Shown piece by piece: positions 1-64,000 of a stretch of DNA of 64,000 bases (the stretch's first letter is position 1; every line of letters starts with the position of its first letter). Source of the stretch: Curtobacterium aurantiacum (GTDB lineage: Bacteria; Actinomycetota; Actinomycetes; Actinomycetales; Microbacteriaceae); the NCBI RefSeq assembly GCF_018598555.1, contig NZ_JAHEWN010000005.1:1-64000 (forward strand). The letters are read 5' to 3'. Under the pieces are notes generated by a model. It did no database searches. It saw only the letters and a program-made list of their open reading frames with translations, and had not been told where the DNA came from. The position numbers and the translations under genes are program-made.

Positions 1-22
1 GGGTGATGGGGGTGGGGGTGGA

Positions 23-676
23 TCAGGCCGTGAACGTCCAGGTCATCGGGACCGAGGCGGCGAGGCCCTGGTAGGTGTTGCCGGCCGCGGAGTCGAGGGT
101 CACCGCGAAGTTGAAGGGGACGCTCGCGCCGGCGGTCGGGGCCTGCGGCATCGTGAAGGCCGATGCAGCAGCGCCCTTGAAGCTGGCGAGGGTGCCGCTG
201 AACACGGTGGTCGAGCCGGAGGTGATGACGAGGTTCATCTTGGCGCAGAGGTCGGTCGCGGTGCCGTTGGCCGAACCGTTCGCCGACTGGGTGCAGGTGG
301 CGCCCGGGTTGAGCGTGAAGGTGCTGGCGTTCGCGGTCCCGGTGTTCTTGATCGAGATCGCGGTGTTGACCGTGTTGCCCGGGGTCATCGTCGTGCTGCC
401 GCCGAACTTGTTGATCGTCGAGCAGGTCGCCGAGTTCGTCGAGACCGAACCGCCGTCGGTGCTGAGGCAGGTGACGGTCGCGCCGGCGTTCTGCTCCTGC
501 ATGATCAGCGTGCCGCTGCCGGCGGTGTTGCTGCTGTTGGTGATGCTCGCGGCGAACCCGGAGAGGGTGCCCGTGAGCGAGAGGGAGAGCAGGACGGCGG
601 CGAAGATGCCGGCGAGGAGTGCCACGGGGGCGAAGCGGATCCGCTTCAGTGCGGAGGTGCGGGGCTTGGTGGACAC
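23..676 (-). CDS. SipW/TasA-like secreted protein, partly characterised
   Basis: The product is a 217-residue exported protein. The start is GTG at 676, chosen because GAAGAGG lies just upstream; the frame stays open much further but without coding character. A basic N-terminus (KPRTSALKRIR) is followed by a hydrophobic segment at about residues 15-35 and then by ASITNSSNTAGSGTL. That layout resembles the SipW-dependent signal peptides of TasA/camelysin-type proteins. The mature part is rich in Thr, Ser, Asn and Gly, with two Cys pairs (about residues 70-85 and 125-145), so it is probably an extracellular beta-sandwich. The divergent marR gene and a palindrome lie in the shared upstream region. 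A biofilm-fibre or surface role is inferred from the family only. No signal peptidase gene is visible; it could lie left of the window. Confidence 0.7.
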   Translation of the reverse strand: MSTKPRTSALKRIRFAPVALLAGIFAAVLLSLSLTGTLSGFAASITNSSNTAGSGTLIMQEQNAGATVTCLSTDGGSVSTNSATCSTINKFGGSTTMTPGNTVNTAISIKNTGTANASTFTLNPGATCTQSANGSANGTATDLCAKMNLVITSGSTTVFSGTLASFKGAAASAFTMPQAPTAGASVPFNFAVTLDSAAGNTYQGLAASVPMTWTFTA

Positions 677-743
677 GGGGTACCTCTTCGTTCGGTGGTG
701 TTCTGGAAGTCTGGGAAGCAAGACCTTGGGCTGTTTTGCTTCA

Positions 744-760
744 ATGATTAAGATAGTCAT
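744..760. promoter_or_regulatory. MarR-type operator candidate between divergent genes
   Basis: This is a 17-bp near-perfect palindrome, ATGATTA-AGA-TAGTCAT, with six of seven arm positions paired. It lies between the secreted-protein gene and marR, in an unusually AT-rich patch. MarR proteins commonly bind 16-20 bp palindromes beside their own gene, so autoregulation and control of the neighbour are likely but not shown. Confidence 0.45.
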
Positions 761-763
761 CGG

Positions 764-789
764 TTGACCAAGTTGGCCACTCGTATACT
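764..789 (+). promoter_or_regulatory. Possible sigma-70-type promoter of marR
   Basis: TTGACC at 764-769 and TATACT at 784-789 resemble -35 and -10 boxes. The 14-bp spacing is short, which lowers confidence. The palindrome at 744-760 ends just upstream of the -35 box, a fitting place for a repressor. A GGGGGAC/GTCCCCC hairpin follows at 801-820 in the presumed leader. Confidence 0.3.
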
Positions 790-847
790 TGCCCCAGTAC
801 GGGGGACGCCCTTGTCCCCCCATCACCCGACACGGAAGCAGGCCCTC

Positions 848-1306
848 GTGGCAGCAGCAGGAAGCGGCGACGACGCAGCCGATCTGATGGCCGCGTTCAC
901 CGCCGTCGTGCGCGCGAACGCGAGCCTGGTGAGTCAGCTGAGCGCCCGTGCCGGTGTGCACGAGAACGCGCTGCGGGCCCTCGTGCTCATCAGTGACACC
1001 GGGTACTCCACCCCGACCGAGGTCGCCGGGTACCTGGGGCTGACCTCGGGCGCGGTGACGAACATGATCGATCGGATGAGCACGGCCGGTCTGCTCGAGC
1101 GCGCGCCGAACCCGGCAGATCGCCGGGGCTCACTGCTGCGGCTGCTGCCCCCGGGCGATGTCGTCGTGTCGGACTACCGGGAGCGGTACGCCGCGATGCT
1201 CCGGTCCGTCGACGGTGCCCACAGCGGGGAACTGCACGAAGTGCTCAACGACCTGGCGACGAGTCTGTACGAGCAGGCTGCCGCAGCGGTCGACGCCGCG
1301 TCCTGA
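848..1306 (+). CDS. MarR family transcriptional regulator
   Basis: The protein has 152 residues from a GTG start at 848, preceded by AGCAGG; an ATG at 887 is an alternative start. A helical dimerisation segment precedes a winged helix: TEVAGYLGLTSGAVTNMIDR is the recognition region at about residues 60-80, followed by the wing with NPADRRGSLLRL. This is the classic MarR pattern of S/T-rich recognition helix, then DxRD/R-like wing. It is probably a ligand- or redox-sensing repressor. It is divergent from the SipW-like secreted protein gene and shares with it a palindromic operator candidate, so that gene is the most likely target. The ligand cannot be predicted. Confidence 0.85.
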   Translation: MAAAGSGDDAADLMAAFTAVVRANASLVSQLSARAGVHENALRALVLISDTGYSTPTEVAGYLGLTSGAVTNMIDRMSTAGLLERAPNPADRRGSLLRLLPPGDVVVSDYRERYAAMLRSVDGAHSGELHEVLNDLATSLYEQAAAAVDAAS

Positions 1307-1330
1307 CCCGCCGGTTCTGCTGCTCGTTCG

Positions 1331-2293
1331 CTACCGGACGGTGGCGAGGACCGCGCGTTCCGCTGCCGCGGTGAGGCCGGCACGGCGTTCCCGATCCGTC
1401 CCGCGCGCACGCTCGTCCTCGAGCATCCGCACGACCGTGTCCCGGAGGGGTCGGGTCACGCCGCCGGCATCGGCGAACGCCAGCGTGGAGCGCTGTGCGA
1501 ATCCGCCCTCGGACACCGGGATCCACAGGGGGAGCGACGTGGGTCCGGCCCAGTAGGCCACGTCGTGCGCGAGCAGGACGTCGTCTTCCGCCGCGACGAG
1601 CTCGTCGTCGAACCCGGTGACCTCGGCCACGCACCGGAAGAACTCCTGCATCCGAATCGGCGCACCCACGGCGTTGACCGTGCCGACGAACCCGTCGCGC
1701 CCGGCCCGGACGAGCCAGGCTGCGAGGTCCGCGACGTCGATCACCTGGACGAACCGCTCCGCCGTCGTCGGCACGAGCACCGGCCCACCGCGGTCGAATC
1801 GTGCCGGCCAGTACCCGAACCGGTCACTGGGGTCGCCCGGCCCGGCGATCAACCCGGGGCGCGCGATGCACAGCCGTGAACCGAGGCGGAGCCGGGTGGC
1901 CCGTTCGGCGAGGACCTTCGCGTCGGCGAAGGCGGACGGGTCCGTCGGCTCCACCAGCCGGGCGGACTCGTCGGCGCCCGGTTCGTCGTTGTCCGCGTAG
2001 ACGGAGACCGTGGACACCAGCGTCCAGTGCGCGGCGCGGTCGGCGAGGGCGTCGAGCGCCGGGGCGACGAGTCCGGGGGCGTGGGCGAGCTCGATGACCT
2101 CGTCCCAGTCGCCGGTGGCCGGTTCGTAGGCACCTGGCAGACTGCGATCCGCCTGGATGAAGCGCGCCCCCTCGGGGACGCTGCCGGTGGTGCCCCTGGC
2201 GACGCAGCTGACGTCGGCGCCCTCGGCCAACAGCTCGCCGACGATCGCTCGTCCGAGCCAACCGGTTCCGCCGAGCACCAGGACGCGTCGCAT
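1331..2293 (-). CDS. NAD-dependent epimerase/dehydratase-like protein (atypical extended SDR)
   Basis: The protein has 320 residues from ATG 2293; TTG 2305 is an alternative start. The N-terminus VLVLGGTGWLGRAIV is a Rossmann nucleotide-binding motif of extended short-chain dehydrogenases. The STVSVYAD strand and the RPGLIAGPGD segment match the epimerase/reductase family of isoflavone-reductase-like proteins. The usual catalytic YxxxK appears as FADAK (about residues 127-131), so the tyrosine is replaced by phenylalanine; the protein may bind NAD(P) without normal catalysis or use another acid. The substrate is unknown. It ends 24 bp from the convergent marR stop. Confidence 0.75.
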   Translation of the reverse strand: MRRVLVLGGTGWLGRAIVGELLAEGADVSCVARGTTGSVPEGARFIQADRSLPGAYEPATGDWDEVIELAHAPGLVAPALDALADRAAHWTLVSTVSVYADNDEPGADESARLVEPTDPSAFADAKVLAERATRLRLGSRLCIARPGLIAGPGDPSDRFGYWPARFDRGGPVLVPTTAERFVQVIDVADLAAWLVRAGRDGFVGTVNAVGAPIRMQEFFRCVAEVTGFDDELVAAEDDVLLAHDVAYWAGPTSLPLWIPVSEGGFAQRSTLAFADAGGVTRPLRDTVVRMLEDERARGTDRERRAGLTAAAERAVLATVR

Positions 2294-2342
2294 GGGATCA
2301 GTCAACCGGGTCGGTGCCGGTCGTGCGCGGTCCTGGCGTCGT

Positions 2343-2903
2343 TCACACGGGCTGGAGCGGTCGCTGTTCGCCGTCGGGGAGCTCGACCCGGATGCGGTCG
2401 CCGGGCCGGACCGTGCCGCCGGTGAGCACGACGCTCATCACCCCGCCCTTGCGCTCGACGGTGCCGTCCTCGGCGCGGCCGAGCACCGCGCGGAGCAGCC
2501 CCGGCTCGAAGCCGTTGATCTGCTGGCACGGGTTGCGCAGCCCGGTGACCCGGACGGAGGCGTCGTCACCGAGGTGCAGGACCGCACCCTCGGGCAGCCC
2601 GAGCAGGTCGATCCCGCTGGTCGTGACGTTCTCGCCCATCTGGCCCGGCTCGACGCTGAACCCGGCCTCGGCGACCTCGGCGAAGAGCTCGGCGTGGAGC
2701 AGGTGGACCTGCCGCAGGTTCGGCTGCGACGGGTCACGGGCGACCCGGGAGCGGTGCTGCACGGTCGTGCCGGCGTGGGCATCACCCTCGATGCCCCACC
2801 CCGCCACGAGCGTCACCGCGTCGACCAACGGCTTGCTGAACCGGTGCTCGCCGTCCTTGCTGACCGCGACCACACGCGGCTGGTCCATGTCGTCCCCGCT
2901 CAT
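2343..2903 (-). CDS. MOSC domain-containing protein
   Basis: The protein has 186 residues from ATG 2903. It carries the MOSC (molybdenum cofactor sulfurase C-terminal) fold: GWGIEGDAHAG near the N-terminus, QVHLLHAELF and GQMGENVTTSGIDL in the middle, and GLRNPCQQINGF with the conserved cysteine at about residue 125. YiiM-like MOSC proteins have this length and these motifs. They are thought to bind molybdenum cofactor and reduce N-hydroxylated compounds, but the role here is inferred. It sits 49 bp upstream of the epimerase-like gene on the same strand and may be co-transcribed with it. Confidence 0.82.
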   Translation of the reverse strand: MSGDDMDQPRVVAVSKDGEHRFSKPLVDAVTLVAGWGIEGDAHAGTTVQHRSRVARDPSQPNLRQVHLLHAELFAEVAEAGFSVEPGQMGENVTTSGIDLLGLPEGAVLHLGDDASVRVTGLRNPCQQINGFEPGLLRAVLGRAEDGTVERKGGVMSVVLTGGTVRPGDRIRVELPDGEQRPLQPV

Positions 2904-2950
2904 GGGGCCGATTCTGCCCCATGGTCGCGGCGGCGCGTATGTCCTGTGGT

Positions 2951-3370
2951 TCAGCGGCGCTTGCGCAGGGCGTTCGTCGCCCAGAGCGAGACGGCGATGA
3001 GCACGGGCTGGAACAGCAGGCGGACGAAGCGCTTGGTGTCGGTGTCCAGGCCGAACCCGTCGCGGTGGTGCATCCACTGCGCGATGTTGCCGGGGAAGAC
3101 CGCGAGGAAGAACACCGCCACGACCCACCCGACGGTCACCTGTCGACGCGCCAGGAGCATCAGCGCAGCGCCGAGTGAGATCTCGACCACGCCGGACGCG
3201 ATCACCGTGACGTCGGTCGGTAGCGGCACGAACTTCGGCACCTGCGCCTGGAACTCCTCGCGCGCCACCGTGAGGTGACTGATGCCGGCCCAGGTCAGCA
3301 TGGCTCCGAACAGGATGCGGACGATGGTCCGGGGGCGGGTGGAGCGGACTGCGGGGGTGCGGGATGCCAT
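2951..3370 (-). CDS. DoxX family membrane protein
   Basis: The protein has 139 residues with four hydrophobic segments (about residues 15-32, 55-73, 78-97 and 113-131) and a basic C-terminus (LRKRR). The opening IVRILFGAMLTWAGISHLT and the second helix VIASGVVEISLGAAL match the DoxX/DoxD family of small inner-membrane proteins. Family members have been tied to thiol/oxidative stress or quinone chemistry, but no function is certain. It lies 49 bp downstream of another small membrane protein gene and probably shares its promoter and the palindromic operator at 3896-3915. Confidence 0.78.
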   Translation of the reverse strand: MASRTPAVRSTRPRTIVRILFGAMLTWAGISHLTVAREEFQAQVPKFVPLPTDVTVIASGVVEISLGAALMLLARRQVTVGWVVAVFFLAVFPGNIAQWMHHRDGFGLDTDTKRFVRLLFQPVLIAVSLWATNALRKRR

Positions 3371-3419
3371 CGGGATGGTGCCTTTCTCGGTCGGGTCGGG
3401 TGGAGTGGGTGGTCCGGCG

Positions 3420-3884
3420 TCAGCGGCTGCGGAGGATCCCGCGGCGTCGAGCGACCTCGAACGTCACCGCGGCAGCAGCGGCGCCGATGGTGAGGAGCCG
3501 GGCGACCGGACGGCCGCGCGTCGACGAGACCAGATGCAGCCCACCGGCGAGCGCGAGTGCCGCAGCGGCGCCGGTCGAGGTCGACACCGAGTCGTCGTCG
3601 AGATCGACCGCGAACCGCGTCCCGCCGAGCGCGGTCGCCGCGATGGCGGAGCCGGTCCCGATCAGGTCGCTTCCGGGTGCACGGCGGACCGCAGCGGCGG
3701 CGAGGCCGAGTCCGGACACGACCTGCAGGGCCGGGACGCCGAGTGCGTGCGGGACGCCCGGCTCGAACCCGCGGCGGCGCATCCGCTCGGCTCGTGCGCG
3801 CAGGGGAGCCCGACGAGTCGTGCCGGTGCCGTGTGCGATGAGCAGGACACCGGTCACGAGGTCGATCCAGCCGGTCATTTTCAC
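3420..3884 (-). CDS. Hypothetical membrane protein, first gene of DoxX pair
   Basis: I do not recognise this family. The protein has about 154 residues with several small-residue-rich hydrophobic stretches and an Arg-rich cytoplasmic loop (RAPLRARAERMRRRG). The start is placed at GTG 3884 because GGAG lies six bases upstream; ATG 3878 is possible. The upstream ATG at 3908 lies inside a perfect operator palindrome, so it is unlikely to be used. Together with the following doxX-like gene it forms a two-gene unit. It may be a DoxX-type partner protein, but that is only a guess from context and topology. Confidence 0.6.
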   Translation of the reverse strand: MKMTGWIDLVTGVLLIAHGTGTTRRAPLRARAERMRRRGFEPGVPHALGVPALQVVSGLGLAAAAVRRAPGSDLIGTGSAIAATALGGTRFAVDLDDDSVSTSTGAAAALALAGGLHLVSSTRGRPVARLLTIGAAAAAVTFEVARRRGILRSR

Positions 3885-3895
3885 GTTGCACTCCA

Positions 3896-3915
3896 TTAGG
3901 TTGTGCACAACCTAA
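3896..3915. promoter_or_regulatory. Perfect 20-bp operator palindrome
   Basis: TTAGGTTGTGCACAACCTAA is a perfect inverted repeat about 12 bp upstream of the probable start of the DoxX-pair operon. Its form (TTGTGCACAA core, AT-rich flanks) suits a TetR- or MarR-family repressor. The regulator is not identified; the MarR gene at 848-1306 has a different candidate site. Confidence 0.6.
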
Positions 3916-3969
3916 CACGTCGTCTCGTCCGCCAGCATCGAACGGTGCGCACTTCACACCGGAGTGACG

Positions 3970-4025
3970 GACTGGAGGCGCGGTGCAGGTGAGTCCGTCG
4001 ACTCACCTGCACCGCGCCTCCAGTC
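3970..4025. repeat. Long perfect hairpin, GGAGGCGCGG intergenic repeat family
   Basis: Two perfectly complementary 25-bp arms (3970-3994 and 4001-4025) flank a 6-base loop. The arm contains CTGGAGGCGCGGTGCAGG. It lies just past the end of the chloroperoxidase-like gene, in terminator position for that operon, but no T-tract follows. Related arms occur at 40319-40350 and 54981-55020, with half-copies near 12542, 36563 and 44013. Confidence 0.75.
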
Positions 4026-4073
4026 AGGATCGTTGCGTCCGCAACGTGCGCGACGTCAGCCGCGTCTGCAGCG

Positions 4074-4910
4074 TCAGCCGCGGATGAACGCGAGGATGTC
4101 CGGGTTGATGACGTCCGCGTGGGTCGTCAGCATGCCGTGCGGGTACCCCTCGTAGATCTTCAGGGTCGAGTCGGCCAGGAGCTCGGCCTGCTTCAGCGCG
4201 GCGTCCTGGTACGGCACGACCTGGTCGTCGTCGCCCTGCAGGACGAGGACGGGCACCGTGATCGCGCGCAGGTCGTCGGTCTGGTCCGTCTCGGAGAACG
4301 CCTTGATGCCCTCGTAGTGCGCGACGGCGCTGCCCGTCATGCCCTGACGCCACCAGTTCGCGATGACCGGCTCCGACGGCGTCACACCGTCACGGTTGAA
4401 GCCGTAGAACGGACCAGACGCGACGGCCTGGAAGAACTCAGCACGGTTGGCGGCGAGTGCCTGGCGGAAGCCGTCGAAGACCGAGATGTCGGTGCCCTCG
4501 GGGTTCGCGTCGGTCTTCACCATCAGCGGCGGCACGGCGGACACGAGGACCGCCTTGGCGACGCGGCCCTGGGGCTGCCCGTACCGGGCGACGTAGCGGG
4601 CGACCTGGCCACCGCCGGTGGAGTGGCCGATGTGGACGGCGTCGTGCAGGTCGAGGTGCTCGACCACTGCGGACACGTCGCTGGCGTAGTGGTCCATGTC
4701 GTGGCCGGTGCCGATCTGCGACGAACGACCGTGGCCGCGTCGGTCGGTCGCGATGACCCGGAAGCCCTCGGCCAGGAAGTACAGCATCTGCGCGTCCCAG
4801 TCGTCCGAGGACAGCGGCCAGCCGTGGTGGAAGACGATCGGCTGCGCGTCGGCGTTGCCCCAGTCCTTGAAGTAGATCTCTGCACCGTCGTCGGTGGTCA
4901 CGTAACCCAT
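4074..4910 (-). CDS. Alpha/beta hydrolase, non-haem chloroperoxidase-like
   Basis: The protein has 278 residues from ATG 4910, preceded by GGAGAG. The alpha/beta-hydrolase triad is clear: nucleophile Ser97 in GHSTGGG, an Asp in GDDDQVVP at about 228, and His258 in YPHGM. HHGWPLSSDDW forms the oxyanion region, and DRRGHGRS precedes the lid. These motifs are those of cofactor-free haloperoxidases/aryl esterases, which hydrolyse esters and can form peracids. No signal peptide is seen, so it is cytoplasmic. It follows another hydrolase by 47 bp on the same strand, suggesting an operon. Confidence 0.85.
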   Translation of the reverse strand: MGYVTTDDGAEIYFKDWGNADAQPIVFHHGWPLSSDDWDAQMLYFLAEGFRVIATDRRGHGRSSQIGTGHDMDHYASDVSAVVEHLDLHDAVHIGHSTGGGQVARYVARYGQPQGRVAKAVLVSAVPPLMVKTDANPEGTDISVFDGFRQALAANRAEFFQAVASGPFYGFNRDGVTPSEPVIANWWRQGMTGSAVAHYEGIKAFSETDQTDDLRAITVPVLVLQGDDDQVVPYQDAALKQAELLADSTLKIYEGYPHGMLTTHADVINPDILAFIRG

Positions 4911-4957
4911 GGTTGCTCTCCTGTGGCTGTTGTGCGGTTGTGGTGGTCGGTGGGTGG

Positions 4958-5674
4958 TCAGTCGAGTTCGGCGATGGCGTCGGTGATGAACGCCGCGACC
5001 TCGGTGGGGTGCGTCTGCATCACCAGGTGCGGACCGTCGATCTCGATCACCTTGCGGACACCGGCGCGCTGGTAGCCGAAGCGCTCGACGTCCGGGTTGA
5101 TGGTGTGGTCGGCGCTGGAGACGATGCCCCAGGACGGCTTGGTCTTCCACGCCGCGACGGATGCGGGCTCACCGAACGCGACGGCGGACAGCGGACGCTG
5201 CGAGACCGCGAGCACCGCGGCCTCCTCGTCGTCGAGGCCGCCCGCGAAGACGGCGGGGAAGGCATCGACGGCGACGGAGACGTCGGTGCCGGGCTCGGCG
5301 CCGTCGACGGGGTAGGGCGCGTAGACGAGGTTCGCGGCGAGGTCGCTGTCGGGGAACCCGCCCTGGAGGGCGCCGAGGCTCTCGCCTTCCTCGAGTGCGT
5401 ACGCCGCGACGAAGACGAGGCCGACGACGTTCTCGGCGACGCCGGCGACGGTGAGGACCGCGCCGCCGTAGGAGTGCCCGGCCAGCAGGACCGGTCCGTC
5501 GATCTGCTCGACGAAGGACTTGATGTAGGCCGCGTCGCCGGACAGGCTGCGGTTGAACACCGGCGGGACGAGGACCCTGTGGCCCTGTTCGAGGAGGAGC
5601 TTCGTGACGGGCGCCCAGCTGGCGGCGTCGGCGAAGGCTCCGTGGACGAGGACGATGGTGGGGGATCCGGTCAC
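4958..5674 (-). CDS. Alpha/beta hydrolase
   Basis: The protein has 238 residues from GTG 5674, preceded by AGGAAGGA. LVHGAFADAASW holds the oxyanion loop and GHSYGGA the nucleophile (Ser68). SADHTINPD and the late IDGPHLVM segment supply the acid and histidine. It matches the small AB-hydrolase family close to plant esterase/hydroxynitrile-lyase-like proteins often annotated as alpha/beta hydrolase. It is the first gene of a pair with the chloroperoxidase-like gene and lies downstream of the large LuxR-type regulator, which may control both. The natural substrate is unknown. Confidence 0.83.
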   Translation of the reverse strand: MTGSPTIVLVHGAFADAASWAPVTKLLLEQGHRVLVPPVFNRSLSGDAAYIKSFVEQIDGPVLLAGHSYGGAVLTVAGVAENVVGLVFVAAYALEEGESLGALQGGFPDSDLAANLVYAPYPVDGAEPGTDVSVAVDAFPAVFAGGLDDEEAAVLAVSQRPLSAVAFGEPASVAAWKTKPSWGIVSSADHTINPDVERFGYQRAGVRKVIEIDGPHLVMQTHPTEVAAFITDAIAELD

Positions 5675-5772
5675 GGTGCGGTCCTTCCTGGGCCGCAGCC
5701 GGCGCCACGGACCTGCGTCGGTCGTGGGAGCGTGTGCTCCCGTCCGAGACGCTAGGGGCGGGGACCAACGGT

Positions 5773-5801
5773 GCACATCGGTCGTGGTGACCGAGATGTG
5801 C
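5773..5801. promoter_or_regulatory. Inverted repeat between LuxR-type gene and hydrolase pair
   Basis: The arms GCACATCGGTC (5773-5783) and GACCGAGATGTGC (5789-5801) pair except for a 2-base bulge. It lies 12 bp past the regulator stop and about 100 bp before the hydrolase start. It could be a weak terminator or the operator through which the LuxR-type regulator controls the hydrolases. Confidence 0.35.
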
Positions 5802-5812
5802 CGTCGTGTGAC

Positions 5813-8584
5813 CTAGTCGGCGGCCGCTGTCGCTTCGGTCGCTGCTGTCGCTGCTGTCGCTTTGGTCGCCGCTGTCGCCTCGGGCGCCAGGACAGACGGC
5901 AACTGCTGCCGGGTCGAGACGCCGAGCTTCTGGAACGCCGCGTACAGGTGGGCGCCCACCGTCCGGGGCGAGACGAAGAGGTGTTCGCCGATGGCGCGGT
6001 TGCTCAGGCCCTGGGCTGCGAGCGTGCAGACGCGGAGTTCCTGCGGGGTGAGCAGCTCGATGCTGCGCTGCCCGGTCGTCGGCAGGCGCTCGCCCGTGGC
6101 ACGGATGGCCTCCCGCGTCCGCTCTTCCCAGGTCGGAGCAGGCATCTCCTCGAACAGGTCCAGGGCGGCGTGCAGGACGGCGCGCGCGGTGGTGTTGCGG
6201 TTCAGACGACGCAGACGGCGACCGAGTCGGAGGAGCGCTCGGGCCTGCACGTACGGGATCGGCCAACGCTCGTGCTGCAGGGTCGCCCAGGTCGCCTCGA
6301 GGTCGTCGTCGGGGAGGAGCGCGGTCCGGGCGTAGTCCACGGCGGCCCGCACCATGGGGGCGTGCCAGCGTGCGTGGAGCCGCTCGAGTTCCCGCAGCCG
6401 CTGCTCGGCGTCCGCCCGGTTGCCGGTCTCCAGTGCGGCGTCGACGTAGTCGTGGGAGGTCAGCACGGCGAAGGACGGGTTGAAGGCGTCGTCGTCGGGC
6501 TCGAACAGGCGTCGCAGGGGTCCGAGCGCGTCCGCTGCCCGGCCGGAGAGCAGGTGCGCCAACCCCGTCGCACCGAGGAGGGTGGCGCGCATCGCACTCG
6601 AACGGAGCACCTGCGCGCCGGCGGCGGTCCCGCCGGCGATCCGCTCGGCGTCGGGGTACTCGCCCTCGAGCGCATCGAACCAGGCGAGCGCGCACCGTGC
6701 CGCTGTGGAGAAGCCCGCGTCGCCGAGGTCACGGCCGAGGGATGCGGCCTGTTCCGCGAGGACCCGGGCCCTGGCGACGTCGCCGGCCAGGTAGGTGGTC
6801 ATGGAGGTCCCCATGAGCGCCTGCGGGAACGTCCGCAGCTCGCCGCGCGCCCGCATGCTCGCGAGGGCACGATCGAGCAGGACACGGGCCGTGTCGATCT
6901 CGCCCACCAGGTTGAGTGCGTAGCCGAGGAGCCACGCCGACGCTTCGTCCTGGGCAGTCGGCGCCGCTGCCAGCGCGAGTTCCCGGACACGATCGCCACG
7001 CGCCACCGGTTCGGTCCGGGCCGCGAGCAGGAGCGACCGCGGGTCGTCCTCGGGCAGCGCGAGGGCTTCGACGACGACGAGCATCGGGTCGCCCGGGTCC
7101 GCTTCGGAGGTGTGGTCCCACGCGAGCGCGGCGAGGTGCAGCAGTGCGTCGGTGGCGTGCTCGACGGCACCGGCCGCCTGCATCTCGGAGACGGCGTGGA
7201 GCGCCGGACCGAGGTCGCCGACAGCCAGGCCAGTCCGCCCGGTGGGGAGGGTCTCGGCGATCCACGCCGCGCGCGCAGCACGCAGCCGGTCGGGTGCCTC
7301 GTCGCGGGCTCGCTGCACCAGCAGCGACGCCTCGGACGTCCGGCCTGACAGTCCGGCGAGTTCCGCAGCGACGATGCGCCGCTCGACACGGCCGACCACG
7401 TCCGAGGTCAGTTCGGCGGCACGCTCGTAGGCCCGGCTCGCGACGAAGGTGTCGGACATCGCGGTCCGTCCCGCACCGAGCGCGGCGATCTCGTCGGCGA
7501 GGGGATCGTCGTGTCCGGTGGCGAGCTCGGCGCGCCACCAGATCGTCCGCGCCGGGTCGTCCTGGTGTTCGAGCACGAGCGACCGCAGCACCGCGGTGCG
7601 TTCCGACGGCGACGCCGCCAGGAGGACGGCCGACTGCACGAGTGGGTGCCGGAACCGGATCGCACGCGGTGGGACCCACTCGAGGAGCGACGACGCCGAG
7701 GCCTGCTCCGTCCAGGTCGGCGTCGGGAACCGGCCGATGGCACGGGCAGCGACGCGGGCGGCCTCCTCGGGGCTGGTGCCGCCGGACAGCGCCACGGCGA
7801 GGATGGCCAACCGGACGGACTGGTCCAGCTCCGTGTACCGAGCGGCGAACTCCTGCTCGACCCGGCCCACGACCGGGCGTTCCCGCGTGCGGTCCACCGC
7901 CGCGGCCGACCGACCGAGCTCGTGCAGTGCGAGCGGGTTGCCCTCGGCGCGCAGCACGAGGTCGCGTCGAGCCTGCCCCGTGGGTGCTCCGGAGATCCCG
8001 TCGAGCAGTTCGTCGGCAGCCGGTTCGTCGAGGGGGCCGAGGTGCAGGCGCCGGATGCCCGGCGTCTCAACCATGCCGGTGTTCCGCGTCGTCATGACGA
8101 TGACGACCGGGTCCTCACCGACACGACGGGCCATCATGCGGAGCGCCCACTCGGACGACGCATCCATCCAGTGCAGGTCCTCGGCGACGACCAGGAGCGG
8201 ACGTTCGGCCGCGGCGTCGGAGAGCAACGTCAGCGCGGCGAGGCCGGCGAGCAGCGGCGACGGCTGCACTCCCGTCGCCACACCGAACGCGACGTCGAGC
8301 GCCCGTCGCTGCGGTGCCGGCAGGTTCGCGATGCCGGCGCGCAACGGGTACAGGAGCATGTGGAGCGCGGCGTACGGCTCCGCGGACTCCGCCAGGGTGC
8401 CGGTGGTCGTGATCGCTCGCACGCCACGGGTGTCCGCGTACTCGAGCAGGTCCGTGACGAGCGATGACTTGCCGATTCCCGCTTCGCCGTCGACCACGAA
8501 CGCGGAGCCACCGTTGGCGACGTCGCCGACGGCATCCCGGAGGGCCGCGCGCTCCCGCTCACGCCCGATGACGGGCTGCACCAT
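5813..8584 (-). CDS. Large LuxR-family regulator with AAA ATPase domain (LAL/MalT-like)
   Basis: The protein has 923 residues from ATG 8584. Its N-terminal P-loop domain includes IGRERERAALRDAV and the Walker A sequence VVDGEAGIGKSSLV. A long helical middle of TPR-like repeats follows. The C-terminal helix-turn-helix LTPQELRVCTLAAQGLSNRA is of LuxR/GerE type. This is the LAL architecture: ATP-dependent activators that sense a ligand through the central region. The extreme C-terminus is a repetitive Ala/Thr/Lys tail encoded by imperfect 9-base repeats (about 5823-5885). The two hydrolase genes downstream on the same strand are the likely targets. The ligand is unknown. Confidence 0.87.
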   Translation of the reverse strand: MVQPVIGRERERAALRDAVGDVANGGSAFVVDGEAGIGKSSLVTDLLEYADTRGVRAITTTGTLAESAEPYAALHMLLYPLRAGIANLPAPQRRALDVAFGVATGVQPSPLLAGLAALTLLSDAAAERPLLVVAEDLHWMDASSEWALRMMARRVGEDPVVIVMTTRNTGMVETPGIRRLHLGPLDEPAADELLDGISGAPTGQARRDLVLRAEGNPLALHELGRSAAAVDRTRERPVVGRVEQEFAARYTELDQSVRLAILAVALSGGTSPEEAARVAARAIGRFPTPTWTEQASASSLLEWVPPRAIRFRHPLVQSAVLLAASPSERTAVLRSLVLEHQDDPARTIWWRAELATGHDDPLADEIAALGAGRTAMSDTFVASRAYERAAELTSDVVGRVERRIVAAELAGLSGRTSEASLLVQRARDEAPDRLRAARAAWIAETLPTGRTGLAVGDLGPALHAVSEMQAAGAVEHATDALLHLAALAWDHTSEADPGDPMLVVVEALALPEDDPRSLLLAARTEPVARGDRVRELALAAAPTAQDEASAWLLGYALNLVGEIDTARVLLDRALASMRARGELRTFPQALMGTSMTTYLAGDVARARVLAEQAASLGRDLGDAGFSTAARCALAWFDALEGEYPDAERIAGGTAAGAQVLRSSAMRATLLGATGLAHLLSGRAADALGPLRRLFEPDDDAFNPSFAVLTSHDYVDAALETGNRADAEQRLRELERLHARWHAPMVRAAVDYARTALLPDDDLEATWATLQHERWPIPYVQARALLRLGRRLRRLNRNTTARAVLHAALDLFEEMPAPTWEERTREAIRATGERLPTTGQRSIELLTPQELRVCTLAAQGLSNRAIGEHLFVSPRTVGAHLYAAFQKLGVSTRQQLPSVLAPEATAATKATAATAATEATAAAD

Positions 8585-8700
8585 CGTCACGCCGTCAGTA
8601 TGGCAGCGGCGATGCAACCGCAGGGCCCGCGCGTTGTCCGGTCCGCCGACGTTGGTGCCTGCCGGTCGTCGACCGGGGCCTGGCGGACGCCGACAGACGC

Positions 8701-10065
8701 CTACTGCGGCATGTCGACGAACCGCGAGAACATCCCGTGGAACGCCACGGTGATGGTGTCGGTCGGTCCGTTACGGTGCTTCGCCACGATCAGGTCCGCC
8801 TCACCCTGGCGCGGGTTGTCCTTCTCGTACGCCGACTCACGGTGCAGCAGGATGACCATGTCGGCGTCCTGCTCGATGGAGCCGGACTCACGCAGGTCGG
8901 AGATCGCCGGCTTCTTGTCGGCACGCTGCTCGGGTCCACGGTTCAGCTGCGACAGGGCGATGACGGGGACCTGGAGTTCCTTCGCCATCAGTTTGAGGGC
9001 ACGCGAGAACTCGGAGACCTCCTGCTGGCGGCTCTCGACCTTCTTGCCCGAGGTCATCAGCTGCAGGTAGTCGATGACCACGAGCTTCAGGTTGTGCTGC
9101 TGCTTGAGTCGACGGCACTTGGCGCGGATCTCGACGAGCGTCATGTTGGGGGAGTCGTCGATGAAGAAGGGGGCGTCGTTGATGCGACCACGGGTCTGCG
9201 CGATGGTGGTCCAGTCGCGGGAGTCCACGGTGCCCTTGCGCATGTTCTGCAGCGGGACGCTGGTCTCGGCGGAGAGCAGACGCATCGCGATCTCGGCGCG
9301 ACCCATCTCGAGCGAGAAGAACGCGGCCGTCTGGTCGTGCTTGATCGCGGCGGCGCGGCACAGGTCGAGCGCCAGCGTGGACTTGCCGAGGGCGGGTCGG
9401 GCGGCGACGATGATGAGCTGTCCGGGGTGGAAGCCGTTGGTCAGGCCGTCGAGCTGCGCGAACCCGGTCGGCACACCGGTCATCTGTCCGTCACGCCCCT
9501 TGGCAGCCTCGATCTCGTCGAGCGCGGCGGAGATGGCGTCGGTCAGCGGGACGTAGTCCTCGGTCTGCACACCACCGGCGACGTTGTAGACCTCGGCCTG
9601 CGCGCTGTTGACGAGGTCGGTGACTTCACCTTCCGACGCGTAGCCCATCTGCACGATGCGGGTGCCGGCGTCGACGAGGCGACGGAGGACAGCCTTCTCG
9701 GCGACGATGCCGGCGTAGTACCCGGCGTTCGCGGCGGTCGGCACCATGCTCGTGACGCTGTGCAGGTACTCGGCGCCGCCGGCGCGGGACAGCAGGCCGG
9801 TCTTGGTCAGCTCGTCGGTGACGGCGATGACGTCGGTGGGCTCACCGTGCGAGTAGAGCGAGAGGATCGCGTCGAAGATGACCTCGTGCTTGGGGACGTA
9901 GAAGTCCACGCCACGGGCGGTCTCGATGACGTCGGCGACGGCGTCCTTCGACAGGAGCATGCCGCCGATGGTCGACTGCTCCGCGAGCATGTCGTGCGGC
10001 GGGGTGCGTTCCATGCCGCGCTCCGCGTAGTCCTGCGGTGCGGGCTCAAGATGTGCGATCGACAC
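8701..10065 (-). CDS. dnaB: Replicative DNA helicase DnaB
   Basis: The protein has 454 residues. It is the hexameric 5'-3' helicase that unwinds DNA at the fork. The start is GTG 10065, preceded by GAGGAGAGC. The N-terminal primase-binding domain (PPHDMLAEQSTIGGMLLSKD) is followed by the RecA-like ATPase domain with Walker A ARPALGKST and Walker B LVVIDYLQLM, then SQLNRGPEQR. No intein is present and length is normal. The 568-bp region upstream carries several DnaA boxes, so DnaA may regulate it. The dciA-like gene at 33920 is its probable loader in this organism. Confidence 0.97.
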   Translation of the reverse strand: MSIAHLEPAPQDYAERGMERTPPHDMLAEQSTIGGMLLSKDAVADVIETARGVDFYVPKHEVIFDAILSLYSHGEPTDVIAVTDELTKTGLLSRAGGAEYLHSVTSMVPTAANAGYYAGIVAEKAVLRRLVDAGTRIVQMGYASEGEVTDLVNSAQAEVYNVAGGVQTEDYVPLTDAISAALDEIEAAKGRDGQMTGVPTGFAQLDGLTNGFHPGQLIIVAARPALGKSTLALDLCRAAAIKHDQTAAFFSLEMGRAEIAMRLLSAETSVPLQNMRKGTVDSRDWTTIAQTRGRINDAPFFIDDSPNMTLVEIRAKCRRLKQQHNLKLVVIDYLQLMTSGKKVESRQQEVSEFSRALKLMAKELQVPVIALSQLNRGPEQRADKKPAISDLRESGSIEQDADMVILLHRESAYEKDNPRQGEADLIVAKHRNGPTDTITVAFHGMFSRFVDMPQ

Positions 10066-10633
10066 ACGCTCTCCTCTGTTGACGACACGGACCGGGACCG
10101 GCGGGACGACACCCACCGGCCGGAACCCGCACCCTGTTCCTACCCCCGGCGACCGACATCCCCGAGTCGCTGGCCCAAGGTACGACCCCAGAGTTATCCC
10201 CAACAAACGCCCCTGTGGATAACTCTGTGGAGAGGTTGCGGAACACGCCGGACAGCTGTGTGGACAACTGTGGAGGAGCCTGTGGAAAAAGGCCGGTACG
10301 AACACACTTTCGACCGATTGACCTGGGGTTTTCCGTTACACACCGTGTGTGGAAAAGTGGGGTTCAAGTACCCCTTGAAGGTTCTGATTTGACACGTTTC
10401 CACTGTGTAAAACGACTTGACAAGCACCCCTCCTGTGGGAAGAGTTCTCGGCCTGTTCCCAGCCAGCGCGACCCCGTCTGCACCGTAACCAGCCAGCCCG
10501 AGTCGAGCCGTGCCTCCCGGCCTGTGATCGTCTCGGCGACAGCCGTAGGACAAGCCGCGCGACCGCCCCTGGAACGCAACGACGGGCGGGCCTCCCGGAG
10601 GAGACCCGCCCGTCGTGGAGCGGAACGTCAGTG
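10066..10633. other. Intergenic region upstream of dnaB with DnaA-box cluster
   Basis: No gene is supported in these 568 bp. Both flanking genes are leftward, so it holds the dnaB promoter and the rplI terminator. DnaA-box-like 9-mers are seen at 10194-10202 (TTATCCCCA), 10214-10222 (reverse of TTATCCACA), 10259-10267 (reverse of TTGTCCACA), and 10281-10289 and 10348-10356 (reverse of TTTTCCACA). The first two lie in an inverted repeat, AGAGTTATCC...GGATAACTCT (10190-10226). Confidence 0.6.
10579..10616 (-). terminator. Hairpin terminator of the rpsF-ssb-rpsR-rplI operon
   Basis: The arms ACGACGGGCGGG and CCCGCCCGTCGT pair perfectly around a loop that can itself pair (CCTCC/GGAGG). It starts 18 bp past the rplI stop on the leftward strand and is followed there by a short T-containing stretch. 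Confidence 0.7.
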
Positions 10634-11086
10634 CTACTTGGCAGCGACGACCTTGAGCGAGATCACGGCAGTGATGTCCTCGCGCAGGCGCACGGTGGCC
10701 TCGTGGTCACCGACGGTCTTGATGGTCGCGGGGACCTCGACCTTGCGCTTGTCGAGCGAGCCGACGCCCTGCGCCTGGACGGCGTCAGCGACGTCGCCCG
10801 GACGGACGGAGCCGAACAGACGACCGTCCTTGCCGGCCTTGACCGACAGGGTGATGGTCGCGTTCTCGAGCTTCATCTTGAGGTCCTGTGCCTCTTCGAT
10901 GGTGGCGAGCTCGCGCGCGGTACGCGCGGCACGGATCGACTCGACCTGCTTCTCGCCGCCCTTGGACCACGCGACAGCGAAGCCCTGGGGGATGAGGTAG
11001 TTGCGGGCGTAGCCGTTCTTGACGTCGACGACGTCACCAGCGGAACCGAGGCCGGAGACCTCGTGGGTGAGGATGAGCTTCGACAT
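10634..11086 (-). CDS. rplI: 50S ribosomal protein L9
   Basis: The protein has 150 residues, the usual length. The N-terminal domain [20 protein letters not shown] and [14 protein letters not shown] carry the L9 signature for 23S rRNA binding. A long connecting helix leads to the C-terminal domain ([20 protein letters not shown]). It is the last gene of the rpsF-ssb-rpsR-rplI operon, 14 bp after rpsR, and is followed by a strong hairpin. Confidence 0.97.
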
Positions 11087-11100
11087 GGGTCGACCTCCGA

Positions 11101-11358
11101 TCAGCGGCCGGAGCCGGCGTAGGGGAGGAGCGCCATCTCACGGGCGTTCTTCACGGCACGGGCGATGAGGCGCTGCTCCTGGACGGAGACGCCGGTGATG
11201 CGACGGGCGCGGATCTTTCCACGCTCCGAGATGAACTTGCGAAGGGTCGCAACGTCCTTGTAGTCGATGACGCCGACCTTGATCGACTTCGCGGGAGCAG
11301 CGTTCTTGCCGCCCTTGCCGCGAGGCTTCCGGCGGTCGCCGGTGCTCTTTCCAGCCAT
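11101..11358 (-). CDS. rpsR: 30S ribosomal protein S18
   Basis: The protein has 85 residues. [19 protein letters not shown] and [19 protein letters not shown] are the S18 core; S18 binds S6 and 16S rRNA in the platform. No cysteine is present, so this is the zinc-independent form. It sits in the conserved rpsF-ssb-rpsR-rplI order, with 100 bp separating it from ssb. Confidence 0.97.
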
Positions 11359-11458
11359 AGTGATTTGTCCTTAGAAGAAAAGTTGTGTGTCCGTCGGAAC
11401 GCGGAGGATCAGTCCGGAACTCGCAGTTGCCGCTGTCAGGCGGCGCTGCGTGCTCCGA

Positions 11459-12034
11459 TCAGAACGGGGTCTCGTCGTCGAAGTTGCCACCGGGGGTGCT
11501 CCACACGTCGTTCGACTGTGCGTTGCCGCCACCCTGCTGGCCACCCTGGGGGGACCAGGGCGCGTCCGACTGACCGCCGCCGTTGTTGTTCCAGTTGCCG
11601 CCGCCGTTGCCGTTGCCAGCGGGGGCGTTGCCGCCACCGCCGACCTGGCCACGACCGCCGCCACTGCCACCCGCGGCACGGGTGATCTGTGCGGTCGCGT
11701 AGCGGAGCGACGGGCCGATCTCGTCGACCTCGAGCTCGATGCTCGTGCGCTGCTGGCCCTCACGGTCCTGGTAGGAACGCTGACGCAGACGACCCTGCGC
11801 GATGACGCGCGAGCCCTTGGTCAGCGACCCCGCCACGTGCTCGGCGAACTCGCGCCACACACTCGCGCGGAGGAACAGCGCGTCGCCGTCCTTCCACTCG
11901 TTCGCCTGACGGTCGAACGTGCGAGGGGTCGACGCGATGGTGAAGTTCGCCACGGCGAGCCCGTTCTGCGTGTAGCGCAGCTCGGGGTCCGCGGTGAGGT
12001 TGCCCACCACCGTGATGACGGTTTCGCCGGCCAC
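11459..12034 (-). CDS. ssb: Single-stranded DNA-binding protein
   Basis: The protein has 191 residues from GTG 12034, three bases after the rpsF stop. The OB-fold (about residues 1-110) opens [20 protein letters not shown] and contains [21 protein letters not shown] Gly/Asn/Gln-rich flexible linker follows. The acidic tip FDDETPF at the C-terminus is the docking motif for replication and repair partners. Length and layout are normal for an actinobacterial SSB. Confidence 0.96.
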
Positions 12035-12037
12035 GGG

Positions 12038-12421
12038 TTACTCGGCGCTCGCGGTCGCGGTTGCGGAGGCGTTGGCGGCCTTGCGGGCCGCACGCGCCTC
12101 GTCACGCTGCTTCTGGGCGGCGACCTGCGCGATGCCCTCTTCAGCGCGGAGGACCTTCGTGCGGAGCACGGCCTCGGAGAGACCGAGCTGACGGTCGAGC
12201 TCCTTGGCGGCCTCGGGCGACGACGTGAAGTCGACGACGGCGTAGATGCCCTCGGACTTCTTCGCGATCTCGTAAGCGAGCCGGCGACGGCCCCAGACGT
12301 CCACGTTGTCGACGGTGCCACCCGCGTTGCGGATCACGGCCAGGAACTTGTCCAGGCTGGGAGCGACGGTGCGCTCATCGATCTCGGGGTCGAGGATCGC
12401 CATCAGTTCGTACTGGTGCAT
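12038..12421 (-). CDS. rpsF: 30S ribosomal protein S6
   Basis: The protein has 127 residues. [19 protein letters not shown] and the later [20 protein letters not shown] are the S6 ferredoxin-like core. An Ala/Arg-rich tail of about 25 residues extends beyond the core, as in other actinobacteria. It is first in the operon, preceded by GAGGAGG. Its leader can form a strong hairpin that may be an S6:S18 autoregulatory element. Confidence 0.97.
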
Positions 12422-12439
12422 GCGGAACCCACCTCCTCT

Positions 12440-12498
12440 GGTCTCAGCGGCCCCGGGCGGTTCCCGGGGCAGGAGGGTTGATGCATGTGCCCCAGACC
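12440..12498 (-). promoter_or_regulatory. rpsF leader hairpin, possible S6:S18 autoregulatory structure
   Basis: On the coding strand CCCCGGG pairs with CCCGGGG (12451-12469) around AACCG-like bases, and GGTCT (12494-12498) can pair with AGACC (12440-12444) to form a basal stem. It lies 19-77 bases before the rpsF start. The S6 leader family also controls rpsF operons, but I have not confirmed its bulge consensus, so the assignment is tentative. Confidence 0.3.
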
Positions 12499-12582
12499 AC
12501 GCAGGTGCGCGAGGGGCAACCTGGGTAGCCTACCGGACTGCCTGGAGGCGCGCCACCGGCCTGTGGAGAACGGTCGCGCCCG

Positions 12583-14091
12583 TCAGTCGGTCGCGTCTCG
12601 GGCGCTGGCCGCGCCGCCGGCGCTGGTGTCGCTTCTCGCGCTGGTCGCGCCACCGGCGCTGGTGTCGCCTCTGGCGGCCCACCACTCGCGCAGGCGCTCC
12701 TCGGCCGTCTCCGGTCCGAGGGGTCCTTCGTCCATCCGCGCCTCGAGCAGGAACCGGTAGGCCTCGCCCACGGCACGCCCCGGCGGGATCTCGAGGATCC
12801 GCATGATGTCGTCGCCCGTCAGGTCGGGACGGATCGACTCGAGTTCCTCCTGCGCCGACAGCACCCTGATGCGGTCCTCGAGGTCGTCGTACGCGAACGC
12901 CAGCCGGTCGGCCTTCCGCCGGTTCCGCGTCGTGACGTCGGAGCGGGTGAGCTCGTGGAGTCGCTCGAGCTGGTCCCCGGCGTCGCGGACGTACCGGCGG
13001 ACGGCGGAGTCGGTCCAGGCGCCCTCGGTGTACCCGAAGAAGCGCAGGTGCAGCTCGATCAGCCGGGAGACCGCTGCGATGGTGTCGTTGTCGAAGCGCA
13101 GCGCACGGAGCCGCTTCTTCGCCATCTTCGACCCGACGAGGTCGTGGTGGTGGAAGCTCACGGCGCCGCCGGGCTCGAGCTTCCGGGTCGCCGGCTTGCC
13201 GATGTCGTGCAGCAGGGCCGCGAGGCGCAGCACGGTGTCCGGGGGATCGCCTGCGTGCCGCTCGGCCTCGTAGCCGATTGCCTGCTGCAGGACGGTGAGC
13301 GAGTGCTCGTAGACGTCCTTGTGGTGGTGGTGCTCGTCGATCTCCAGGCGCATCTCGGGCAGCTCCGGCAGGAACCGCTCGGCGAGCCCGGTGTCGACGA
13401 GCAGCCGGATGCCGGGGACCGGGTCGTCGGTGTTGAGCAGCTTGACCAGCTCGTCGCGCACACGCTCGGCGGAGACGATGTCGATCGACGCGACGAGTTC
13501 CTGCATCGCGGCCCGCACGTCGTCGTCGACGGTGAACCCGAGCTGGGACGTGAACCGTGCCGCACGCATCATCCGCAGGGGGTCGTCCCGGAACGAGACG
13601 ATCGCCGTCTGGGGCGTTCGGAGCCGCGCGGCCAGCAGGTCCTCGACGCCGCCGTGCACGTCGACGAGCTCACGGGCCGGCAGTCGCAGCGCCATCGCGT
13701 TGACGGTGAAGTCGCGACGGAGCAGGTCGTCCTCGATGGTGTCGCCGAACGCGACCTCGGGCTTGCGGGTCTCGCCGTCGTAGACGTCGCTGCGGTACGT
13801 GGTGATCTCGACCTGCTCGCCGGCGACCCGCGCGGCGATGGTGCCGAACTGGCGGCCGACGTCCCACGTGGCGCTCGCGATCGGTTCGACGATGCGCAGG
13901 ACGTCGTCGGGTCGCGCGTCGGTGGTGAAGTCGAGATCGGTCACCGGCCGGCCGAGGAACGCGTCACGGACGGGCCCGCCGACGAGGGCGAGTTCGTGTC
14001 CGGCGTCGGCGAAGGCCCGAGCGAGGAGGTCGACGGGCTCGGTGGCGGCGAGTGCGTCGAGTCGTTCGACGGCCTGGGCAACGGACTGCAT
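12583..14091 (-). CDS. CCA tRNA nucleotidyltransferase / polynucleotide adenylyltransferase family
   Basis: The protein has about 502 residues. The start ATG 14091 is preferred because GGGAGG lies 12 bases upstream; ATG 14103 abuts that motif. The N-terminal nucleotidyltransferase head shows LVGGPVRDAFLGRPVTDLDF with the metal-binding DLD. RRDFTVNAMAL and RMMRAARF follow, then an HD domain (LLHDIGKPATR). It repairs or adds tRNA CCA ends. The C-terminus is an unusual repetitive Ser/Ala/Gly/Asp tail encoded by two tandem 36-bp units (12602-12673). It is divergent from the DUF6049-MurJ gene. Confidence 0.93.
   Translation of the reverse strand: MQSVAQAVERLDALAATEPVDLLARAFADAGHELALVGGPVRDAFLGRPVTDLDFTTDARPDDVLRIVEPIASATWDVGRQFGTIAARVAGEQVEITTYRSDVYDGETRKPEVAFGDTIEDDLLRRDFTVNAMALRLPARELVDVHGGVEDLLAARLRTPQTAIVSFRDDPLRMMRAARFTSQLGFTVDDDVRAAMQELVASIDIVSAERVRDELVKLLNTDDPVPGIRLLVDTGLAERFLPELPEMRLEIDEHHHHKDVYEHSLTVLQQAIGYEAERHAGDPPDTVLRLAALLHDIGKPATRKLEPGGAVSFHHHDLVGSKMAKKRLRALRFDNDTIAAVSRLIELHLRFFGYTEGAWTDSAVRRYVRDAGDQLERLHELTRSDVTTRNRRKADRLAFAYDDLEDRIRVLSAQEELESIRPDLTGDDIMRILEIPPGRAVGEAYRFLLEARMDEGPLGPETAEERLREWWAARGDTSAGGATSARSDTSAGGAASARDATD
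12602..12673. repeat. Two tandem 36-bp repeats at 3' end of the CCA-adding enzyme gene
   Basis: Units 12602-12637 and 12638-12673 differ at only a few positions. They are in frame and each encodes about 12 residues of the Ser/Ala/Gly/Thr tail. Confidence 0.8.
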
Positions 14092-14218
14092 GACGGTGTT
14101 CATCCTCCCAGATCGAGGCCCCGAGTTCTCCACAAGCCGCGCGCGCACGGGTCCTGTTCATGGTCGCGCCTCATACACTCGTGCTCGGCCCGAACCGACC
14201 CCGTGGCCCGCTCCCCGT

Positions 14219-17200
14219 ATGCAGATGCTCCGCACCACGCTCGCCGCAGCCGCGTCGACCCTCGTCGCGCTCGGCCTGGTCGTCGCGCCCGTCACCACCG
14301 ACCACGCCTCCGCCGCGACGGTGTCCGCGGCGAAGAGCCACGTCGCCGACCCGGCCGCGGCCGACGCGGGGAAGGCGACCATCTCGATCGCCCCCGCCAA
14401 CCGCGGCATCGTCCAGCGCGACCAGGACCTCACCCTCTCGGTGACCGTCACGAACGACACCGACGCTGCTCTGCCGGCCGGCACGGCGGAGTTCGACATC
14501 TTCCGCTCTGTGAGCACGCGCGATGTCCTCGCGAGCTGGCTCAACGACACCACCACAACCGGTTACCTTGGCGCACCGATGGACTCCGTGGACATCCCGG
14601 CCATCCCGGCGCACCGTTCGGTCACCATCGACTCGGTCGACATCGTCTCCGGCAACGTCGCCCTCGGCGGGTACCCCTCCTTCGGCGCCCGACGCATCGC
14701 GGCCGAGTACACGGCGGGTGACGCCTTCGCCGTCGACCGGTCCGCGATCACCTGGTACCCGGACTTCGAACAGGCCCCGGTCAGCGTCTCCGTCGCGATG
14801 CCGGTGACCGTGCCGAAGTCCACCGACGGCATCCTCACCGCCCCCGTGCTCGCCGCCGCGACCTCGGTGGACGGCACGCTCACGCAGCAGCTCGACGCGG
14901 CAGAGGACCACAACGTCGCCGTCGCCGTCGACCCCCGCATCATCGCGTCGATCCGGATCCTCGGCGAGAACGCACCGTCGAGCGCGGTCACCTGGCTGCA
15001 GCGCCTCGAGTCCCTGCGCAACGAGACCTTCGCGCTGCCCTATGCCGACGCCGACGTCACGGGCCTCCGCCAGGCCGGGTCGGACGGCATCCTGTCGCCG
15101 ATCTCCCTCGACCAGTCCGTGAAGGCCGAGAACTTCCCCGGCGCCGAGACCCCCGCGCCCACACCGACTGCCACGCCGGGGCAGACGTCGTCCCCCGGCA
15201 GCACCGAGGCCCCGAGCGACGACGCCACGACCGACGCCGGCACCGGCGAGGACGAAGCGCAGGAGACCCTCCCGACCACCGAGTCCCTGCTCGACTTCCC
15301 GTACTCGATGGACTCCATCGCCTGGCCGACCGAGGGCACGGTGTCCTCCGCCGACCTTCCGGCGCTGCAGCGCGCCGGCACGACGACCACGATCGTCTCG
15401 AGTGGCAACACCTCGGCCGGCGCCGACACCACGATCGCCGCGTCCGAGAAGATCGGCGACGACCACGTGCTCGTCTCCGACCAGTCGATGTCGTCGATGC
15501 TCCGCCGAGCCGCGACCGCCACCGACCGGCAGACCTGGTCGTCGACGATGTCCGAGCTCACCGCGACGCTGGCCACCTCGGCCCGTGCGGCCACCGCCAC
15601 CGGGCCGATCCTGCTGACGCTCGGCCGCGAGTGGCCGTCCGACTCCGCACGGCTCAGCCAGGCACTGGACGCCCTCGAGAGCACGGCCTGGGTCGCCCCG
15701 TCCGACCTCTCCACCGCCTCGAACGCCGTGGCGGGGTCCCTCACGCTCGCCAGCGCCTCCACCGGTGACGCCCGCATCGATCAACTCGAACGGCTCGTGC
15801 AGGGCGAGCAGGGGCTCTCCGCCTTCGCCACGATCCTCACGGAGCCGAACGAACTCACCGCTCCGGCCCGCCTCCGGCTGCTCGCCCTCGCCTCGAACGC
15901 CTGGCGCGACGACGACCAGGGGCTCGCAGCCGCCGTCGAGGCACGCACGGCGGCCTGGGCGAAGAGCACCACCGAGGTCGGGATCGTCGACTCGAGCAGT
16001 CTCACCCTGCTCGGCGACCGGTCGTCCCTGCCGGTCTCGATCCGCAACAGTTCGCGGTACCCCGTCACGGTGCACCTCTCCGTACAACCGTCCAACTCGG
16101 CGCTCCGGGTCGTCCGCAACGACATCGTCGTCGAGATCCAGCCGGACTCATCCACCCGTGCCACCGTCCCCGTGCAGTCGGTCGCGAACGGCAAGGTCGA
16201 GCTGACGATGTCGCTCTCGAGCCCGACCGGTGTCGCCGTCGCCCAGCCCGCGACGGTCGAGCTGAACGTCCAGGCGCAGTGGGAGACGGTCATCACGGCC
16301 GTCGCCGCGATCGCCCTGATCGGCATCTTCGGCTTCGGCATCTTCCGCAGCATCCGCAAGCGCGCGCGGCGCCGCAACGGCGAGCTCGACGACGAGGACG
16401 ACGACGACCCGAACCGCCCCCTGGCGGTCCAGCCGACGGTCGGGGGCGCGCAGGCGGCCACGACCCGGTCTGGAGGCACGGATCACCACCCCGACGCGGC
16501 CACCGCCTCCGCGATGGCCGCGTCCACCGCCGTCGCCCCTGCCGGCGGGTCCGCCGCGGCGACGGACCGCGACCCCCTGCAGGGCGCCATCGCGCGCGCC
16601 GGAGCCGAGACGGGCCTCCCGTCCGACGCCGCACGCAACACCGTCGCGGACGGCCGCGACGCCGAGGAGCCGACCATCAGCGCCAGCCAGCCCCAGCCCG
16701 ACGTCGACGCCGAGCCGGTCGCCGAGCGCAGTCTCGGGCGGGCGAGCGCGATGCTCGCGGCCGGCACGATGGTCAGCCGCATCCTGGGCTTCGCCAAGAC
16801 GTTCGTGCTGGCGTACGCGATCGGGCAGAACGCGAGCCCCTCGGCCAACGCCTTCGCGGTCGCGAACCAGCTGCCGAACAACATCTACGCGCTCATCGCC
16901 GGTGGCCTGCTGTCCGCGGTGCTCATCCCGCAGATCGTCCGCGCGATGAAGACCGGCGCGGACGGCGGGCAGGCGTACGTCAACAAGATCGTGACGCTCG
17001 GTGGCTCGGCGTTCATCGTCATCACCATCGTGGCGACAGCACTCGCGCCGCTGCTCGTGCGGCTGTACACCACGTCGTCCGACGCCAGGGGTCCGGCCGC
17101 GACCGACCTCGCCATCGCCTTCGCCTTCTGGTGCCTGCCGCAGATCCTCTTCTACGCGATGTACTCGCTGCTCGGTGAGGTGCTGAACGCCAAGCAGGTC

Positions 17201-18337
17201 TTCGGCCCCTTCACGTGGGCACCGCTGCTGAACAACGTCATCGCGATCGCCGGCCTCATCGTCTTCATCGCACTGTTCGGCAGCGGACGCAGCGACGTCG
17301 GCGAGTGGACGCCGACGAAGATCGCGGTGCTCGCCGGCAGCGCGTCGCTGGGCGTCTTCGCCCAGGCAGCGTTCCTGCCGTTCTTCTGGAAGCGCGCCGG
17401 ACTGTCGTTCCGACCGGACTTCCGCTGGCGCGGGGTCGGTCTCAAGTCCACGGGGACCGCGGCCGGTTGGCTCTTCGCGATGATCCTCGTGACCCAGATC
17501 GCCGGCATCGTGCAGTCGACGGTCGCCTGGAAGGGGCAGGACGACGGGCCCGGCAACGCCGTGCTCGGCAACGCGTGGCTCATCTTCATGCTCCCGCACT
17601 CGATCATCACGGTCTCCATCGCGACGGCGTACTTCACCCGCATGAGCCACGACGCCGAGCGCGGTGACCTCGACGCGGTCCGACGGAACCTGTCGCTGTC
17701 CCTCCGCATCGTCGGGCTCTTCACCGTCTTCGCGTCGGTGGCACTGATCGTCGTCGCCGTGCCGTTCGGCCGCCTGTACGAGGGCACGTTCGAGAGCGCT
17801 CTGCAGGTCGGTGCCGTCCTCGTGGCCTACATGCCCGGACTGGTCCTGTTCAGCATGCTGTTCGTGATCCAGCGCGTCTTCTGGGCGATGCACGACCACC
17901 GGACGCCGTTCCTCATGCAGTGCATCCAGTCGGTGCTGTTCGTGATCGGTGCCCTCGCGGTGTCGACCTTCCCGACCTCGGTGATCGGCATCGGGGTCGC
18001 CGCCTGCACCACGATCGCGGGATCGGCACAGGCGATCGTCGCGCTCGTGCTCGTCCGCAGGCGACTCGGGAGCATCGAGGGGCCGGTCATCACCCGGTCG
18101 CACGTCCAGTTCGTGATCGCCGCGCTGATCTCCGGAGTCGTCGGGCTCCTCGTCGTGAACTTCTTCGGTGCGTTCTCGGAGGCCGGATTCGCGATGTCCG
18201 ACCGGACCGGTGCCCTCATCACGATCATCCTGACCGGCGCCGCCATGGTGGCCGTGTACTTCGGGGCGCTCGTCGTCGCGAAGAACGGTGAGATCGGGAA
18301 CGCCGTCCGGATGCTCCGCAGCAAGCTCGGCCGCTGA
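14219..18337 (+). CDS. murJ: DUF6049-MurJ fusion: secreted domain plus lipid II flippase
   Basis: One frame encodes about 1372 residues from ATG 14219. Residues 1-40 form a signal peptide. Residues 40-690 are an extracytoplasmic region resembling the DUF6049 family, with a Pro/Thr/Ser/Glu-rich insert at about 310-345. A transmembrane helix (ITAVAAIALIGIFGFGIF) and an RKRARRR stop-transfer follow. After a low-complexity linker (about 730-830), the part from AERSLGRASAMLAAGTMVSRILGF is a 14-helix MurJ/MviN flippase that moves lipid II outward. In mycobacteria the two are separate neighbouring genes (Rv3909 and Rv3910). An internal start for MurJ within the linker cannot be excluded. Confidence 0.85.
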   Translation: MQMLRTTLAAAASTLVALGLVVAPVTTDHASAATVSAAKSHVADPAAADAGKATISIAPANRGIVQRDQDLTLSVTVTNDTDAALPAGTAEFDIFRSVSTRDVLASWLNDTTTTGYLGAPMDSVDIPAIPAHRSVTIDSVDIVSGNVALGGYPSFGARRIAAEYTAGDAFAVDRSAITWYPDFEQAPVSVSVAMPVTVPKSTDGILTAPVLAAATSVDGTLTQQLDAAEDHNVAVAVDPRIIASIRILGENAPSSAVTWLQRLESLRNETFALPYADADVTGLRQAGSDGILSPISLDQSVKAENFPGAETPAPTPTATPGQTSSPGSTEAPSDDATTDAGTGEDEAQETLPTTESLLDFPYSMDSIAWPTEGTVSSADLPALQRAGTTTTIVSSGNTSAGADTTIAASEKIGDDHVLVSDQSMSSMLRRAATATDRQTWSSTMSELTATLATSARAATATGPILLTLGREWPSDSARLSQALDALESTAWVAPSDLSTASNAVAGSLTLASASTGDARIDQLERLVQGEQGLSAFATILTEPNELTAPARLRLLALASNAWRDDDQGLAAAVEARTAAWAKSTTEVGIVDSSSLTLLGDRSSLPVSIRNSSRYPVTVHLSVQPSNSALRVVRNDIVVEIQPDSSTRATVPVQSVANGKVELTMSLSSPTGVAVAQPATVELNVQAQWETVITAVAAIALIGIFGFGIFRSIRKRARRRNGELDDEDDDDPNRPLAVQPTVGGAQAATTRSGGTDHHPDAATASAMAASTAVAPAGGSAAATDRDPLQGAIARAGAETGLPSDAARNTVADGRDAEEPTISASQPQPDVDAEPVAERSLGRASAMLAAGTMVSRILGFAKTFVLAYAIGQNASPSANAFAVANQLPNNIYALIAGGLLSAVLIPQIVRAMKTGADGGQAYVNKIVTLGGSAFIVITIVATALAPLLVRLYTTSSDARGPAATDLAIAFAFWCLPQILFYAMYSLLGEVLNAKQVFGPFTWAPLLNNVIAIAGLIVFIALFGSGRSDVGEWTPTKIAVLAGSASLGVFAQAAFLPFFWKRAGLSFRPDFRWRGVGLKSTGTAAGWLFAMILVTQIAGIVQSTVAWKGQDDGPGNAVLGNAWLIFMLPHSIITVSIATAYFTRMSHDAERGDLDAVRRNLSLSLRIVGLFTVFASVALIVVAVPFGRLYEGTFESALQVGAVLVAYMPGLVLFSMLFVIQRVFWAMHDHRTPFLMQCIQSVLFVIGALAVSTFPTSVIGIGVAACTTIAGSAQAIVALVLVRRRLGSIEGPVITRSHVQFVIAALISGVVGLLVVNFFGAFSEAGFAMSDRTGALITIILTGAAMVAVYFGALVVAKNGEIGNAVRMLRSKLGR

Positions 18338-18371
18338 GCCGACCGCCGGCCCGGATCCTCACGGGCCGTGC

Positions 18372-18397
18372 GGAATGCCACGCCGGTACGATGGGTT
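18372..18397 (+). promoter_or_regulatory. SigR/SigH-like promoter of trxB
   Basis: GGAAT (18372-18376) and GTT (18395-18397) are separated by 18 bp, matching the actinobacterial SigR/SigH consensus GGAAT-N18-GTT used for thiol-oxidative stress genes. It ends 34 bp before trxB. Confidence 0.6.
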
Positions 18398-18431
18398 GAC
18401 CCGGTCAGACACAACGGAAGGGCAACCAGGC

Positions 18432-19430
18432 ATGCGCCAGCTCATCATCATCGGTTCCGGCCCGGCCGGGTTCACCGCCGGCATCTACGCCGCGCGCGCA
18501 GAGCTCAAGCCGCTCATCGTCGCCTCCAGTGTCGAGACGGGCGGTGAACTCACCAAGACGACCGAGGTCGAGAACTTCCCGGGCTTCCCCGAGGGCATCC
18601 AGGGCCCCGACCTCATGATCAAGATGCAGGAACAGGCCGAGAAGTTCGGTGCCGAGGTCCTGTACGACGACGCCGTCTCCGTCGACCTCACCGGCAAGAC
18701 CAAGAAGGTCACCGTCGGCTCCGGCGAGACGTACGAGGCCCTCGCGGTCATCTACGCGACCGGTTCGGCGTACCGCCACCTCGGTCTCGCCGACGAAGAG
18801 CGCCTGTCCGGTCACGGTGTCTCGTGGTGCGCGACCTGCGACGGCTTCTTCTTCCGTCAGAAGAACATCGCCGTCGTCGGCGGTGGCGACTCCGCGATGG
18901 AAGAGGCGACGTTCCTCACCCGCTTCGCCGACAAGGTGACGGTCATCCACCGCAAGGACTCCCTGCGTGCGTCGAAGATCATGCAGGACCGTGCGATGAA
19001 CGACCCGAAGATCGAGTTCGCGTGGAACAAGGAGGTCACCGGGATCACGGGTGACTCCGCGGTCGAGGGCGTCACGCTCAAGGACACCGTGACGGGCGAG
19101 GAGTCCGAGCTCGCGCTGGACGGCCTGTTCATCGCGATCGGCAACGACCCGCGCACGCACCTGATCCACGGTCAGATCGACATCGCACCCGAGGGCACGA
19201 TCGCCGTCCAGGGTCGCTCGTCGAAGACCAACCTCCCGGGTGTCTTCGCCGCGGGTGACGTCATCGACCCGACCTACCGCCAGGCCATCACTGCTGCCGG
19301 TTCGGGCACGGTCGCCGCGCTCGACGCCGAGAAGTACCTCGCCGATCTCGACGACGCACTGACGGACGAGGCCGAGGGTGTCACCCCGACCGAGCCCGCC
19401 ATGGTCGACGTCATCGCAGCACGCGCCTGA
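18432..19430 (+). CDS. trxB: Thioredoxin reductase
   Basis: The protein has 332 residues from ATG 18432. The FAD-binding GSGPAGFTAGIYAA at the N-terminus, the redox-active CATC at about 133-136, the NADPH-binding GGGDSAMEEA and the C-terminal FAD motif GVFAAGDVID are all present. It reduces thioredoxin with NADPH in the cytoplasm. trxA follows after 75 bp. A GGAAT-N18-GTT motif upstream suggests thiol-stress control by a SigR/SigH-type sigma factor. The C-terminus is about 20 residues longer than the minimal E. coli form. Confidence 0.97.
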   Translation: MRQLIIIGSGPAGFTAGIYAARAELKPLIVASSVETGGELTKTTEVENFPGFPEGIQGPDLMIKMQEQAEKFGAEVLYDDAVSVDLTGKTKKVTVGSGETYEALAVIYATGSAYRHLGLADEERLSGHGVSWCATCDGFFFRQKNIAVVGGGDSAMEEATFLTRFADKVTVIHRKDSLRASKIMQDRAMNDPKIEFAWNKEVTGITGDSAVEGVTLKDTVTGEESELALDGLFIAIGNDPRTHLIHGQIDIAPEGTIAVQGRSSKTNLPGVFAAGDVIDPTYRQAITAAGSGTVAALDAEKYLADLDDALTDEAEGVTPTEPAMVDVIAARA

Positions 19431-19447
19431 GCGGACCAGCCCGCCTC

Positions 19448-19472
19448 GGAATACCACGACGGCATCGCCGTT
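19448..19472 (+). promoter_or_regulatory. SigR/SigH-like promoter of trxA
   Basis: GGAAT (19448-19452) and GTT (19470-19472) lie 17 bp apart, within the range of SigR/SigH-type promoters. It sits between trxB and trxA and would allow separate trxA induction. Confidence 0.5.
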
Positions 19473-19505
19473 GTACCCCCTGAACGACTTCTCGAAGGAG
19501 CACAC

Positions 19506-19832
19506 ATGTCCAACGCCAAGGCTGTCACCGACGCCACCTTCTCGGACGAGGTCCTCAAGTCCGACAAGACGATCCTCGTCGACTTCTGGGCCGAGTGGTG
19601 TGGCCCGTGTCGCGCGGTCTCGCCGATCCTCGACCAGATCGCCGAAGAGCACGCCGGCAAGATCGAGATCGTGAAGCTCAACGTGGACGACAACCCCCAG
19701 TCGGCCATGAACTACCAGATCACGTCGATCCCGGCGATGAAGGTCTTCAAGGGCGGCGAGGTCGTCAAGACCGTCATCGGCGCCAAGCCGAAGCCCGCGC
19801 TCGAGGCCGACCTCGCCGAGTTCCTCGCGTAG
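19506..19832 (+). CDS. trxA: Thioredoxin
   Basis: The protein has 108 residues from ATG 19506, preceded by GAAGGAG. FWAEWCGPCR holds the redox-active WCGPC at about 31-35, and the cis-proline loop TSIPAMKVF is intact. It is the general cytoplasmic disulfide reductant, recycled by the TrxB encoded 75 bp upstream. A strong hairpin terminator follows within 20 bp. Confidence 0.97.
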   Translation: MSNAKAVTDATFSDEVLKSDKTILVDFWAEWCGPCRAVSPILDQIAEEHAGKIEIVKLNVDDNPQSAMNYQITSIPAMKVFKGGEVVKTVIGAKPKPALEADLAEFLA

Positions 19833-19846
19833 GTCGCCCCACAGGA

Positions 19847-19880
19847 AACGGCCCCGCTCTCCCCGGAGAGCGGGGCCGTT
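19847..19880 (+). terminator. trxA terminator
   Basis: AACGGCCCCGCTCTCC pairs with GGAGAGCGGGGCCGTT in a 16-bp stem starting 14 bp past the trxA stop. The sequence after it is TTCTCGTCC, so there is no long T-run. Confidence 0.8.
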
Positions 19881-19983
19881 CTCGTCCGGAGCCACCGGAT
19901 GACGATCGGCCCCGTCGCGGAACCCTGGTTCCCGGGGCCGATGTCGTAGTGTGGCGGGAATGTCCCACTGAACGGAGCACTCG

Positions 19984-21288
19984 ATGACGAACGGCAACAG
20001 CCTCGACCCCTGGTACGACTCCTACGCCCAGCGCACCGCCGGGCTGAGCGCCTCCGAGGTCCGAGCCCTGTTCGCCGTCGCCTCGCGCCCCGAAGTGGTC
20101 TCGCTGGCCGGCGGCATGCCGTTCGTCTCCGCGCTCCCCAGAGAGCTCGTCACGGGCTCCCTGGACCGTGTCATGAACGAGCACTCCGCCATGGCGCTCC
20201 AGTACGGCGGGGGACAGGGCCTGCGCTCGCTCCGTGAACACATCGTCGACGTGATGAGCCTCGAGGGCATCCGTGCCAGCGCCGAGGACGTCGTCGTCAC
20301 CACCGGTTCGCAGCACGCGCTGGACCTCGTCACCCGGCTGTTCATCGATCCGGGTGATGTCGTGCTCGCAGAGTCGCCGTCCTACGTCGGCGCGATCGGC
20401 GTCTTCCGGTCGTACCAGGCCGAGACGGTCCACGTGACGACCGACGAGCTCGGCCTCGTCCCCGAGGCGCTGCGCGAGGCGATCGCGAACCTCCGCACCC
20501 AGGGCAAGCGGATCAAGTTCCTCTACACGATCCCGAACTTCCACAACCCCGCCGGCGTCACGATGAGCCGTGAGCGCCGCATCGAGGTGCTCGACATCTG
20601 CCGGTCGAACAACATCCTCGTGCTCGAGGACAACCCGTACGGCCTCCTCTGGTTCGACGAGCCGGCGCCGCAGGCGATCCGATCGATCGACGAAGAGGGC
20701 GTCGTGTACCTCGGTTCCTTCTCGAAGACCCTCGCACCGGGCTTCCGCGTCGGCTGGGCACTCGCGCCGCACGCCATCCGCGAGAAGCTCGTGCTCGCCA
20801 ACGAATCGGCCGTGCTCGCGCCCAACTCGTTCGGCCAGTACGTCGTGAACGCGTACCTCGACGCGGCGGACTGGAAGGGCCAGGTCGACACCTTCCGGGG
20901 CATCTACGCCGAGCGCCGCGACGCCATGCTGTCCGCGCTGGGGGAGTTCCTGCCCGACCTGTCCTGGACCAAGCCGAACGGTGGCTTCTTCGTGTGGCTC
21001 ACGCTGCCCGAGTCGCTCGACTCCAAGGGCATGCTCCCGCGCGCGGTCAAGGAGCTCGTGGCGTACACGCCCGGGACCGCCTTCTACGCGGACGGACGCG
21101 GTGGCGGACACATCCGTCTCTCGTTCTGCTACCCCACGCCGGAGCAGATCCGGGTGGGGGTCAAGCGTCTGGCCAACGTCGTCAACGACGAACTCGAACT
21201 GATCGAGACGTTCGGCCCGACGACCCGACCGAACACCGTGGTCCGCCAGACGTCGTCGGTCAGCGCACCGCCGCCGAACATCTCCTGA
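19984..21288 (+). CDS. PLP-dependent aminotransferase (class I/II, 2-aminoadipate/valine-pyruvate type)
   Basis: The protein has 434 residues from ATG 19984, with GGAG seven bases upstream. It has the fold-type I aminotransferase motifs: LQYGGGQGLRSLREHIV, TTGSQHALDLV, the PNFHNPAG segment, EDNPYGLLWF, and SFSKTLAPGFRVGW with the PLP-binding lysine near 245. It resembles LysN/MocR-type aminotransferases without a DNA-binding domain. The amino donor and acceptor cannot be told from sequence. It is followed by the D-Ala-D-Ala ligase-like gene after 60 bp, hinting at an amino-acid or cell-wall supply role. Confidence 0.88.
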   Translation: MTNGNSLDPWYDSYAQRTAGLSASEVRALFAVASRPEVVSLAGGMPFVSALPRELVTGSLDRVMNEHSAMALQYGGGQGLRSLREHIVDVMSLEGIRASAEDVVVTTGSQHALDLVTRLFIDPGDVVLAESPSYVGAIGVFRSYQAETVHVTTDELGLVPEALREAIANLRTQGKRIKFLYTIPNFHNPAGVTMSRERRIEVLDICRSNNILVLEDNPYGLLWFDEPAPQAIRSIDEEGVVYLGSFSKTLAPGFRVGWALAPHAIREKLVLANESAVLAPNSFGQYVVNAYLDAADWKGQVDTFRGIYAERRDAMLSALGEFLPDLSWTKPNGGFFVWLTLPESLDSKGMLPRAVKELVAYTPGTAFYADGRGGGHIRLSFCYPTPEQIRVGVKRLANVVNDELELIETFGPTTRPNTVVRQTSSVSAPPPNIS

Positions 21289-21348
21289 TCAGCGCTTTTC
21301 CGCAGTGCTCCTCGCGCAGCACCGCAGTTCCACACCGGAGGACCCCGC

Positions 21349-22311
21349 ATGGCCGAGCTCACCCGTCGTCACGTCGTCGTCGTAGCCGGAGGCATCTCGC
21401 ACGAACGCGACGTCTCCCTCCGCTCCGGCCGTCGGGTCGCCGACTCACTGACCGGCTACGGCTGGCGGGTCGACCTACGCGACGCTGACGCGCTGCTCCT
21501 GCCGGCTCTCGCCGAATCCCGCCCGGACGTCGTGTGGCCGGCCCTGCACGGCGCCTCCGGTGAGGACGGGGCCCTGCGGGGCATCTTGGAGGCTGTGGAC
21601 ATCCCGTTCGTCGGCTCGCGTTCCACGTCGGCTCGGTTGGCATGGGACAAGCCCACGGCGTCAGCGCTGGTCGCCCGCGCCGGCGTCCGCACCCCTCGTT
21701 CGGTGACGCTCTCCCACGACGTCTTCCGCGAGCTCGGTGCCGTCGGTGTCCTCGAGGCCATCGCGACCGAGCACCCTGTTCCGCTCGCCGTGAAGCCGGC
21801 GCGAGGCGGGAGTGCACAGGGCGTCACGCTGGTCGACGACGTCAAGGACCTGCCTCGGGCCATGGTGACGGCGTACACGTACTGCGACGACGTCGTGGTC
21901 GAGCAGCTGATCCGCGGCACCGAGGTCGCCGTGGGGATCATCGACACCGGAGACGGCCCCGTGGCACTCTCCGCCGTGGAGATCGTTCCGCGGAACGGCA
22001 TCTACGGGTTCGAGGCGCGCTACAACGCGGGGGAGACGACCTTCTACACGCCCGCGCGGCTCTCGGATGAGTTCGCCGGAGCAGCCGCGGACGCAGCAGT
22101 CGCCGCGCACGCAGCTCTGGGACTCCGGCACCTGTCCCGCGTCGACCTGATCATCGACGGGGCCGGAACGCCCTGGTTCCTCGAGGCGAACGTCCTCCCC
22201 GGCCTCACGGAGACGTCACTGCTGCCGCAGGCGCTGTCCGCGTCCGGTTTCGACCTCGGTTGGACCTACGCCGAGCTCGCCGAGCAGGCCATTCGGGACC
22301 ACCGCGCCTGA
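21349..22311 (+). CDS. D-alanine-D-alanine ligase family ATP-grasp protein
   Basis: The protein has 320 residues from ATG 21349, preceded by CCGGAGGACC. AGGISHERDVSLRSGRRVA, PALHGASGEDGALRG, KPARGGSAQGV and the C-terminal FLEANVLPGLTETSLLPQA are hallmark D-Ala-D-Ala ligase/ATP-grasp motifs. The glycine-rich loop GSAQG closes over ATP. The reaction would be ATP-dependent dipeptide formation for peptidoglycan. A paralogous Ddl normally lies elsewhere in actinobacterial genomes, so this may be a second or specialised ligase. Confidence 0.88.
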   Translation: MAELTRRHVVVVAGGISHERDVSLRSGRRVADSLTGYGWRVDLRDADALLLPALAESRPDVVWPALHGASGEDGALRGILEAVDIPFVGSRSTSARLAWDKPTASALVARAGVRTPRSVTLSHDVFRELGAVGVLEAIATEHPVPLAVKPARGGSAQGVTLVDDVKDLPRAMVTAYTYCDDVVVEQLIRGTEVAVGIIDTGDGPVALSAVEIVPRNGIYGFEARYNAGETTFYTPARLSDEFAGAAADAAVAAHAALGLRHLSRVDLIIDGAGTPWFLEANVLPGLTETSLLPQALSASGFDLGWTYAELAEQAIRDHRA

Positions 22312-22323
22312 CCCTGCTGCAGA

Positions 22324-22339
22324 TGTTCCACGTGGAACA
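22324..22339. other. parS site 1
   Basis: TGTTCCACGTGGAACA is a perfect 16-bp palindrome matching the ParB centromere consensus, 13 bp after the ddl-like gene. Confidence 0.85.
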
Positions 22340-22380
22340 CCGGCTCTCGTATCCCGTCGGCTCTGTAGCGCGAGCTTGGA

Positions 22381-22396
22381 TGTTCCACGTGGAACG
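22381..22396. other. parS site 2
   Basis: TGTTCCACGTGGAACG matches site 1 at 15 of 16 positions and begins 57 bp after it. It lies about 700 bp past the parB stop. Confidence 0.8.
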
Positions 22397-22401
22397 TCGT
22401 G

Positions 22402-22736
22402 TCACTCGCTGAAGCGGGGGGCTCCGAGCAGTCGGACGGTCGGCGTATCGTCCGCCACACTCCACCGGAACAGCGCCAGGTGCCAGAGGCCCGGGCTCTT
22501 CCGCGATGGGTCGATCAAACCGTCGGAACTGGCTTCGATGTGGCGGTCACGCACCATCCACGACCGCGTCGGCGCCCCGGCCCTGGCGATGGCCCGCCAA
22601 GGAGCCCAGGCGTCCTCGGGGTCGATGCCGACTGCTTCCAAGAGTTCACACCGCGCAAGTCGACATTGCCGAACGCCTCGACGTCGATCACGACGATCTC
22701 CACCGCCTCAGGCCGAACGTCGTTGTGGGCGATCAT
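22402..22736 (-). pseudogene. Possible frameshifted hypothetical gene
   Basis: On the leftward strand a protein-like stretch beginning MIAHNDVRPEAVEIVVIDVE (from 22736) is open to 22515. A second frame continues with EAVGIDPEDAWAPWRAIARA and ends at 22402. Joining them needs a single-base shift near 22640-22650, giving about 110 residues. I do not recognise the family. It could be a decayed gene, a sequencing error, or two chance frames. It lies between the parS sites and parB. Confidence 0.3.
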
Positions 22737-23083
22737 CGCGGCACGGACTCCGACAACTGAGGAGCTGGGGAGCTGAGGAACAACGTGGGCTGGTGCGCGC
22801 TCTCGAGTACCGGCCCGACGACCGTGATCCCGCTACAGCGACCTCGCGGAACCACGGATCACAGCCCGTGAGAACGTCCCTCGGACAACTGGCATGAAGG
22901 CGGAGCCGCTGTTCGTCACGACTTCACCATCTCCCCAGAGGCAGACCGCGGTCACCGCTGTTGCATCCGCGTCCGAGCGAGCTGTGGAGCCGCTGGAGCG
23001 ACCGAGACGACCTACCTATGTCCGCGCCCGCTTTGGCCGTTCCCGGGGCTCAAACAGCCGCACAGGGCCGCTCAGTGATGGGT
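22737..23083. other. Region downstream of parB, no clear feature
   Basis: I see no supported gene, hairpin or repeat here. The leftward frame of the possible pseudogene stays open to about 22818, so its start may lie in this stretch. Confidence 0.4.
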
Positions 23084-24052
23084 TCAGCCCTCGAGGTCCT
23101 GCACGCCGAGCTCACCGAGGATGCGGTTGAGGTCATCGCCGTTCGCAAAGTCGATCGTCACCGAACTCTTCCGAGCACCGACGGCGATCTTGACGCGGGT
23201 GTTGAGCCGATCACCGAGGCGTTCAGCGAGGTCGTTGAAGTGCGCCTGACGCTTCGACGGCTCGGGCTTCGGCTTCGTCGCGGGGGTCTTCGCGGACAAC
23301 TGCTGCGCAATCGCCTCCGCAGCACGAACGGAGAGGTCCTCGTTGACGATCTTCTCGGCGAGGTACTCCATCGCCTCCGCATCCGGAGCAGCGAGGATCG
23401 CCCGCGCGTGTCCGGCGGAGAGCACGCCCGCGGCAACACGACGCTGCACGGGGGAGGGGAGCCGCAGGAGGCGGATGGTGTTCGTGATCTGCGGACGCGA
23501 CCGACCGATCCGCTGGCCGAGCTGCTCCTGGGTGATGCCGAAGTCGGCGAGGAGCTGCTGGTACGCCGAGGCCTCCTCGAGGGGGTTGAGCTGCGCGCGG
23601 TGGAGGTTTTCCAGCAACGCATCCCGGAGCATCGCGTCGTCCGGGGTGTCCTTCACGATCGCGGGGATCGTGCTCAGCCCGAGTTCCTTCGTGGCGCGGA
23701 GACGACGCTCACCCATGATGAGCTCGTACTGCGGGTCGGTGCCCGTCGCACCGGGGATGGGACGCACGACGATGGGCTGTAGAACGCCGATCTCGCGGAT
23801 CGAGTGAACGAGCTCCTGGAGCTCCTCTTCGCGGAACTCCTTCCGCGGCTGCTGCGCGTTGGGGATCACATCGAGCGGATTGAGGTTCGCCAGTCGTGCT
23901 CCCGGCACGGCCACCAACTCGTCTGCCGTCGGAGCGGATGCCGGCGAGCCACCGGTCGGGAAGAACACGTCGACGGGACGATCCTGCTGGTCGGTCGCCG
24001 TCGGGATCAGGGCGCCGATGCCTCGGCCGAGTCCGGTTCGCTTCGGTGCCAT
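23084..24052 (-). CDS. parB: Chromosome-partitioning protein ParB
   Basis: The protein has 322 residues beginning MAPKRTGLGRGIGALIP. The CTPase/N-engaging domain shows the MGERRLRATKELGLSTIPAI segment, including the GERR motif. The helix-turn-helix (FGITQEQLGQRIGRSRPQIT) recognises parS, and a C-terminal dimerisation domain follows. It loads onto parS and spreads to segregate origins. Its ATG overlaps the parA stop by one base. Three parS sites in this window lie within 2.7 kb. Confidence 0.97.
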   Translation of the reverse strand: MAPKRTGLGRGIGALIPTATDQQDRPVDVFFPTGGSPASAPTADELVAVPGARLANLNPLDVIPNAQQPRKEFREEELQELVHSIREIGVLQPIVVRPIPGATGTDPQYELIMGERRLRATKELGLSTIPAIVKDTPDDAMLRDALLENLHRAQLNPLEEASAYQQLLADFGITQEQLGQRIGRSRPQITNTIRLLRLPSPVQRRVAAGVLSAGHARAILAAPDAEAMEYLAEKIVNEDLSVRAAEAIAQQLSAKTPATKPKPEPSKRQAHFNDLAERLGDRLNTRVKIAVGARKSSVTIDFANGDDLNRILGELGVQDLEG

Positions 24053-24945
24053 CAGTGCTTCGCTCCTCGTGCTGCGATCTCGGAGGCCGCTTCCAGGTAG
24101 GACAGCGACCCGGTGGAGTTCACGTCGTAGGCGACGACGCTCTGGCCGTAGCTCGGTGCTTCGCTCACGCGGACGGAGCGGGGGATCATCGCCTTGAGCA
24201 CCTGGTCGCCGAAGTGCTCTCGGACATCGTTCGCCACCTGGTTCGACAGGTTCGTGCGGCTGTCGTACATGGTCAGCAGGATCGTGGACACCCGGAGGTT
24301 CGGGTTGAGGTGTCGCTCGATCAGTTCGATGTTCCGCAGCAGCTGGCTCAGGCCCTCCAGTGCGTAGTACTCACACTGAATCGGGATGAGTACCTCTTGC
24401 GCAGCGACGAAGGCGTTGATGGTCAGCAGCCCTAGGGAGGGCGGGCAGTCGATGAAGACGTAGTGGTACGGCTCATCGAGGGACTGCAGGTACATGTCGA
24501 GCGCGGTCCGGAGGCGCTGTTCACGGGCCACCAGTGACACGAGTTCGATCTCGGCGCCGGCAAGGTGAATCGTTGCTGGCACGCACCAGAGCGTGTCCGA
24601 CTCGGGGGAGGCCTGCACGGTGTCGGCCATCGGTGCCTCATCGACGATCACGTCGTAGATGCTCGCGACCTCCGCCTGGTGGTCGACACCGAGCGCGGTC
24701 GAAGCGTTGCCCTGCGGGTCCAGATCGATGACCAGCACACGAGCGCCACCGTGGGCGAGACCCGCGGCCAGGTTGACCGTCGTCGTTGTCTTGCCGACGC
24801 CGCCCTTCTGGTTCGAGACGGTGATGATCCGCGTCTCTGAAGGGAGTGGGAACTGTTGCGTGGCGATCGCGCGCCGGCGACGGTTCAGGTCGGCGATCTC
24901 GCGAGCGAGCGGCGTCGACGCGTCGTAGTCGGTCGATGAACTCAA
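24052..24945 (-). CDS. parA: Chromosome-partitioning ATPase ParA
   Basis: The protein has 297 residues from a TTG start at 24945 with AGAGG six bases upstream. The deviant Walker A is NQKGGVGKTTTTVNLAAGLA, and CPPSLGLLTINAF is the Walker B region. It is the nucleoid-bound ATPase that moves ParB-parS complexes. A parS site (24969-24984) lies in its leader, which may couple ParB occupancy to expression. Confidence 0.96.
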   Translation of the reverse strand: MSSSTDYDASTPLAREIADLNRRRRAIATQQFPLPSETRIITVSNQKGGVGKTTTTVNLAAGLAHGGARVLVIDLDPQGNASTALGVDHQAEVASIYDVIVDEAPMADTVQASPESDTLWCVPATIHLAGAEIELVSLVAREQRLRTALDMYLQSLDEPYHYVFIDCPPSLGLLTINAFVAAQEVLIPIQCEYYALEGLSQLLRNIELIERHLNPNLRVSTILLTMYDSRTNLSNQVANDVREHFGDQVLKAMIPRSVRVSEAPSYGQSVVAYDVNSTGSLSYLEAASEIAARGAKH

Positions 24946-24968
24946 CGAGTGCCTCTTCCCCGGTTCGA

Positions 24969-24984
24969 TGTTTCACGTGGAACG
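24969..24984. other. parS site 3, in parA leader
   Basis: TGTTTCACGTGGAACG is the canonical actinobacterial form of parS. It lies 24 bp before the parA start codon. Confidence 0.85.
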
Positions 24985-25026
24985 CGGAGCCACTGGCGGC
25001 CGGATGACCCGGCCCGAGCCGCAGCG

Positions 25027-25686
25027 TCAGTCAACTGTAGCCCGGAAGACGCGGGTCGTCTCGTCGACCACACCTTCTCCGAGCTCGAGCACCTCGACAT
25101 CGGAGAGGCGCTTCCGGAGGATGACCTTTCGTGCCTTCTCGATCTCTTCGTCGACCCGCGCACCCTTCATCAGGATGAGCTGTCCACCCGAGCGGACCAG
25201 GGGCACGGTGAGGGGGATGAGCTTCGACAGGGCGCTGACCGCGCGTGCGGTGACCTGGTCAACGACGACGTCGTCCGCCACGTCCTCAGCACGACCGCGG
25301 AGCACCGTAACGTTCTGCAGACCGAGCCGGTCGGACTCACTGCGGAGCCAATCGGTCCGGCGCTCCATCGGCTCGATGAGCACGAACTCGACGTCCGGAC
25401 GGGCGATCGCCAGCACGAGACCCGGCAATCCCGCTCCGGAGCCGACGTCGGCGACGCGACCACGGGCCTCCAGGAGGGGTGCGAGCAACGCGGAATTGAG
25501 GATGTGTCGCGTCCAGAGGCGGGGAAGTTCGAGCGGGCCGATCAGGCCGAGCTCCTCGCCCCGCCGGGCGAGCTCGTTCGTGAACGAGCGCGCTGCCTCG
25601 ATCTGGTCACCGAAGAGTGTTGCGGCCGCCGCAGGCTCAGCCTCGAGCACCGGTGCTGCCTCGGTCGGGACGGGTGCGTCCGTCAT
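25027..25686 (-). CDS. rsmG: 16S rRNA (guanine527-N7)-methyltransferase RsmG
   Basis: The protein has 219 residues. The SAM-binding motif VADVGSGAGLPGLVLAIARP at about 80-100, IEPMERRTDWLRSES and VTARAVSALSKL are typical of GidB/RsmG. It methylates G527 of 16S rRNA; loss gives low-level streptomycin resistance in other bacteria. A 30-residue Ala/Glu-rich N-terminal extension precedes the core. Its start overlaps the jag stop by four bases. Confidence 0.95.
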   Translation of the reverse strand: MTDAPVPTEAAPVLEAEPAAAATLFGDQIEAARSFTNELARRGEELGLIGPLELPRLWTRHILNSALLAPLLEARGRVADVGSGAGLPGLVLAIARPDVEFVLIEPMERRTDWLRSESDRLGLQNVTVLRGRAEDVADDVVVDQVTARAVSALSKLIPLTVPLVRSGGQLILMKGARVDEEIEKARKVILRKRLSDVEVLELGEGVVDETTRVFRATVD

Positions 25687-26198
25687 CGGGTGACGACCGT
25701 GTGGCGGTCCCGACCCTCACCCTCGGACTCCGAGTGGAAGCCCTTCTCAGCGACCAGGTCGTGCACGAGCTTGCGCTCGTAGGACGACATCGGGGGGAGT
25801 GCAGCCGACGACGAACCGGCTTCGATGCGCTCGACAGCGGTGTCCACGAGCCGCTGCAGCTCGTCAGCACGGGCATCCCGCGATCCACCGACATCGAGGA
25901 TGAGCCGGCTGAACTCACCGGTCTCGGCCTGCACGGCGATCCGGGTGAGCTCCTGCAGCGCCGTCACGGTCTCGGGCTTCGACAGCACGCGGAGTGCTTC
26001 TCCGTCATCGGTGACCGACAGGTACACACGACCAGCGCGTTCCTCGATCTCGATGTCACCGTCGAGGTCGCAGATGTCGAGGAGCTCCTCGATGTAGTCC
26101 GCCGCGATGTCCGCTTCGTCGCGGGCGTCCTCGATCTCGGTGTCCGTCGTCTCGGTGTCCGTCGTCTCGATGGCGGCTGCGGATTCCTGCTCGGTCAC
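25683..26198 (-). CDS. jag: Jag/KhpB RNA-binding protein
   Basis: The protein has 171 residues from GTG 26198. The KH domain spans about 75-125 and the C-terminal R3H domain contains SSYERKLVHDLVAEKGFHS. The N-terminus is acidic and includes a duplicated ETTDT unit encoded by a 15-bp tandem repeat (about 26136-26165). Jag/KhpB partners bind RNA and affect cell elongation. The gene sits in the conserved yidC-jag-rsmG order and abuts the yidC stop. Confidence 0.92.
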   Translation of the reverse strand: MTEQESAAAIETTDTETTDTEIEDARDEADIAADYIEELLDICDLDGDIEIEERAGRVYLSVTDDGEALRVLSKPETVTALQELTRIAVQAETGEFSRLILDVGGSRDARADELQRLVDTAVERIEAGSSSAALPPMSSYERKLVHDLVAEKGFHSESEGEGRDRHTVVTR

Positions 26199-27167
26199 TT
26201 ACTTCTTCCCGTTCTTCTTCTGGCGCTGCTTGCCGACCGGCTGCTGACGCTGGGTGGTGACGCGCACGGGTTCGATCTCTGTCGCACCGGCGCCGGCACC
26301 GGCCTCGGCGAGGACCGGGGTGGCCGTCCCACGACGCTGTGCCTTCTTGGCCAGGCGGGCTTCACGGGCCAACGCTGCTTCGGAGCCGGGCGTCGGCATG
26401 CTGCGGATGACGAAGTACTGCTGCGCCATCGTCCAGACGTTCGAGGCCAGCCAGTAGAACATGACGCCGAGGGGGAAGCTCAGGCCCGAGATCACGAAGA
26501 CCAGCGGGAGGATGTACAGCATCATCTTCTGCTGGCGGTACATCGGAGACTCCTTGGTCTCCGGGGACATGTTCTTGGCGACGAGCTGCAGCTGCGTGAT
26601 GAACTGCGACGCCGTCATCACGACGATCATGAAGCCCGCGATCGCACGGACCTCCCAGCCGGAGGCGTTCGTGAACGTCTCGTGCAGGGGAGCACCGAAC
26701 AGGGCCGCGTTGCCGAACGACCCCGCGAGGTCGGTCGTCAGGAGGCCGATGCCCGTCTTGTTGATCTGAGCCTCGTGCAGCACCGAGTACAGCGAGAAGA
26801 AGATCGGCATCTGCAACAGCAGCGGCAGGCAGGAGCTGAGCGGGTTGGTCCCGGTCTCCTTGTAGAGCGCCATAGTCTCGCGGCTCATGGCCTCACGCGA
26901 GAACTGGTCCTTCTTGCCCTTGTACTTGTCCTGGATCTTCTTCAGCTGCGGCGCGACCTCGAGCATGCGGCGCTGCGACTTGATCTGCCGGACGAAGATC
27001 GGGATCAACGCTGCGCGGACGACGAACGTCAGGAAGATGATCGAGAGCACCCATGTGATGCCCTCGTTCGGGTCCATGCCGATGCTCTCGAAGATCCAGT
27101 GGAAGCCGACGAGGATGGCCGAGACCACCCATTTGAGCGGCCAGAGGATCGTTCCGATGATGTCCAT
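26199..27167 (-). CDS. yidC: Membrane protein insertase YidC
   Basis: The protein has 322 residues from ATG 27167. The first helix is followed by WVLSIIFLTFVVRAALIPIF, then MALYKETGTNPLSSCLPLLL and QMPIFFSLYSVLHEA, all signatures of the YidC/Oxa1 family. Five transmembrane helices are expected, with the hydrophilic-groove arginine in VVRAALIP. A long basic C-terminal tail (KQRQKKNGKK) could bind ribosomes. It inserts membrane proteins with or without SecYEG. Confidence 0.96.
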   Translation of the reverse strand: MDIIGTILWPLKWVVSAILVGFHWIFESIGMDPNEGITWVLSIIFLTFVVRAALIPIFVRQIKSQRRMLEVAPQLKKIQDKYKGKKDQFSREAMSRETMALYKETGTNPLSSCLPLLLQMPIFFSLYSVLHEAQINKTGIGLLTTDLAGSFGNAALFGAPLHETFTNASGWEVRAIAGFMIVVMTASQFITQLQLVAKNMSPETKESPMYRQQKMMLYILPLVFVISGLSFPLGVMFYWLASNVWTMAQQYFVIRSMPTPGSEAALAREARLAKKAQRRGTATPVLAEAGAGAGATEIEPVRVTTQRQQPVGKQRQKKNGKK

Positions 27168-27175
27168 GGGGACGG

Positions 27176-27556
27176 CTACGCCTTTCGAGTGCGCTGGGGG
27201 AGCAGGACCGGCCGAACCGTTCCGACCGCGGGGTGCGGCTGCTGCAGGATCGGCGCGAGGACGAACCCGAACCGGTTGACGATGAACGGGTGACGGCGTT
27301 CCTTGACGTCGTCGATGCCGCCAGCAGCCCAGGGGTTGCAACGGGCGATGCGCCAGGCGCCCATGGCGGATCCGCGCACGACGCCGTACTGCTGGATCGC
27401 CTCGAGGGCGTACCGGGAGCACGACGGGTGGTAGCGGCAGACGTTGCCGTACAGCGGGGAGATCACCGCACGGTAGGCCCGGAGCACGACGACGCACGCG
27501 TTGCGTGGGAGCAACGCGACGACCCAGGCAAGCCGGGTCCACAGAGTGCGGTTCAT
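27176..27556 (-). CDS. yidD: YidD membrane protein insertion efficiency factor
   Basis: The protein has 126 residues from ATG 27556, overlapping the rnpA stop by four bases. RAYRAVISPLYGNVCRYHPS and CSRYALEAIQQYGVVRG are the YidD signature, with CNPWAAGGIDDV near the C-terminus. A 40-residue basic extension follows the core. YidD assists YidC; the gene lies directly upstream of yidC. Confidence 0.94.
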   Translation of the reverse strand: MNRTLWTRLAWVVALLPRNACVVVLRAYRAVISPLYGNVCRYHPSCSRYALEAIQQYGVVRGSAMGAWRIARCNPWAAGGIDDVKERRHPFIVNRFGFVLAPILQQPHPAVGTVRPVLLPQRTRKA

Positions 27557-27903
27557 GCTGCCTTCTCCACCCCGCGCGCGAAGGAGCGCGTGACGTCTTC
27601 GAGCAGGGTAGGCCATCCGGCCTGCGATGCGGCTGGCAGTACACGGACCACCACGTCGAACCCCTCGGGGCACTCGACGAGCAGGTCGTGCGCGATCGCC
27701 TTGAGCCGCCGCCTGATCAGGTTCCGGGTCACGGCGTTGCCCACGGTCTTCGCGACGATGAACCCGAACCGTGTCGGTCCGATCCGGTCGGCCGGCTGAC
27801 GGACCACGGACACGACGACGTGCGCCGTGGCGCTCTTGCGACCACGACGCACGACGTTCCGGTAGTCGTCCCCGCGCACGATGCGGTTGGCGCTGGCCAA
27901 CAC
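27553..27903 (-). CDS. rnpA: Ribonuclease P protein component
   Basis: The protein has 116 residues from GTG 27903. FGFIVAKTVGNAVTRNLIRR is the RNR-type RNA-binding motif of RnpA; the protein supports the catalytic RNA in tRNA 5' maturation. rnpB is not in this window. The gene follows rpmH after 47 bp in the universal rpmH-rnpA-yidD-yidC order. Confidence 0.96.
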   Translation of the reverse strand: MLASANRIVRGDDYRNVVRRGRKSATAHVVVSVVRQPADRIGPTRFGFIVAKTVGNAVTRNLIRRRLKAIAHDLLVECPEGFDVVVRVLPAASQAGWPTLLEDVTRSFARGVEKAA

Positions 27904-27950
27904 TGCGACGCCGGGGTCAGACCGAGGACCGGATCAGGCGATGAGCCTGA

Positions 27951-28088
27951 TCAGGCCGAGAGCTCGGTGCGGCCCTTGGCGCGACGCGCCGACAGGATGG
28001 CACGGCCGGCACGCGTCCGCATGCGGAGGCGGAAACCGTGCTTCTTGGCGCGGCGACGGTTGTTCGGCTGGAAGGTGCGCTTGCTCAT
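27951..28088 (-). CDS. rpmH: 50S ribosomal protein L34
   Basis: The protein has 45 residues and begins [20 protein letters not shown], the invariant L34 sequence; the rest is Arg/Lys-rich. It is a 50S component. It lies next to rnpA and opposite dnaA, the classic origin arrangement. A small hairpin of ATCAGGC/GCCTGAT overlaps its stop. Confidence 0.97.
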
Positions 28089-28602
28089 GATGTTCTCCAC
28101 ACGGCTGCTCGCGGCGAGCCGTCACGTATGTGTAGCCGTCCGGGTGTCGAACGACGCAGATGGGCGCGACCAAAGGGCCGCAGTCAACTGGTTAACGGTA
28201 CGTGACAGCGGCGGGCAGGTCAAACCCCGCTCGGACCGGTCACGTCTTCGCGCCCACGGTTCCGGTCGCTCGAGCCCATTCTCCACATTGGGGACAACTT
28301 CCGTTCGGTGCGACCCGCTCCGGTCCTTTACAGTGGGGTGATCGATCGCCTCCAGGCCCGGTACGACAGGGAAGCACTCCTGTTGCACGGCTCGGAGCGG
28401 TCGTGGACAACACTGTGGACAACCCTGTGGGAACCTCCGCGGCAACGAGGCGTCGACGAAGCCCCCGGAGCCACCGACGATCCGCCGGCGACGACCTGGT
28501 CCCGAGTGCGGTCGCCGAGGACGCCACGGCATGTCCGACCCCGCAGGACGCACCCTCGTCCAGCAGCGACAGCACGACACGACCCCTGGAGACGAGCGCG
28601 AC
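28089..28602. other. rpmH-dnaA intergenic region with DnaA boxes
   Basis: These 514 bp separate the divergent rpmH and dnaA genes. DnaA-box-like 9-mers are at 28289-28297 (reverse of TTGTCCCCA), 28402-28410 (CGTGGACAA) and 28414-28422 (reverse of TTGTCCACA). TACAGT at 28329-28334 could be a dnaA -10 box. DnaA autoregulation is the likely role, possibly together with part of the origin. Confidence 0.6.
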
Positions 28603-30057
28603 ATGACGATGCCGGCCGACCCCGTCGAGGACCTCTGGTCATCCGTACTCGGACTCCTCGCCGAGGACCCCCGCATCACGCCGCAGCTCCACGGGTTCCT
28701 GAACCTGGTCGAGCCGAAGGGCGTGCTCGCCGGCACCCTCTACCTCGAGGTGCCGAACGACCTGACCCGGGGCATGCTCGAGCAGCGCATCCGCATCCCC
28801 ATCACGGAGGCGGTCGGCCGCATCGGTGACGACGCGGTCGCCAACTTCGCGATCACCGTCAACCCGGACATGGCCTCGGAGCCGCGGGTGGACCCGAACG
28901 TCCCCGAGTACGCCGAGCCCGTGCAGGAAGCCGTCGAGCAGAGTGCCGCTCCACGCCAGTACATCGAGGCGCCGTTCGTGCCGAGTCAGATCGACTCTCC
29001 CGGCACCAGCGGGCGCCCGGAGTCGCGGCTCAACCCGAAGTACAACTTCGACAACTTCGTCATCGGGTCGTCGAACCGGTTCGCCCACGCCGCAGCCGTC
29101 GCGGTCGCCGAGGCGCCGGCCAAGGCCTACAACCCGCTCTTCATCTACGGGGACTCCGGACTGGGCAAGACCCACTTGCTCCACGCCATCGGGCACTACG
29201 CCGAGAGCCTCTACCCGGGGATCCGCGTCCGGTACGTGTCGAGTGAGGAGTTCACCAACGACTTCATCAACTCGATCGCGAACAACCGCTCGAACCAGTT
29301 CCAGCAGCGCTACCGCGACATCGACATCCTGCTGATCGACGACATCCAGTTCCTGCAGGGGAAGGACTCCACGCAGGAGGCCTTCTTCCACACGTTCAAC
29401 ACGCTGCACGACCACAACAAGCAGGTGGTCATCACGTCGGACGTCGCGCCGAAGCACCTGACGGGCTTCGAGGACCGGATGCGCTCCCGCTTCGAGTGGG
29501 GCCTCATCACCGACGTGCAGGCACCGGAGCTCGAGACGCGCATCGCGATCCTCCGCAAGAAGGCGCAGTCGGACCACCTGCAGGTGCCCGACGACATCCT
29601 CGAGTTCATGGCGTCGAAGGTGTCGAGCAACATCCGGGAGCTCGAGGGCACGCTGATCCGCGTCACCGCGTTCGCGAGCCTCAACCGGACGGCCGTCGAC
29701 ATGGCCCTGGTGCAGACGGTCTTGAAGGACCTGATCACCCTCGACGAGGACAACGTCGTCGCGCCGACGGACATCATCAACCACACCGCGGAGTACTTCA
29801 AGCTCTCCGTCGACGACCTGTACGGGTCGTCCCGCTCCCAGGCGATCGCCACGGCGCGACAGATCGCGATGTACCTCTGCCGCGAGCTGACGAGCCTGTC
29901 CCTGCCCAAGATCGGGCAGCTGTTCGGCAACCGCGACCACACCACGGTCATGTACGCGAACAAGAAGATCACCGAGCTCATGAAGGAGCGACGGTCGATC
30001 TACAACCAGGTGACCGAGCTCACCAGCCGCATCAAGCAGGACCGCCGCTACCGCTGA
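28603..30057 (+). CDS. dnaA: Chromosomal replication initiator DnaA
   Basis: The protein has 484 residues from ATG 28603; GGAGA lies upstream and a second ATG is six bases later. Domain I spans about 1-85 and an acidic/Pro linker about 85-140. The AAA+ domain carries Walker A GDSGLGKTH at about 183-191 and Walker B LLIDDIQFL near 243. Domain IV ends with the DnaA signature GNRDHTTVMYANKKI near 441. It binds DnaA boxes, several of which lie on both sides of the gene, and opens oriC. Confidence 0.98.
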   Translation: MTMPADPVEDLWSSVLGLLAEDPRITPQLHGFLNLVEPKGVLAGTLYLEVPNDLTRGMLEQRIRIPITEAVGRIGDDAVANFAITVNPDMASEPRVDPNVPEYAEPVQEAVEQSAAPRQYIEAPFVPSQIDSPGTSGRPESRLNPKYNFDNFVIGSSNRFAHAAAVAVAEAPAKAYNPLFIYGDSGLGKTHLLHAIGHYAESLYPGIRVRYVSSEEFTNDFINSIANNRSNQFQQRYRDIDILLIDDIQFLQGKDSTQEAFFHTFNTLHDHNKQVVITSDVAPKHLTGFEDRMRSRFEWGLITDVQAPELETRIAILRKKAQSDHLQVPDDILEFMASKVSSNIRELEGTLIRVTAFASLNRTAVDMALVQTVLKDLITLDEDNVVAPTDIINHTAEYFKLSVDDLYGSSRSQAIATARQIAMYLCRELTSLSLPKIGQLFGNRDHTTVMYANKKITELMKERRSIYNQVTELTSRIKQDRRYR

Positions 30058-30464
30058 GATCGGCCCGTTCCCGGGGTCATCCACCATCTGAGACGGTTCC
30101 ATGGGCCGGAGTTCTCACAGTGTGGATAGCCTGTGGATAACGGTGGAGGACACGCCGCCCAGTTGTACACAGCTGAGGGGTCACCTGTGGAGACTGGGGA
30201 TGGAAGTGGATAGATGAGTTTCATTCATCCCGTTAACGCTCACACACCGCTCACAAGTCACATGCGTGTAGTTCCCTACTGCGGAGCGGGATGCACAGGG
30301 TTATCCACAGTGTGCACAGGCGTTAACACCATTACTCCTGGTTAACGATTCATCTCCGCGGGACAACCTTGTGGACGGCGGGATGACAAGAAATCCGGCC
30401 CTCCTCCGCCTGTGCCAGAATGGGGCGGCCGGACAGTCCAAGCCGATCGACAGGGGTTCCAGCT
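30058..30464. other. oriC: Putative chromosomal origin oriC (dnaA-dnaN spacer)
   Basis: The 407-bp spacer holds DnaA boxes at 30121-30129 (TGTGGATAG), 30132-30140 (reverse of TTATCCACA), 30163-30171 (TTGTACACA) and 30301-30309 (TTATCCACA). AT-rich stretches and three GTTAAC hexamers at about 30234-30346 are unusual for this genome and could be the unwinding region. Genes diverge from here: rpmH to parB to the left, dnaA and dnaN to the right. Confidence 0.8.
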
Positions 30465-31610
30465 GTGAAGTTCGAGGTCAACCGGGACGTCTTCTCCGAA
30501 GCCGTCTCCTTCGCAGTGAAGCTCCTCCCGCAGCGCACGACCCTCCCGATCCTGTCGGGCGTCCTGATCCACGCCGACGGAGATCGTCTGACGCTCTCGT
30601 CGTTCGACTACGAGGTCTCGGCGCAGACCTCCATCTCGGCGCAGATCGACGAACCGGGTACGGTCCTGGTCTCTGGCCGCCTGCTCAACGACATCGCGAG
30701 CCGGCTGCCGAACGCCCCCGTGTCGTTCACCACCGAAGACGCCAAGATCTCGGTCAGCTGCGGCTCCGCGCACTTCACGCTGCTGTCCATGCCGGTCGAG
30801 GAGTACCCGACCCTGCCCGAGATCGGCCCGCAGACCGGTGTCATCCCCGGCGACGCGTTCTCCGAAGCGGTGTCCCAGGTCGCCGTCGCCGCCAGCCGTG
30901 ACGACGTCACCCCCGTCATCACCGGCGTCCAGCTCGAGGTCGGTGACAACGACCTCTCCCTCATCGCGACGGACCGCTACCGCGTCGCCGTCCGCACGAT
31001 CGCGTGGGACTCCGGCCGCGTCGGCTCGGACCCGCTGCACGCGCTCGTCCCCGCACGGACCCTGCAGGAGGTCGGCCGCACGTTCGGGTCGGCATCCACG
31101 GTTTCGGTGTCGATCAGCGGCAACTCGGACCGCGAGCTCATCGCGTTCCACGCCGACGACAAGACCGTGACGTCGTTGCTCATCAAGGGCAACTACCCGC
31201 CGGTCCGCCGGCTGTTCCCCGAGACCGTCAACGACCACGCGGTGATCAACACCGCGGAACTCGTCGAAGCGGTCCGACGGGTCTCCCTCGTCCTGGAGCG
31301 CGAAGCCGCGCTCCGGTTCTCCTTCACGGTCGACGGGCTCACGCTCGAGGCGATCGGATCCGAACAAGCGCAGGCGTCAGAGTCGATCAGTGCGTTGTTG
31401 ACCGGCGAGGACACGGTGGTCTCCTTGAAGCCCGCCTTCCTCCTGGACGGGCTGAACGCGGTGCACTCCGAGTTCGTCCGCATCTCCTTCACCAAGACGG
31501 AGAACCCCAACAAGCCGGGCCCGGTGCTGATCACCGGCCAGACTTCGCAAGAGGCCGCAGCGACCGATGGATACCGGTACCTGCTGCAGCCGAACCTGCT
31601 GCTGCGATAG
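30465..31610 (+). CDS. dnaN: DNA polymerase III beta subunit (sliding clamp)
   Basis: The protein has 381 residues from GTG 30465, preceded by AGGGG. KFEVNRDVFSEAVSFAVKLL begins domain I; LPILSGVLIHADGD and FRDVTPVITG-like segments mark the three repeated clamp domains. The final segment ends LLQPNLLLR. It tethers polymerase III to DNA and also serves DciA-, SSB- and repair-related traffic. It lies between oriC and gnd in the usual order. Confidence 0.97.
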   Translation: MKFEVNRDVFSEAVSFAVKLLPQRTTLPILSGVLIHADGDRLTLSSFDYEVSAQTSISAQIDEPGTVLVSGRLLNDIASRLPNAPVSFTTEDAKISVSCGSAHFTLLSMPVEEYPTLPEIGPQTGVIPGDAFSEAVSQVAVAASRDDVTPVITGVQLEVGDNDLSLIATDRYRVAVRTIAWDSGRVGSDPLHALVPARTLQEVGRTFGSASTVSVSISGNSDRELIAFHADDKTVTSLLIKGNYPPVRRLFPETVNDHAVINTAELVEAVRRVSLVLEREAALRFSFTVDGLTLEAIGSEQAQASESISALLTGEDTVVSLKPAFLLDGLNAVHSEFVRISFTKTENPNKPGPVLITGQTSQEAAATDGYRYLLQPNLLLR

Positions 31611-31681
31611 GCGCAACAGGCAACCTGCGCTGGCGCACACCACCGGCAGCTTCAGCGCGACGACGAACAGAAGAGGAAATC

Positions 31682-32569
31682 ATGCACATCGGTCTTGTCG
31701 GCCTTGGTCGCATGGGCAACAACATGCGTGCCCGTCTCCGCAACGCAGGTATCGAGGTCACCGGGTACGACGCGAACCCCGCCGTCTCCGACGTCGCCGA
31801 CCTCGGTGCCCTCGCCGCTGCCCTCCCGGAGGGCCAGCGACTCGTGTGGGTCATGGTCCCGCACGGCAAGATCACGGACGACGTGATCACCGACCTCGCC
31901 GGCGTGCTCGGCGAGGGTGACCTGGTCATCGACGGCGGCAACTCGAAGTGGCTGGACGACACCAAGCACGCCGAGCAGCTCGGCGCGCGTGGCATCCGCT
32001 ACATGGACGTCGGCGTCTCCGGTGGTGTCTGGGGCAAGGACAACGGCTACGGCCTCATGGTCGGCGGTGACGCCAAGGACGTCGAGTACGCCATGCCCGT
32101 CTTCGACGCACTCCGTCCCGAGGGTCCCCGTGAAGAGGGCTTCTCGCACGCGGGTCCGATCGGCGCCGGCCACTACGCGAAGATGGTCCACAACGGCATC
32201 GAGTACGCCATCATGCAGGCGTACGGCGAGGGCTACGAGCTCCTCGAGGCCAAGGACATCATCACCGACGTCCCCGCCGTGTTCGCCGGATGGCAGCGCG
32301 GCACCGTCGTCCGCTCCTGGCTGCTCGACCTGATGGTGCTCGCACTGAACGAGGACCCGAAGCTCGACGCGATCGAGGGCTACGTCGAGGACTCCGGCGA
32401 AGGTCGTTGGACCGTCGAGGAAGCCATCGAGCACGCCGTCCCGATGCCGACGATCTCGGCGTCGATCTTCGCGCGCTTCGTCTCGCGGCAGGGCAGCGCC
32501 TCGCCGACGATGAAGGCCGTCGCGGCGCTCCGCAACCAGTTCGGCGGTCACGCCGTCAAGAAGTCCTAG
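31682..32569 (+). CDS. gnd: 6-phosphogluconate dehydrogenase, short NAD-type
   Basis: The protein has 295 residues from ATG 31682. MHIGLVGLGRMGNNMRARLR binds the nucleotide and GVSGGVWGKDNGYGLMVGG and HNGIEYAIMQAYGEGYELL form the substrate site. The length of about 300 marks the short decarboxylating class (GndA type) common in actinobacteria near recF. It oxidises 6-phosphogluconate to ribulose 5-phosphate; the NAD preference is inferred from class. Confidence 0.95.
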   Translation: MHIGLVGLGRMGNNMRARLRNAGIEVTGYDANPAVSDVADLGALAAALPEGQRLVWVMVPHGKITDDVITDLAGVLGEGDLVIDGGNSKWLDDTKHAEQLGARGIRYMDVGVSGGVWGKDNGYGLMVGGDAKDVEYAMPVFDALRPEGPREEGFSHAGPIGAGHYAKMVHNGIEYAIMQAYGEGYELLEAKDIITDVPAVFAGWQRGTVVRSWLLDLMVLALNEDPKLDAIEGYVEDSGEGRWTVEEAIEHAVPMPTISASIFARFVSRQGSASPTMKAVAALRNQFGGHAVKKS

Positions 32570-32600
32570 GACCTCCCGGGGAAACCCGGACTCGGCCCGC

Positions 32601-33920
32601 GTGCACGTCGACCATCTCCAACTGACCGACTTCCGGAACTACCGGGAGGCGGACGTCGACCTCGCACGCGGGCCGAACCTGTTCGTCGGGCGCAACGGAC
32701 AGGGCAAGACCAACCTGGTCGAGGCGATCGGGTACCTCTCCACCCTCGGCTCGCACCGCGTCCCCACCGACGCAGCCCTCGTCCGTCAGGGGTGTGACGC
32801 CGCGATCGTCCGGGCACGGCTCGCCCACGAGGAACGCAGCATCCTCGCCGAGGTGCAGATCAACCGCACCGGTGCGAACCGTGCGCAGGTGAACCGGTCC
32901 GCGATCAAGCCCCGTGAGCTGCCGCGGTACTGCACGTCGGTGCTCTTCGCTCCGGAGGACCTCGCTCTGGTGCGCGGTGAACCGGCCGGTCGGCGCCGGA
33001 TGCTCGACGAGCTGCTCGGCCAGATCGCTCCTCGGATGCAGGGTGTGCTCGCCGACTACGACCGGACGCTCCGGCAGCGGAACACCCTGCTGAAGTCGGC
33101 ACGAGCGACCGGCGCGAAGGCGAACGCCCTGTCGACGCTCGACGTCTGGGACGACCGCCTCGTCGGACTCGGTGCGGAGATCGTCGCCGCGCGTGACCAC
33201 CTGACCCGTCGGCTCGCACCCTTCGTCGCCGAGGCCTACGCGACGGTCGCCGGCGAGCACCACGACGCCTCGATCACCGGAGTCCTCTCGATCCGAGGGG
33301 CCGATCCCGAGTCCGCGGCGGCCACCGACCCCGTGCTCGGGACTCCGGACGAGCCGGTCACGGTGACATCGGCGGCCGAGGCGTTCTCCGCGGCGCTCGA
33401 GCGACGGCGCCGGGACGAACTCGACCGCGGCCTGACCCTCGTCGGACCGCACCGCGACGACGTACTGTTCCAGCTCAACGGGTTACCTGCCCGCGGATAC
33501 GCCAGTCATGGCGAGTCCTGGTCGTTCGCGCTCGCCATCCAGCTCGCGAGCGCCTCGATCCTGCGCGCGGAGTCGAACCTGGGCGACCCCATCATCATCC
33601 TCGACGACGTCTTCGCCGAGCTCGACGAATCCCGTCGTGAACGCCTGGCGAACGCGGTCGCCGACTACGAGCAGGTGCTCATCACCGCCGCGGTGTTCGG
33701 CGACGTGCCCCCGCAGCTGGCGGCGCACACCGTGCGGATCGAGGCCGGCACGATCGTGACCGACGAGGCGGAGACGACCCGGGCCTCCAGTCCGACGACG
33801 GACCCGACGGACCCGACGGACGCGACGGACCCGACGGACGCGACGGACGCGACGGACCCGACGGACGCGACGGACCCGACGGACGCGACCCACGCGACCC
33901 CCGCGGAAGCGGACGCCTGA
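32601..33920 (+). CDS. recF: DNA replication/repair protein RecF with repeat tail
   Basis: The protein has 439 residues from GTG 32601. Walker A is GRNGQGKTNLVEAI, and LASASILRAESNLGDPIIIL and DDVFAELDESRRERL supply the signature and Walker B motifs of SMC-like ABC ATPases. It helps RecA load at single-strand gaps. The normal protein ends near residue 395; beyond it lies a Thr-Asp-Pro/Ala tail encoded by an in-frame 9-bp repeat. Its stop overlaps the dciA-like start by one base. Confidence 0.95.
   Translation: MHVDHLQLTDFRNYREADVDLARGPNLFVGRNGQGKTNLVEAIGYLSTLGSHRVPTDAALVRQGCDAAIVRARLAHEERSILAEVQINRTGANRAQVNRSAIKPRELPRYCTSVLFAPEDLALVRGEPAGRRRMLDELLGQIAPRMQGVLADYDRTLRQRNTLLKSARATGAKANALSTLDVWDDRLVGLGAEIVAARDHLTRRLAPFVAEAYATVAGEHHDASITGVLSIRGADPESAAATDPVLGTPDEPVTVTSAAEAFSAALERRRRDELDRGLTLVGPHRDDVLFQLNGLPARGYASHGESWSFALAIQLASASILRAESNLGDPIIILDDVFAELDESRRERLANAVADYEQVLITAAVFGDVPPQLAAHTVRIEAGTIVTDEAETTRASSPTTDPTDPTDATDPTDATDATDPTDATDPTDATHATPAEADA
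33798..33890. repeat. In-frame 9-bp tandem repeat in the recF 3' end
   Basis: The unit is ACGGACCCG or ACGGACGCG, repeated about ten times and encoding TDP/TDA. It forms an acidic low-complexity tail on RecF. Confidence 0.85.
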
Positions 33921-34420
33921 TGCCGAAGCCCCGCAAGCCCACCGAACCCTCGCAGGTGTACCGCCACCTCCGGGCCGTCTTCGGCGACCCGTCGAAGCGC
34001 GGGGTCGACGCCCGCCGCCGGCGCTCCCGCGAGTTCGACGCCGACACCGTCCCCTACGGCCGCGGTCGCGAGCCGAGGGGCCTCGGCGACGTGGTCGGAT
34101 CGCTCGCTGCCGAGCTCGGCTGGACCGAGCCCCTCGCCCAGTCGGAGATCTTCACGGACTGGGCCGAGGTCGTCGGGGAGGAGAACGCGCGGCACTCACG
34201 GCCGGTCGAGATCAAGGACGGTCTGCTCTTCATCAAGTGCGACACCACGAGCTGGGCGACGCAGCTGCGCAACCTGAAAGTGAGCATCACTACCACTATC
34301 TCGGAGCGATATCCGATGGCGGGCGTCGAGAGCATCCGAGTCGATGGCCCCTACGCCCCCTCCTGGAAACACGGTCTCAAGACGGTCCAGGGGCGCGGTC
34401 CTCGCGACACCTACGGTTGA
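33920..34420 (+). CDS. DciA family protein (DUF721)
   Basis: The protein has 166 residues from ATG 33920, overlapping the recF stop. SEIFTDWAEVVGEENARHSR, LLFIKCDTTSWATQLRNLKV and the tail match DUF721/DciA. In bacteria without DnaC or DnaI, DciA supports DnaB loading; M. tuberculosis Rv0004 lies in the same recF-gyrB position. With dnaB also in this window, that role is likely. Confidence 0.88.
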   Translation: MPKPRKPTEPSQVYRHLRAVFGDPSKRGVDARRRRSREFDADTVPYGRGREPRGLGDVVGSLAAELGWTEPLAQSEIFTDWAEVVGEENARHSRPVEIKDGLLFIKCDTTSWATQLRNLKVSITTTISERYPMAGVESIRVDGPYAPSWKHGLKTVQGRGPRDTYG

Positions 34421-34470
34421 GGCGACGAAATCATCCTGGAGTGCCAGAAAAGCCCGTCTGCGGGGCAGAT

Positions 34471-36557
<2,087 letters not shown>

Positions 36558-36603
36558 CGGCCAGGAGGCGCGGCGTGAGCCGCGTCGACCAGTCCTGACC
36601 ACC

Positions 36604-36637
36604 TGTGGTCGCGCCCGGCGCGACCGACGGAACCACA
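36604..36637. repeat. Nested hairpin in gyrB-gyrA spacer
   Basis: GGTCGCGC/GCGCGACC (36607-36625) is nested in TGTGGT/ACCACA (36604-36637). An AGGAGGCGCGG half-copy of the intergenic repeat family starts at 36563. Confidence 0.5.
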
Positions 36638-36671
36638 GCCTCCAGGCTGTCCAGAAAGGGAACGAAGCCAC

Positions 36672-39329
36672 ATGGCTGACGACAACGAGAACGGCGCCGA
36701 CGAGCAGCCCGAGATCGTCCACGGCGACAGCGGGGACATCGTCGTCTCCGGTGACCGCATCTCGCAGGTCGACCTGCAACTCGAGATGCAGCGCTCGTAC
36801 CTCGACTACGCGATGTCGGTCATCGTCGGTCGTGCCCTGCCGGAGGTCCGCGACGGCCTCAAGCCGGTGCACCGCCGTGTGATCTACGCGATGTTCGACG
36901 GCGGCTACCGCCCGGACCGCGCGTTCTCGAAGTGCTCCCGTGTCGTCGGTGACGTGATGGGTCAGTTCCACCCGCACGGTGACTCGGCGATCTACGACGC
37001 CCTCGTGCGCCTGGTGCAGCCGTGGTCGCTCCGGTACCCGCTCGCGCTCGGCCAGGGCAACTTCGGTTCGCCCGGCAACGACGGTGCGGCCGCCCCGCGG
37101 TACACCGAGACGAAGATGGCGCCGCTCGCGCTCGAGATGGTCCGCGACATCGACGAGGACACCGTCGACTTCCAGGACAACTACGACGGCCGCACGCAGG
37201 AGCCGGCGATCCTGCCGGCTCGGTTCCCGAACCTGCTCGTGAACGGCTCGGTCGGCATCGCGGTCGGCATGGCCACGAACATCCCGCCACACAACCTGCG
37301 CGAGGTCGCCGAGGGCGCCAAGTGGGCGCTCGACAACCCCGACGCCACGCGTGAGGAGCTGCTCGCGGCGCTCATGCAGCGCATCAAGGGCCCGGACTTC
37401 CCGACGGGTGCGCAGGTGCTCGGCACCAAGGGCATCCAGGACGCCTACCGCACCGGTCGTGGCTCGATCACGATGCGTGCCGTCGTCTCGGTGGAGGAGA
37501 TCCAGGGTCGCACCTGCCTCGTCGTCACCGAGCTGCCGTACCAGGTCAACCCGGACAACCTGGCGATCAAGATCGCCGAGCTCGTCAAGGACGGCAAGCT
37601 CGCGGGCGTCGCCGACATCCGCGACGAGACCTCCGGCCGCACCGGACAGCGCCTGGTGATCGTGCTCAAGCGCGACGCCGTGGCCAAGGTCGTGCTGAAC
37701 AACCTGTACAAGCACACGCAGCTGCAGGAGAACTTCGGCGCGAACATGCTCGCGATCGTCGACGGGGTGCCCCGCACCCTGCCGCTCGACGGCTTCATCT
37801 CGGCGTGGGTCGCCCACCAGGTCGACGTCATCGTCCGCCGCACCCAGTTCCGTCTGCGTGAAGCCGAGAAGCGCGCCCACATCCTGCGCGGCTACCTGGC
37901 AGCGCTCGATGCCCTCGACGAGGTCATCGCGCTCATCCGTCGCTCGCCCGACGTCGAAGAGGCCCGCACCGGCCTGATGGACCTGCTGTCGGTCGACGAG
38001 ATCCAGGCGCGCGCGATCCTCGAGCTGCAGCTCCGTCGTCTCGCCGCACTCGAGCGTCAGAAGATCCACGACGAGGCCGAAGAGCTCGAGCGCAAGATCG
38101 CCGACTTCCAGGACATCCTCGGATCGGAGAGCCGTCAGCGCTCGATCATCCGCGACGAGCTCAGCGAGATCGTCGACCGCTTCGGCGACGACCGCCGCAC
38201 CGAGATCATGTTCGGCTACGACGGCGACATGTCGATGGAAGACCTCATCCCCGAAGAGGAGATGGTCGTCACCATCACCCGCGGTGGGTACGTCAAGCGC
38301 ACGCGGAGCGACCAGTACCGGTCGCAGCACCGCGGCGGCCGAGGTGTCCGGGGCGCCCAGCTCCGCGCCGACGACATCGTCGAGCACTTCTTCGTCACCA
38401 CGACGCACCACTGGCTCCTGTTCCTCACGGACCAGGGCCGGGTCTACCGCGCCAAGGCGTACGAGCTGCAGGAGGCCGGCCGCGACGCGAAGGGCCAGCA
38501 CGTCGCGAACCTGCTCGCGATGCAGCCCGACGAGCAGATCCAGCAGGTGCTCGACATCCGCGACTACGAGGTCGCGCAGTACCTCGTCCTCGCGACCGAG
38601 CACGGCCTGGTGAAGAAGACCGCACTGACCGAGTACGACACGAACCGCACCGGCGGCATCATCGCGATCAACCTGCGCGACGGCGACAAGCTCCGCCAGG
38701 CGCTGCTGGTCGATGAGCACGACGACCTGCTCCTCGTGTCCCGCCAGGGCATGTCGCTCCGCTTCACCGCGACCAACGACACCCTGCGCCCGATGGGTCG
38801 GTCGACCTCGGGTGTGAAGGGCATGTCCTTCCGCGACGGCGACTCGCTCCTCGCAGCCCGGGTCGTCTCGGACGACGGGTTCGTCTGGGTGATGACCGAG
38901 GGCGGCTACGCCAAGCGCACCTCGGTCGACCAGTACCGGGTGCAGGGCCGTGGTGGTCTGGGCATCAAGGTGGCCAAGCTGGCGCTCGACCGAGGCGATC
39001 TTGTGGGCGCTCTCATCGTCGGCGAGGACGACGAGGTGCTCGTCGTGCTGCAATCGGGCAAGGTGGTAAGGTCTGCCGTGGCCGAGGTCCCTGCCAAGGG
39101 CCGTGACACGATGGGCGTCGTCTTCGCGAGGTTCGCGGAGAACGACCGGATCATCGCGGTGGCCCGGAACACCGAGCGGAACCTGGACGACCAGGACGAC
39201 GCCGAGATCGAGCCCGCGGGCCCGGTGGAGACGGTCAGCCCAGCCGAAGCGGCCCCGGATTCCACTGATCCCATCGACACCGAGCCCGTCGCAGACGAGG
39301 CCGGAGAGGACCAGTCAAGCAATGAGTAG
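36672..39329 (+). CDS. gyrA: DNA gyrase subunit A
   Basis: The protein has 885 residues from ATG 36672. [20 protein letters not shown] begins the breakage-reunion domain. The catalytic tyrosine is in [13 protein letters not shown] near 144. The C-terminal beta-pinwheel contains [14 protein letters not shown] in the place of the GyrA box. An acidic 50-residue tail follows. It pairs with the GyrB encoded 114 bp upstream. Its stop overlaps the DUF3566 gene by eight bases. Confidence 0.98.
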
Positions 39330-39729
39330 TGTCGCCGAGAAGCTCCAGAAGAAGGCGAAGCGTCCCGTCGGCACCCGCCAGGTGCGACTGCGTCTGGTCT
39401 ACGTCGACTTCTGGTCGATGGTGAAGCTGAGCTTCCTCATCGCCCTGGCCGGCAGCATCGTGATCGTGGTCGCCACGGCGCTGGTGTGGGTCATCCTGAA
39501 CCAGACGGGTGTGTTCACCCAGGTCGACGCCCTGTTGAAGGACGTCACCGGGCAGAACAGTTACTCGATCATGGACCAGTTCTCACTGGGCCAGGTCCTC
39601 GGGTTCTCCATCGTCGTGGGCATCCTCAACGTGGTCGTCGGCACCGTGCTCGGCGCCATCGTGAGCGTCCTCTACAACCTCAGTGTTCGGATCACGGGCG
39701 GTCTGCTCGTGGGCTTCACGAACAACTGA
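39322..39729 (+). CDS. DUF3566 membrane protein
   Basis: The protein has 135 residues with two transmembrane helices ([20 protein letters not shown] and [20 protein letters not shown]). [20 protein letters not shown] marks the DUF3566 family, which lies after gyrA in many actinobacteria. The function is unknown. It overlaps the end of gyrA, so translation may be coupled. Confidence 0.9.
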
Positions 39730-39761
39730 CACACCCGGGCCGGATGGGTCCACCGCCCGAT

Positions 39762-39790
39762 TTCGTTCCGACGGGATCGTACGGTAAGCT
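39762..39790 (+). promoter_or_regulatory. Candidate tRNA-Ile promoter
   Basis: TTCGTT (39762-39767) and TAAGCT (39785-39790) are 17 bp apart and end 14 bp before tRNA-Ile. Confidence 0.4.
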
Positions 39791-39804
39791 TTCATCCGGT
39801 CTGA

Positions 39805-39881
39805 GGGGCTATAGCTCAGGCGGTTAGAGCGCTTCGCTGATAACGAAGAGGTCCAAGGTTCAAGTCCTTGTAGCCCCACCA
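39805..39881 (+). tRNA. tRNA-Ile (GAT)
   Basis: GGGGCTA pairs with TAGCCCC; the anticodon loop CTGATAA reads GAT. Discriminator A at 39878 is followed by encoded CCA (39879-39881). Confidence 0.97.
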
Positions 39882-39937
39882 GTTCTTCGGAACACCACGA
39901 CAATTCCATCCCGTCACCGAGCACCTCGGTGGCACTC

Positions 39938-40010
39938 GGGGCCTTAGCTCAGTTGGTAGAGCGCCTGCTTTGCAAGCAGGATGTCGGGAGTTCGATTCTC
40001 CCAGGCTCCA
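39938..40010 (+). tRNA. tRNA-Ala (TGC)
   Basis: GGGGCCT pairs with AGGCTCC (one G-U), with anticodon loop TTTGCAA reading TGC. Discriminator A is at 40010 and no CCA is encoded. Confidence 0.97.
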
Positions 40011-40018
40011 CTCGCATC

Positions 40019-40057
40019 AGCCCCTGGTTGACGACTTCGTCGTCTGCCCAGGGGCTT
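40019..40057 (+). terminator. tRNA terminator
   Basis: AGCCCCTGG and CCAGGGGCT pair around GACGAC-TTC-GTCGTC, nine bases past tRNA-Ala. TTCGTTCT follows. Confidence 0.8.
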
Positions 40058-40318
40058 CGTTCTGTGCTCATGCGCGCCGCCGCCCCTGCGGCGCGATCGT
40101 CGCGAGCGGTTCGGTCGTCGTGTTTGTCTGCGCGCCTTCGGCGACGCGCCGCTCCGCGATGGCTTGGGCCGCCACTCCGCGTCGTTCTTGTCGAGTGGTC
40201 ACGACGTGCCGCGTGCGTGGTGGGGCGGTGGCACGAAGTGTCGTCTGCGCGCCGTTTGGGCGACAGGTTGCGACCGCTCGGCATTGCCGCGGCGCGTTGC
40301 GTGAGCACATGGCGGACG

Positions 40319-40350
40319 GGAGGCGCGGTGGCGGGCCGGTGCGCGCCTCC
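40319..40350. repeat. Intergenic repeat copy, GGAGGCGCG...CGCGCCTCC
   Basis: The 9-bp arms GGAGGCGCG and CGCGCCTCC flank a 14-base GC-rich centre. It belongs to the same family as 3970-4025 and 54981-55020. Confidence 0.65.
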
Positions 40351-40413
40351 AGACAGGTGGGTGGGCGGGTTCAGGGCACGCGATGCCCGGGTGCACCACC
40401 TGCCCTGGGAACG

Positions 40414-40447
40414 ACGAAGGGCCCCGGCAGCAGCCGGGGCCCTTCGT
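40414..40447 (-). terminator. Terminator of DLW-39-like gene
   Basis: ACGAAGGGCCCCGGC and GCCGGGGCCCTTCGT pair perfectly, 13 bp past the stop of the leftward gene. Confidence 0.75.
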
Positions 40448-40460
40448 ACGAACCGGGAGG

Positions 40461-41036
40461 TCAGGCGGCGGGCTTCTCCGCCGTGTCGGCGTCGTCGGCG
40501 ACCCACAGGTCGTCGTCGGCGCGGAGCGTCTGGTACGCGGCGTACGCAGCACCCGCGACGGCGACGACGCCGACGATGATGAGTGCGACTCCGCCGAAGC
40601 CGAGACCCTTCTTCTGCTGCGACGGGACGTACTTCGCCGCGGCCTTCTTCGCGCTCTTGCTCTTCTTCTGCGCGTTCTTCACGATCTTCTTGACCCGGGG
40701 GTCCTTCGCGAGGTCGGTCACGCTCAGCACCGAACCAGCGGTCGAGACGAGTCCGGGGACCACCTCGGACTGGAACTTGTGCGAAGCGCTCTGCGCTGCC
40801 GAGGTGGCAGCGTGCACACCGGTTGCGAACGCGGGACGGATCCCGTTGTCGATCGCGTTCTGCACACGGGGTGCGATGTCCTTGCGAGCTGCGTCGGCGG
40901 CGTTCGACCGGGCCTCAGCCAGGATCGCGTTCGCGTGCTCGAGGACCTTGCGCTGCTCGCCGAGGAGCGAGGCGGTCTGGCCCTTGAGCTTCTTGATCTG
41001 CTTCCGGCGCTTTCGCGGAATCTCGATCGTCGTCAT
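40461..41036 (-). CDS. Hypothetical protein with DLW-39-like C-terminus
   Basis: The protein has 191 residues from ATG 41036, preceded by an ideal GGAGG. The N-terminal half is a Lys/Arg/Ala-rich helical region (PRKRRKQIKKLKGQ). One hydrophobic segment (FGGVALIIVGVVAVAGAAYA) is followed by AYQTLRADDDLWVADD. The DDDLW element resembles the DLW-39 family of short actinobacterial proteins found next to these tRNA genes. If so, the domain is extended by about 140 residues here. The function is unknown. Confidence 0.75.
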   Translation of the reverse strand: MTTIEIPRKRRKQIKKLKGQTASLLGEQRKVLEHANAILAEARSNAADAARKDIAPRVQNAIDNGIRPAFATGVHAATSAAQSASHKFQSEVVPGLVSTAGSVLSVTDLAKDPRVKKIVKNAQKKSKSAKKAAAKYVPSQQKKGLGFGGVALIIVGVVAVAGAAYAAYQTLRADDDLWVADDADTAEKPAA

Positions 41037-41151
41037 CTGGTACCTCCATCGGAACGGCGTGCCCCCATCCTGCCACCACACTGCCTGACAGGTCACGGAA
41101 CCGCAGCTGTGGGATCCGTCCACGGTCAGGAGTACATGCGAGAATCGGAAC

Positions 41152-41691
41152 ATGTCTCTGCACACCGCTGTCGCAACGATCCACACCAACAAGGGCGACA
41201 TCCGCGTCAACCTGTTCGGCAACCACGCACCGAAGACCGTCAAGAACTTCGTCGACCTCGCCACCGGCCAGCAGGAATGGACCCACCCGGGCACGGGCAA
41301 GGTCTCGACCGACAAGCTGTACGACGGCGTCGTCTTCCACCGCATCATCAAGGACTTCATGATCCAGGGCGGCGACCCGCTCGGCCAGGGCATCGGCGGC
41401 CCGGGCTACCGCTTCGACGACGAGATCTCCCCGGAGCTCACGTTCCAGAACCCCTACATCTTCGCCATGGCGAACGCCGGCATCCAGGGCGGCCGCGGCA
41501 CGAACGGCTCGCAGTTCTTCATCACCACGGTGGCGACGCCGTGGCTGCAGGGCAAGCACACCATCTTCGGTGAGGTCGCCGACGACGAGTCCCGCGCGGT
41601 CGTCGACGCGATCGAGGGCGTGCCGACCGACGGTCGCGACAAGCCCGTCGAGGACGTCGTCATCCAGAGCATCGACGTCGAAGGCGTCTGA
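41152..41691 (+). CDS. Peptidyl-prolyl cis-trans isomerase, cyclophilin type
   Basis: The protein has 179 residues from ATG 41152. VVFHRIIKDFMIQGGDPLGQ, NGSQFFIT and GKHTIFGEV are the cyclophilin core, including the catalytic arginine of FHRI. No signal peptide is seen, so it is cytoplasmic and speeds proline isomerisation. It lies in the standard position between gyrA-region tRNAs and the rhomboid gene, with a 7-bp gap to the latter. Confidence 0.96.
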   Translation: MSLHTAVATIHTNKGDIRVNLFGNHAPKTVKNFVDLATGQQEWTHPGTGKVSTDKLYDGVVFHRIIKDFMIQGGDPLGQGIGGPGYRFDDEISPELTFQNPYIFAMANAGIQGGRGTNGSQFFITTVATPWLQGKHTIFGEVADDESRAVVDAIEGVPTDGRDKPVEDVVIQSIDVEGV

Positions 41692-41698
41692 CCCTCAC

Positions 41699-42571
41699 GT
41701 GACCGACCAGGCGTACAACCCGAACAACACCTGCTACCGGCATCCGGACCGGCAGAGCTTCGTCCTCTGCCAGCGCTGTGGGCGGACGATCTGCCCGGAG
41801 TGCCAGACGCCGGCGGCGGTCGGGGTGCACTGCCCGGAGTGCGTGCGTGAACAGCGCGCACAGTTCGCAGCGAACCGTCGAGCGTCCGGGGCCCCCAGCG
41901 GGTTCACCGTCGCTCGGCGGCGCTTCGCGATGCTCGACCAGAAGGGCACGGTCGTCATCATCGCGATCTCGGCCCTGATCTGGCTGCTCGACCAAGTCAG
42001 CGGCCGAGCCCTCACGAGTTGGCTCGCCTTCTACACGCCGGCCATCGGCACGCAGCCCTGGCGGCTCGTGACGGGGCTGTTCGTGCACTCGTCGTTCCTC
42101 CACATCGCCTTCAACATGTTCGCTGTCTTCATCTTCGGACGGATCCTCGAGAACATGCTCGGCACGTGGCGGTTCCTTGCGCTGTACTTCTTGGCAGGGC
42201 TGGGCGGTGATCTCGCCGTGGCGTGGTTGAGCCCCGGGACCCCGGTGGTCGGAGCCTCCGGAGCGATCTTCGGCTTGTTCGCCGCGTTCTTCATCATCCA
42301 GCGAAGCCTCGGCTACAACGCGGTCCAGCTGCTGGTGGTGATGGGTCTCAACCTCGTCATCGGTTTCCTCCCGGGCACGCAGATCTCGTGGCAGGCGCAC
42401 GTCGGCGGGATCGTGATCGGTTTCGTCACCGGGTACGTGTTCTCCAAGACGCGGAACGTGCGGAAGCAACGGCTGCAGACCGGACTCCTGATTGTTGAGG
42501 CCGTCGTGCTGATCCTGGCGATCTACGCCGCCTTCATCAGTATCGGTGGCCTCAGCGTGTGGGGCGCCTGA
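41699..42571 (+). CDS. Rhomboid family intramembrane serine protease with zinc-finger N-terminus
   Basis: The protein has 290 residues from GTG 41699, seven bases after the cyclophilin stop. The N-terminal 60 residues hold paired cysteines (CQRCGRTICPEC and HCPEC), a B-box-type zinc finger. Six to seven transmembrane helices follow, with HIAFNMFAVFIFG, the nucleophile in VGASGAIFG and the histidine in AHVGGIVIGF. It cleaves membrane proteins inside the bilayer; the substrate is unknown. A terminator hairpin follows. Confidence 0.94.
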   Translation: MTDQAYNPNNTCYRHPDRQSFVLCQRCGRTICPECQTPAAVGVHCPECVREQRAQFAANRRASGAPSGFTVARRRFAMLDQKGTVVIIAISALIWLLDQVSGRALTSWLAFYTPAIGTQPWRLVTGLFVHSSFLHIAFNMFAVFIFGRILENMLGTWRFLALYFLAGLGGDLAVAWLSPGTPVVGASGAIFGLFAAFFIIQRSLGYNAVQLLVVMGLNLVIGFLPGTQISWQAHVGGIVIGFVTGYVFSKTRNVRKQRLQTGLLIVEAVVLILAIYAAFISIGGLSVWGA

Positions 42572-42582
42572 TCCATCCCCTC

Positions 42583-42613
42583 GAACGCCCCGTCGCACTG
42601 CGGCGGGGCGTTC
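42583..42613 (+). terminator. Rhomboid gene terminator
   Basis: GAACGCCCCG and CGGGGCGTTC pair, 12 bp past the stop; GTCGTTCC follows. Confidence 0.75.
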
Positions 42614-42856
42614 GTCGTTCCCGGCGCTGTTCGTCAAGGTCGTCCACAGTGATCCACAGCGCTGCAGGAAGTTATCCACAGGTGTGGAGAAAGCGGTGAG
42701 TTACACCGGTGTGATTATCCCCACTGTGGACTCAGCTGTGGATAACTCCGGGGTGGGGGTGTGGATGGTCGTGTGGAGAGTGAGGAAAAGTGTGGAGAAC
42801 GACCGGATCGTGGAGGATCTGCGTTCTGCCGCTGACGAGGCTTGTGGAGAACGAGA

Positions 42857-42888
42857 ACGCCCGCCGCACCTTGCGGTGCGACGGGCGT
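42857..42888 (-). terminator. crgA terminator
   Basis: ACGCCCG-C-CGCACC and GGTGCG-A-CGGGCGT form a stem 22 bp past the crgA stop; on the leftward strand TTCTCGTTC follows. Confidence 0.7.
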
Positions 42889-42910
42889 CAGGAAAGCGGC
42901 TGGCCGGAGG

Positions 42911-43165
42911 TCAGCGCCACCGGGTGGTCATGAGGAAGCCGACGAACATGATGCCGAAGCCGATCAAGATGTTCCACGAGCCGAGGCTCGGCACCGGCAG
43001 CGTGGCGTTCGAGATGTAGAAGACGATCACCCACACCAGTCCGATGAGCATGAAGCCGAACATGACCGGCTTGAACCACACCGGGTTGGGGGCGTCCCCA
43101 GCGGTGTCGACCGAGTCGGCTCGGGTCCTCCGGGCGGGCTTGGTGCGGTCCTTGTCCTTGGCCAT
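42911..43165 (-). CDS. crgA: Cell division protein CrgA
   Basis: The protein has 84 residues. A basic N-terminus (KDKDRTKPARRTR) is followed by PNPVWFKPVMFGFMLIGLVW and a second helix ending GIMFVGFLMTTRWR; this is the CrgA two-helix pattern. CrgA binds FtsZ-ring and peptidoglycan-synthesis proteins and coordinates division. It lies beside pabA and the Ser/Thr kinase cluster, as in other actinobacteria. Confidence 0.94.
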   Translation of the reverse strand: MAKDKDRTKPARRTRADSVDTAGDAPNPVWFKPVMFGFMLIGLVWVIVFYISNATLPVPSLGSWNILIGFGIMFVGFLMTTRWR

Positions 43166-43246
43166 GGCCGGTATCCTACCGTGACCACGTGTGTGGATCG
43201 GCCCGCGGACCGCCGCACACATCCCCCACGAGTACGGTGAACCGCC

Positions 43247-43891
43247 ATGACCAGGATCCTCGTCGTCGACAACTACGACAGCTTCGTCTACACGCTGAAC
43301 GGGTACGTGCAGCAGCTCGGTGCCGAGACCGACGTCGTCCGCAACGATGCCTTCCCCGAGTCCGAGATCGCCGACCGCATCGCCGAGTACGACGGGGTGC
43401 TGCTCTCCCCGGGTCCGGGGACTCCGGCAGCCGCAGGTGTCTCGATCCCCACGGTGCACGCGGCCATCGCGGCCGAGACCCCGTTGCTCGGCGTCTGCCT
43501 CGGGCACCAGGCCATCGCGGAGGCACTGGGCGCCACGGTCACGCACGCCGACGAACTCATGCACGGCAAGACCTCCGAGGTCGACCACGACGACAGCCCG
43601 CTCTTCGCCGGCGTCCCGCACCCCTTCACGGCCACGCGCTACCACTCGCTCGCGATCGTCGACGGCACCGTCCCTGACGAGCTCACCGTGACCGCGCGCA
43701 CCGGTGGCGGGGTCATCATGGGCGTGCAGCACCGCGAGCACCCCGTGTTCGGTGTGCAGTTCCACCCGGAGTCGGTCCTGACCGAGGGCGGCTACCGCAT
43801 GGTCGGCAACTGGCTCGAGACCACGGGCCTGTCCGGCGCCGCCGAGCGTGCCGCCGGCCTCGGACCGCTCATCGCCACCCACCGAGCCTGA
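43247..43891 (+). CDS. pabA: Aminodeoxychorismate/anthranilate synthase component II
   Basis: The protein has 214 residues from ATG 43247. VVDNYDSFVYTLNGYVQQLG begins the class I glutamine amidotransferase; the nucleophile is in LLGVCLGHQAIAE (about Cys85), with His and Glu in VFGVQFHPESVLTEGG. It supplies ammonia for 4-amino-4-deoxychorismate (folate) or anthranilate (tryptophan). Position next to pknB is typical for the pabA/trpG gene of actinobacteria. Confidence 0.92.
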   Translation: MTRILVVDNYDSFVYTLNGYVQQLGAETDVVRNDAFPESEIADRIAEYDGVLLSPGPGTPAAAGVSIPTVHAAIAAETPLLGVCLGHQAIAEALGATVTHADELMHGKTSEVDHDDSPLFAGVPHPFTATRYHSLAIVDGTVPDELTVTARTGGGVIMGVQHREHPVFGVQFHPESVLTEGGYRMVGNWLETTGLSGAAERAAGLGPLIATHRA

Positions 43892-43908
43892 CGAACGCCC
43901 ACGGCGGC

Positions 43909-43991
43909 AGACGCCGTCGTGTCATCGAGACGCCGCCGAATCCGGCGGCGTCTCGTGCGTTCCGGGGCGTCTCGCCGACACGACGGCGTCT
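43909..43991. terminator. Nested bidirectional terminator structure
   Basis: An inner stem GAGACGCCGCCG/CGGCGGCGTCTC (43927-43954) sits within outer arms AGACGCCGTCGTGTC (43909-43923) and GACACGACGGCGTCT (43977-43991). It lies between convergent pabA and pknB. Confidence 0.75.
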
Positions 43992-44066
43992 CGCGGTGCG
44001 GACAGGGCGCTGGACTGGAGGCTCGCCACCCGTCCGTCAGGACCGAACCGTCAGGACGTGGTCGGC

Positions 44067-45884
44067 TCAGCGGCCGTCGTCACCCTCGTCGTCGCCGCTG
44101 TCCTTGCCGCCGTTGTCGCCACCGCTGTCGTTGTTCGAGGTCGGTGCCTTCGACGGGGCCGCGGAGCGCGCGCAGTAGGTGAGTGTGACGGCGCTGCCCT
44201 GTGCGACGTCGCCTGCCGGGGTGTCCTGCTGGGTGACGAGCCCGCCGGTGCACGAGTACGACGGCGCCGGGTTCACGGTGAGGCCGAGCTGCTCCACGGT
44301 GGCCTTCGCCGCCGAGTACTGCTGCTGCGTGACGTCGGGCAGCTGCACCTTGCCGTTGGAGATCGTGAGGTTGATCACGATGCCCTTGGTGTGCAGGGAC
44401 GCCGCCGCGGGGTCGGAGCTCAGCACCGTGCCCTCGGGGACGTCTGCCGAGTAGTCGCTCGAGATCGCGCCGAGCCGGAAGCCGGCGTCGTCGAGCGCCT
44501 GTTGCGCCGCCGCCTGCGTCTGCCCCTGGAGTTCGGGGACGGGGACGCGCTCCGGGCCGAGGGAGACGACCACGTTGACGCTCTGGTTGCGCCCGACGTT
44601 CACGCCGGAGCCGGGGTCGGTGCGGATGACCGTGCCCTTGTCGACGCTGTCGGAGTTCTCCTCGACCTTGACGGGCTTGAGGGACTTCTTCTCGATGGCA
44701 CTGGCTGCGGCGCTGTAGGTCGATCCGGCGACGTTCGGGACGCTGACGGAGGACGACACCGGCGGCTTGCCCGGCTGCAGGTTCGCGACGAAGAACACCA
44801 CGGCGACGATGACGGCGACGGTCAGCAGGATGCCGACCCAGATCCACGCGACCGGCGGGCGGTTCTGCGTGCGCTGCGGTCGGTGCTCGGCGGTGTCGTC
44901 GTCGAGCTCGCGGAAGGCCGAGGCGGCGTTGGTCGTCGTGCGGGGGTCGACCCCGAACAGCACGGTCGAGGCGTCGTTCGCGGCGTTCTGCTGCTGCTTC
45001 TTGGTCGACGCGGGGACTCGTCCGGCCGCGGCCTGCTGCAGGTCGGTACGGAACTCGGCCGCGTTCTGGAACCGGCGCGTGCGGTCCTTGACCAGTGCGT
45101 GGAGTGTCACGGCATCGAGGGCCGGTGACACGTCGGGCGAGATCGTCGACGGCGCGACGGGCTGCTCGCTGACGTGCTGGTAGGCGACCGCCACCGGGGT
45201 GTCCCCGAGGAACGGTGCGCGGCCGGTCAGGAGCTCGAAGAGCACGACGCCGGTCGAGTAGAGGTCGGTGCGGGCGTCGACGGTCTCGCCGCGCGCCTGC
45301 TCCGGCGAGAAGTACGACGCGGTGCCGAGGATCGACGTGGTCTGCGCAACCGTGGCAGAGGTGTCGGTGATGGCCCGGGCGATGCCGAAGTCCATGACCT
45401 TGACCTGGCCACTGTGCGTGACCATGACGTTGGCGGGCTTGATGTCGCGGTGGACGACGCCGGCCCGGTGCGAGTACTCGAGCGCGGTGAGGATGCCCTC
45501 GGTGATGCGGACGGCTTCATCAGGTGCCACTGCACCCTCGGCGATGATGTCGGAGAGCGGACGGCCCTCGACGTACTCCATCACGATGAAGGGGACCTGC
45601 ACCTCGGCGCCCGAGGGCTCGGACACCGTCTCTTCGCCGGCGTCGTACACACGCACGACGGTCGGGTGCGCCATGCGCGCGGCCGCCTGGGCTTCCTGCC
45701 GGAAGCGGGTGCGGAAGGCCGGGTCGTTGGCGAGGCTCGGCTTGAGCAACTTCACCGCGACCTTGCGGCCGAGGCGGGTGTCGTTGCCGAGGTGCACGGT
45801 CGCCATGCCGCCTCGACCGATCACGTCACCGATCTCGTAGCGATTCGCGAGGAGCGTGATCCCCGCGGTCACACCTTCTGGCAC
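44067..45884 (-). CDS. pknB: Ser/Thr protein kinase PknB with three PASTA domains
   Basis: The protein has 605 residues from GTG 45884, preceded by GGAGGAG. The kinase domain spans residues 15-280: glycine loop IGRGGMATV, Lys45, HRDIKPANV at 145 and DFGIA. A juxtamembrane region and one helix (WVGILLTVAVIVAVVFFVAN) are followed by three extracellular PASTA domains and an acidic Gly/Asp tail. PASTA domains bind muropeptides; M. tuberculosis PknB has four. It is last in the fhaA-fhaB-pstP-ftsW-pbpA-pknA-pknB cluster. Confidence 0.96.
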   Translation of the reverse strand: MPEGVTAGITLLANRYEIGDVIGRGGMATVHLGNDTRLGRKVAVKLLKPSLANDPAFRTRFRQEAQAAARMAHPTVVRVYDAGEETVSEPSGAEVQVPFIVMEYVEGRPLSDIIAEGAVAPDEAVRITEGILTALEYSHRAGVVHRDIKPANVMVTHSGQVKVMDFGIARAITDTSATVAQTTSILGTASYFSPEQARGETVDARTDLYSTGVVLFELLTGRAPFLGDTPVAVAYQHVSEQPVAPSTISPDVSPALDAVTLHALVKDRTRRFQNAAEFRTDLQQAAAGRVPASTKKQQQNAANDASTVLFGVDPRTTTNAASAFRELDDDTAEHRPQRTQNRPPVAWIWVGILLTVAVIVAVVFFVANLQPGKPPVSSSVSVPNVAGSTYSAAASAIEKKSLKPVKVEENSDSVDKGTVIRTDPGSGVNVGRNQSVNVVVSLGPERVPVPELQGQTQAAAQQALDDAGFRLGAISSDYSADVPEGTVLSSDPAAASLHTKGIVINLTISNGKVQLPDVTQQQYSAAKATVEQLGLTVNPAPSYSCTGGLVTQQDTPAGDVAQGSAVTLTYCARSAAPSKAPTSNNDSGGDNGGKDSGDDEGDDGR

Positions 45885-45998
45885 GTACTCCTCCGTCTGT
45901 TCGTCCGGCTAGTGTACGGCAGCACCACCTGGTGAGACGCTGGTCGAGGAGGGGTCGACCGAACCGTTACCGAACAGTGTCGAGTCCCCGTCCGGGGG

Positions 45999-47780
45999 TC
46001 AGTCCATCGGGCCACCCTGGCTCGGGTTCGTGCCCTCGCTGGGGTCGATCCCCTCGTCAGGGTTCGTCGGCTGTTCCTCCGTGGGCTCGGTCCACTCGAC
46101 CTGGGCGCCTGGTGAAGAGGCGGAGACGACCGACGCGTCGGACTGCGGCGACTTGCAGGTCACCTTGTACGACAGGGTCACCTTGCCGTACTGGGCACCC
46201 GCGACGGTCACGGCGGTGCCCGAGGTGGAGCCGGAGCTGCTGCCGTTCGAGGGGACCGTGCCGTTGTCGATCGTGTAGGTGTAGCTCACGTCCGAGTAGC
46301 CGGCGGGGCAGCTCGTGTACGCGGGCCAGCTGAAGGTCACACGACCGGACTCGCTGACGGTGCCGCCGGTCGCACGCTCGGGAGCCGGTGCGGTCAGGAC
46401 GTCACCGAAGGCCTTGATGCTGACGAGCGTCCCGGGCGCGAGGCTGCCCTCGGGGCTGAGCGACTCGACGGTACCCACCTGGTCGGACGACGTCGCGTTC
46501 GACCCGGGGACGACCTCGGCCTGCAGCCCCTGACCGCGGAGCTGGTTCGCGACCTGCTCGGCGTTCTGCCCCTGGTAGTCGGCTGCCGAGACCGTGACGC
46601 GGGTCTCGGTCGGCTCGGGGGTCGGTGTCGGCGTGGGCGTCCGGCTCGGCTTCGGCGTGCTCGAGGACTTCGTCGGCTCCGGCTCCGGGTCGTTGGCGTT
46701 CAGGGCGTAGGCACCGATGCCACCCGCGATGGCGAGCAGGACGACGATGCCGACCAGCCACCAGATCCAGGCGCGCTTCTTCTTCGGTTCCTCGGGCTCG
46801 TCGGTGACGGGCGAGCGGGGGGTCCCCGGTCCGCCGGCCATCGCGCCGGCCTGGGTGCCGATGAGGGCGGTCGCGGCGTCGTTCCCCTGACCCTGCGGCG
46901 GGTTGAAGGCGACGGTGCCGTTCTGCGCGATCGCCGGGACGGCCACGGTGGCTGCGGCGACGTCACCACGACGGAGTGCCTGTGCGGCACGCGCGAGGTT
47001 GGCGGCGGTGGCCGGACGGTCGGCGGGCTTCTTCGCGATGCACGAGATCACCAGGGCCGAGACCGGCTCGGGGATGTCCCCGGGCAGCGGCGGCGGCTGC
47101 TCGTTGATGTGCGCCATCGCGATCGCGACCTGCGACTCACCGGTGAACGGACGACGGCCGGCGAGGGCCTCGTACGCGACGATGCCGAGCGAGTAGATGT
47201 CGGTCGACGGCGAGGCGGGGTGACCGCTCGCCTGCTCGGGCGACAGGTACTGCACCGTGCCCATCACCTGACCGGTCGCGGTGAGCGGGACCTGGTCGGC
47301 GATGCGGGCGATGCCGAAGTCGGTGATCTTGACGCGGCCGTCCGGCGTGATGAGCAGGTTGCCGGGCTTGATGTCGCGGTGCACCAGGCCGACCGCGTGT
47401 GCGGCCTGCAGGGCGTTCGCGGTCTGCGCGACGATGTCGAGCACCTTGTCGACCGGGAGCGTGTGCTCGCGTTCGATCATGGTCGACAGGGCCTCGCCGG
47501 GGACGAGCTCCATCACGAGGTAGGCGCTGCCGTCCTCCTCGCCGTAGTCGAAGACGTTGGCGATGCCCTCGTGGTTGACGAGCGCAGCGTGCCGGGCCTC
47601 GGCGCGGAAGCGCTCGAGGAAGCCGGGGTCACCGAGGTACTCGTCCTTGAGGATCTTGAGTGCGACGGTTCGGCCGATGACGAGGTCGGTTGCCTGCCAC
47701 ACCTCTCCCATGCCGCCGATGGCGACCCGGGAGGAGAGCTGGTACCGCCCACCGAAGGTGAGTCCGCTGGTGGGTCTCAT
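45999..47780 (-). CDS. pknA: Ser/Thr protein kinase PknA, with PASTA-like domain
   Basis: The protein has 593 residues. The kinase domain has IGGMGEVWQ, Lys42, HRDIKPGNL at 134 and DFGIA. A transmembrane helix ([20 protein letters not shown]) precedes a Thr/Pro linker, one PASTA-like domain ([20 protein letters not shown]) and a Ser/Gly/Glu-rich end. Most PknA proteins lack a PASTA domain, so this is a Microbacteriaceae-type extension. Its start overlaps the pbpA stop by four bases. Confidence 0.94.
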
Positions 47781-49231
47781 TTGTTCAGCACCGCCTCCAT
47801 GACTTTCTTCGCGACCGGGGCCGCGACCGTGTTGCCCACTCCGGACTGCCCGAGCCCGCCGCCGTTCCCGACGACGACCGCCACGGCGACCTCCGGGTCC
47901 TTCGCCGGGGCGAACCCCGTGAACCAGAGCGTGTAGGGATCGCCGGTACCTGCTTCGGCCGTGCCGGTCTTGCCGGCGACGTCCACACCGTCGATCTTGG
48001 CATTGGTGCCGGTCCCCGCGCTCACGACGCTCTGCATGGCCTCGGTGAGGTCAGCGGACTCGGAGGACGACAGCGGATCACTGTACTGCCTCGGGGAGAA
48101 CGACTCGACGGTCTTCAGGTCGCTCGTGGTGATCGAGTCGACGAGCGACGGCTGCATGACCTTGCCGCCGTTCGCGATGCCGGCGGACACCATGGCCATC
48201 TGCAGCGGGGAGACCCGGACGCTGGCCTGGCCGAAGGCGCTCAGCATGAGCTGGGCCGTCGAGTCGACGTCGGGGTACTGGCTGGCGGTCGCGGCCATCG
48301 GGACCTCGATGGCGTCGCCGAAGCCGTACTTGTCGGCCATGCTCTTGATCGCGTCGTACCCGAGCTTCTGACCGAGTTCCGCGAAGGGGATGTTGCACGA
48401 GTACTGGATGGCCGTGCGCAGCTTGACCTTGTCGCCGCCGCCGCACGTGCCGCCCTCGGCGTTGTTGATGTACGAGGTCGTGCCCGGCAGCTGCAGCCGC
48501 GACGGGTTCGGGAACGTGGAGTCGAGGTTGTACTTGCCGCCCTCGAGTGCCGCCGAGGCCACCACGAGCTTGAACACCGAGCCGGGGGTGTACAGGTCGC
48601 CGCCGATCGCACGGTTCTGCAGCGGAGCGGTCTCGGCGCCGAGCAGGGCGTCGTACTGCCGCTTGACCTCGGCCGTGTCGTGCGAGGTGAGCGTGTTCGG
48701 GTCGTAGCTCGGCTTCGACACCATCGCGAGGATCTTGCCGGTCTTCGGCTGGATCGCGACGACGGCGCCGCTGTTCGTGCCGAGGGCGTCGTACGCCGCC
48801 TGCTGCACGTCCGGGTCGATGGTCAGGTTGACGTTGTCGCCCTGGACGTCCTGGCCCGTGAGGATCGAGTTGAGGTTCTGGAAGAACGAGGCGTCCGAGT
48901 TGCCGGACAGCACGGTGTTCTCCGCGCTCTCGATGCCGGTGTTGCCCTGTCCGATCGTGAAGTACCCGGTGACGGCGGAGTACAGGTCACCGTTGGTGTA
49001 CTTCCGCTGGTACTGGTACTGGTCGTCCACGGGGGTCGACTCGGCGATCGGGCTGCCGTCCACGAGGATCGCGCCACGCTTGGTCGAGTAACTGTCCAGA
49101 ATGGTTCGGGAGTTCCGGGAGTCGGCGCGCAACGAGTCCGCCGAGAAGAACTGGATCGAGGTCGTCGACACGAACAGTGCGACGAACATGAGCACGATGA
49201 CGGTCGAGACACCGCGGAGCTGTCGGTTCAT
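47777..49231 (-). CDS. pbpA: Penicillin-binding protein 2-type transpeptidase PbpA
   Basis: The protein has 484 residues with one N-terminal transmembrane anchor. The transpeptidase domain shows the SxxK motif in [13 protein letters not shown] in QYSCNIPF and KTG in [10 protein letters not shown]. It crosslinks peptidoglycan and pairs with the FtsW/RodA gene upstream, whose stop overlaps its start by four bases. Together they make a glycan-polymerising and crosslinking pair under PknA/PknB control. Confidence 0.95.
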
Positions 49232-50673
49232 CGACGACGCTCCTTCCTGGTCGCGCGCGCGGACCGCCCGCTCGCGGCGGGGAGCGCACCCTGCTGGACG
49301 CGCTGTTCGGCGGGGATCGAGTCGGTCAGGCGCAGCAGCATCGCGGCGATGATCCAGTTGGCGATGAGCGAGGAACCACCTGCGGCCATGAACGGCGTCG
49401 TCAGGCCGGTCACCGGGATGATCCGGGTGATGCCACCGACGACGACGAACACCTGCAGGGCGATGATGAAGCCGAAGCCCACGCCGAGCAGCTTGCCGAA
49501 GTCGTCCTGCGCCATGAACCCCACACGGATGCCGCGTGACGCGAACATGATGAAGAGCGCGAGGATCGCGAAGACGCCGATCAACCCGAGCTCTTCGCCC
49601 AGCGAGGCGATGATGTAGTCGGCGTTGGCGACGGGCGTGATGTACGGGCGGCCCTGGCCGAGCCCGGTGCCGGTGATCCCGCCGTTCGCGAAGCCGAAGA
49701 GGCCCTGGACGAGCTGGTAGCTCGCCTGCGTCTCACGGCTGAAGACCTCTTGGTTGAACGGGTCGAGCCACTGCTCGAACCGGCCGTGCACGTACTCGAG
49801 GACGCTCTGCGCGACGAGGGCACCACCGATGAACAGCGCGAGGCCGATCGCGACCCAGCTGATGCGCGCGGTGGCGACGTAGATCATCACGAGGAACAGG
49901 CCGAAGTACAGCAGCGCCGTGCCGAGGTCGCGCTGGAACACGAGGACGGCCATCGCCGCGCCCCACATCACGAGGATCGGGCCGAGGTCGCGGGCACGTG
50001 GGAACGTCATGCCGAGGAACTTCTTGCCGACGATCGACAGCGAGTCGCGGGCGGTGACGAGGTACCCGGCGAAGAACAACGCCATGGTGATCTTCGCGAG
50101 CTCACCGGGCTGGAACGAGAACGGCCCGATCTTGATCCACACGCGGGCGCCGCCGATGTTGTTGCCGATGACGGGCAGCATGGGCAGGAGCAGCAGGACG
50201 ATCGTCAGCGCCATGAAGATGTAGCGGTACCGCTGCAGGAACCGGTGGTTCCGGACGGCGACGAGCGTGATGATCGCCAGGACCATCGCGAGCATCGTCC
50301 AGACGATCTGCTTCACGCCGATGGCGTCCCAGCCGGACAGTCCGTTGTGCACGTCGATCCGGTAGATCTCGGCGATGCCGATGCCGTTCAGCACGAGTGC
50401 GATCGGCAGGACGAACGGGTCGGCGTTCTTCGCGACGACCCGCAGCACCACGTGCATGACGAGCGCGAGGCCGAGGATGCCGCCGCCGACCCAGAGCACC
50501 GACTGGTCGAACAGCCGGCCCTTCGTGCCGAGCTGCACGAGCACCATCGCGCCGGCGCAGATGCCGCACGCGATGACGAGCAGGAACAGCTCGAGGTTCC
50601 GCGCGCGGGCGGGCTCACGGAGCTTGATCGTGATCGCCTGGGTGAAGGACTGGGCGGCCGTGGCGGTGCTCAT
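49228..50673 (-). CDS. FtsW/RodA/SpoVE family lipid II polymerase
   Basis: The protein has 481 residues from ATG 50673 with many transmembrane helices. RVWIKIGPFSFQPGELAKIT and FGFANGGITGTGLGQGRPYI are hallmark SEDS motifs, with the GEELGLIG segment that often carries the catalytic aspartate region. It polymerises lipid II with PbpA and can be RodA- or FtsW-like; sequence alone does not settle which. It sits between pstP and pbpA, overlapping both by four bases. Confidence 0.94.
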   Translation of the reverse strand: MSTATAAQSFTQAITIKLREPARARNLELFLLVIACGICAGAMVLVQLGTKGRLFDQSVLWVGGGILGLALVMHVVLRVVAKNADPFVLPIALVLNGIGIAEIYRIDVHNGLSGWDAIGVKQIVWTMLAMVLAIITLVAVRNHRFLQRYRYIFMALTIVLLLLPMLPVIGNNIGGARVWIKIGPFSFQPGELAKITMALFFAGYLVTARDSLSIVGKKFLGMTFPRARDLGPILVMWGAAMAVLVFQRDLGTALLYFGLFLVMIYVATARISWVAIGLALFIGGALVAQSVLEYVHGRFEQWLDPFNQEVFSRETQASYQLVQGLFGFANGGITGTGLGQGRPYITPVANADYIIASLGEELGLIGVFAILALFIMFASRGIRVGFMAQDDFGKLLGVGFGFIIALQVFVVVGGITRIIPVTGLTTPFMAAGGSSLIANWIIAAMLLRLTDSIPAEQRVQQGALPAASGRSARATRKERRR

Positions 50674-52028
50674 CGCGAGCTCCGCGTCGGGCTCGGTGAC
50701 GGCGTGGACGAGCGGGTCGGCGAGGGCGACGGTGACGAGCCGTCGTCGCCGTCCCCACCGGTGCCGGCCTGGTCCTCGCCGGTCGCTGCGGCCTTGCGGA
50801 GGCGATCGACGATGTCGCGGGCGTCGGAGAGCGACTGCGCGTTGATCGTCGACCGGACGTTCTCGCGGGTGTAGTCCGGCAACGACGAGACCGTGATGTC
50901 GGTGTCCTCGTACACGTCGGACAGCGCCAACGGCCCGATCGACTGCTGCACGCCCTTGTAGATCGCGACGGTGCCGCGGTCGGTGCCGACGTAGTAGTGG
51001 TCCTGCGTGATCCGCCAGCCGACGAACACCGCGCCGACGAGCACGGCGACGGCCGCGACGAGCGCCACGGTCCAGGACACCCGGCGCCGGATGCGGCGTC
51101 GGCGGTCCTCGGCGATGAGCTCCGCGAAGAACTGGTCGGACTCGGGCTCGAAGTGCGAGTCCTCCGGAGCGGTGGTGACCTTGAGCGGGTGCAGCAGGAT
51201 CGTGGGGAGGCGGATCGGCTTGCGGCCGGTCGACGCCTCGAAGGTCAGGGGTGCCGCGGCGGACCCGACGGTGGTGGCCGCGTCGTCGTCGTCGTCGACC
51301 TCGGCGTCGGTGACGTCCATCACGACGACGGTGACGTTGTCGGGGGCGCCGTGGTCGAGCGTCTCCTTCACCAGGCGCTGCGTGACCTGGTTGGCGTCCA
51401 TGGTCGACGCCAGTGCGTGCCGGATCCGCTCTTCGGCGAGGTACGAGGACAGGCCGTCGGAGCACAGCAGCCAGCGGTCGCCCGGCTGGATGTCCATGAT
51501 CGCGGTGTCGACCTCGGGTGCCGCGTCGACGTCGCCGAGCACCCGCATGAGCACGGAGCGGCGCGGGTGGACAGCGGCTTCTTCCGGGGTGATCCGGCCG
51601 CTGTCGACGAGTCGCTGGACGAACGTGTGGTCGGACGTGATCTGCTGCAGCTCGCCGTCGCGGTGCCGGTAGATGCGGGAGTCACCGATGTGCGCGATCG
51701 CGATCTGGTCGCCCACGCGGATCATGGCGGACACCGTGGTGCCCATGCCGGTGAGTTCCTGGTGCTCGAACACGGTCTCGGTGATGAGCTGGTTCGCCGC
51801 GATGAGCGCCGACTGCAGCGCGAACTCGGCGTCGTGCGCCGAGGGGAACTCGCGGTCGACCTCGCGGATGCGCCGGATCGCGATCGCCGAGGCGACGTCG
51901 CCGCCGGCGTGCCCGCCCATGCCGTCCGCCACCGCGAACAGGTGCGCCCCGGCGTAGCCGGAGTCCTGGTTGTTCGCGCGGATGCGCCCCACGTGGGACA
52001 CAGCGGCGCTCAGCGTGCGAGCGGTCAT
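50670..52028 (-). CDS. pstP: PP2C-family Ser/Thr phosphatase PstP
   Basis: The protein has 452 residues. The PP2C core (residues 1-240) has VADGMGGHAGGDVAS, TALIAA-like helices, IGDSRIYRHRDGELQQITSD and DRWLLCSDGLSSYL with the metal-binding aspartates. One transmembrane helix (VSWTVALVAAVAVLVGAVFV) leads to an extracellular domain ending in a Ser/Pro tail. It dephosphorylates PknA/PknB targets. Confidence 0.95.
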   Translation of the reverse strand: MTARTLSAAVSHVGRIRANNQDSGYAGAHLFAVADGMGGHAGGDVASAIAIRRIREVDREFPSAHDAEFALQSALIAANQLITETVFEHQELTGMGTTVSAMIRVGDQIAIAHIGDSRIYRHRDGELQQITSDHTFVQRLVDSGRITPEEAAVHPRRSVLMRVLGDVDAAPEVDTAIMDIQPGDRWLLCSDGLSSYLAEERIRHALASTMDANQVTQRLVKETLDHGAPDNVTVVVMDVTDAEVDDDDDAATTVGSAAAPLTFEASTGRKPIRLPTILLHPLKVTTAPEDSHFEPESDQFFAELIAEDRRRRIRRRVSWTVALVAAVAVLVGAVFVGWRITQDHYYVGTDRGTVAIYKGVQQSIGPLALSDVYEDTDITVSSLPDYTRENVRSTINAQSLSDARDIVDRLRKAAATGEDQAGTGGDGDDGSSPSPSPTRSSTPSPSPTRSSR

Positions 52029-52034
52029 GCCGGG

Positions 52035-52586
52035 TTACCGCCGCAGCTCGAACGTCGTCGTCCCGATCGTGATCGGCGTGCCTGCCGCCACGAGGACGGG
52101 AGCGCTCACCTTCTGACCGTTGACGAAGGTGCCGTTCGTGGACTCGAGGTCGGTGAGGAGCCAGCCGTCGGCACGGAGGTCGAGGCGGGCGTGGTTGGTC
52201 GAGGTGTAGTCGTCACGGATCACGACGTTCGATTCGCTCGAACGCCCGATCGTGATCGGGCCGCCGCCCAGCGGCATCTCCATGCCTTCGCGCGCGCCCT
52301 CGGTGATGACGAGGCGGGCGGCGACCGGCGAGGCGGACTGCTGCGTGCCTCCCGGCCGTTCGATCAGGTCCGTGAACGCACCGCTCGAGGCGGGGCCGGG
52401 GGCCGCCGCCGCAGGGGCGGTGGGGGTGCTCGGCCCGGACGGGGCCGACTTGGGATCGGTCGGGATCGTACGCACGCGCTGGCCGAACAGATCGCTGCGC
52501 AGGGCGAACACGATCACGAAGACGAACAGCCAGAGCACCGCGAGGAACGCGAAGCGCAGGACGAGCAGGGTCAGGCCTGTTGTCAT
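52035..52586 (-). CDS. fhaB: FHA domain protein FhaB
   Basis: The protein has 183 residues. An N-terminal hydrophobic segment (LVLRFAFLAVLWLFVFVIVF) anchors it, followed by a Pro/Ala linker and a C-terminal FHA domain with GRSSESNVVIRDDYTSTNHA and LESTNGTFVNGQ. FHA domains bind phosphothreonine; in mycobacteria the orthologue FipA/FhaB-type proteins link PknA/PknB to division. It starts 4 bp inside fhaA. Confidence 0.92.
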   Translation of the reverse strand: MTTGLTLLVLRFAFLAVLWLFVFVIVFALRSDLFGQRVRTIPTDPKSAPSGPSTPTAPAAAAPGPASSGAFTDLIERPGGTQQSASPVAARLVITEGAREGMEMPLGGGPITIGRSSESNVVIRDDYTSTNHARLDLRADGWLLTDLESTNGTFVNGQKVSAPVLVAAGTPITIGTTTFELRR

Positions 52587-53263
52587 CGAGCACCTCCGTC
52601 GTTCTCCGGGATCACCCGGAACACCATACGGGTACGACCGATCTCGATGGTGGAGTCCGGCTCAACGATCGCCTGCTGGAAGTGCTGACCGTTCAGCTTC
52701 GAGCCGTTCGTGGAGCCGAGATCGGTGGCCTGTGCGTGCTTGCCGTCCCACAGGACCTCGACGTGCTTCCGGCTCGTCCCGGTGTCCGCGATGGTGATGT
52801 CCGCGTCGCTGCCGCGCCCGATCACCGTGCGTCCGCGGTGCAGACGGTGGCGCTGGGAGCCGATGTCGAGCACCGGGATCCACGCGACGTCGCGCTGCAC
52901 GGTGGTGGAGTCGATCTGCAGGATGCCCGTCGAGAGCGTGCCGTCCTGCTGGAGCCGGATGGTGACCGGGCCGGAGAACGAGTAGTTCTGCGCCACGGCG
53001 TGTTGGTGCACCATCTGGGTCAGTTCGTCGATGAGCGGACGGCCGACGTCGTTCATGCGGGTGAAGTCCGGCGGCGCGAGGTGCACGGTGAACTCGTTCG
53101 GCACGAGGATGCGCTCGCGGGAGACCACTGCGGCCTTCGTGTCGAGCTCGCGCCGGAGGGCGCTCGAGATCTCGACGGGCTGCACCCCGGAGCGGAAGGT
53201 CTTCGCGAACGCACCGTTGACGGCGCGTTCCAACCCTCGCTCGAAGTTGTCCAGCAGGCCCAT
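52583..53263 (-). CDS. fhaA: FHA domain protein FhaA (DUF3662)
   Basis: The protein has 226 residues from ATG 53263; longer open frames upstream lack coding character. The N-terminal DUF3662 domain (GLLDNFERGLERAVNGAFAK) precedes an FHA domain with IGRGSDADITIADTGTSRKH and LGSTNGSKLNGQ. FhaA binds phosphothreonine on the kinase or its targets and in mycobacteria binds the pseudokinase MurJ-partner MviN. That connection is notable because MurJ is also in this window. Confidence 0.94.
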   Translation of the reverse strand: MGLLDNFERGLERAVNGAFAKTFRSGVQPVEISSALRRELDTKAAVVSRERILVPNEFTVHLAPPDFTRMNDVGRPLIDELTQMVHQHAVAQNYSFSGPVTIRLQQDGTLSTGILQIDSTTVQRDVAWIPVLDIGSQRHRLHRGRTVIGRGSDADITIADTGTSRKHVEVLWDGKHAQATDLGSTNGSKLNGQHFQQAIVEPDSTIEIGRTRMVFRVIPENDGGAR

Positions 53264-53312
53264 GCGTCTCCCGTGTCGTCGGTCGTCAACCACTGCATGG
53301 TAGTGGTTGGCG

Positions 53313-53339
53313 TTGACACCCGTCTGTGCGTGGTAGTGT
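53313..53339 (+). promoter_or_regulatory. tRNA-Leu promoter
   Basis: TTGACA (53313-53318) and TAGTGT (53334-53339) are 15 bp apart and end ten bases before tRNA-Leu. Confidence 0.55.
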
Positions 53340-53349
53340 TTCGGGGCTG

Positions 53350-53436
53350 GCGCGAGTGGCGGAATTGGTAGACGCGCACGGTTCAGGTCCGTGTGCTGGA
53401 AACGGCGTGGGGGTTCAAGTCCCCCCTCGCGCACCA
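53350..53436 (+). tRNA. tRNA-Leu (CAG)
   Basis: GCGCGAG pairs with CTCGCGC; the anticodon loop TTCAGGT reads CAG and a class-II long variable arm is present. Discriminator A (53433) is followed by encoded CCA. Confidence 0.97.
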
Positions 53437-53443
53437 GGCGAAG

Positions 53444-53485
53444 AACAGGAACGGCCCCGGAGCAATCCGGGGCCGTTTCCTGTTT
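53444..53485 (+). terminator. tRNA-Leu terminator
   Basis: AACAGGAACGGCCCCGG pairs with CCGGGGCCGTTTCCTGTT (one bulged base) and ends in TTT. Confidence 0.85.
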
Positions 53486-53514
53486 CCGGGGGTCGATCCG
53501 GGGTCGGTCCCCGA

Positions 53515-53994
53515 TCAGGACCGATCCGGCTCCGACGTGTGGTCGGCGTCCGGCCTGGAGGCACGGCTCGGCCCCGACACGCCGGTTCCGCGGATCCCGT
53601 GGCCGGTTCGTGCCGCGTCCGTCGCCGCGAAGAACGGGCGCGCGGTGGGCAGGAAGAGCAGGACCGCGGCGACGACCGACAGCGCGATCGTCAGGACCGC
53701 GAGCTCGCCCCCGGTGAGGCTGAGGACCGCGCGGAAGGCCGCGACGACCACGAGCACGATGCGCGCGACCCGGGAACCCGCGGCCATCCGGAACACCGCC
53801 CAGGCCACCAGGGCCCAGAGCACCAGGGCCACGATCCCGGCGAGGACCGGCGCCCGTCCGGTCATGGCGTTCGTCGCGGAGAACTGGAGCACCGTGGACG
53901 CGACGCAGGCGGCCACCCACACCAGCCACAGCACGAAGGACACGGTGACCACCTGCGGTCGGTCCGGTCGTCGGGGGATGAACGTCCTGGTCAT
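53515..53994 (-). CDS. Hypothetical multi-pass membrane protein
   Basis: I do not recognise this family. The protein has 159 residues with four hydrophobic segments (about residues 16-38, 48-70, 77-95 and 98-115), and a polar, Arg/Ser/Asp-rich C-terminus. The start region MTRTFIPRRPDRPQ is basic, so the N-terminus is likely cytoplasmic. It is alone between tRNA-Leu and the NUDIX gene, both of which run the other way. Confidence 0.7.
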   Translation of the reverse strand: MTRTFIPRRPDRPQVVTVSFVLWLVWVAACVASTVLQFSATNAMTGRAPVLAGIVALVLWALVAWAVFRMAAGSRVARIVLVVVAAFRAVLSLTGGELAVLTIALSVVAAVLLFLPTARPFFAATDAARTGHGIRGTGVSGPSRASRPDADHTSEPDRS

Positions 53995-54086
53995 GCTGCA
54001 CCGTCCTCTGCCGCTCCCTGGTGCGGCACCTCGAGCGTACCGACCGGGGCAGCGCGGGGCCGTGGTGCCCCGCTAGCGTGACCGGG

Positions 54087-54767
54087 GTGACCGACGAACC
54101 CACGACCGTTCCCCGCCCCGGTGTCGACGTGCCCGATGACCGTGGGCGGACCGGGCTCGACGCCGTCGGCCGCGACCTCGACCGCAACCCGGACGTGGTC
54201 GTGCGGGACGTCGAGGTGGTGTCGAACGGCTGGCACGTGCTCCGGCGCACGACCCTCGACGTCCGGCGCCGCGACGGTCGGTGGGACCGGCAGCAGCGCG
54301 AGACCTACGACCGGGGCAACGGTGCGACCGTGCTGCCGTACGACGCCGAGCGCGGCACGGTGCTGCTGACCCGGCAGTTCCGGTGGCCCGCGTACGTGAA
54401 CGGGCACCCGGACGGCATGTTGATCGAGGCGGCGGCGGGACTGCTCGACGAGGACGACCCCGAGACCGCCGTCCGCCGCGAGGCCGTCGAGGAACTCGGC
54501 ATCCGGCTCGGCGCCCTGGACCGCCTGGGCGACGTCTTCATGAGCCCGGGGTCGGTCACCGAACGGGTCCACTTCTACGTCGGCGCGTACACGCCGGCGG
54601 ACCGGGTCGAGGCCGGCGGTGGTGTGGAGGACGAGGGCGAGGACATCGAGGTGCTCGAGGTCGCGCTCGACGACGCGCTCGCGATGGTCGCGGACGGCCG
54701 GATCGCCGACGGCAAGACGATCATGCTGCTGCAGTGGGTGGCGCTCCGGCGCGCAGCCGCTCGCTGA
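54087..54767 (+). CDS. NUDIX hydrolase, NudK/GDP-mannose pyrophosphatase-like
   Basis: The protein has 226 residues from GTG 54087; GTG 54078 is an alternative start. The NUDIX box is GLLDEDDPETAVRREAVEEL and is followed by FMSPGSVTERVHFYVGAY. That pattern, including MSPG-VTE, is close to E. coli NudK, which hydrolyses GDP-mannose and related sugar nucleotides. N-terminal residues 1-65 form the NudK-type beta domain. The true substrate is inferred from family only. Confidence 0.85.
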   Translation: MTDEPTTVPRPGVDVPDDRGRTGLDAVGRDLDRNPDVVVRDVEVVSNGWHVLRRTTLDVRRRDGRWDRQQRETYDRGNGATVLPYDAERGTVLLTRQFRWPAYVNGHPDGMLIEAAAGLLDEDDPETAVRREAVEELGIRLGALDRLGDVFMSPGSVTERVHFYVGAYTPADRVEAGGGVEDEGEDIEVLEVALDDALAMVADGRIADGKTIMLLQWVALRRAAAR

Positions 54768-54803
54768 ACGGGGCTGGGTACCGGTCCGCGTACCGTCCGG
54801 ACC

Positions 54804-54965
54804 ATGACTGATTCGACGACACCGGACGGATCCAGCGATCCCACCGAGACCCAGCAGCAGTACACCGAGGACCTCCCCGACGGCTCGTCCACGGGCGACG
54901 CGACGGAGGACCCGCAGCAGGACAGCGACGTCGACTCGGGCGGCGAGCCCGCCGACCCGCAGTAG
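54804..54965 (+). CDS. Tiny acidic protein, unrecognised
   Basis: The protein has 53 residues and begins MTDSTTPDGSSDPTETQQQY. It is rich in Asp, Glu, Gln, Ser and Thr, with no hydrophobic segment or cysteine, so it is likely disordered. No clear ribosome-binding site is seen, which lowers confidence. It lies 36 bp after the NUDIX gene and 151 bp before the YbdK/ATP-grasp gene. A substrate or tag role for that ligase is possible but speculative. Confidence 0.45.
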   Translation: MTDSTTPDGSSDPTETQQQYTEDLPDGSSTGDATEDPQQDSDVDSGGEPADPQ

Positions 54966-54980
54966 CGGCGACTGACGACG

Positions 54981-55020
54981 GACGGGAGGCGCGGTGCCAG
55001 CTGGCACCGCGCCTCCCGTC
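54981..55020. repeat. Perfect 40-bp palindrome, GGAGGCGCGG family
   Basis: The arm GACGGGAGGCGCGGTGCCAG (54981-55000) is followed directly by its exact reverse complement. It lies in the gap between the tiny acidic gene and the ligase gene and could act as terminator or repeat element. Confidence 0.8.
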
Positions 55021-55116
55021 GGTCGTTCCGCCGGTCCGGATGTCGAGCGCGTTACGAGCGTGGGTCGGGCGGAGCGGCGGTGGACGCACGACATGTCGCA
55101 CGCGTAGGTTCCAGCC

Positions 55117-57684
55117 ATGAGTGCAGAGCTGACGCTCGGCGCCGAGGAAGAGCTGCACCTCATCGACCTCGAGTCCGGACGACTTTCCGCGAAGGCCCCG
55201 CGCCTTCTGCCCAAACTGCCCACCGACCGCTTCGGCGCCGAACTGCAGCGCACGACGATCGAGACGAACACCCCCGTGGTGCGGACCCTGGATGACCTCC
55301 GGCGGGTGATCGTCGACCTGCGCAGTGAGCTCAGGGCCGCGATCGCCCCGGCCGGGGTCACCATCGCCGCCGTCGGCACCGCGCCGAGGTCGGAGTACGC
55401 CGACTTCGAGCTGAGCTCCGGCGGACGGTACGGCCGCATGCAGGAGCAGTACCGGATGCTCGTCGACGAACAGCTCATCTGCGGTCTGCAGGTGCACGTC
55501 GGGGTGAGCGACCGCGACCTGGCGGTGCTGATCGCCCAGCGGGTGGCGCCCGTGCTCCCGTCGCTGCTCGCACTGAGTGCATCGAGTCCGTTCTGGAACG
55601 GGCAGGACACCGGCTACGCGTCGTTCCGCAGCATCATCTGGCAGCGGTGGCCGTCGGCCGGCAGCTTCGGTCCGGTCGCGGACGCCGCCGAGTACGACCG
55701 GGTGCTCGACGACCTGATCGCCTCCGGGGTGATCGCCGACAAGAAGATGGCCTACTTCGACGTGCGGCCGTCGTCGCACGCGCCGACGCTCGAACTGCGG
55801 GTCTGCGACGCCACACCGGTGGTGGACGACGCCGTGCTCATCGCCGGACTCTTCCGCGCCGCGGTGCGCAGGGCCGAGAAGTCGGTCGAATCCGGCGCCG
55901 AGTGGCACCCGCGCAGCGAACCCCTGCACCGTGCGGCGATGTGGCAGGCCGCGCGCTCGGGGCTCAGCGGTGAGCTGGTCGGCCTCGGGCAGCACCCCGA
56001 GCGCCTGCCCGCCGAGGTCGCGGTGCGCCAGCTCGTCTCCCGCCTGCGCCCGGAACTCGAGGAGCTCGGCGACTGGGGCACGGTGACGGAGCTGCTGGAG
56101 GACACCCTGGCGCGCGGCAACTCCACCGACCGGCAGCGCACCGCCTACGCCGAGCGCGGGGAGCTCGACGACGTCGTCGCCCTGGTGGTCGAGGACACCG
56201 CGGGGCTCCCGTCCGGCCGCGACGAGGACCCGGTGGCCCCGATCCCGGGGTACCGCGTCCGTGCCGGTGACGAGGCGGTCGGACCGGGAGCCCGCCCACG
56301 CCCCGCGTTCCGTGCGCTCGCGACCTTCTTCAGCGGCTGGGACGCCCAGACCGCGATCGAGCGCTGCGCCGCCCGCGACGTCTGGACCCGTGAGCACCAC
56401 GTCGGCTTCGTGGTGGACGGTGGTGCGCAGGAGTTCGGATGCGACCTGGTGCCCCGGACGATCAGCGCGTACGAGTGGTCGCAGCTCGAGCGTGGCCTGG
56501 GGCAGCGTGCCCGTGCGATCGAACTGTTCCTGCGTGACGCGTACGGCGACCGGCGGATCGTGGCCGACGGCGTGCTGGACGCCGACCACTTCGTCGGCGC
56601 GAAGGGCTGGGACCCAGACGCTACCCGGCTGCCGGCGACGGCGGTCCGTGCGCCGGTGCTCGGGTTCGACCTGGTGCGCAACGAGTTCGGCGGCTGGCGG
56701 GTGCTCGAGGACAACGTCCGCTCGCCCTCGGGCGTCGCGTACGGCATCGCCCTGCGCGAGCTGATGGACGACGTCGTGCCGGACGCCCCGCGGCCGGCGC
56801 ACCTGCGCGACCCGCACGGCGTGACCGACCGGCTGTGCCGGACCCTCTGCGAGAACACCTCCGCGGTGACGGGCGCGGCCGACCCCGTGATCGCACTGGT
56901 CAGCGACGGCCCCGCCGCCGGCGCGTGGTTCGAGCACCGCAGGCTGGCCGACGGGGCCGGGATGCGCCTCCTGTCCGGGTCGGACCTGGACGTCCGTGAC
57001 GGACGCGTGGTCGACGCGACGACGGGTGACGTGCTCGACGGGCTGTACCTGCGGATCGACCGCGACGTCAGCGCGCTGACGGCGGAGCACGCTCCCGACC
57101 TGGGTGCCCGGATCCTCGACGCGGCGGAGGCAGGCCGCATCTACCTGGCGAACGCGCCGGGCAACGCGCTGGTCGACGACAAGGCGATGTACGTCACCGT
57201 GCCGGACCTGATCTGGTACTACCTGGACGAGAAACCCCTGCTGGCATCGGTGCCGACCTACCGCACGAGCATCGAGGTCGAACGGCTGTCGGTCCTCGAC
57301 CGCGTCGGGGAACTCGTCACGAAGCCGGTCGACGGCGAGGGCGGGCGCGGGGTCCTGATCGGACCGAGCGCGAGCGCCCCCGAGGTGGCCGAACGACGGC
57401 GCGAGATCGCCGCGGACCCCGCCGGGTGGGTGGGACAGGAGGTCGTGCAGCTGTCCTCGCACCCGACGATCGGACCGGCAGGTCTCGACCCGCGGCACGT
57501 GGACCTGCGGGCCTTCGTCTACGCGACGGGGACCGGGCCGGACGACGTGCACCTGGCCGACGTGGCGCTGACGCGCGTCGCGCCCGAGGGCAGCATGGTC
57601 GTCAACTCGTCGCAGGGTGGTGGCGTGAAGGACACGTGGATCGTGGGGACCGCTGGGGCCGGAGGCGACGGCGTGGGGCGGTGA
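55117..57684 (+). CDS. YbdK-type carboxylate-amine ligase fused to circularly permuted ATP-grasp
   Basis: The protein has 855 residues from ATG 55117. Residues 1-370 match the glutamate-cysteine ligase 2/YbdK family: TLGAEEELHLIDLESGRL, ETNTPVVRTLDDL, GLQVHVGV and the HxxRP-like FDVRPSSHAPTLELRV. Residues 400-840 match the circularly permuted type 2 ATP-grasp (DUF404/DUF407): AYEWSQLERGLGQRARAIE, FDLVRNEFGGWRVLEDN, VTKPVDGEGGRGVLIGP and VVNSSQGGGVKDTW. Both halves should form amide bonds with ATP. A peptide or amino-acid ligation role is predicted from the family; substrate unknown. Confidence 0.88.
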   Translation: MSAELTLGAEEELHLIDLESGRLSAKAPRLLPKLPTDRFGAELQRTTIETNTPVVRTLDDLRRVIVDLRSELRAAIAPAGVTIAAVGTAPRSEYADFELSSGGRYGRMQEQYRMLVDEQLICGLQVHVGVSDRDLAVLIAQRVAPVLPSLLALSASSPFWNGQDTGYASFRSIIWQRWPSAGSFGPVADAAEYDRVLDDLIASGVIADKKMAYFDVRPSSHAPTLELRVCDATPVVDDAVLIAGLFRAAVRRAEKSVESGAEWHPRSEPLHRAAMWQAARSGLSGELVGLGQHPERLPAEVAVRQLVSRLRPELEELGDWGTVTELLEDTLARGNSTDRQRTAYAERGELDDVVALVVEDTAGLPSGRDEDPVAPIPGYRVRAGDEAVGPGARPRPAFRALATFFSGWDAQTAIERCAARDVWTREHHVGFVVDGGAQEFGCDLVPRTISAYEWSQLERGLGQRARAIELFLRDAYGDRRIVADGVLDADHFVGAKGWDPDATRLPATAVRAPVLGFDLVRNEFGGWRVLEDNVRSPSGVAYGIALRELMDDVVPDAPRPAHLRDPHGVTDRLCRTLCENTSAVTGAADPVIALVSDGPAAGAWFEHRRLADGAGMRLLSGSDLDVRDGRVVDATTGDVLDGLYLRIDRDVSALTAEHAPDLGARILDAAEAGRIYLANAPGNALVDDKAMYVTVPDLIWYYLDEKPLLASVPTYRTSIEVERLSVLDRVGELVTKPVDGEGGRGVLIGPSASAPEVAERRREIAADPAGWVGQEVVQLSSHPTIGPAGLDPRHVDLRAFVYATGTGPDDVHLADVALTRVAPEGSMVVNSSQGGGVKDTWIVGTAGAGGDGVGR

Positions 57685-57742
57685 GTGCCCTGCTGGAGCG
57701 ACCACGCGCCGGCGGCGCTCGCCGCGGGCGGAGAATGGTGGG

Positions 57743-58651
57743 ATGACGACGACTGCGACCGCCCAGCCCCGACCCGGAGAGGTCCTCGTGGCCGCGGCAG
57801 CGGACGTCGAGCAGGTCGTCCACCGTGCCACGAACCAGTACGCCTCGGGCGTCGTCGCGGACACCGCCGGGTGGACGGACGGCGATCGACGGCGGATCGA
57901 GGACCTCGGGTTCCGCGGCGGTGACTCCCGCGGCGAGGCGCTCCGGACGCTCGACCTGACCATCGCCGACGACGGCACCCCGACGCGGGTGCTCGACGCG
58001 CCCGCGATGGCCGCGCTGAACAGCCACCACGCGCGGTTCGCCGAGCGGCGCGGCGACGTCGTCCGCTACCAGACCGACGTGTCGGTGTGGACGGGGATCC
58101 CCGCGCAGCCCACGCCGCAGGACTGGGAGAACGTCCGGGCGCTGCTCGGGTCGGGCGGGATGCTCGGCGTCGGTGCGGCCGCCGTGCTGCCCGAGGGGTG
58201 GGAACTCGTCGAGGGTGCCGGCGGCGTGCAGCTGACCGGTGAGGCGATCGAGGGTGTGCCGGATCCCGAGACGATCGTGCTGACGCCCGACGACGTGCCG
58301 GAGATGACCGCCCTGGTGGAGCGGACGAAGCCGGGGCCGTTCCTGCCGCGGACGATCGAGCTCGGCACGTACCTGGGCATCCGGCGGGACGGGCGGCTCG
58401 TCGCCATGGCGGGGGAGCGGTTGCACCCGCCGGGGTGGACCGAGATCAGCGCAGTGTGCACGGACGAGGCGTACCGGGGGCAGGGGTTCGGACGTCGGCT
58501 GGTGCTCGCCGTCGCGCACGGGATCCGAGAGCGGGGCGAGACCCCGCTGATGCACGCGGCCGCCGGGAACACCGGGGCGATCGGGCTGTACCAGCACCTG
58601 GGGTTCCGGTTGCGGGACCGTGGGGCGCCGCAGTTCGTGCGGGTGCCGTGA
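57743..58651 (+). CDS. GNAT family N-acetyltransferase with N-terminal extension
   Basis: The protein has 302 residues from ATG 57743, 58 bp after the ligase. The C-terminal GNAT fold has ISAVCTDEAYRGQGFGRRLV (acetyl-CoA loop) and NTGAIGLYQHLGFRLRDRG. The middle resembles FR47-type GNATs (LDAPAMAALNSHHARFAERR). Residues 1-75 are an extension not usual in that group. Position suggests it modifies the ligase product, but this is inference. Confidence 0.82.
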   Translation: MTTTATAQPRPGEVLVAAAADVEQVVHRATNQYASGVVADTAGWTDGDRRRIEDLGFRGGDSRGEALRTLDLTIADDGTPTRVLDAPAMAALNSHHARFAERRGDVVRYQTDVSVWTGIPAQPTPQDWENVRALLGSGGMLGVGAAAVLPEGWELVEGAGGVQLTGEAIEGVPDPETIVLTPDDVPEMTALVERTKPGPFLPRTIELGTYLGIRRDGRLVAMAGERLHPPGWTEISAVCTDEAYRGQGFGRRLVLAVAHGIRERGETPLMHAAAGNTGAIGLYQHLGFRLRDRGAPQFVRVP

Positions 58652-58762
58652 GCGGCGTCCGGGCCTCGGCAGTCGGGATCGAACGGCCGCAGTCCCCGTT
58701 TCACTGAGCTATCGGTCACCGGTCACAACGCGGAGCGGTCACGAGTGGGGCATGCTCGACTC

Positions 58763-58981
58763 ATGACGTTCTCCTGGTGGATCTGGTCTGCCTTTGTGCT
58801 CGTCGGGCTCATCGGAGCGGGACTGCTCTTCCGTTCGGTTGTGGTGACGGTCCGCGAGTACGGGTTCGGACGAGGTCAAATGACCAGGCGACCGGGGGCG
58901 CCCTGGTTCTGGACGGGGCTCGCGACTCTGATCATCGCGGGGTTCCTCGTTATCGGCTGGGCCTTCATGCTCGACGTGTGA
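58763..58981 (+). CDS. Small two-helix membrane protein
   Basis: The protein has 72 residues from ATG 58763. Two hydrophobic segments (WIWSAFVLVGLIGAGLLF and GLATLIIAGFLVIGWAF) flank a basic loop (VREYGFGRGQMTRR). I do not recognise the family. It follows the GNAT gene by 111 bp and may be independent. Confidence 0.6.
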   Translation: MTFSWWIWSAFVLVGLIGAGLLFRSVVVTVREYGFGRGQMTRRPGAPWFWTGLATLIIAGFLVIGWAFMLDV

Positions 58982-59398
58982 CTCCGCAGGATGGCGAGTC
59001 TCGGCCGCGTCTCGACGACCGCCTTGCGTTCGGAGCTCCGGCGGAGCGCGCAGCAGTTCACCCGCGCCCGCTGACCGATCCTCTACCGGGCGGCGTGCCC
59101 GGTTGGAACGACCGCCGCGCTCGCCCTATAGCCTCTTTGGCGTGAGCATCTCCGACTTCGACGTCGAGCCCAGAACCGGGTCGCGCTTTGGGGCGGTCGT
59201 GCTCGGAATCGCGAGCGCAATCGTCTCAGGAAAATTCGCTGAAGATCAACGAGTCAAGAGCGTCCGCTAGCCGATCCGCTACCGGGCGATGTATGAGGCG
59301 GTCTTCTCGGTGTGGGTGCATCCGCTCTGCCTGTTCAATTGCGCAGCACGGTGATCCACGTGGCGTTCGCCCTGGTTGGTGTCTGCCATGATCACCCC
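58982..59398. other. Intergenic region with degenerate direct repeat
   Basis: A 25-bp sequence at 59068-59092 recurs at 59264-59288 with 22 matches. A weak 42-residue frame from GTG 59142 to 59270 (SISDFDVEPRTGSR at its start) reads on in frame past its stop, so this may be a gene remnant. No firm gene is supported. Confidence 0.35.
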
Positions 59399-59842
59399 AT
59401 GTCCACGACCCCGACCACCGATGCCCGGCATGGCGGCACACGCCGACTCCGCCCGGTGTCGATCGACGGGCCTCGTCTGGCCGGATGGACCACGATGTTC
59501 GTGGTCGTGCAGGCCGTCGCATCGGCGTGGCAGGTCTCGGCGACACAGCCCGGCGTCGCAGACCGCGAGTTCGACTTCCAGTCGCATCCGACCTGGTGGC
59601 TCGTCGCGATCAACGTCGCGGCCGCGGCGGTCGGATGGCAGCTGTCCCGACGGATCGATCCGTCCGGAAGGTTCGACCCGCAGGCCGTCCTGGCGTGGGC
59701 CGTTCGCGTGATGTCCGTGCTGACGGTGTTGGTCGTCATCGCCTTGCCCGCCCAGATGGTGTGGGTGGTGTGGGCAGTGCACCACGGTGTGCTCGATCCG
59801 ATCACATTGCCCAACGTCGTGCGGACCGTTCGACAGTTCTGA
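59399..59842 (+). CDS. Hypothetical membrane protein
   Basis: The protein has 147 residues from ATG 59399. Three hydrophobic segments are seen (about residues 30-45, 63-80 and 100-125), with a Thr/Arg-rich N-terminus. It has no family I recognise. Upstream sequence is open but lacks coding character. The following 588 bp hold no gene. Confidence 0.6.
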   Translation: MSTTPTTDARHGGTRRLRPVSIDGPRLAGWTTMFVVVQAVASAWQVSATQPGVADREFDFQSHPTWWLVAINVAAAAVGWQLSRRIDPSGRFDPQAVLAWAVRVMSVLTVLVVIALPAQMVWVVWAVHHGVLDPITLPNVVRTVRQF

Positions 59843-60430
59843 TCGTCAGAGACGAGAAGCACGAGCATGGCGCGAGCCAGATCGCCGCGGCGGCTGCGGA
59901 CCCCTGGGCTTGCCGACTGGTGACCGATGGGCAAGCGGGCACTCAGGAGCTGATGCGACGTTGCCACTCGCGGCGTCGATGTCCGTGGTCCTCAAACCCC
60001 GATGCGTCGACGCGGCTGAGTCGGGTTGAACCGGACGCAACTCGATCGGCCTCAGTCGACCCGAATGCGGACAACCCACCCGACGATCGTCCCCTCGTGC
60101 GGGATCCGCGGAGCCAATGCTCGCGCCGCATGCTGCATCGCAGAGCCTGGGATCGGTTCTTGCCCTCCCGCAAAAAAGCCCGGTGAACGGGCGCTGAACG
60201 TTCCACGGTTTCGCGCTCCTCCTCGGGGTGCTTAGCAGTGGGAGCCTCGCGACAGTGCGGCGGGGGTCGCGAGCAAGCAGGTCAAGGGACTGAAGGGCTG
60301 TGTCGCCCCGAGTAAGTTGGTCGTGGGCCTGGTCGTGCGAGTCGATCGCAGGAGCGGGGCCCGGCGGCGGCGCCACCAGGCTCGGAGCCCTCCCACCGAG
60401 CCCGAGTCGTGGATTCTCTAGGATCGACCC
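59843..60430. other. Noncoding region with orphan leftward terminator
   Basis: I see no convincing gene. A long leftward open frame crosses this region but is continuous with antisense frames of neighbouring genes. The main feature is a terminator at 60172-60192. Confidence 0.5.
60172..60192 (-). terminator. Orphan intrinsic terminator, leftward
   Basis: On the leftward strand GCCCG-TTCAC-CGGGC is followed by TTTTTT, an ideal intrinsic terminator. No leftward gene is visible immediately upstream, so it may end an unannotated RNA or be a remnant. Confidence 0.65.
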
Positions 60431-61147
60431 ATGTCCACGACCATGCCCGGCTTCGAGACGGAGCGCATCACGCAGCTCGGCCTGCGTGACCGCGTGTACG
60501 ACCGGGTGCTCGAGGTCCTGATGGGCCACGACGTCGAACCGGGCATGCGGCTGTCGATCGACGGCCTCGCCCGCAGTCTCGGGGTCTCGCCGACCCCGGT
60601 GCGCGAAGCCCTGGTGCAACTCGAACGCACCGGCCTCGTCACCCGTGAGGCGAACAAGGGCTACCGGGTCTCCCCGCCCCTGGCCGGTGACCAGCTCGAG
60701 GCCCTGTTCGACGCCCGGCTGATCGTGGAGAGCGGCGCCGTCGAGCTCGCGGCCCGCGGCGACGTCGACGGCCTGCGCGAGCGACTGGCAGCAGCGCTCG
60801 ACGAGCAGGCTGCGGTGGCCGCCGAGGTCGCGTCCGTCGGTGCTGCGCACGCGCCGGAGGAGCTGATGGCCCGCTTCTTCCGCAGCGACTGGCAGTTCCA
60901 CCAGCTGATCTTCGACGCGACACGGAACCCGTTCCTCGAGGAGATGTCCGAGATCATCACGACGCGCGTGCACCGCATGCGGCAGATCGTCGAGGGTGGC
61001 GGGGACGACACGGATCGTGCGGTCCAAGAACACCGGGCCATCCTGGAGGCGCTGGCTGCGGACCCGACGTCGGCCGTCGCCGCTATGCGGCTCCACATCG
61101 ACGCCGTCCGGTTGCGTTCGCGCGCGGACGCGTCCCACACGAGCTGA
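60431..61147 (+). CDS. GntR family (FCD domain) regulator
   Basis: The protein has 238 residues from ATG 60431. The winged helix contains LARSLGVSPTPVREALVQLE, the GntR signature, and the FCD ligand domain shows FDARLIVESGAVELAA, the RFFRSDWQFH metal/ligand region and HRAILEALAA. FadR-type GntR regulators sense organic acids or sugar acids. It lies just before a palindrome at 61183-61198 and the operon it probably controls. Confidence 0.9.
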   Translation: MSTTMPGFETERITQLGLRDRVYDRVLEVLMGHDVEPGMRLSIDGLARSLGVSPTPVREALVQLERTGLVTREANKGYRVSPPLAGDQLEALFDARLIVESGAVELAARGDVDGLRERLAAALDEQAAVAAEVASVGAAHAPEELMARFFRSDWQFHQLIFDATRNPFLEEMSEIITTRVHRMRQIVEGGGDDTDRAVQEHRAILEALAADPTSAVAAMRLHIDAVRLRSRADASHTS

Positions 61148-61157
61148 GGCAGAGGGG

Positions 61158-61185
61158 TTGCGTTCCAGCGTTGTGCGAGTATCTT
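61158..61185 (+). promoter_or_regulatory. Candidate promoter of the terminal operon
   Basis: TTGCGT (61158-61163) and TATCTT (61180-61185) are 16 bp apart. The operator palindrome overlaps the -10 box. Confidence 0.5.
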
Positions 61186-61198
61186 TCCTATAGGAAAG
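61183..61198. promoter_or_regulatory. Perfect operator palindrome for the GntR regulator
   Basis: CTTTCCTATAGGAAAG is a perfect 16-bp inverted repeat, 36 bp past gntR and 43 bp before the next gene. Its place over the -10 box suits repression by the adjacent regulator. Confidence 0.7.
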
Positions 61199-61240
61199 AG
61201 GTTCAAGGCTGAACCACCACGACATGCAAAGGAGCATTCC

Positions 61241-62263
61241 GTGACCACTCCACAGGACTGGGTCGACCAGGATTGGGACCCCACCACCTGGACGTCGGAG
61301 ACCTGGCCGATCGCGGCCTGCCTGCACGGGTTCGCGCAGGTCACCCGCGACGGGACGGCCTTCCACGACGCCCCCGCCGAGGTGTGGGACGAGGTGTTCG
61401 GGCAGATCGAGGCCGTCGGTTTCTCGCTCGCCGAACTCGCCGACAGCCACATCCGCCCCGCTGACCTCGAAGCCTCGCGCCGCGACGAGCTGTTCGCCGT
61501 CGCGAAGTCGCACGGCATCGGGATTCCCTCGGTGCACCTGCAGCGCAAGAGCGTCATCCAGCCCGGGCACGAGGACGAGAACCTGGCCTACGCCCACCGC
61601 ACCATCGACGCGGCGGCCGAGTGGGGCATGCAGGTCTTCTCGACGGGGCTGCACCAGCCGTTCACCGACGCCCAGAAGCGGGCGCTCTGGTTCTGGACGG
61701 CGCCGGGCCCGAAGGACCCCGACGACCCCGAGGTCTGGAACGCCGCGGTCAAGCGACTGCGGGAGCTCGGCGAGCACGCTGCGAGCGTCGGGCTGCCGAT
61801 GGCGCTCGAGCTGTACGAGGACACGTACCTCGGCACCGCCGACAGTGCGGTCCGCCTGGTCGAGGAGATCGGGCTCGACAACGTCGGGCTGAACGCGGAC
61901 GTCGCGAACCTCATCCGTCTGCACCGTCCGGTCGAGGACTGGCGGGAGCTGTTCGCGAAGACCATGCCGCACACGAACTACCTGCACGTGAAGAACTACA
62001 CGCGTGACGAGGCCGGCGACGGCAGCTGGGCGACGAGCGCGCCGAGCACCATGGAGACGGGCCTCATCAACTACCGCCAGGTCCTGCGCGAGGCCGTCGC
62101 CGACGGGTTCCGCGGGATCGTCATGACCGAGCAGTACGGCGGGGACAGCCTCGGCGTCTGCGCCACCAACCAGCAGTACATCCGATCCGTCCTCGCGACG
62201 ACGAAGCTCGACGCGACGGCGACCCCGACTGCAGCAACCAGCACCGAAGGAGCAATCCGATGA
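61241..62263 (+). CDS. Xylose isomerase-like TIM-barrel protein
   Basis: The protein has 340 residues from GTG 61241, preceded by AAAGGAG. GIGIPSVHLQRKSV, LPMALELYEDTYLG, NVGLNADVANLIRL and YLHVKNYTRD supply the metal-binding Glu, Asp and His residues of the sugar phosphate isomerase/epimerase fold. It probably isomerises or epimerises a sugar or sugar acid. It is first in a GntR-controlled operon and overlaps the next gene by four bases. Confidence 0.85.
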   Translation: MTTPQDWVDQDWDPTTWTSETWPIAACLHGFAQVTRDGTAFHDAPAEVWDEVFGQIEAVGFSLAELADSHIRPADLEASRRDELFAVAKSHGIGIPSVHLQRKSVIQPGHEDENLAYAHRTIDAAAEWGMQVFSTGLHQPFTDAQKRALWFWTAPGPKDPDDPEVWNAAVKRLRELGEHAASVGLPMALELYEDTYLGTADSAVRLVEEIGLDNVGLNADVANLIRLHRPVEDWRELFAKTMPHTNYLHVKNYTRDEAGDGSWATSAPSTMETGLINYRQVLREAVADGFRGIVMTEQYGGDSLGVCATNQQYIRSVLATTKLDATATPTAATSTEGAIR

Positions 62264-63213
62264 GCACCCTCGACATCGCCGTCGTCGGGTCCGGCTACAT
62301 GGGCGGCGGGATCGCCCAGGTCCTCGCCCTCGCTGGCCACACCGTCCGGATCGCCGACGTCTCGGCCGAGATCGCCCAGCAGAACCTGGAGCGGCTGCTC
62401 GGCGAGACCGCACAGTTCGTCGCCGACGGGCTGTTCCCCGAGGACGCCGTCGAACGGGTCCGCGCACACCTGAGCGCTGCCGAGTCGATCGAGGCCGCCG
62501 TCGCCGACGCCGACTTCATCGAGGAGGCCGTGCCCGAGAAGCTCGAGATCAAGCACGCCACGCTCCGCCGCATCAGCGAGGCCGCCCGCCCCGACGCCGT
62601 GATCGGCTCGAACACCTCGACGATCCTGATCGAGTCGCTGGCCGAGGCGGTCGTGGGCCCGGAGCGGTTCCTCGGCGTGCACTTCTCGAACCCTGCACCG
62701 TTCATCCCCGGCGTCGAGCTCATCCCGCACCCGACCACGAACGAGCACGCGATCGAGGTCGGCGAGGCCGTCGTCGCCGCGACCGGCAAGCAGTCGGCGC
62801 GGGTGAAGGACTCGACCGGGTTCGTCCTGAACCGCCTGCAGTACGCGCTGTTCGAGGAGGCCACGAAGATCGCCGACGAGGGCATCGCGAGCCCCGACGA
62901 CATCGACACCATCGTGCGGACCACGTTCGGGTTCCGCCTGCCGTTCTTCGGTCCGTTCGCGATCGCCGACATGGCCGGGCTCGACGTCTACGCGTTCTGC
63001 TTCGAGTCGCTGCAGACCCGCTGGCCCGAGCGCTTCGCCACCCCGCCGTCGCTGCAGCAGCACGTCGACGCCGGTGAGCTCGGCACGAAGTCGGGCGCCG
63101 GGTACCTCGAGGTGCCGGCCGACCGCACGCCCGAGCTCGTGGCCTACCGGAACAAGGCGTACGTGGCGATGCAGAAGCTCCTCGACGAGCTCGGCCCGGC
63201 ACCGATCCACTGA
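62260..63213 (+). CDS. 3-hydroxyacyl-CoA dehydrogenase family NAD-dependent oxidoreductase
   Basis: The protein has 317 residues. VVGSGYMGGGIAQVLALAGH binds NAD and EEAVPEKLEIKHATLRRI, GSNTSTILI and NRLQYALFEEA are HCDH motifs. It may act on a 3-hydroxyacyl-CoA or, like gulonate dehydrogenases of this family, on a sugar acid. Context with a TIM-barrel isomerase favours the latter. It overlaps the preceding stop by four bases. Confidence 0.86.
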   Translation: MSTLDIAVVGSGYMGGGIAQVLALAGHTVRIADVSAEIAQQNLERLLGETAQFVADGLFPEDAVERVRAHLSAAESIEAAVADADFIEEAVPEKLEIKHATLRRISEAARPDAVIGSNTSTILIESLAEAVVGPERFLGVHFSNPAPFIPGVELIPHPTTNEHAIEVGEAVVAATGKQSARVKDSTGFVLNRLQYALFEEATKIADEGIASPDDIDTIVRTTFGFRLPFFGPFAIADMAGLDVYAFCFESLQTRWPERFATPPSLQQHVDAGELGTKSGAGYLEVPADRTPELVAYRNKAYVAMQKLLDELGPAPIH

Positions 63214-63229
63214 GCCCGGAGCACGAACC

Positions 63230-64000
63230 ATGAGCACGCAGAACCAGTCAGCCGGCCAGCACCAGGACCGCACCGTCGTCCTCACCGGGGCCGCCTCACC
63301 GCGGGGCATCGGCCGCGCCACCGCCCACCACCTGGCCGAGGCCGGGTGGGACGTCGGGATCATCGACCTCGACCAGACGGCGAGCGAGCAGGTCGCCGCC
63401 GAGATCCGCGAACAGCACGGCGTGCGGGCGGTCGGTGTCGGGGCGAACGTCGCCGACGAGTCCGCCGTCCGCGCGGCCTTCGACACGATCGAGGCCGAAC
63501 TCCGGCCGATCACCGCACTGGTGAACCTGGCCGGGGTCTCGTCCGCGCACGCCTACCTCGACCTGCCCGAGGGGGAGTGGCACCGGGTGCTGTCGATCAA
63601 CCTCGACGGCGTGCACTTCGCCAGCCTGCGGGCGGCGGAGTCGATGGCGCGGTCCGGCTACGGGCGCATCGTGAACCTGTCGTCGGTCTCCGCCCAGCGC
63701 GGCGGCGGCACCTTCAGCAAGACCCCGTACACGGTGGCGAAGGCCGGCGTGATCGGCCTGACCCGTGGCCTGGCGCGCGAGCTCGGCCCGCGCGGCGTCA
63801 CCGTCAACGCGATCGCGCCCGGTCCGATCGACACCGACATCATGGGCGGCACCCTGTCCGAGGAGCGGAAGGCCGAGATGGCCGCCGACGGCGTACTGCC
63901 GCGCATCGGCACCCCGCGGGACATCGCTGCCGCCATCGCGTACCTGATCAGCGAGGACGCCGGGTTCGTCACGGGCCAGACGCTCAACGTCGACGGCGGC
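63230..64000 (+). CDS. SDR family oxidoreductase, truncated by window edge
   Basis: At least 257 residues are visible from ATG 63230; the 3' end is outside the window. VVLTGAASPRGIGRATAHHL binds NAD(P), NLAGVSSAH is the NxAG element and YTVAKAGVIGL holds the catalytic Tyr/Lys. IAPGPIDTDI and the closing GQTLNVDGG complete the 3-oxoacyl-ACP-reductase-like type. It likely oxidises a hydroxy substrate made by this operon. Confidence 0.85.
   Translation, partial: MSTQNQSAGQHQDRTVVLTGAASPRGIGRATAHHLAEAGWDVGIIDLDQTASEQVAAEIREQHGVRAVGVGANVADESAVRAAFDTIEAELRPITALVNLAGVSSAHAYLDLPEGEWHRVLSINLDGVHFASLRAAESMARSGYGRIVNLSSVSAQRGGGTFSKTPYTVAKAGVIGLTRGLARELGPRGVTVNAIAPGPIDTDIMGGTLSEERKAEMAADGVLPRIGTPRDIAAAIAYLISEDAGFVTGQTLNVDGG

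Follow-up and report, generated by a model that had tools for sequence, protein, structure and literature searches.

A GntR-linked operon of Curtobacterium aurantiacum that may break down a C5 sugar acid via L-erythrulose

A seven-gene operon of Curtobacterium aurantiacum was analyzed, and from its gene content there is about an even chance that it breaks down a C5 sugar acid via L-erythrulose. Pentonates that have the L configuration at C4, i.e., L-arabonate, L-xylonate, L-lyxonate and L-ribonate, are the most probable substrates, because the proposed chemistry would turn them into L-erythrulose. The MFS permease would import the acid, an oxidoreductase of the 3-hydroxyacyl-CoA-dehydrogenase (HCDH) family would oxidise its C3 hydroxyl to yield a 3-oxo acid, and a metal-dependent TIM barrel would decarboxylate the latter to L-erythrulose. 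Based on family matches, the DhaK-DhaL kinase would form L-erythrulose 1-phosphate, a homologue of triosephosphate isomerase (TPI) would convert it to D-erythrulose 4-phosphate, and an RpiB-like isomerase, which is encoded within the cluster in many relatives and elsewhere in this genome, would yield erythrose 4-phosphate. For the SDR we can only guess that it is an accessory oxidoreductase, which would act on a stereoisomer or another related substrate. The GntR protein with its FCD domain would bind to TCCTATAGGA, a conserved site, and would repress the operon until a pathway metabolite appears.

That a pentonate is channelled in exactly this way, by C3 oxidation by the HCDH-family enzyme and decarboxylation by the TIM barrel, with entry as erythrose 4-phosphate and CO2 and not by dehydration, is tentative and slightly less probable than its opposite. 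The route would be a new variant of known sugar-acid pathways, and its enzyme combination is new as far as the literature was searched. No description of a pentonate route with an HCDH-family enzyme and a TIM barrel was found there, and no paper was recognised as dealing with this operon, in a literature coverage that lies outside most subscription journals. If correct, it would add a further general pentonic-acid route in plant-associated actinobacteria, in which one carbon is lost and erythrose 4-phosphate is gained.

Operon layout and candidate operator

The window, i.e., the whole stretch of DNA that was analyzed, comprises positions 1 to 64,000 of the forward strand of contig NZ_JAHEWN010000005.1 (GCF_018598555.1), and the operon starts at position 60,431. 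Four of its ORFs lie within the window, all on the plus strand. The first, at 60431..61147, encodes a GntR-family regulator of 238 aa with an N-terminal GntR winged helix (Pfam, 3.1e-14) and a C-terminal FCD effector domain (1.6e-21). It is followed by the gene for an AP_endonuc_2 (xylose-isomerase-like) TIM barrel of 340 aa, which has a GTG start (61241..62263; 9e-24), by the gene for the HCDH-family oxidoreductase of 317 aa (62260..63213; 3HCDH_N 6.2e-49, 3HCDH 3.5e-22) and by the gene for an SDR dehydrogenase of 261 aa (63230..64000; adh_short_C2 1e-62). All of these domains scored above their cut-offs, and thus the four genes named in the original prediction were verified. The predicted tight packing was also found: the distances are 93 bp after gntR and then -4, +16, +120, -4 and -4 bp. 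The operon had been given as reaching position 64000 but continues beyond it, as the SDR gene is cut by the window end and reaches 64015 (L006:4230-5015), and three further genes follow, for the MFS permease, the fused DhaK-DhaL kinase and the TPI homologue.

As in the original prediction, no standard pathway could be named in this analysis that matches the enzyme set of this GntR-linked catabolic operon. The genes beyond the window (acid-type permease, DhaK-DhaL kinase, TPI-like isomerase, and RpiB in relatives) point to erythrulose, and on this basis the substrate, predicted as a sugar or sugar acid, could be narrowed to a sugar acid that probably has five carbons. A role in fatty-acid or acyl-CoA metabolism was rejected, as none of the seven genes encodes a thiolase, ligase or hydratase domain.

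The perfect palindrome CTTTCCTATAGGAAAG of 16 bp (61183..61198) is a probable operator, and its conserved core TCCTATAGGA spans 61186-61195. It is the sole match with up to three mismatches within the 64-kb window (0.01 expected), and a whole-genome search with up to two mismatches revealed no second occurrence of TTTCCTATAGGAAA. A repeat finder that required arms of at least 12 bases did not list the palindrome, the arms of which are shorter. Its predicted overlap with a promoter was not reproduced, since a search for consensus sigma-70 promoters found 0 sites.

The core was present 5' of the TIM barrel gene in 45 of 52 loci and 5' of a separate kinase arm in 14 of 16, and a gntR homologue (at least 36% identity) was present at 48 of the 52 loci. 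In twelve chosen genomes or records, all 24 of 24 sites precede genes for the pathway, the regulator, a permease or a dehydratase. Regulation of the operon via the palindrome is therefore well supported at the sequence level, and the co-conservation of site and genes points to the GntR protein as its probable binder. The pentonate route, if correct, would also reveal the ligand class of an FCD regulator that has TCCTATAGGA as its operator. Given its specificity, this operator could serve in finding more genes of the pathway. In Sinomonas humi it lies ahead of genes for an L-fuconate-dehydratase-like protein and an aldehyde dehydrogenase, but this is a single genome and does not settle the substrate.

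Kinase and isomerases

The kinase of the operon is a fused Dak1-Dak2 protein, which passed the cut-off of the general DAK family alone and fell short of that for dihydroxyacetone (DHA) kinase. The TPI homologue was below every triosephosphate isomerase cut-off listed. Its best PDB match was 3S6D, which is named a putative TPI, and the second was an L-erythrulose-1-phosphate isomerase. A second TPI of this genome, which is 39% alike, follows a gene that by eye resembles pgk. By these comparisons the operon protein differs from the housekeeping TPI and is close to the L-erythrulose-1-phosphate isomerase. An RpiB homologue is encoded within 22 of the 52 loci, and close homologues (72-76%) occur at two other places of this genome, each beside another DhaK-DhaL kinase. 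The RpiB homologue reached 202 with the model 'ribose-5-phosphate isomerase' (cut-off 168), and with that of the rhizobial D-erythrulose-4-phosphate isomerase it stayed at 135, below the cut-off of 240.

LerK, LerI and DerI were reportedly described in 2015 by Huang as a module for tetritols and L-erythrulose. Like it, the operon has a fused DhaK-DhaL kinase and a TPI-like isomerase, plus an RpiB-like isomerase in its relatives. It differs in two respects: DerI is RpiB-like, whereas none of the seven genes here encodes such a protein, and the known module is fed by a polyol dehydrogenase, whereas the operon would be fed by a sugar acid via the HCDH-family enzyme and the TIM barrel. Judged from their sequences, the kinase, the TPI homologue and the RpiB-like isomerase match the published module, which converts L-erythrulose to erythrose 4-phosphate (PMC10733421).

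The proposed route, if correct, may also bear on the Curtobacterium citreum isolate Eru-6, which was obtained on L-erythrulose and for which the proteins involved are called unknown by its authors (PMC12780249). The other of the two C. citreum isolates on tetroses described there, Ery-28b, could not use L-erythrulose, which speaks against the proposed route.

As members of the DHA kinase and TPI superfamilies, the kinase and the isomerase would also fit a C4 acid. L-threonate or D-erythronate would then be oxidised by the HCDH-family enzyme to 3-oxotetronate, the TIM barrel would release DHA, and an ordinary DHA kinase and triosephosphate isomerase would complete the route. Yet both proteins are under the respective equivalog cut-offs, and the genome has its own TPI as well as separate DhaK and DhaL, seen as two adjoining matches elsewhere. 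In addition, DHA would not need the RpiB that is found at so many loci, and the C4 variant is thus regarded as distinctly improbable.

A kinase tree was built from 36 of the 54 extracted kinases. Kinases of 13 sampled Curtobacterium operons formed one clade (100/100), which also holds the kinase of a second cluster in the genome studied here (G000:C15). L065, L096 and L100 have long branches, and only the clade of the 13 Curtobacterium rows plus L099 was used; the place of L099 inside it was left undecided, and the Curtobacterium kinase of L036 falls outside. The tree of TPI homologues had a weak base. The second cluster encodes a PGDH_C protein, another AP_endonuc_2 TIM barrel and the kinase, a layout that we take to be the route from D-apionate to L-erythrulose. 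The two TIM barrels share 32% over 146 residues, which is a partial-length match only.

D-apionate catabolism with OiaC, ApnO, LerK, LerI and DerI was reportedly described in 2018 by Carter. An AP_endonuc_2 TIM barrel, a dehydrogenase and the L-erythrulose module are common to that pathway and the operon. It uses a PGDH_C-type oxidoisomerase, in contrast to the HCDH-family enzyme here, and such a protein is encoded by none of the seven operon genes but is present in the second cluster. The operon could be a variant D-apiose/D-apionate pathway, if the HCDH-family enzyme and the SDR replaced apionate oxidoisomerase and apiose dehydrogenase. The kinase-isomerase module is identical in kind, the kinases of both clusters share one clade, and apiose is a plant cell-wall sugar. 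Nevertheless this is highly improbable, because a cluster fitting the apionate route already exists separately, and because the tertiary alcohol at C3 of apionate cannot be oxidised to a ketone by an HCDH-type enzyme.

TIM barrel, dehydrogenases and permeases

Among PDB entries the TIM barrel matched 5TNV best (1.7e-77), the title of which names no function, and the structure model aligned to it with Z 32.1 and an rmsd of 2.8 over 286 residues. The next fold neighbours were mostly sugar 3-epimerases and isomerases, with ketose 3-epimerases at Z about 24, and they include 5H1W (Z 22.5), which was solved with L-erythrulose; no decarboxylase was named among the neighbours shown. E190, D220, H249 and E297 were invariant in 14 of 14 sequences, and by analogy to the AP_endonuc_2 ketose 3-epimerases we take them to be metal ligands. 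Fold and presumed metal site of these epimerases are thus kept, including both Glu.

The TIM barrel had been predicted to be an isomerase; the fold was confirmed, but the isomerase role is uncertain, and the protein may be a decarboxylase of a 3-oxo acid. It could act as a 3-epimerase or aldose-ketose isomerase that interconverts D- and L-erythrulose or a related sugar, if CO2 were lost spontaneously or on the dehydrogenase. The fold neighbours argue for such a role. The identity to these epimerases is only 13-19%, the NCBIfam model of D-psicose 3-epimerase gave 25 bits against a cut-off of 300, and the six Arg that are invariant among the 14 TIM barrels suggest a carboxylate ligand. An epimerase or isomerase is, taken together, fairly unlikely. 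Decarboxylation by the TIM barrel, if true, would provide a testable reaction for the family of 5TNV.

A TIM barrel match of any kind was detected in 48 of 396 genomes across the phylum. In only four (G000, G257, G008 and G074) it had at least 40% identity over most of its length, and the remaining matches were short general AP_endonuc_2 matches. PADLOC models gave no match for the TIM barrel or the HCDH-family protein.

The HCDH-family gene is present at 51 of the 52 loci. The best PDB matches of the protein are CoA-linked enzymes, and S120, H141, E153 and N191, presumably the catalytic Ser, His, Glu and Asn of the fold, were invariant in 10 of 10 sequences. The sequence matches leave both a free sugar acid and a CoA ester as candidate substrates. 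We propose that the protein is the C3 dehydrogenase of the sugar acid, which would give a role to an enzyme group otherwise named by acyl-CoA substrates. On plasmids, where neighbourhoods were read for 5 of the 98 records with a match, the TIM barrel is paired with other proteins instead, namely with PdxA homologues in all three rhizobial clusters read and with an HIBADH homologue on a Streptomyces plasmid, and the oxidation step is therefore not uniform. PdxA homologues oxidise and decarboxylate in one step, which is a further point in favour of an epimerase. Oxidation and decarboxylation by two enzymes, as preferred here, resembles the L-gulonate route, in which the 3HCDH-type L-gulonate 3-dehydrogenase (CRYL1) acts at C3 and 3-dehydro-L-gulonate decarboxylase then yields a ketose (PMC12435205). 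That decarboxylase is a DUF1907 protein and the acid is C6, in contrast to a TIM barrel and a C5 acid in the operon.

The SDR gene is present at 49 of the 52 loci. The protein reached 155 with the GolD/DthD model, below the cut-off of 286, and its sequence would still allow a role as polyol dehydrogenase. A polyol operon was regarded as less likely, because the permease here is of an acid type and because G000:C11 is a unit of its own that combines a Zn-dependent dehydrogenase with DAK and RpiB. The best NCBIfam match of the MFS permease was D-galactonate transporter (272 bits, below the cut-off of 395). The relatives have GntP (L096, L065) or a tripartite tricarboxylate transporter (L061-L063) beside the TIM barrel, and by family all these permeases are acid types.

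Variation among related loci

At five loci (L032, L033, L035, L036 and L065) the kinase and RpiB are present and the TPI homologue is absent. The two enzymes would suffice for D-erythrulose, which weakens the assignment of the L form. L027 is reduced to the genes for the GntR protein, the TIM barrel and the HCDH-family enzyme.

Tetronate pathways use DUF1537 kinases and L-threonate dehydrogenase. Their logic, i.e., oxidation, decarboxylation and entry as a phosphoketose, is shared by the operon, but none of its seven genes encodes a DUF1537 kinase or an HIBADH-type dehydrogenase. A DUF1537-type kinase gene and an L-threonate-dehydrogenase-like gene (249 bits, cut-off 350) adjoin the cluster of L041, the same arrangement is seen by eye in L055, and one gene of L049 weakly matches D-threonate kinase (69, cut-off 450); these three loci are in line with a C4 acid. 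Genes for GH39 and an aldo/keto reductase were found in L034, and L047 is alike by eye. In L034 they suggest a glycoside source.

Gene content and conservation of the operon

The four ORFs and the palindrome were found at the positions given in the original prediction. Pfam assigns the ORF products to GntR with an FCD domain (the regulator), AP_endonuc_2 (the TIM barrel), the HCDH family and the SDRs. For the latter three no curated NCBIfam cut-off was reached among the matches listed (for the SDR, the best 25 of 228 families). A promoter overlapping the palindrome had also been proposed; a sigma-70 scan found none, and thus the overlap is unsupported. The window (G000:C31:1-64000) is part of a 196,434-bp contig, its closest named relatives belong to Curtobacterium, and the operon extends past the end of the window. 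In the extracted operon locus L006 (C31:59001-79000) the SDR gene ends at 64015, and it is followed by genes for an MFS permease (gap +120 bp; best NCBIfam match D-galactonate transporter, below cut-off), a fused DhaK-DhaL kinase (gap -4 bp) and a relative of triosephosphate isomerase, here called the TIM homologue (gap -4 bp). Downstream, on the opposite strand, lie two genes that by eye resemble a two-component system.

L006 was compared with 51 further loci, many of them from close Curtobacterium relatives and hence not independent. Homologues were scored anywhere within a locus, with identity thresholds of 35 to 55%, set by gene. The TIM barrel was present in 52/52 loci, HCDH in 51, SDR in 49, GntR in 48, MFS in 47, the kinase in 46, the TIM homologue in 40 and an RpiB homologue in 22, with some loci cut at contig ends (L018 and L025 stop short of the TIM homologue). 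The kinase was absent from six of the 52 loci (L027, L038, L047, L049, L054, L057), and L027 retained only GntR, TIM barrel and HCDH. An in-operon kinase, following the MFS gene, was seen in 30 loci, all from Curtobacterium or near it. Three loci each of Rathayibacter and Plantibacter and five of the eight from Sinomonas are instead split into convergent arms, one with TIM barrel-HCDH-SDR-MFS and the other with kinase-RpiB-TIM homologue-GntR; no TIM homologue was found in the Rathayibacter loci. All eight genes are kept in the more distant loci L064, L097 and L098. Within the genus, 66 genomes were compared, and 45 of them, among these the genome of the window, have the HCDH gene at E 1e-100 or better.

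Further layouts were read in distant clusters. In locus L096 the set TIM barrel-HCDH-GntP permease lies opposite the set kinase-RpiB-TIM homologue, and by eye its TIM barrel resembles 5TNV of Mycobacterium smegmatis. Three rhizobial plasmids carry PdxA homologue-tripartite transporter-TIM barrel-kinase, and one Streptomyces plasmid TIM barrel-kinase-RpiB-GntP-HIBADH homologue. Thus, in the distant clusters read, TIM barrel, DhaK-DhaL kinase and an acid-type permease recur, while the dehydrogenase varies.

The palindrome as putative operator

The palindrome CTTTCCTATAGGAAAG (61183-61198) occurs once in the window (0.01 expected) and once in the genome. In 45/52 loci its core TCCTATAGGA precedes the TIM-barrel gene by no more than 250 bp, or in 48/52 allowing one mismatch, the exceptions being L036, L047, L049 and L054. 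A kinase that forms its own unit has the core upstream in 14/16 loci (15/16 with one mismatch), and a kinase inside the operon in 0/30. Across 1.03 Mb the exact core occurs 61 times; 59 of these copies sit before the TIM-barrel gene or a separate kinase, and the remaining two precede a further MFS gene in L043 and, by a parallel hit, in L045. As a control, the core was present in 189 of 10,400 random 270-bp stretches of the same loci, true sites included, and shuffled upstream regions gave a match as good as the exact sites in 0-1 of 200 cases. No exact copy of the core was seen in the tested regions of the rhizobial clusters, of locus L065, or of L099 and L100, two other clusters of this genome.

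In 12 genomes or records selected for holding the cluster, WTCCTATAGGAW gave 24 sites and the reversed control 0. Judged from coordinates, 11 sites precede the TIM barrel, 9 the kinase, 2 another MFS gene (family tested for L126 only) and 1 gntR (L064). Placement counts and controls together provide strong evidence that both arms form one regulon. The last of the 24 sites, a putative operator in Sinomonas humi (L124:7192-10167), stands before an L-fuconate-dehydratase-like gene that is followed by one for an aldehyde dehydrogenase, a hint that the regulon has a further branch working by dehydration.

A candidate route from a C5 acid to L-erythrulose

HCDH enzymes oxidise beta-hydroxy acids. 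All steps of the following pathway are predicted from sequence. A C5 sugar acid would be oxidised at C3 by the HCDH-family enzyme, and loss of CO2 on the TIM barrel would leave a C4 ketose. The acid should be C5 because CO2 loss must leave a C4 ketose, and L at C4 because the product L-erythrulose requires this configuration. The permeases adjoining the cluster are of acid types. The proposed chemistry has its precedent in the L-gulonate route, where a 3-dehydrogenase acts first and a decarboxylase second (PMC12435205).

In all 14 TIM barrels compared, the four residues presumed to bind metal are unchanged, as are six arginines. We infer decarboxylation for this family, and the nearest folds after 5TNV, the closest solved relative, are mostly sugar 3-epimerases and isomerases; therefore an epimerase was kept as an alternative, albeit an unlikely one. 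The structural model of the TIM barrel is moderately reliable overall (pLDDT 75.7), with values mostly under 50 in loops 150-158 and 253-274.

For the decarboxylase pathway, ascorbate breakdown, which yields 2-oxo-L-threo-pentonate (PMC6225978), is one conceivable, speculative plant source; the SDR could then, again speculatively, be the reductase of this compound. A GH39-family gene and an aldo/keto reductase gene adjoin the cluster at L034:6511-8909 and L047:3178-5678, with genes resembling an ABC transporter (family searches covered L034), so that a glycoside may be the source of the substrate there.

Erythrulose was favoured as the ketose on several grounds. The kinase and the TIM homologue scored below the NCBIfam cut-offs for DHA kinase and triosephosphate isomerase, respectively. 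The genome also carries two adjoining matches for separate DhaK and DhaL, and another triosephosphate isomerase behind a pgk-like gene. The second-best PDB match of the TIM homologue was L-erythrulose-1-phosphate isomerase. RpiB homologues lie within the clusters of many relatives, and two close homologues are found elsewhere in this genome, each adjoining another DhaK-DhaL kinase. The family models favoured ribose-5-phosphate isomerase over the rhizobial D-erythrulose-4-phosphate isomerase for RpiB. Enzyme names and reactions of the erythrulose module were reportedly described by Huang in 2015. LerK, LerI and DerI convert L-erythrulose to erythrose 4-phosphate, and LerI and DerI were shown to work in E. 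coli (PMC10733421). The L form is preferred, since a route through D-erythrulose would give the TIM homologue nothing to do. Kinase and RpiB occur without a TIM homologue in four loci of the 52, plus L065, and in these D-erythrulose would suffice.

Related kinase clusters in the genome

A tree of the kinases placed those of 13 sampled Curtobacterium operons and a kinase on contig C15 of the window's genome in one clade (100/100). The C15 cluster (L099:5880-12097) comprises an MFS gene, the kinase, RpiB, a TIM homologue, a second AP_endonuc_2 TIM barrel (partial match to that of the window, 32% over 146 residues) and a PGDH_C protein. This layout looks like that of the D-apionate pathway through L-erythrulose, the names and reactions of which were reportedly given by Carter in 2018. 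Kinases of Rathayibacter, Plantibacter, Sinomonas, Frondihabitans, L098 and one Curtobacterium (L036) formed a separate clade, and thus a cluster of the C15 type may be where most Curtobacterium operons acquired their kinase. A third DAK/RpiB unit on contig C11 (L100:9774-15552), with an MFS gene, a Zn-dependent dehydrogenase and an SDR, looks like a tetritol operon.

Elsewhere in the window, a tRNA-Leu (CAG) lies at 53350-53436, and an 855-aa ORF at 55117-57684 looks by eye like a GCS2-type carboxylate-amine ligase fused to an ATP-grasp-like protein.
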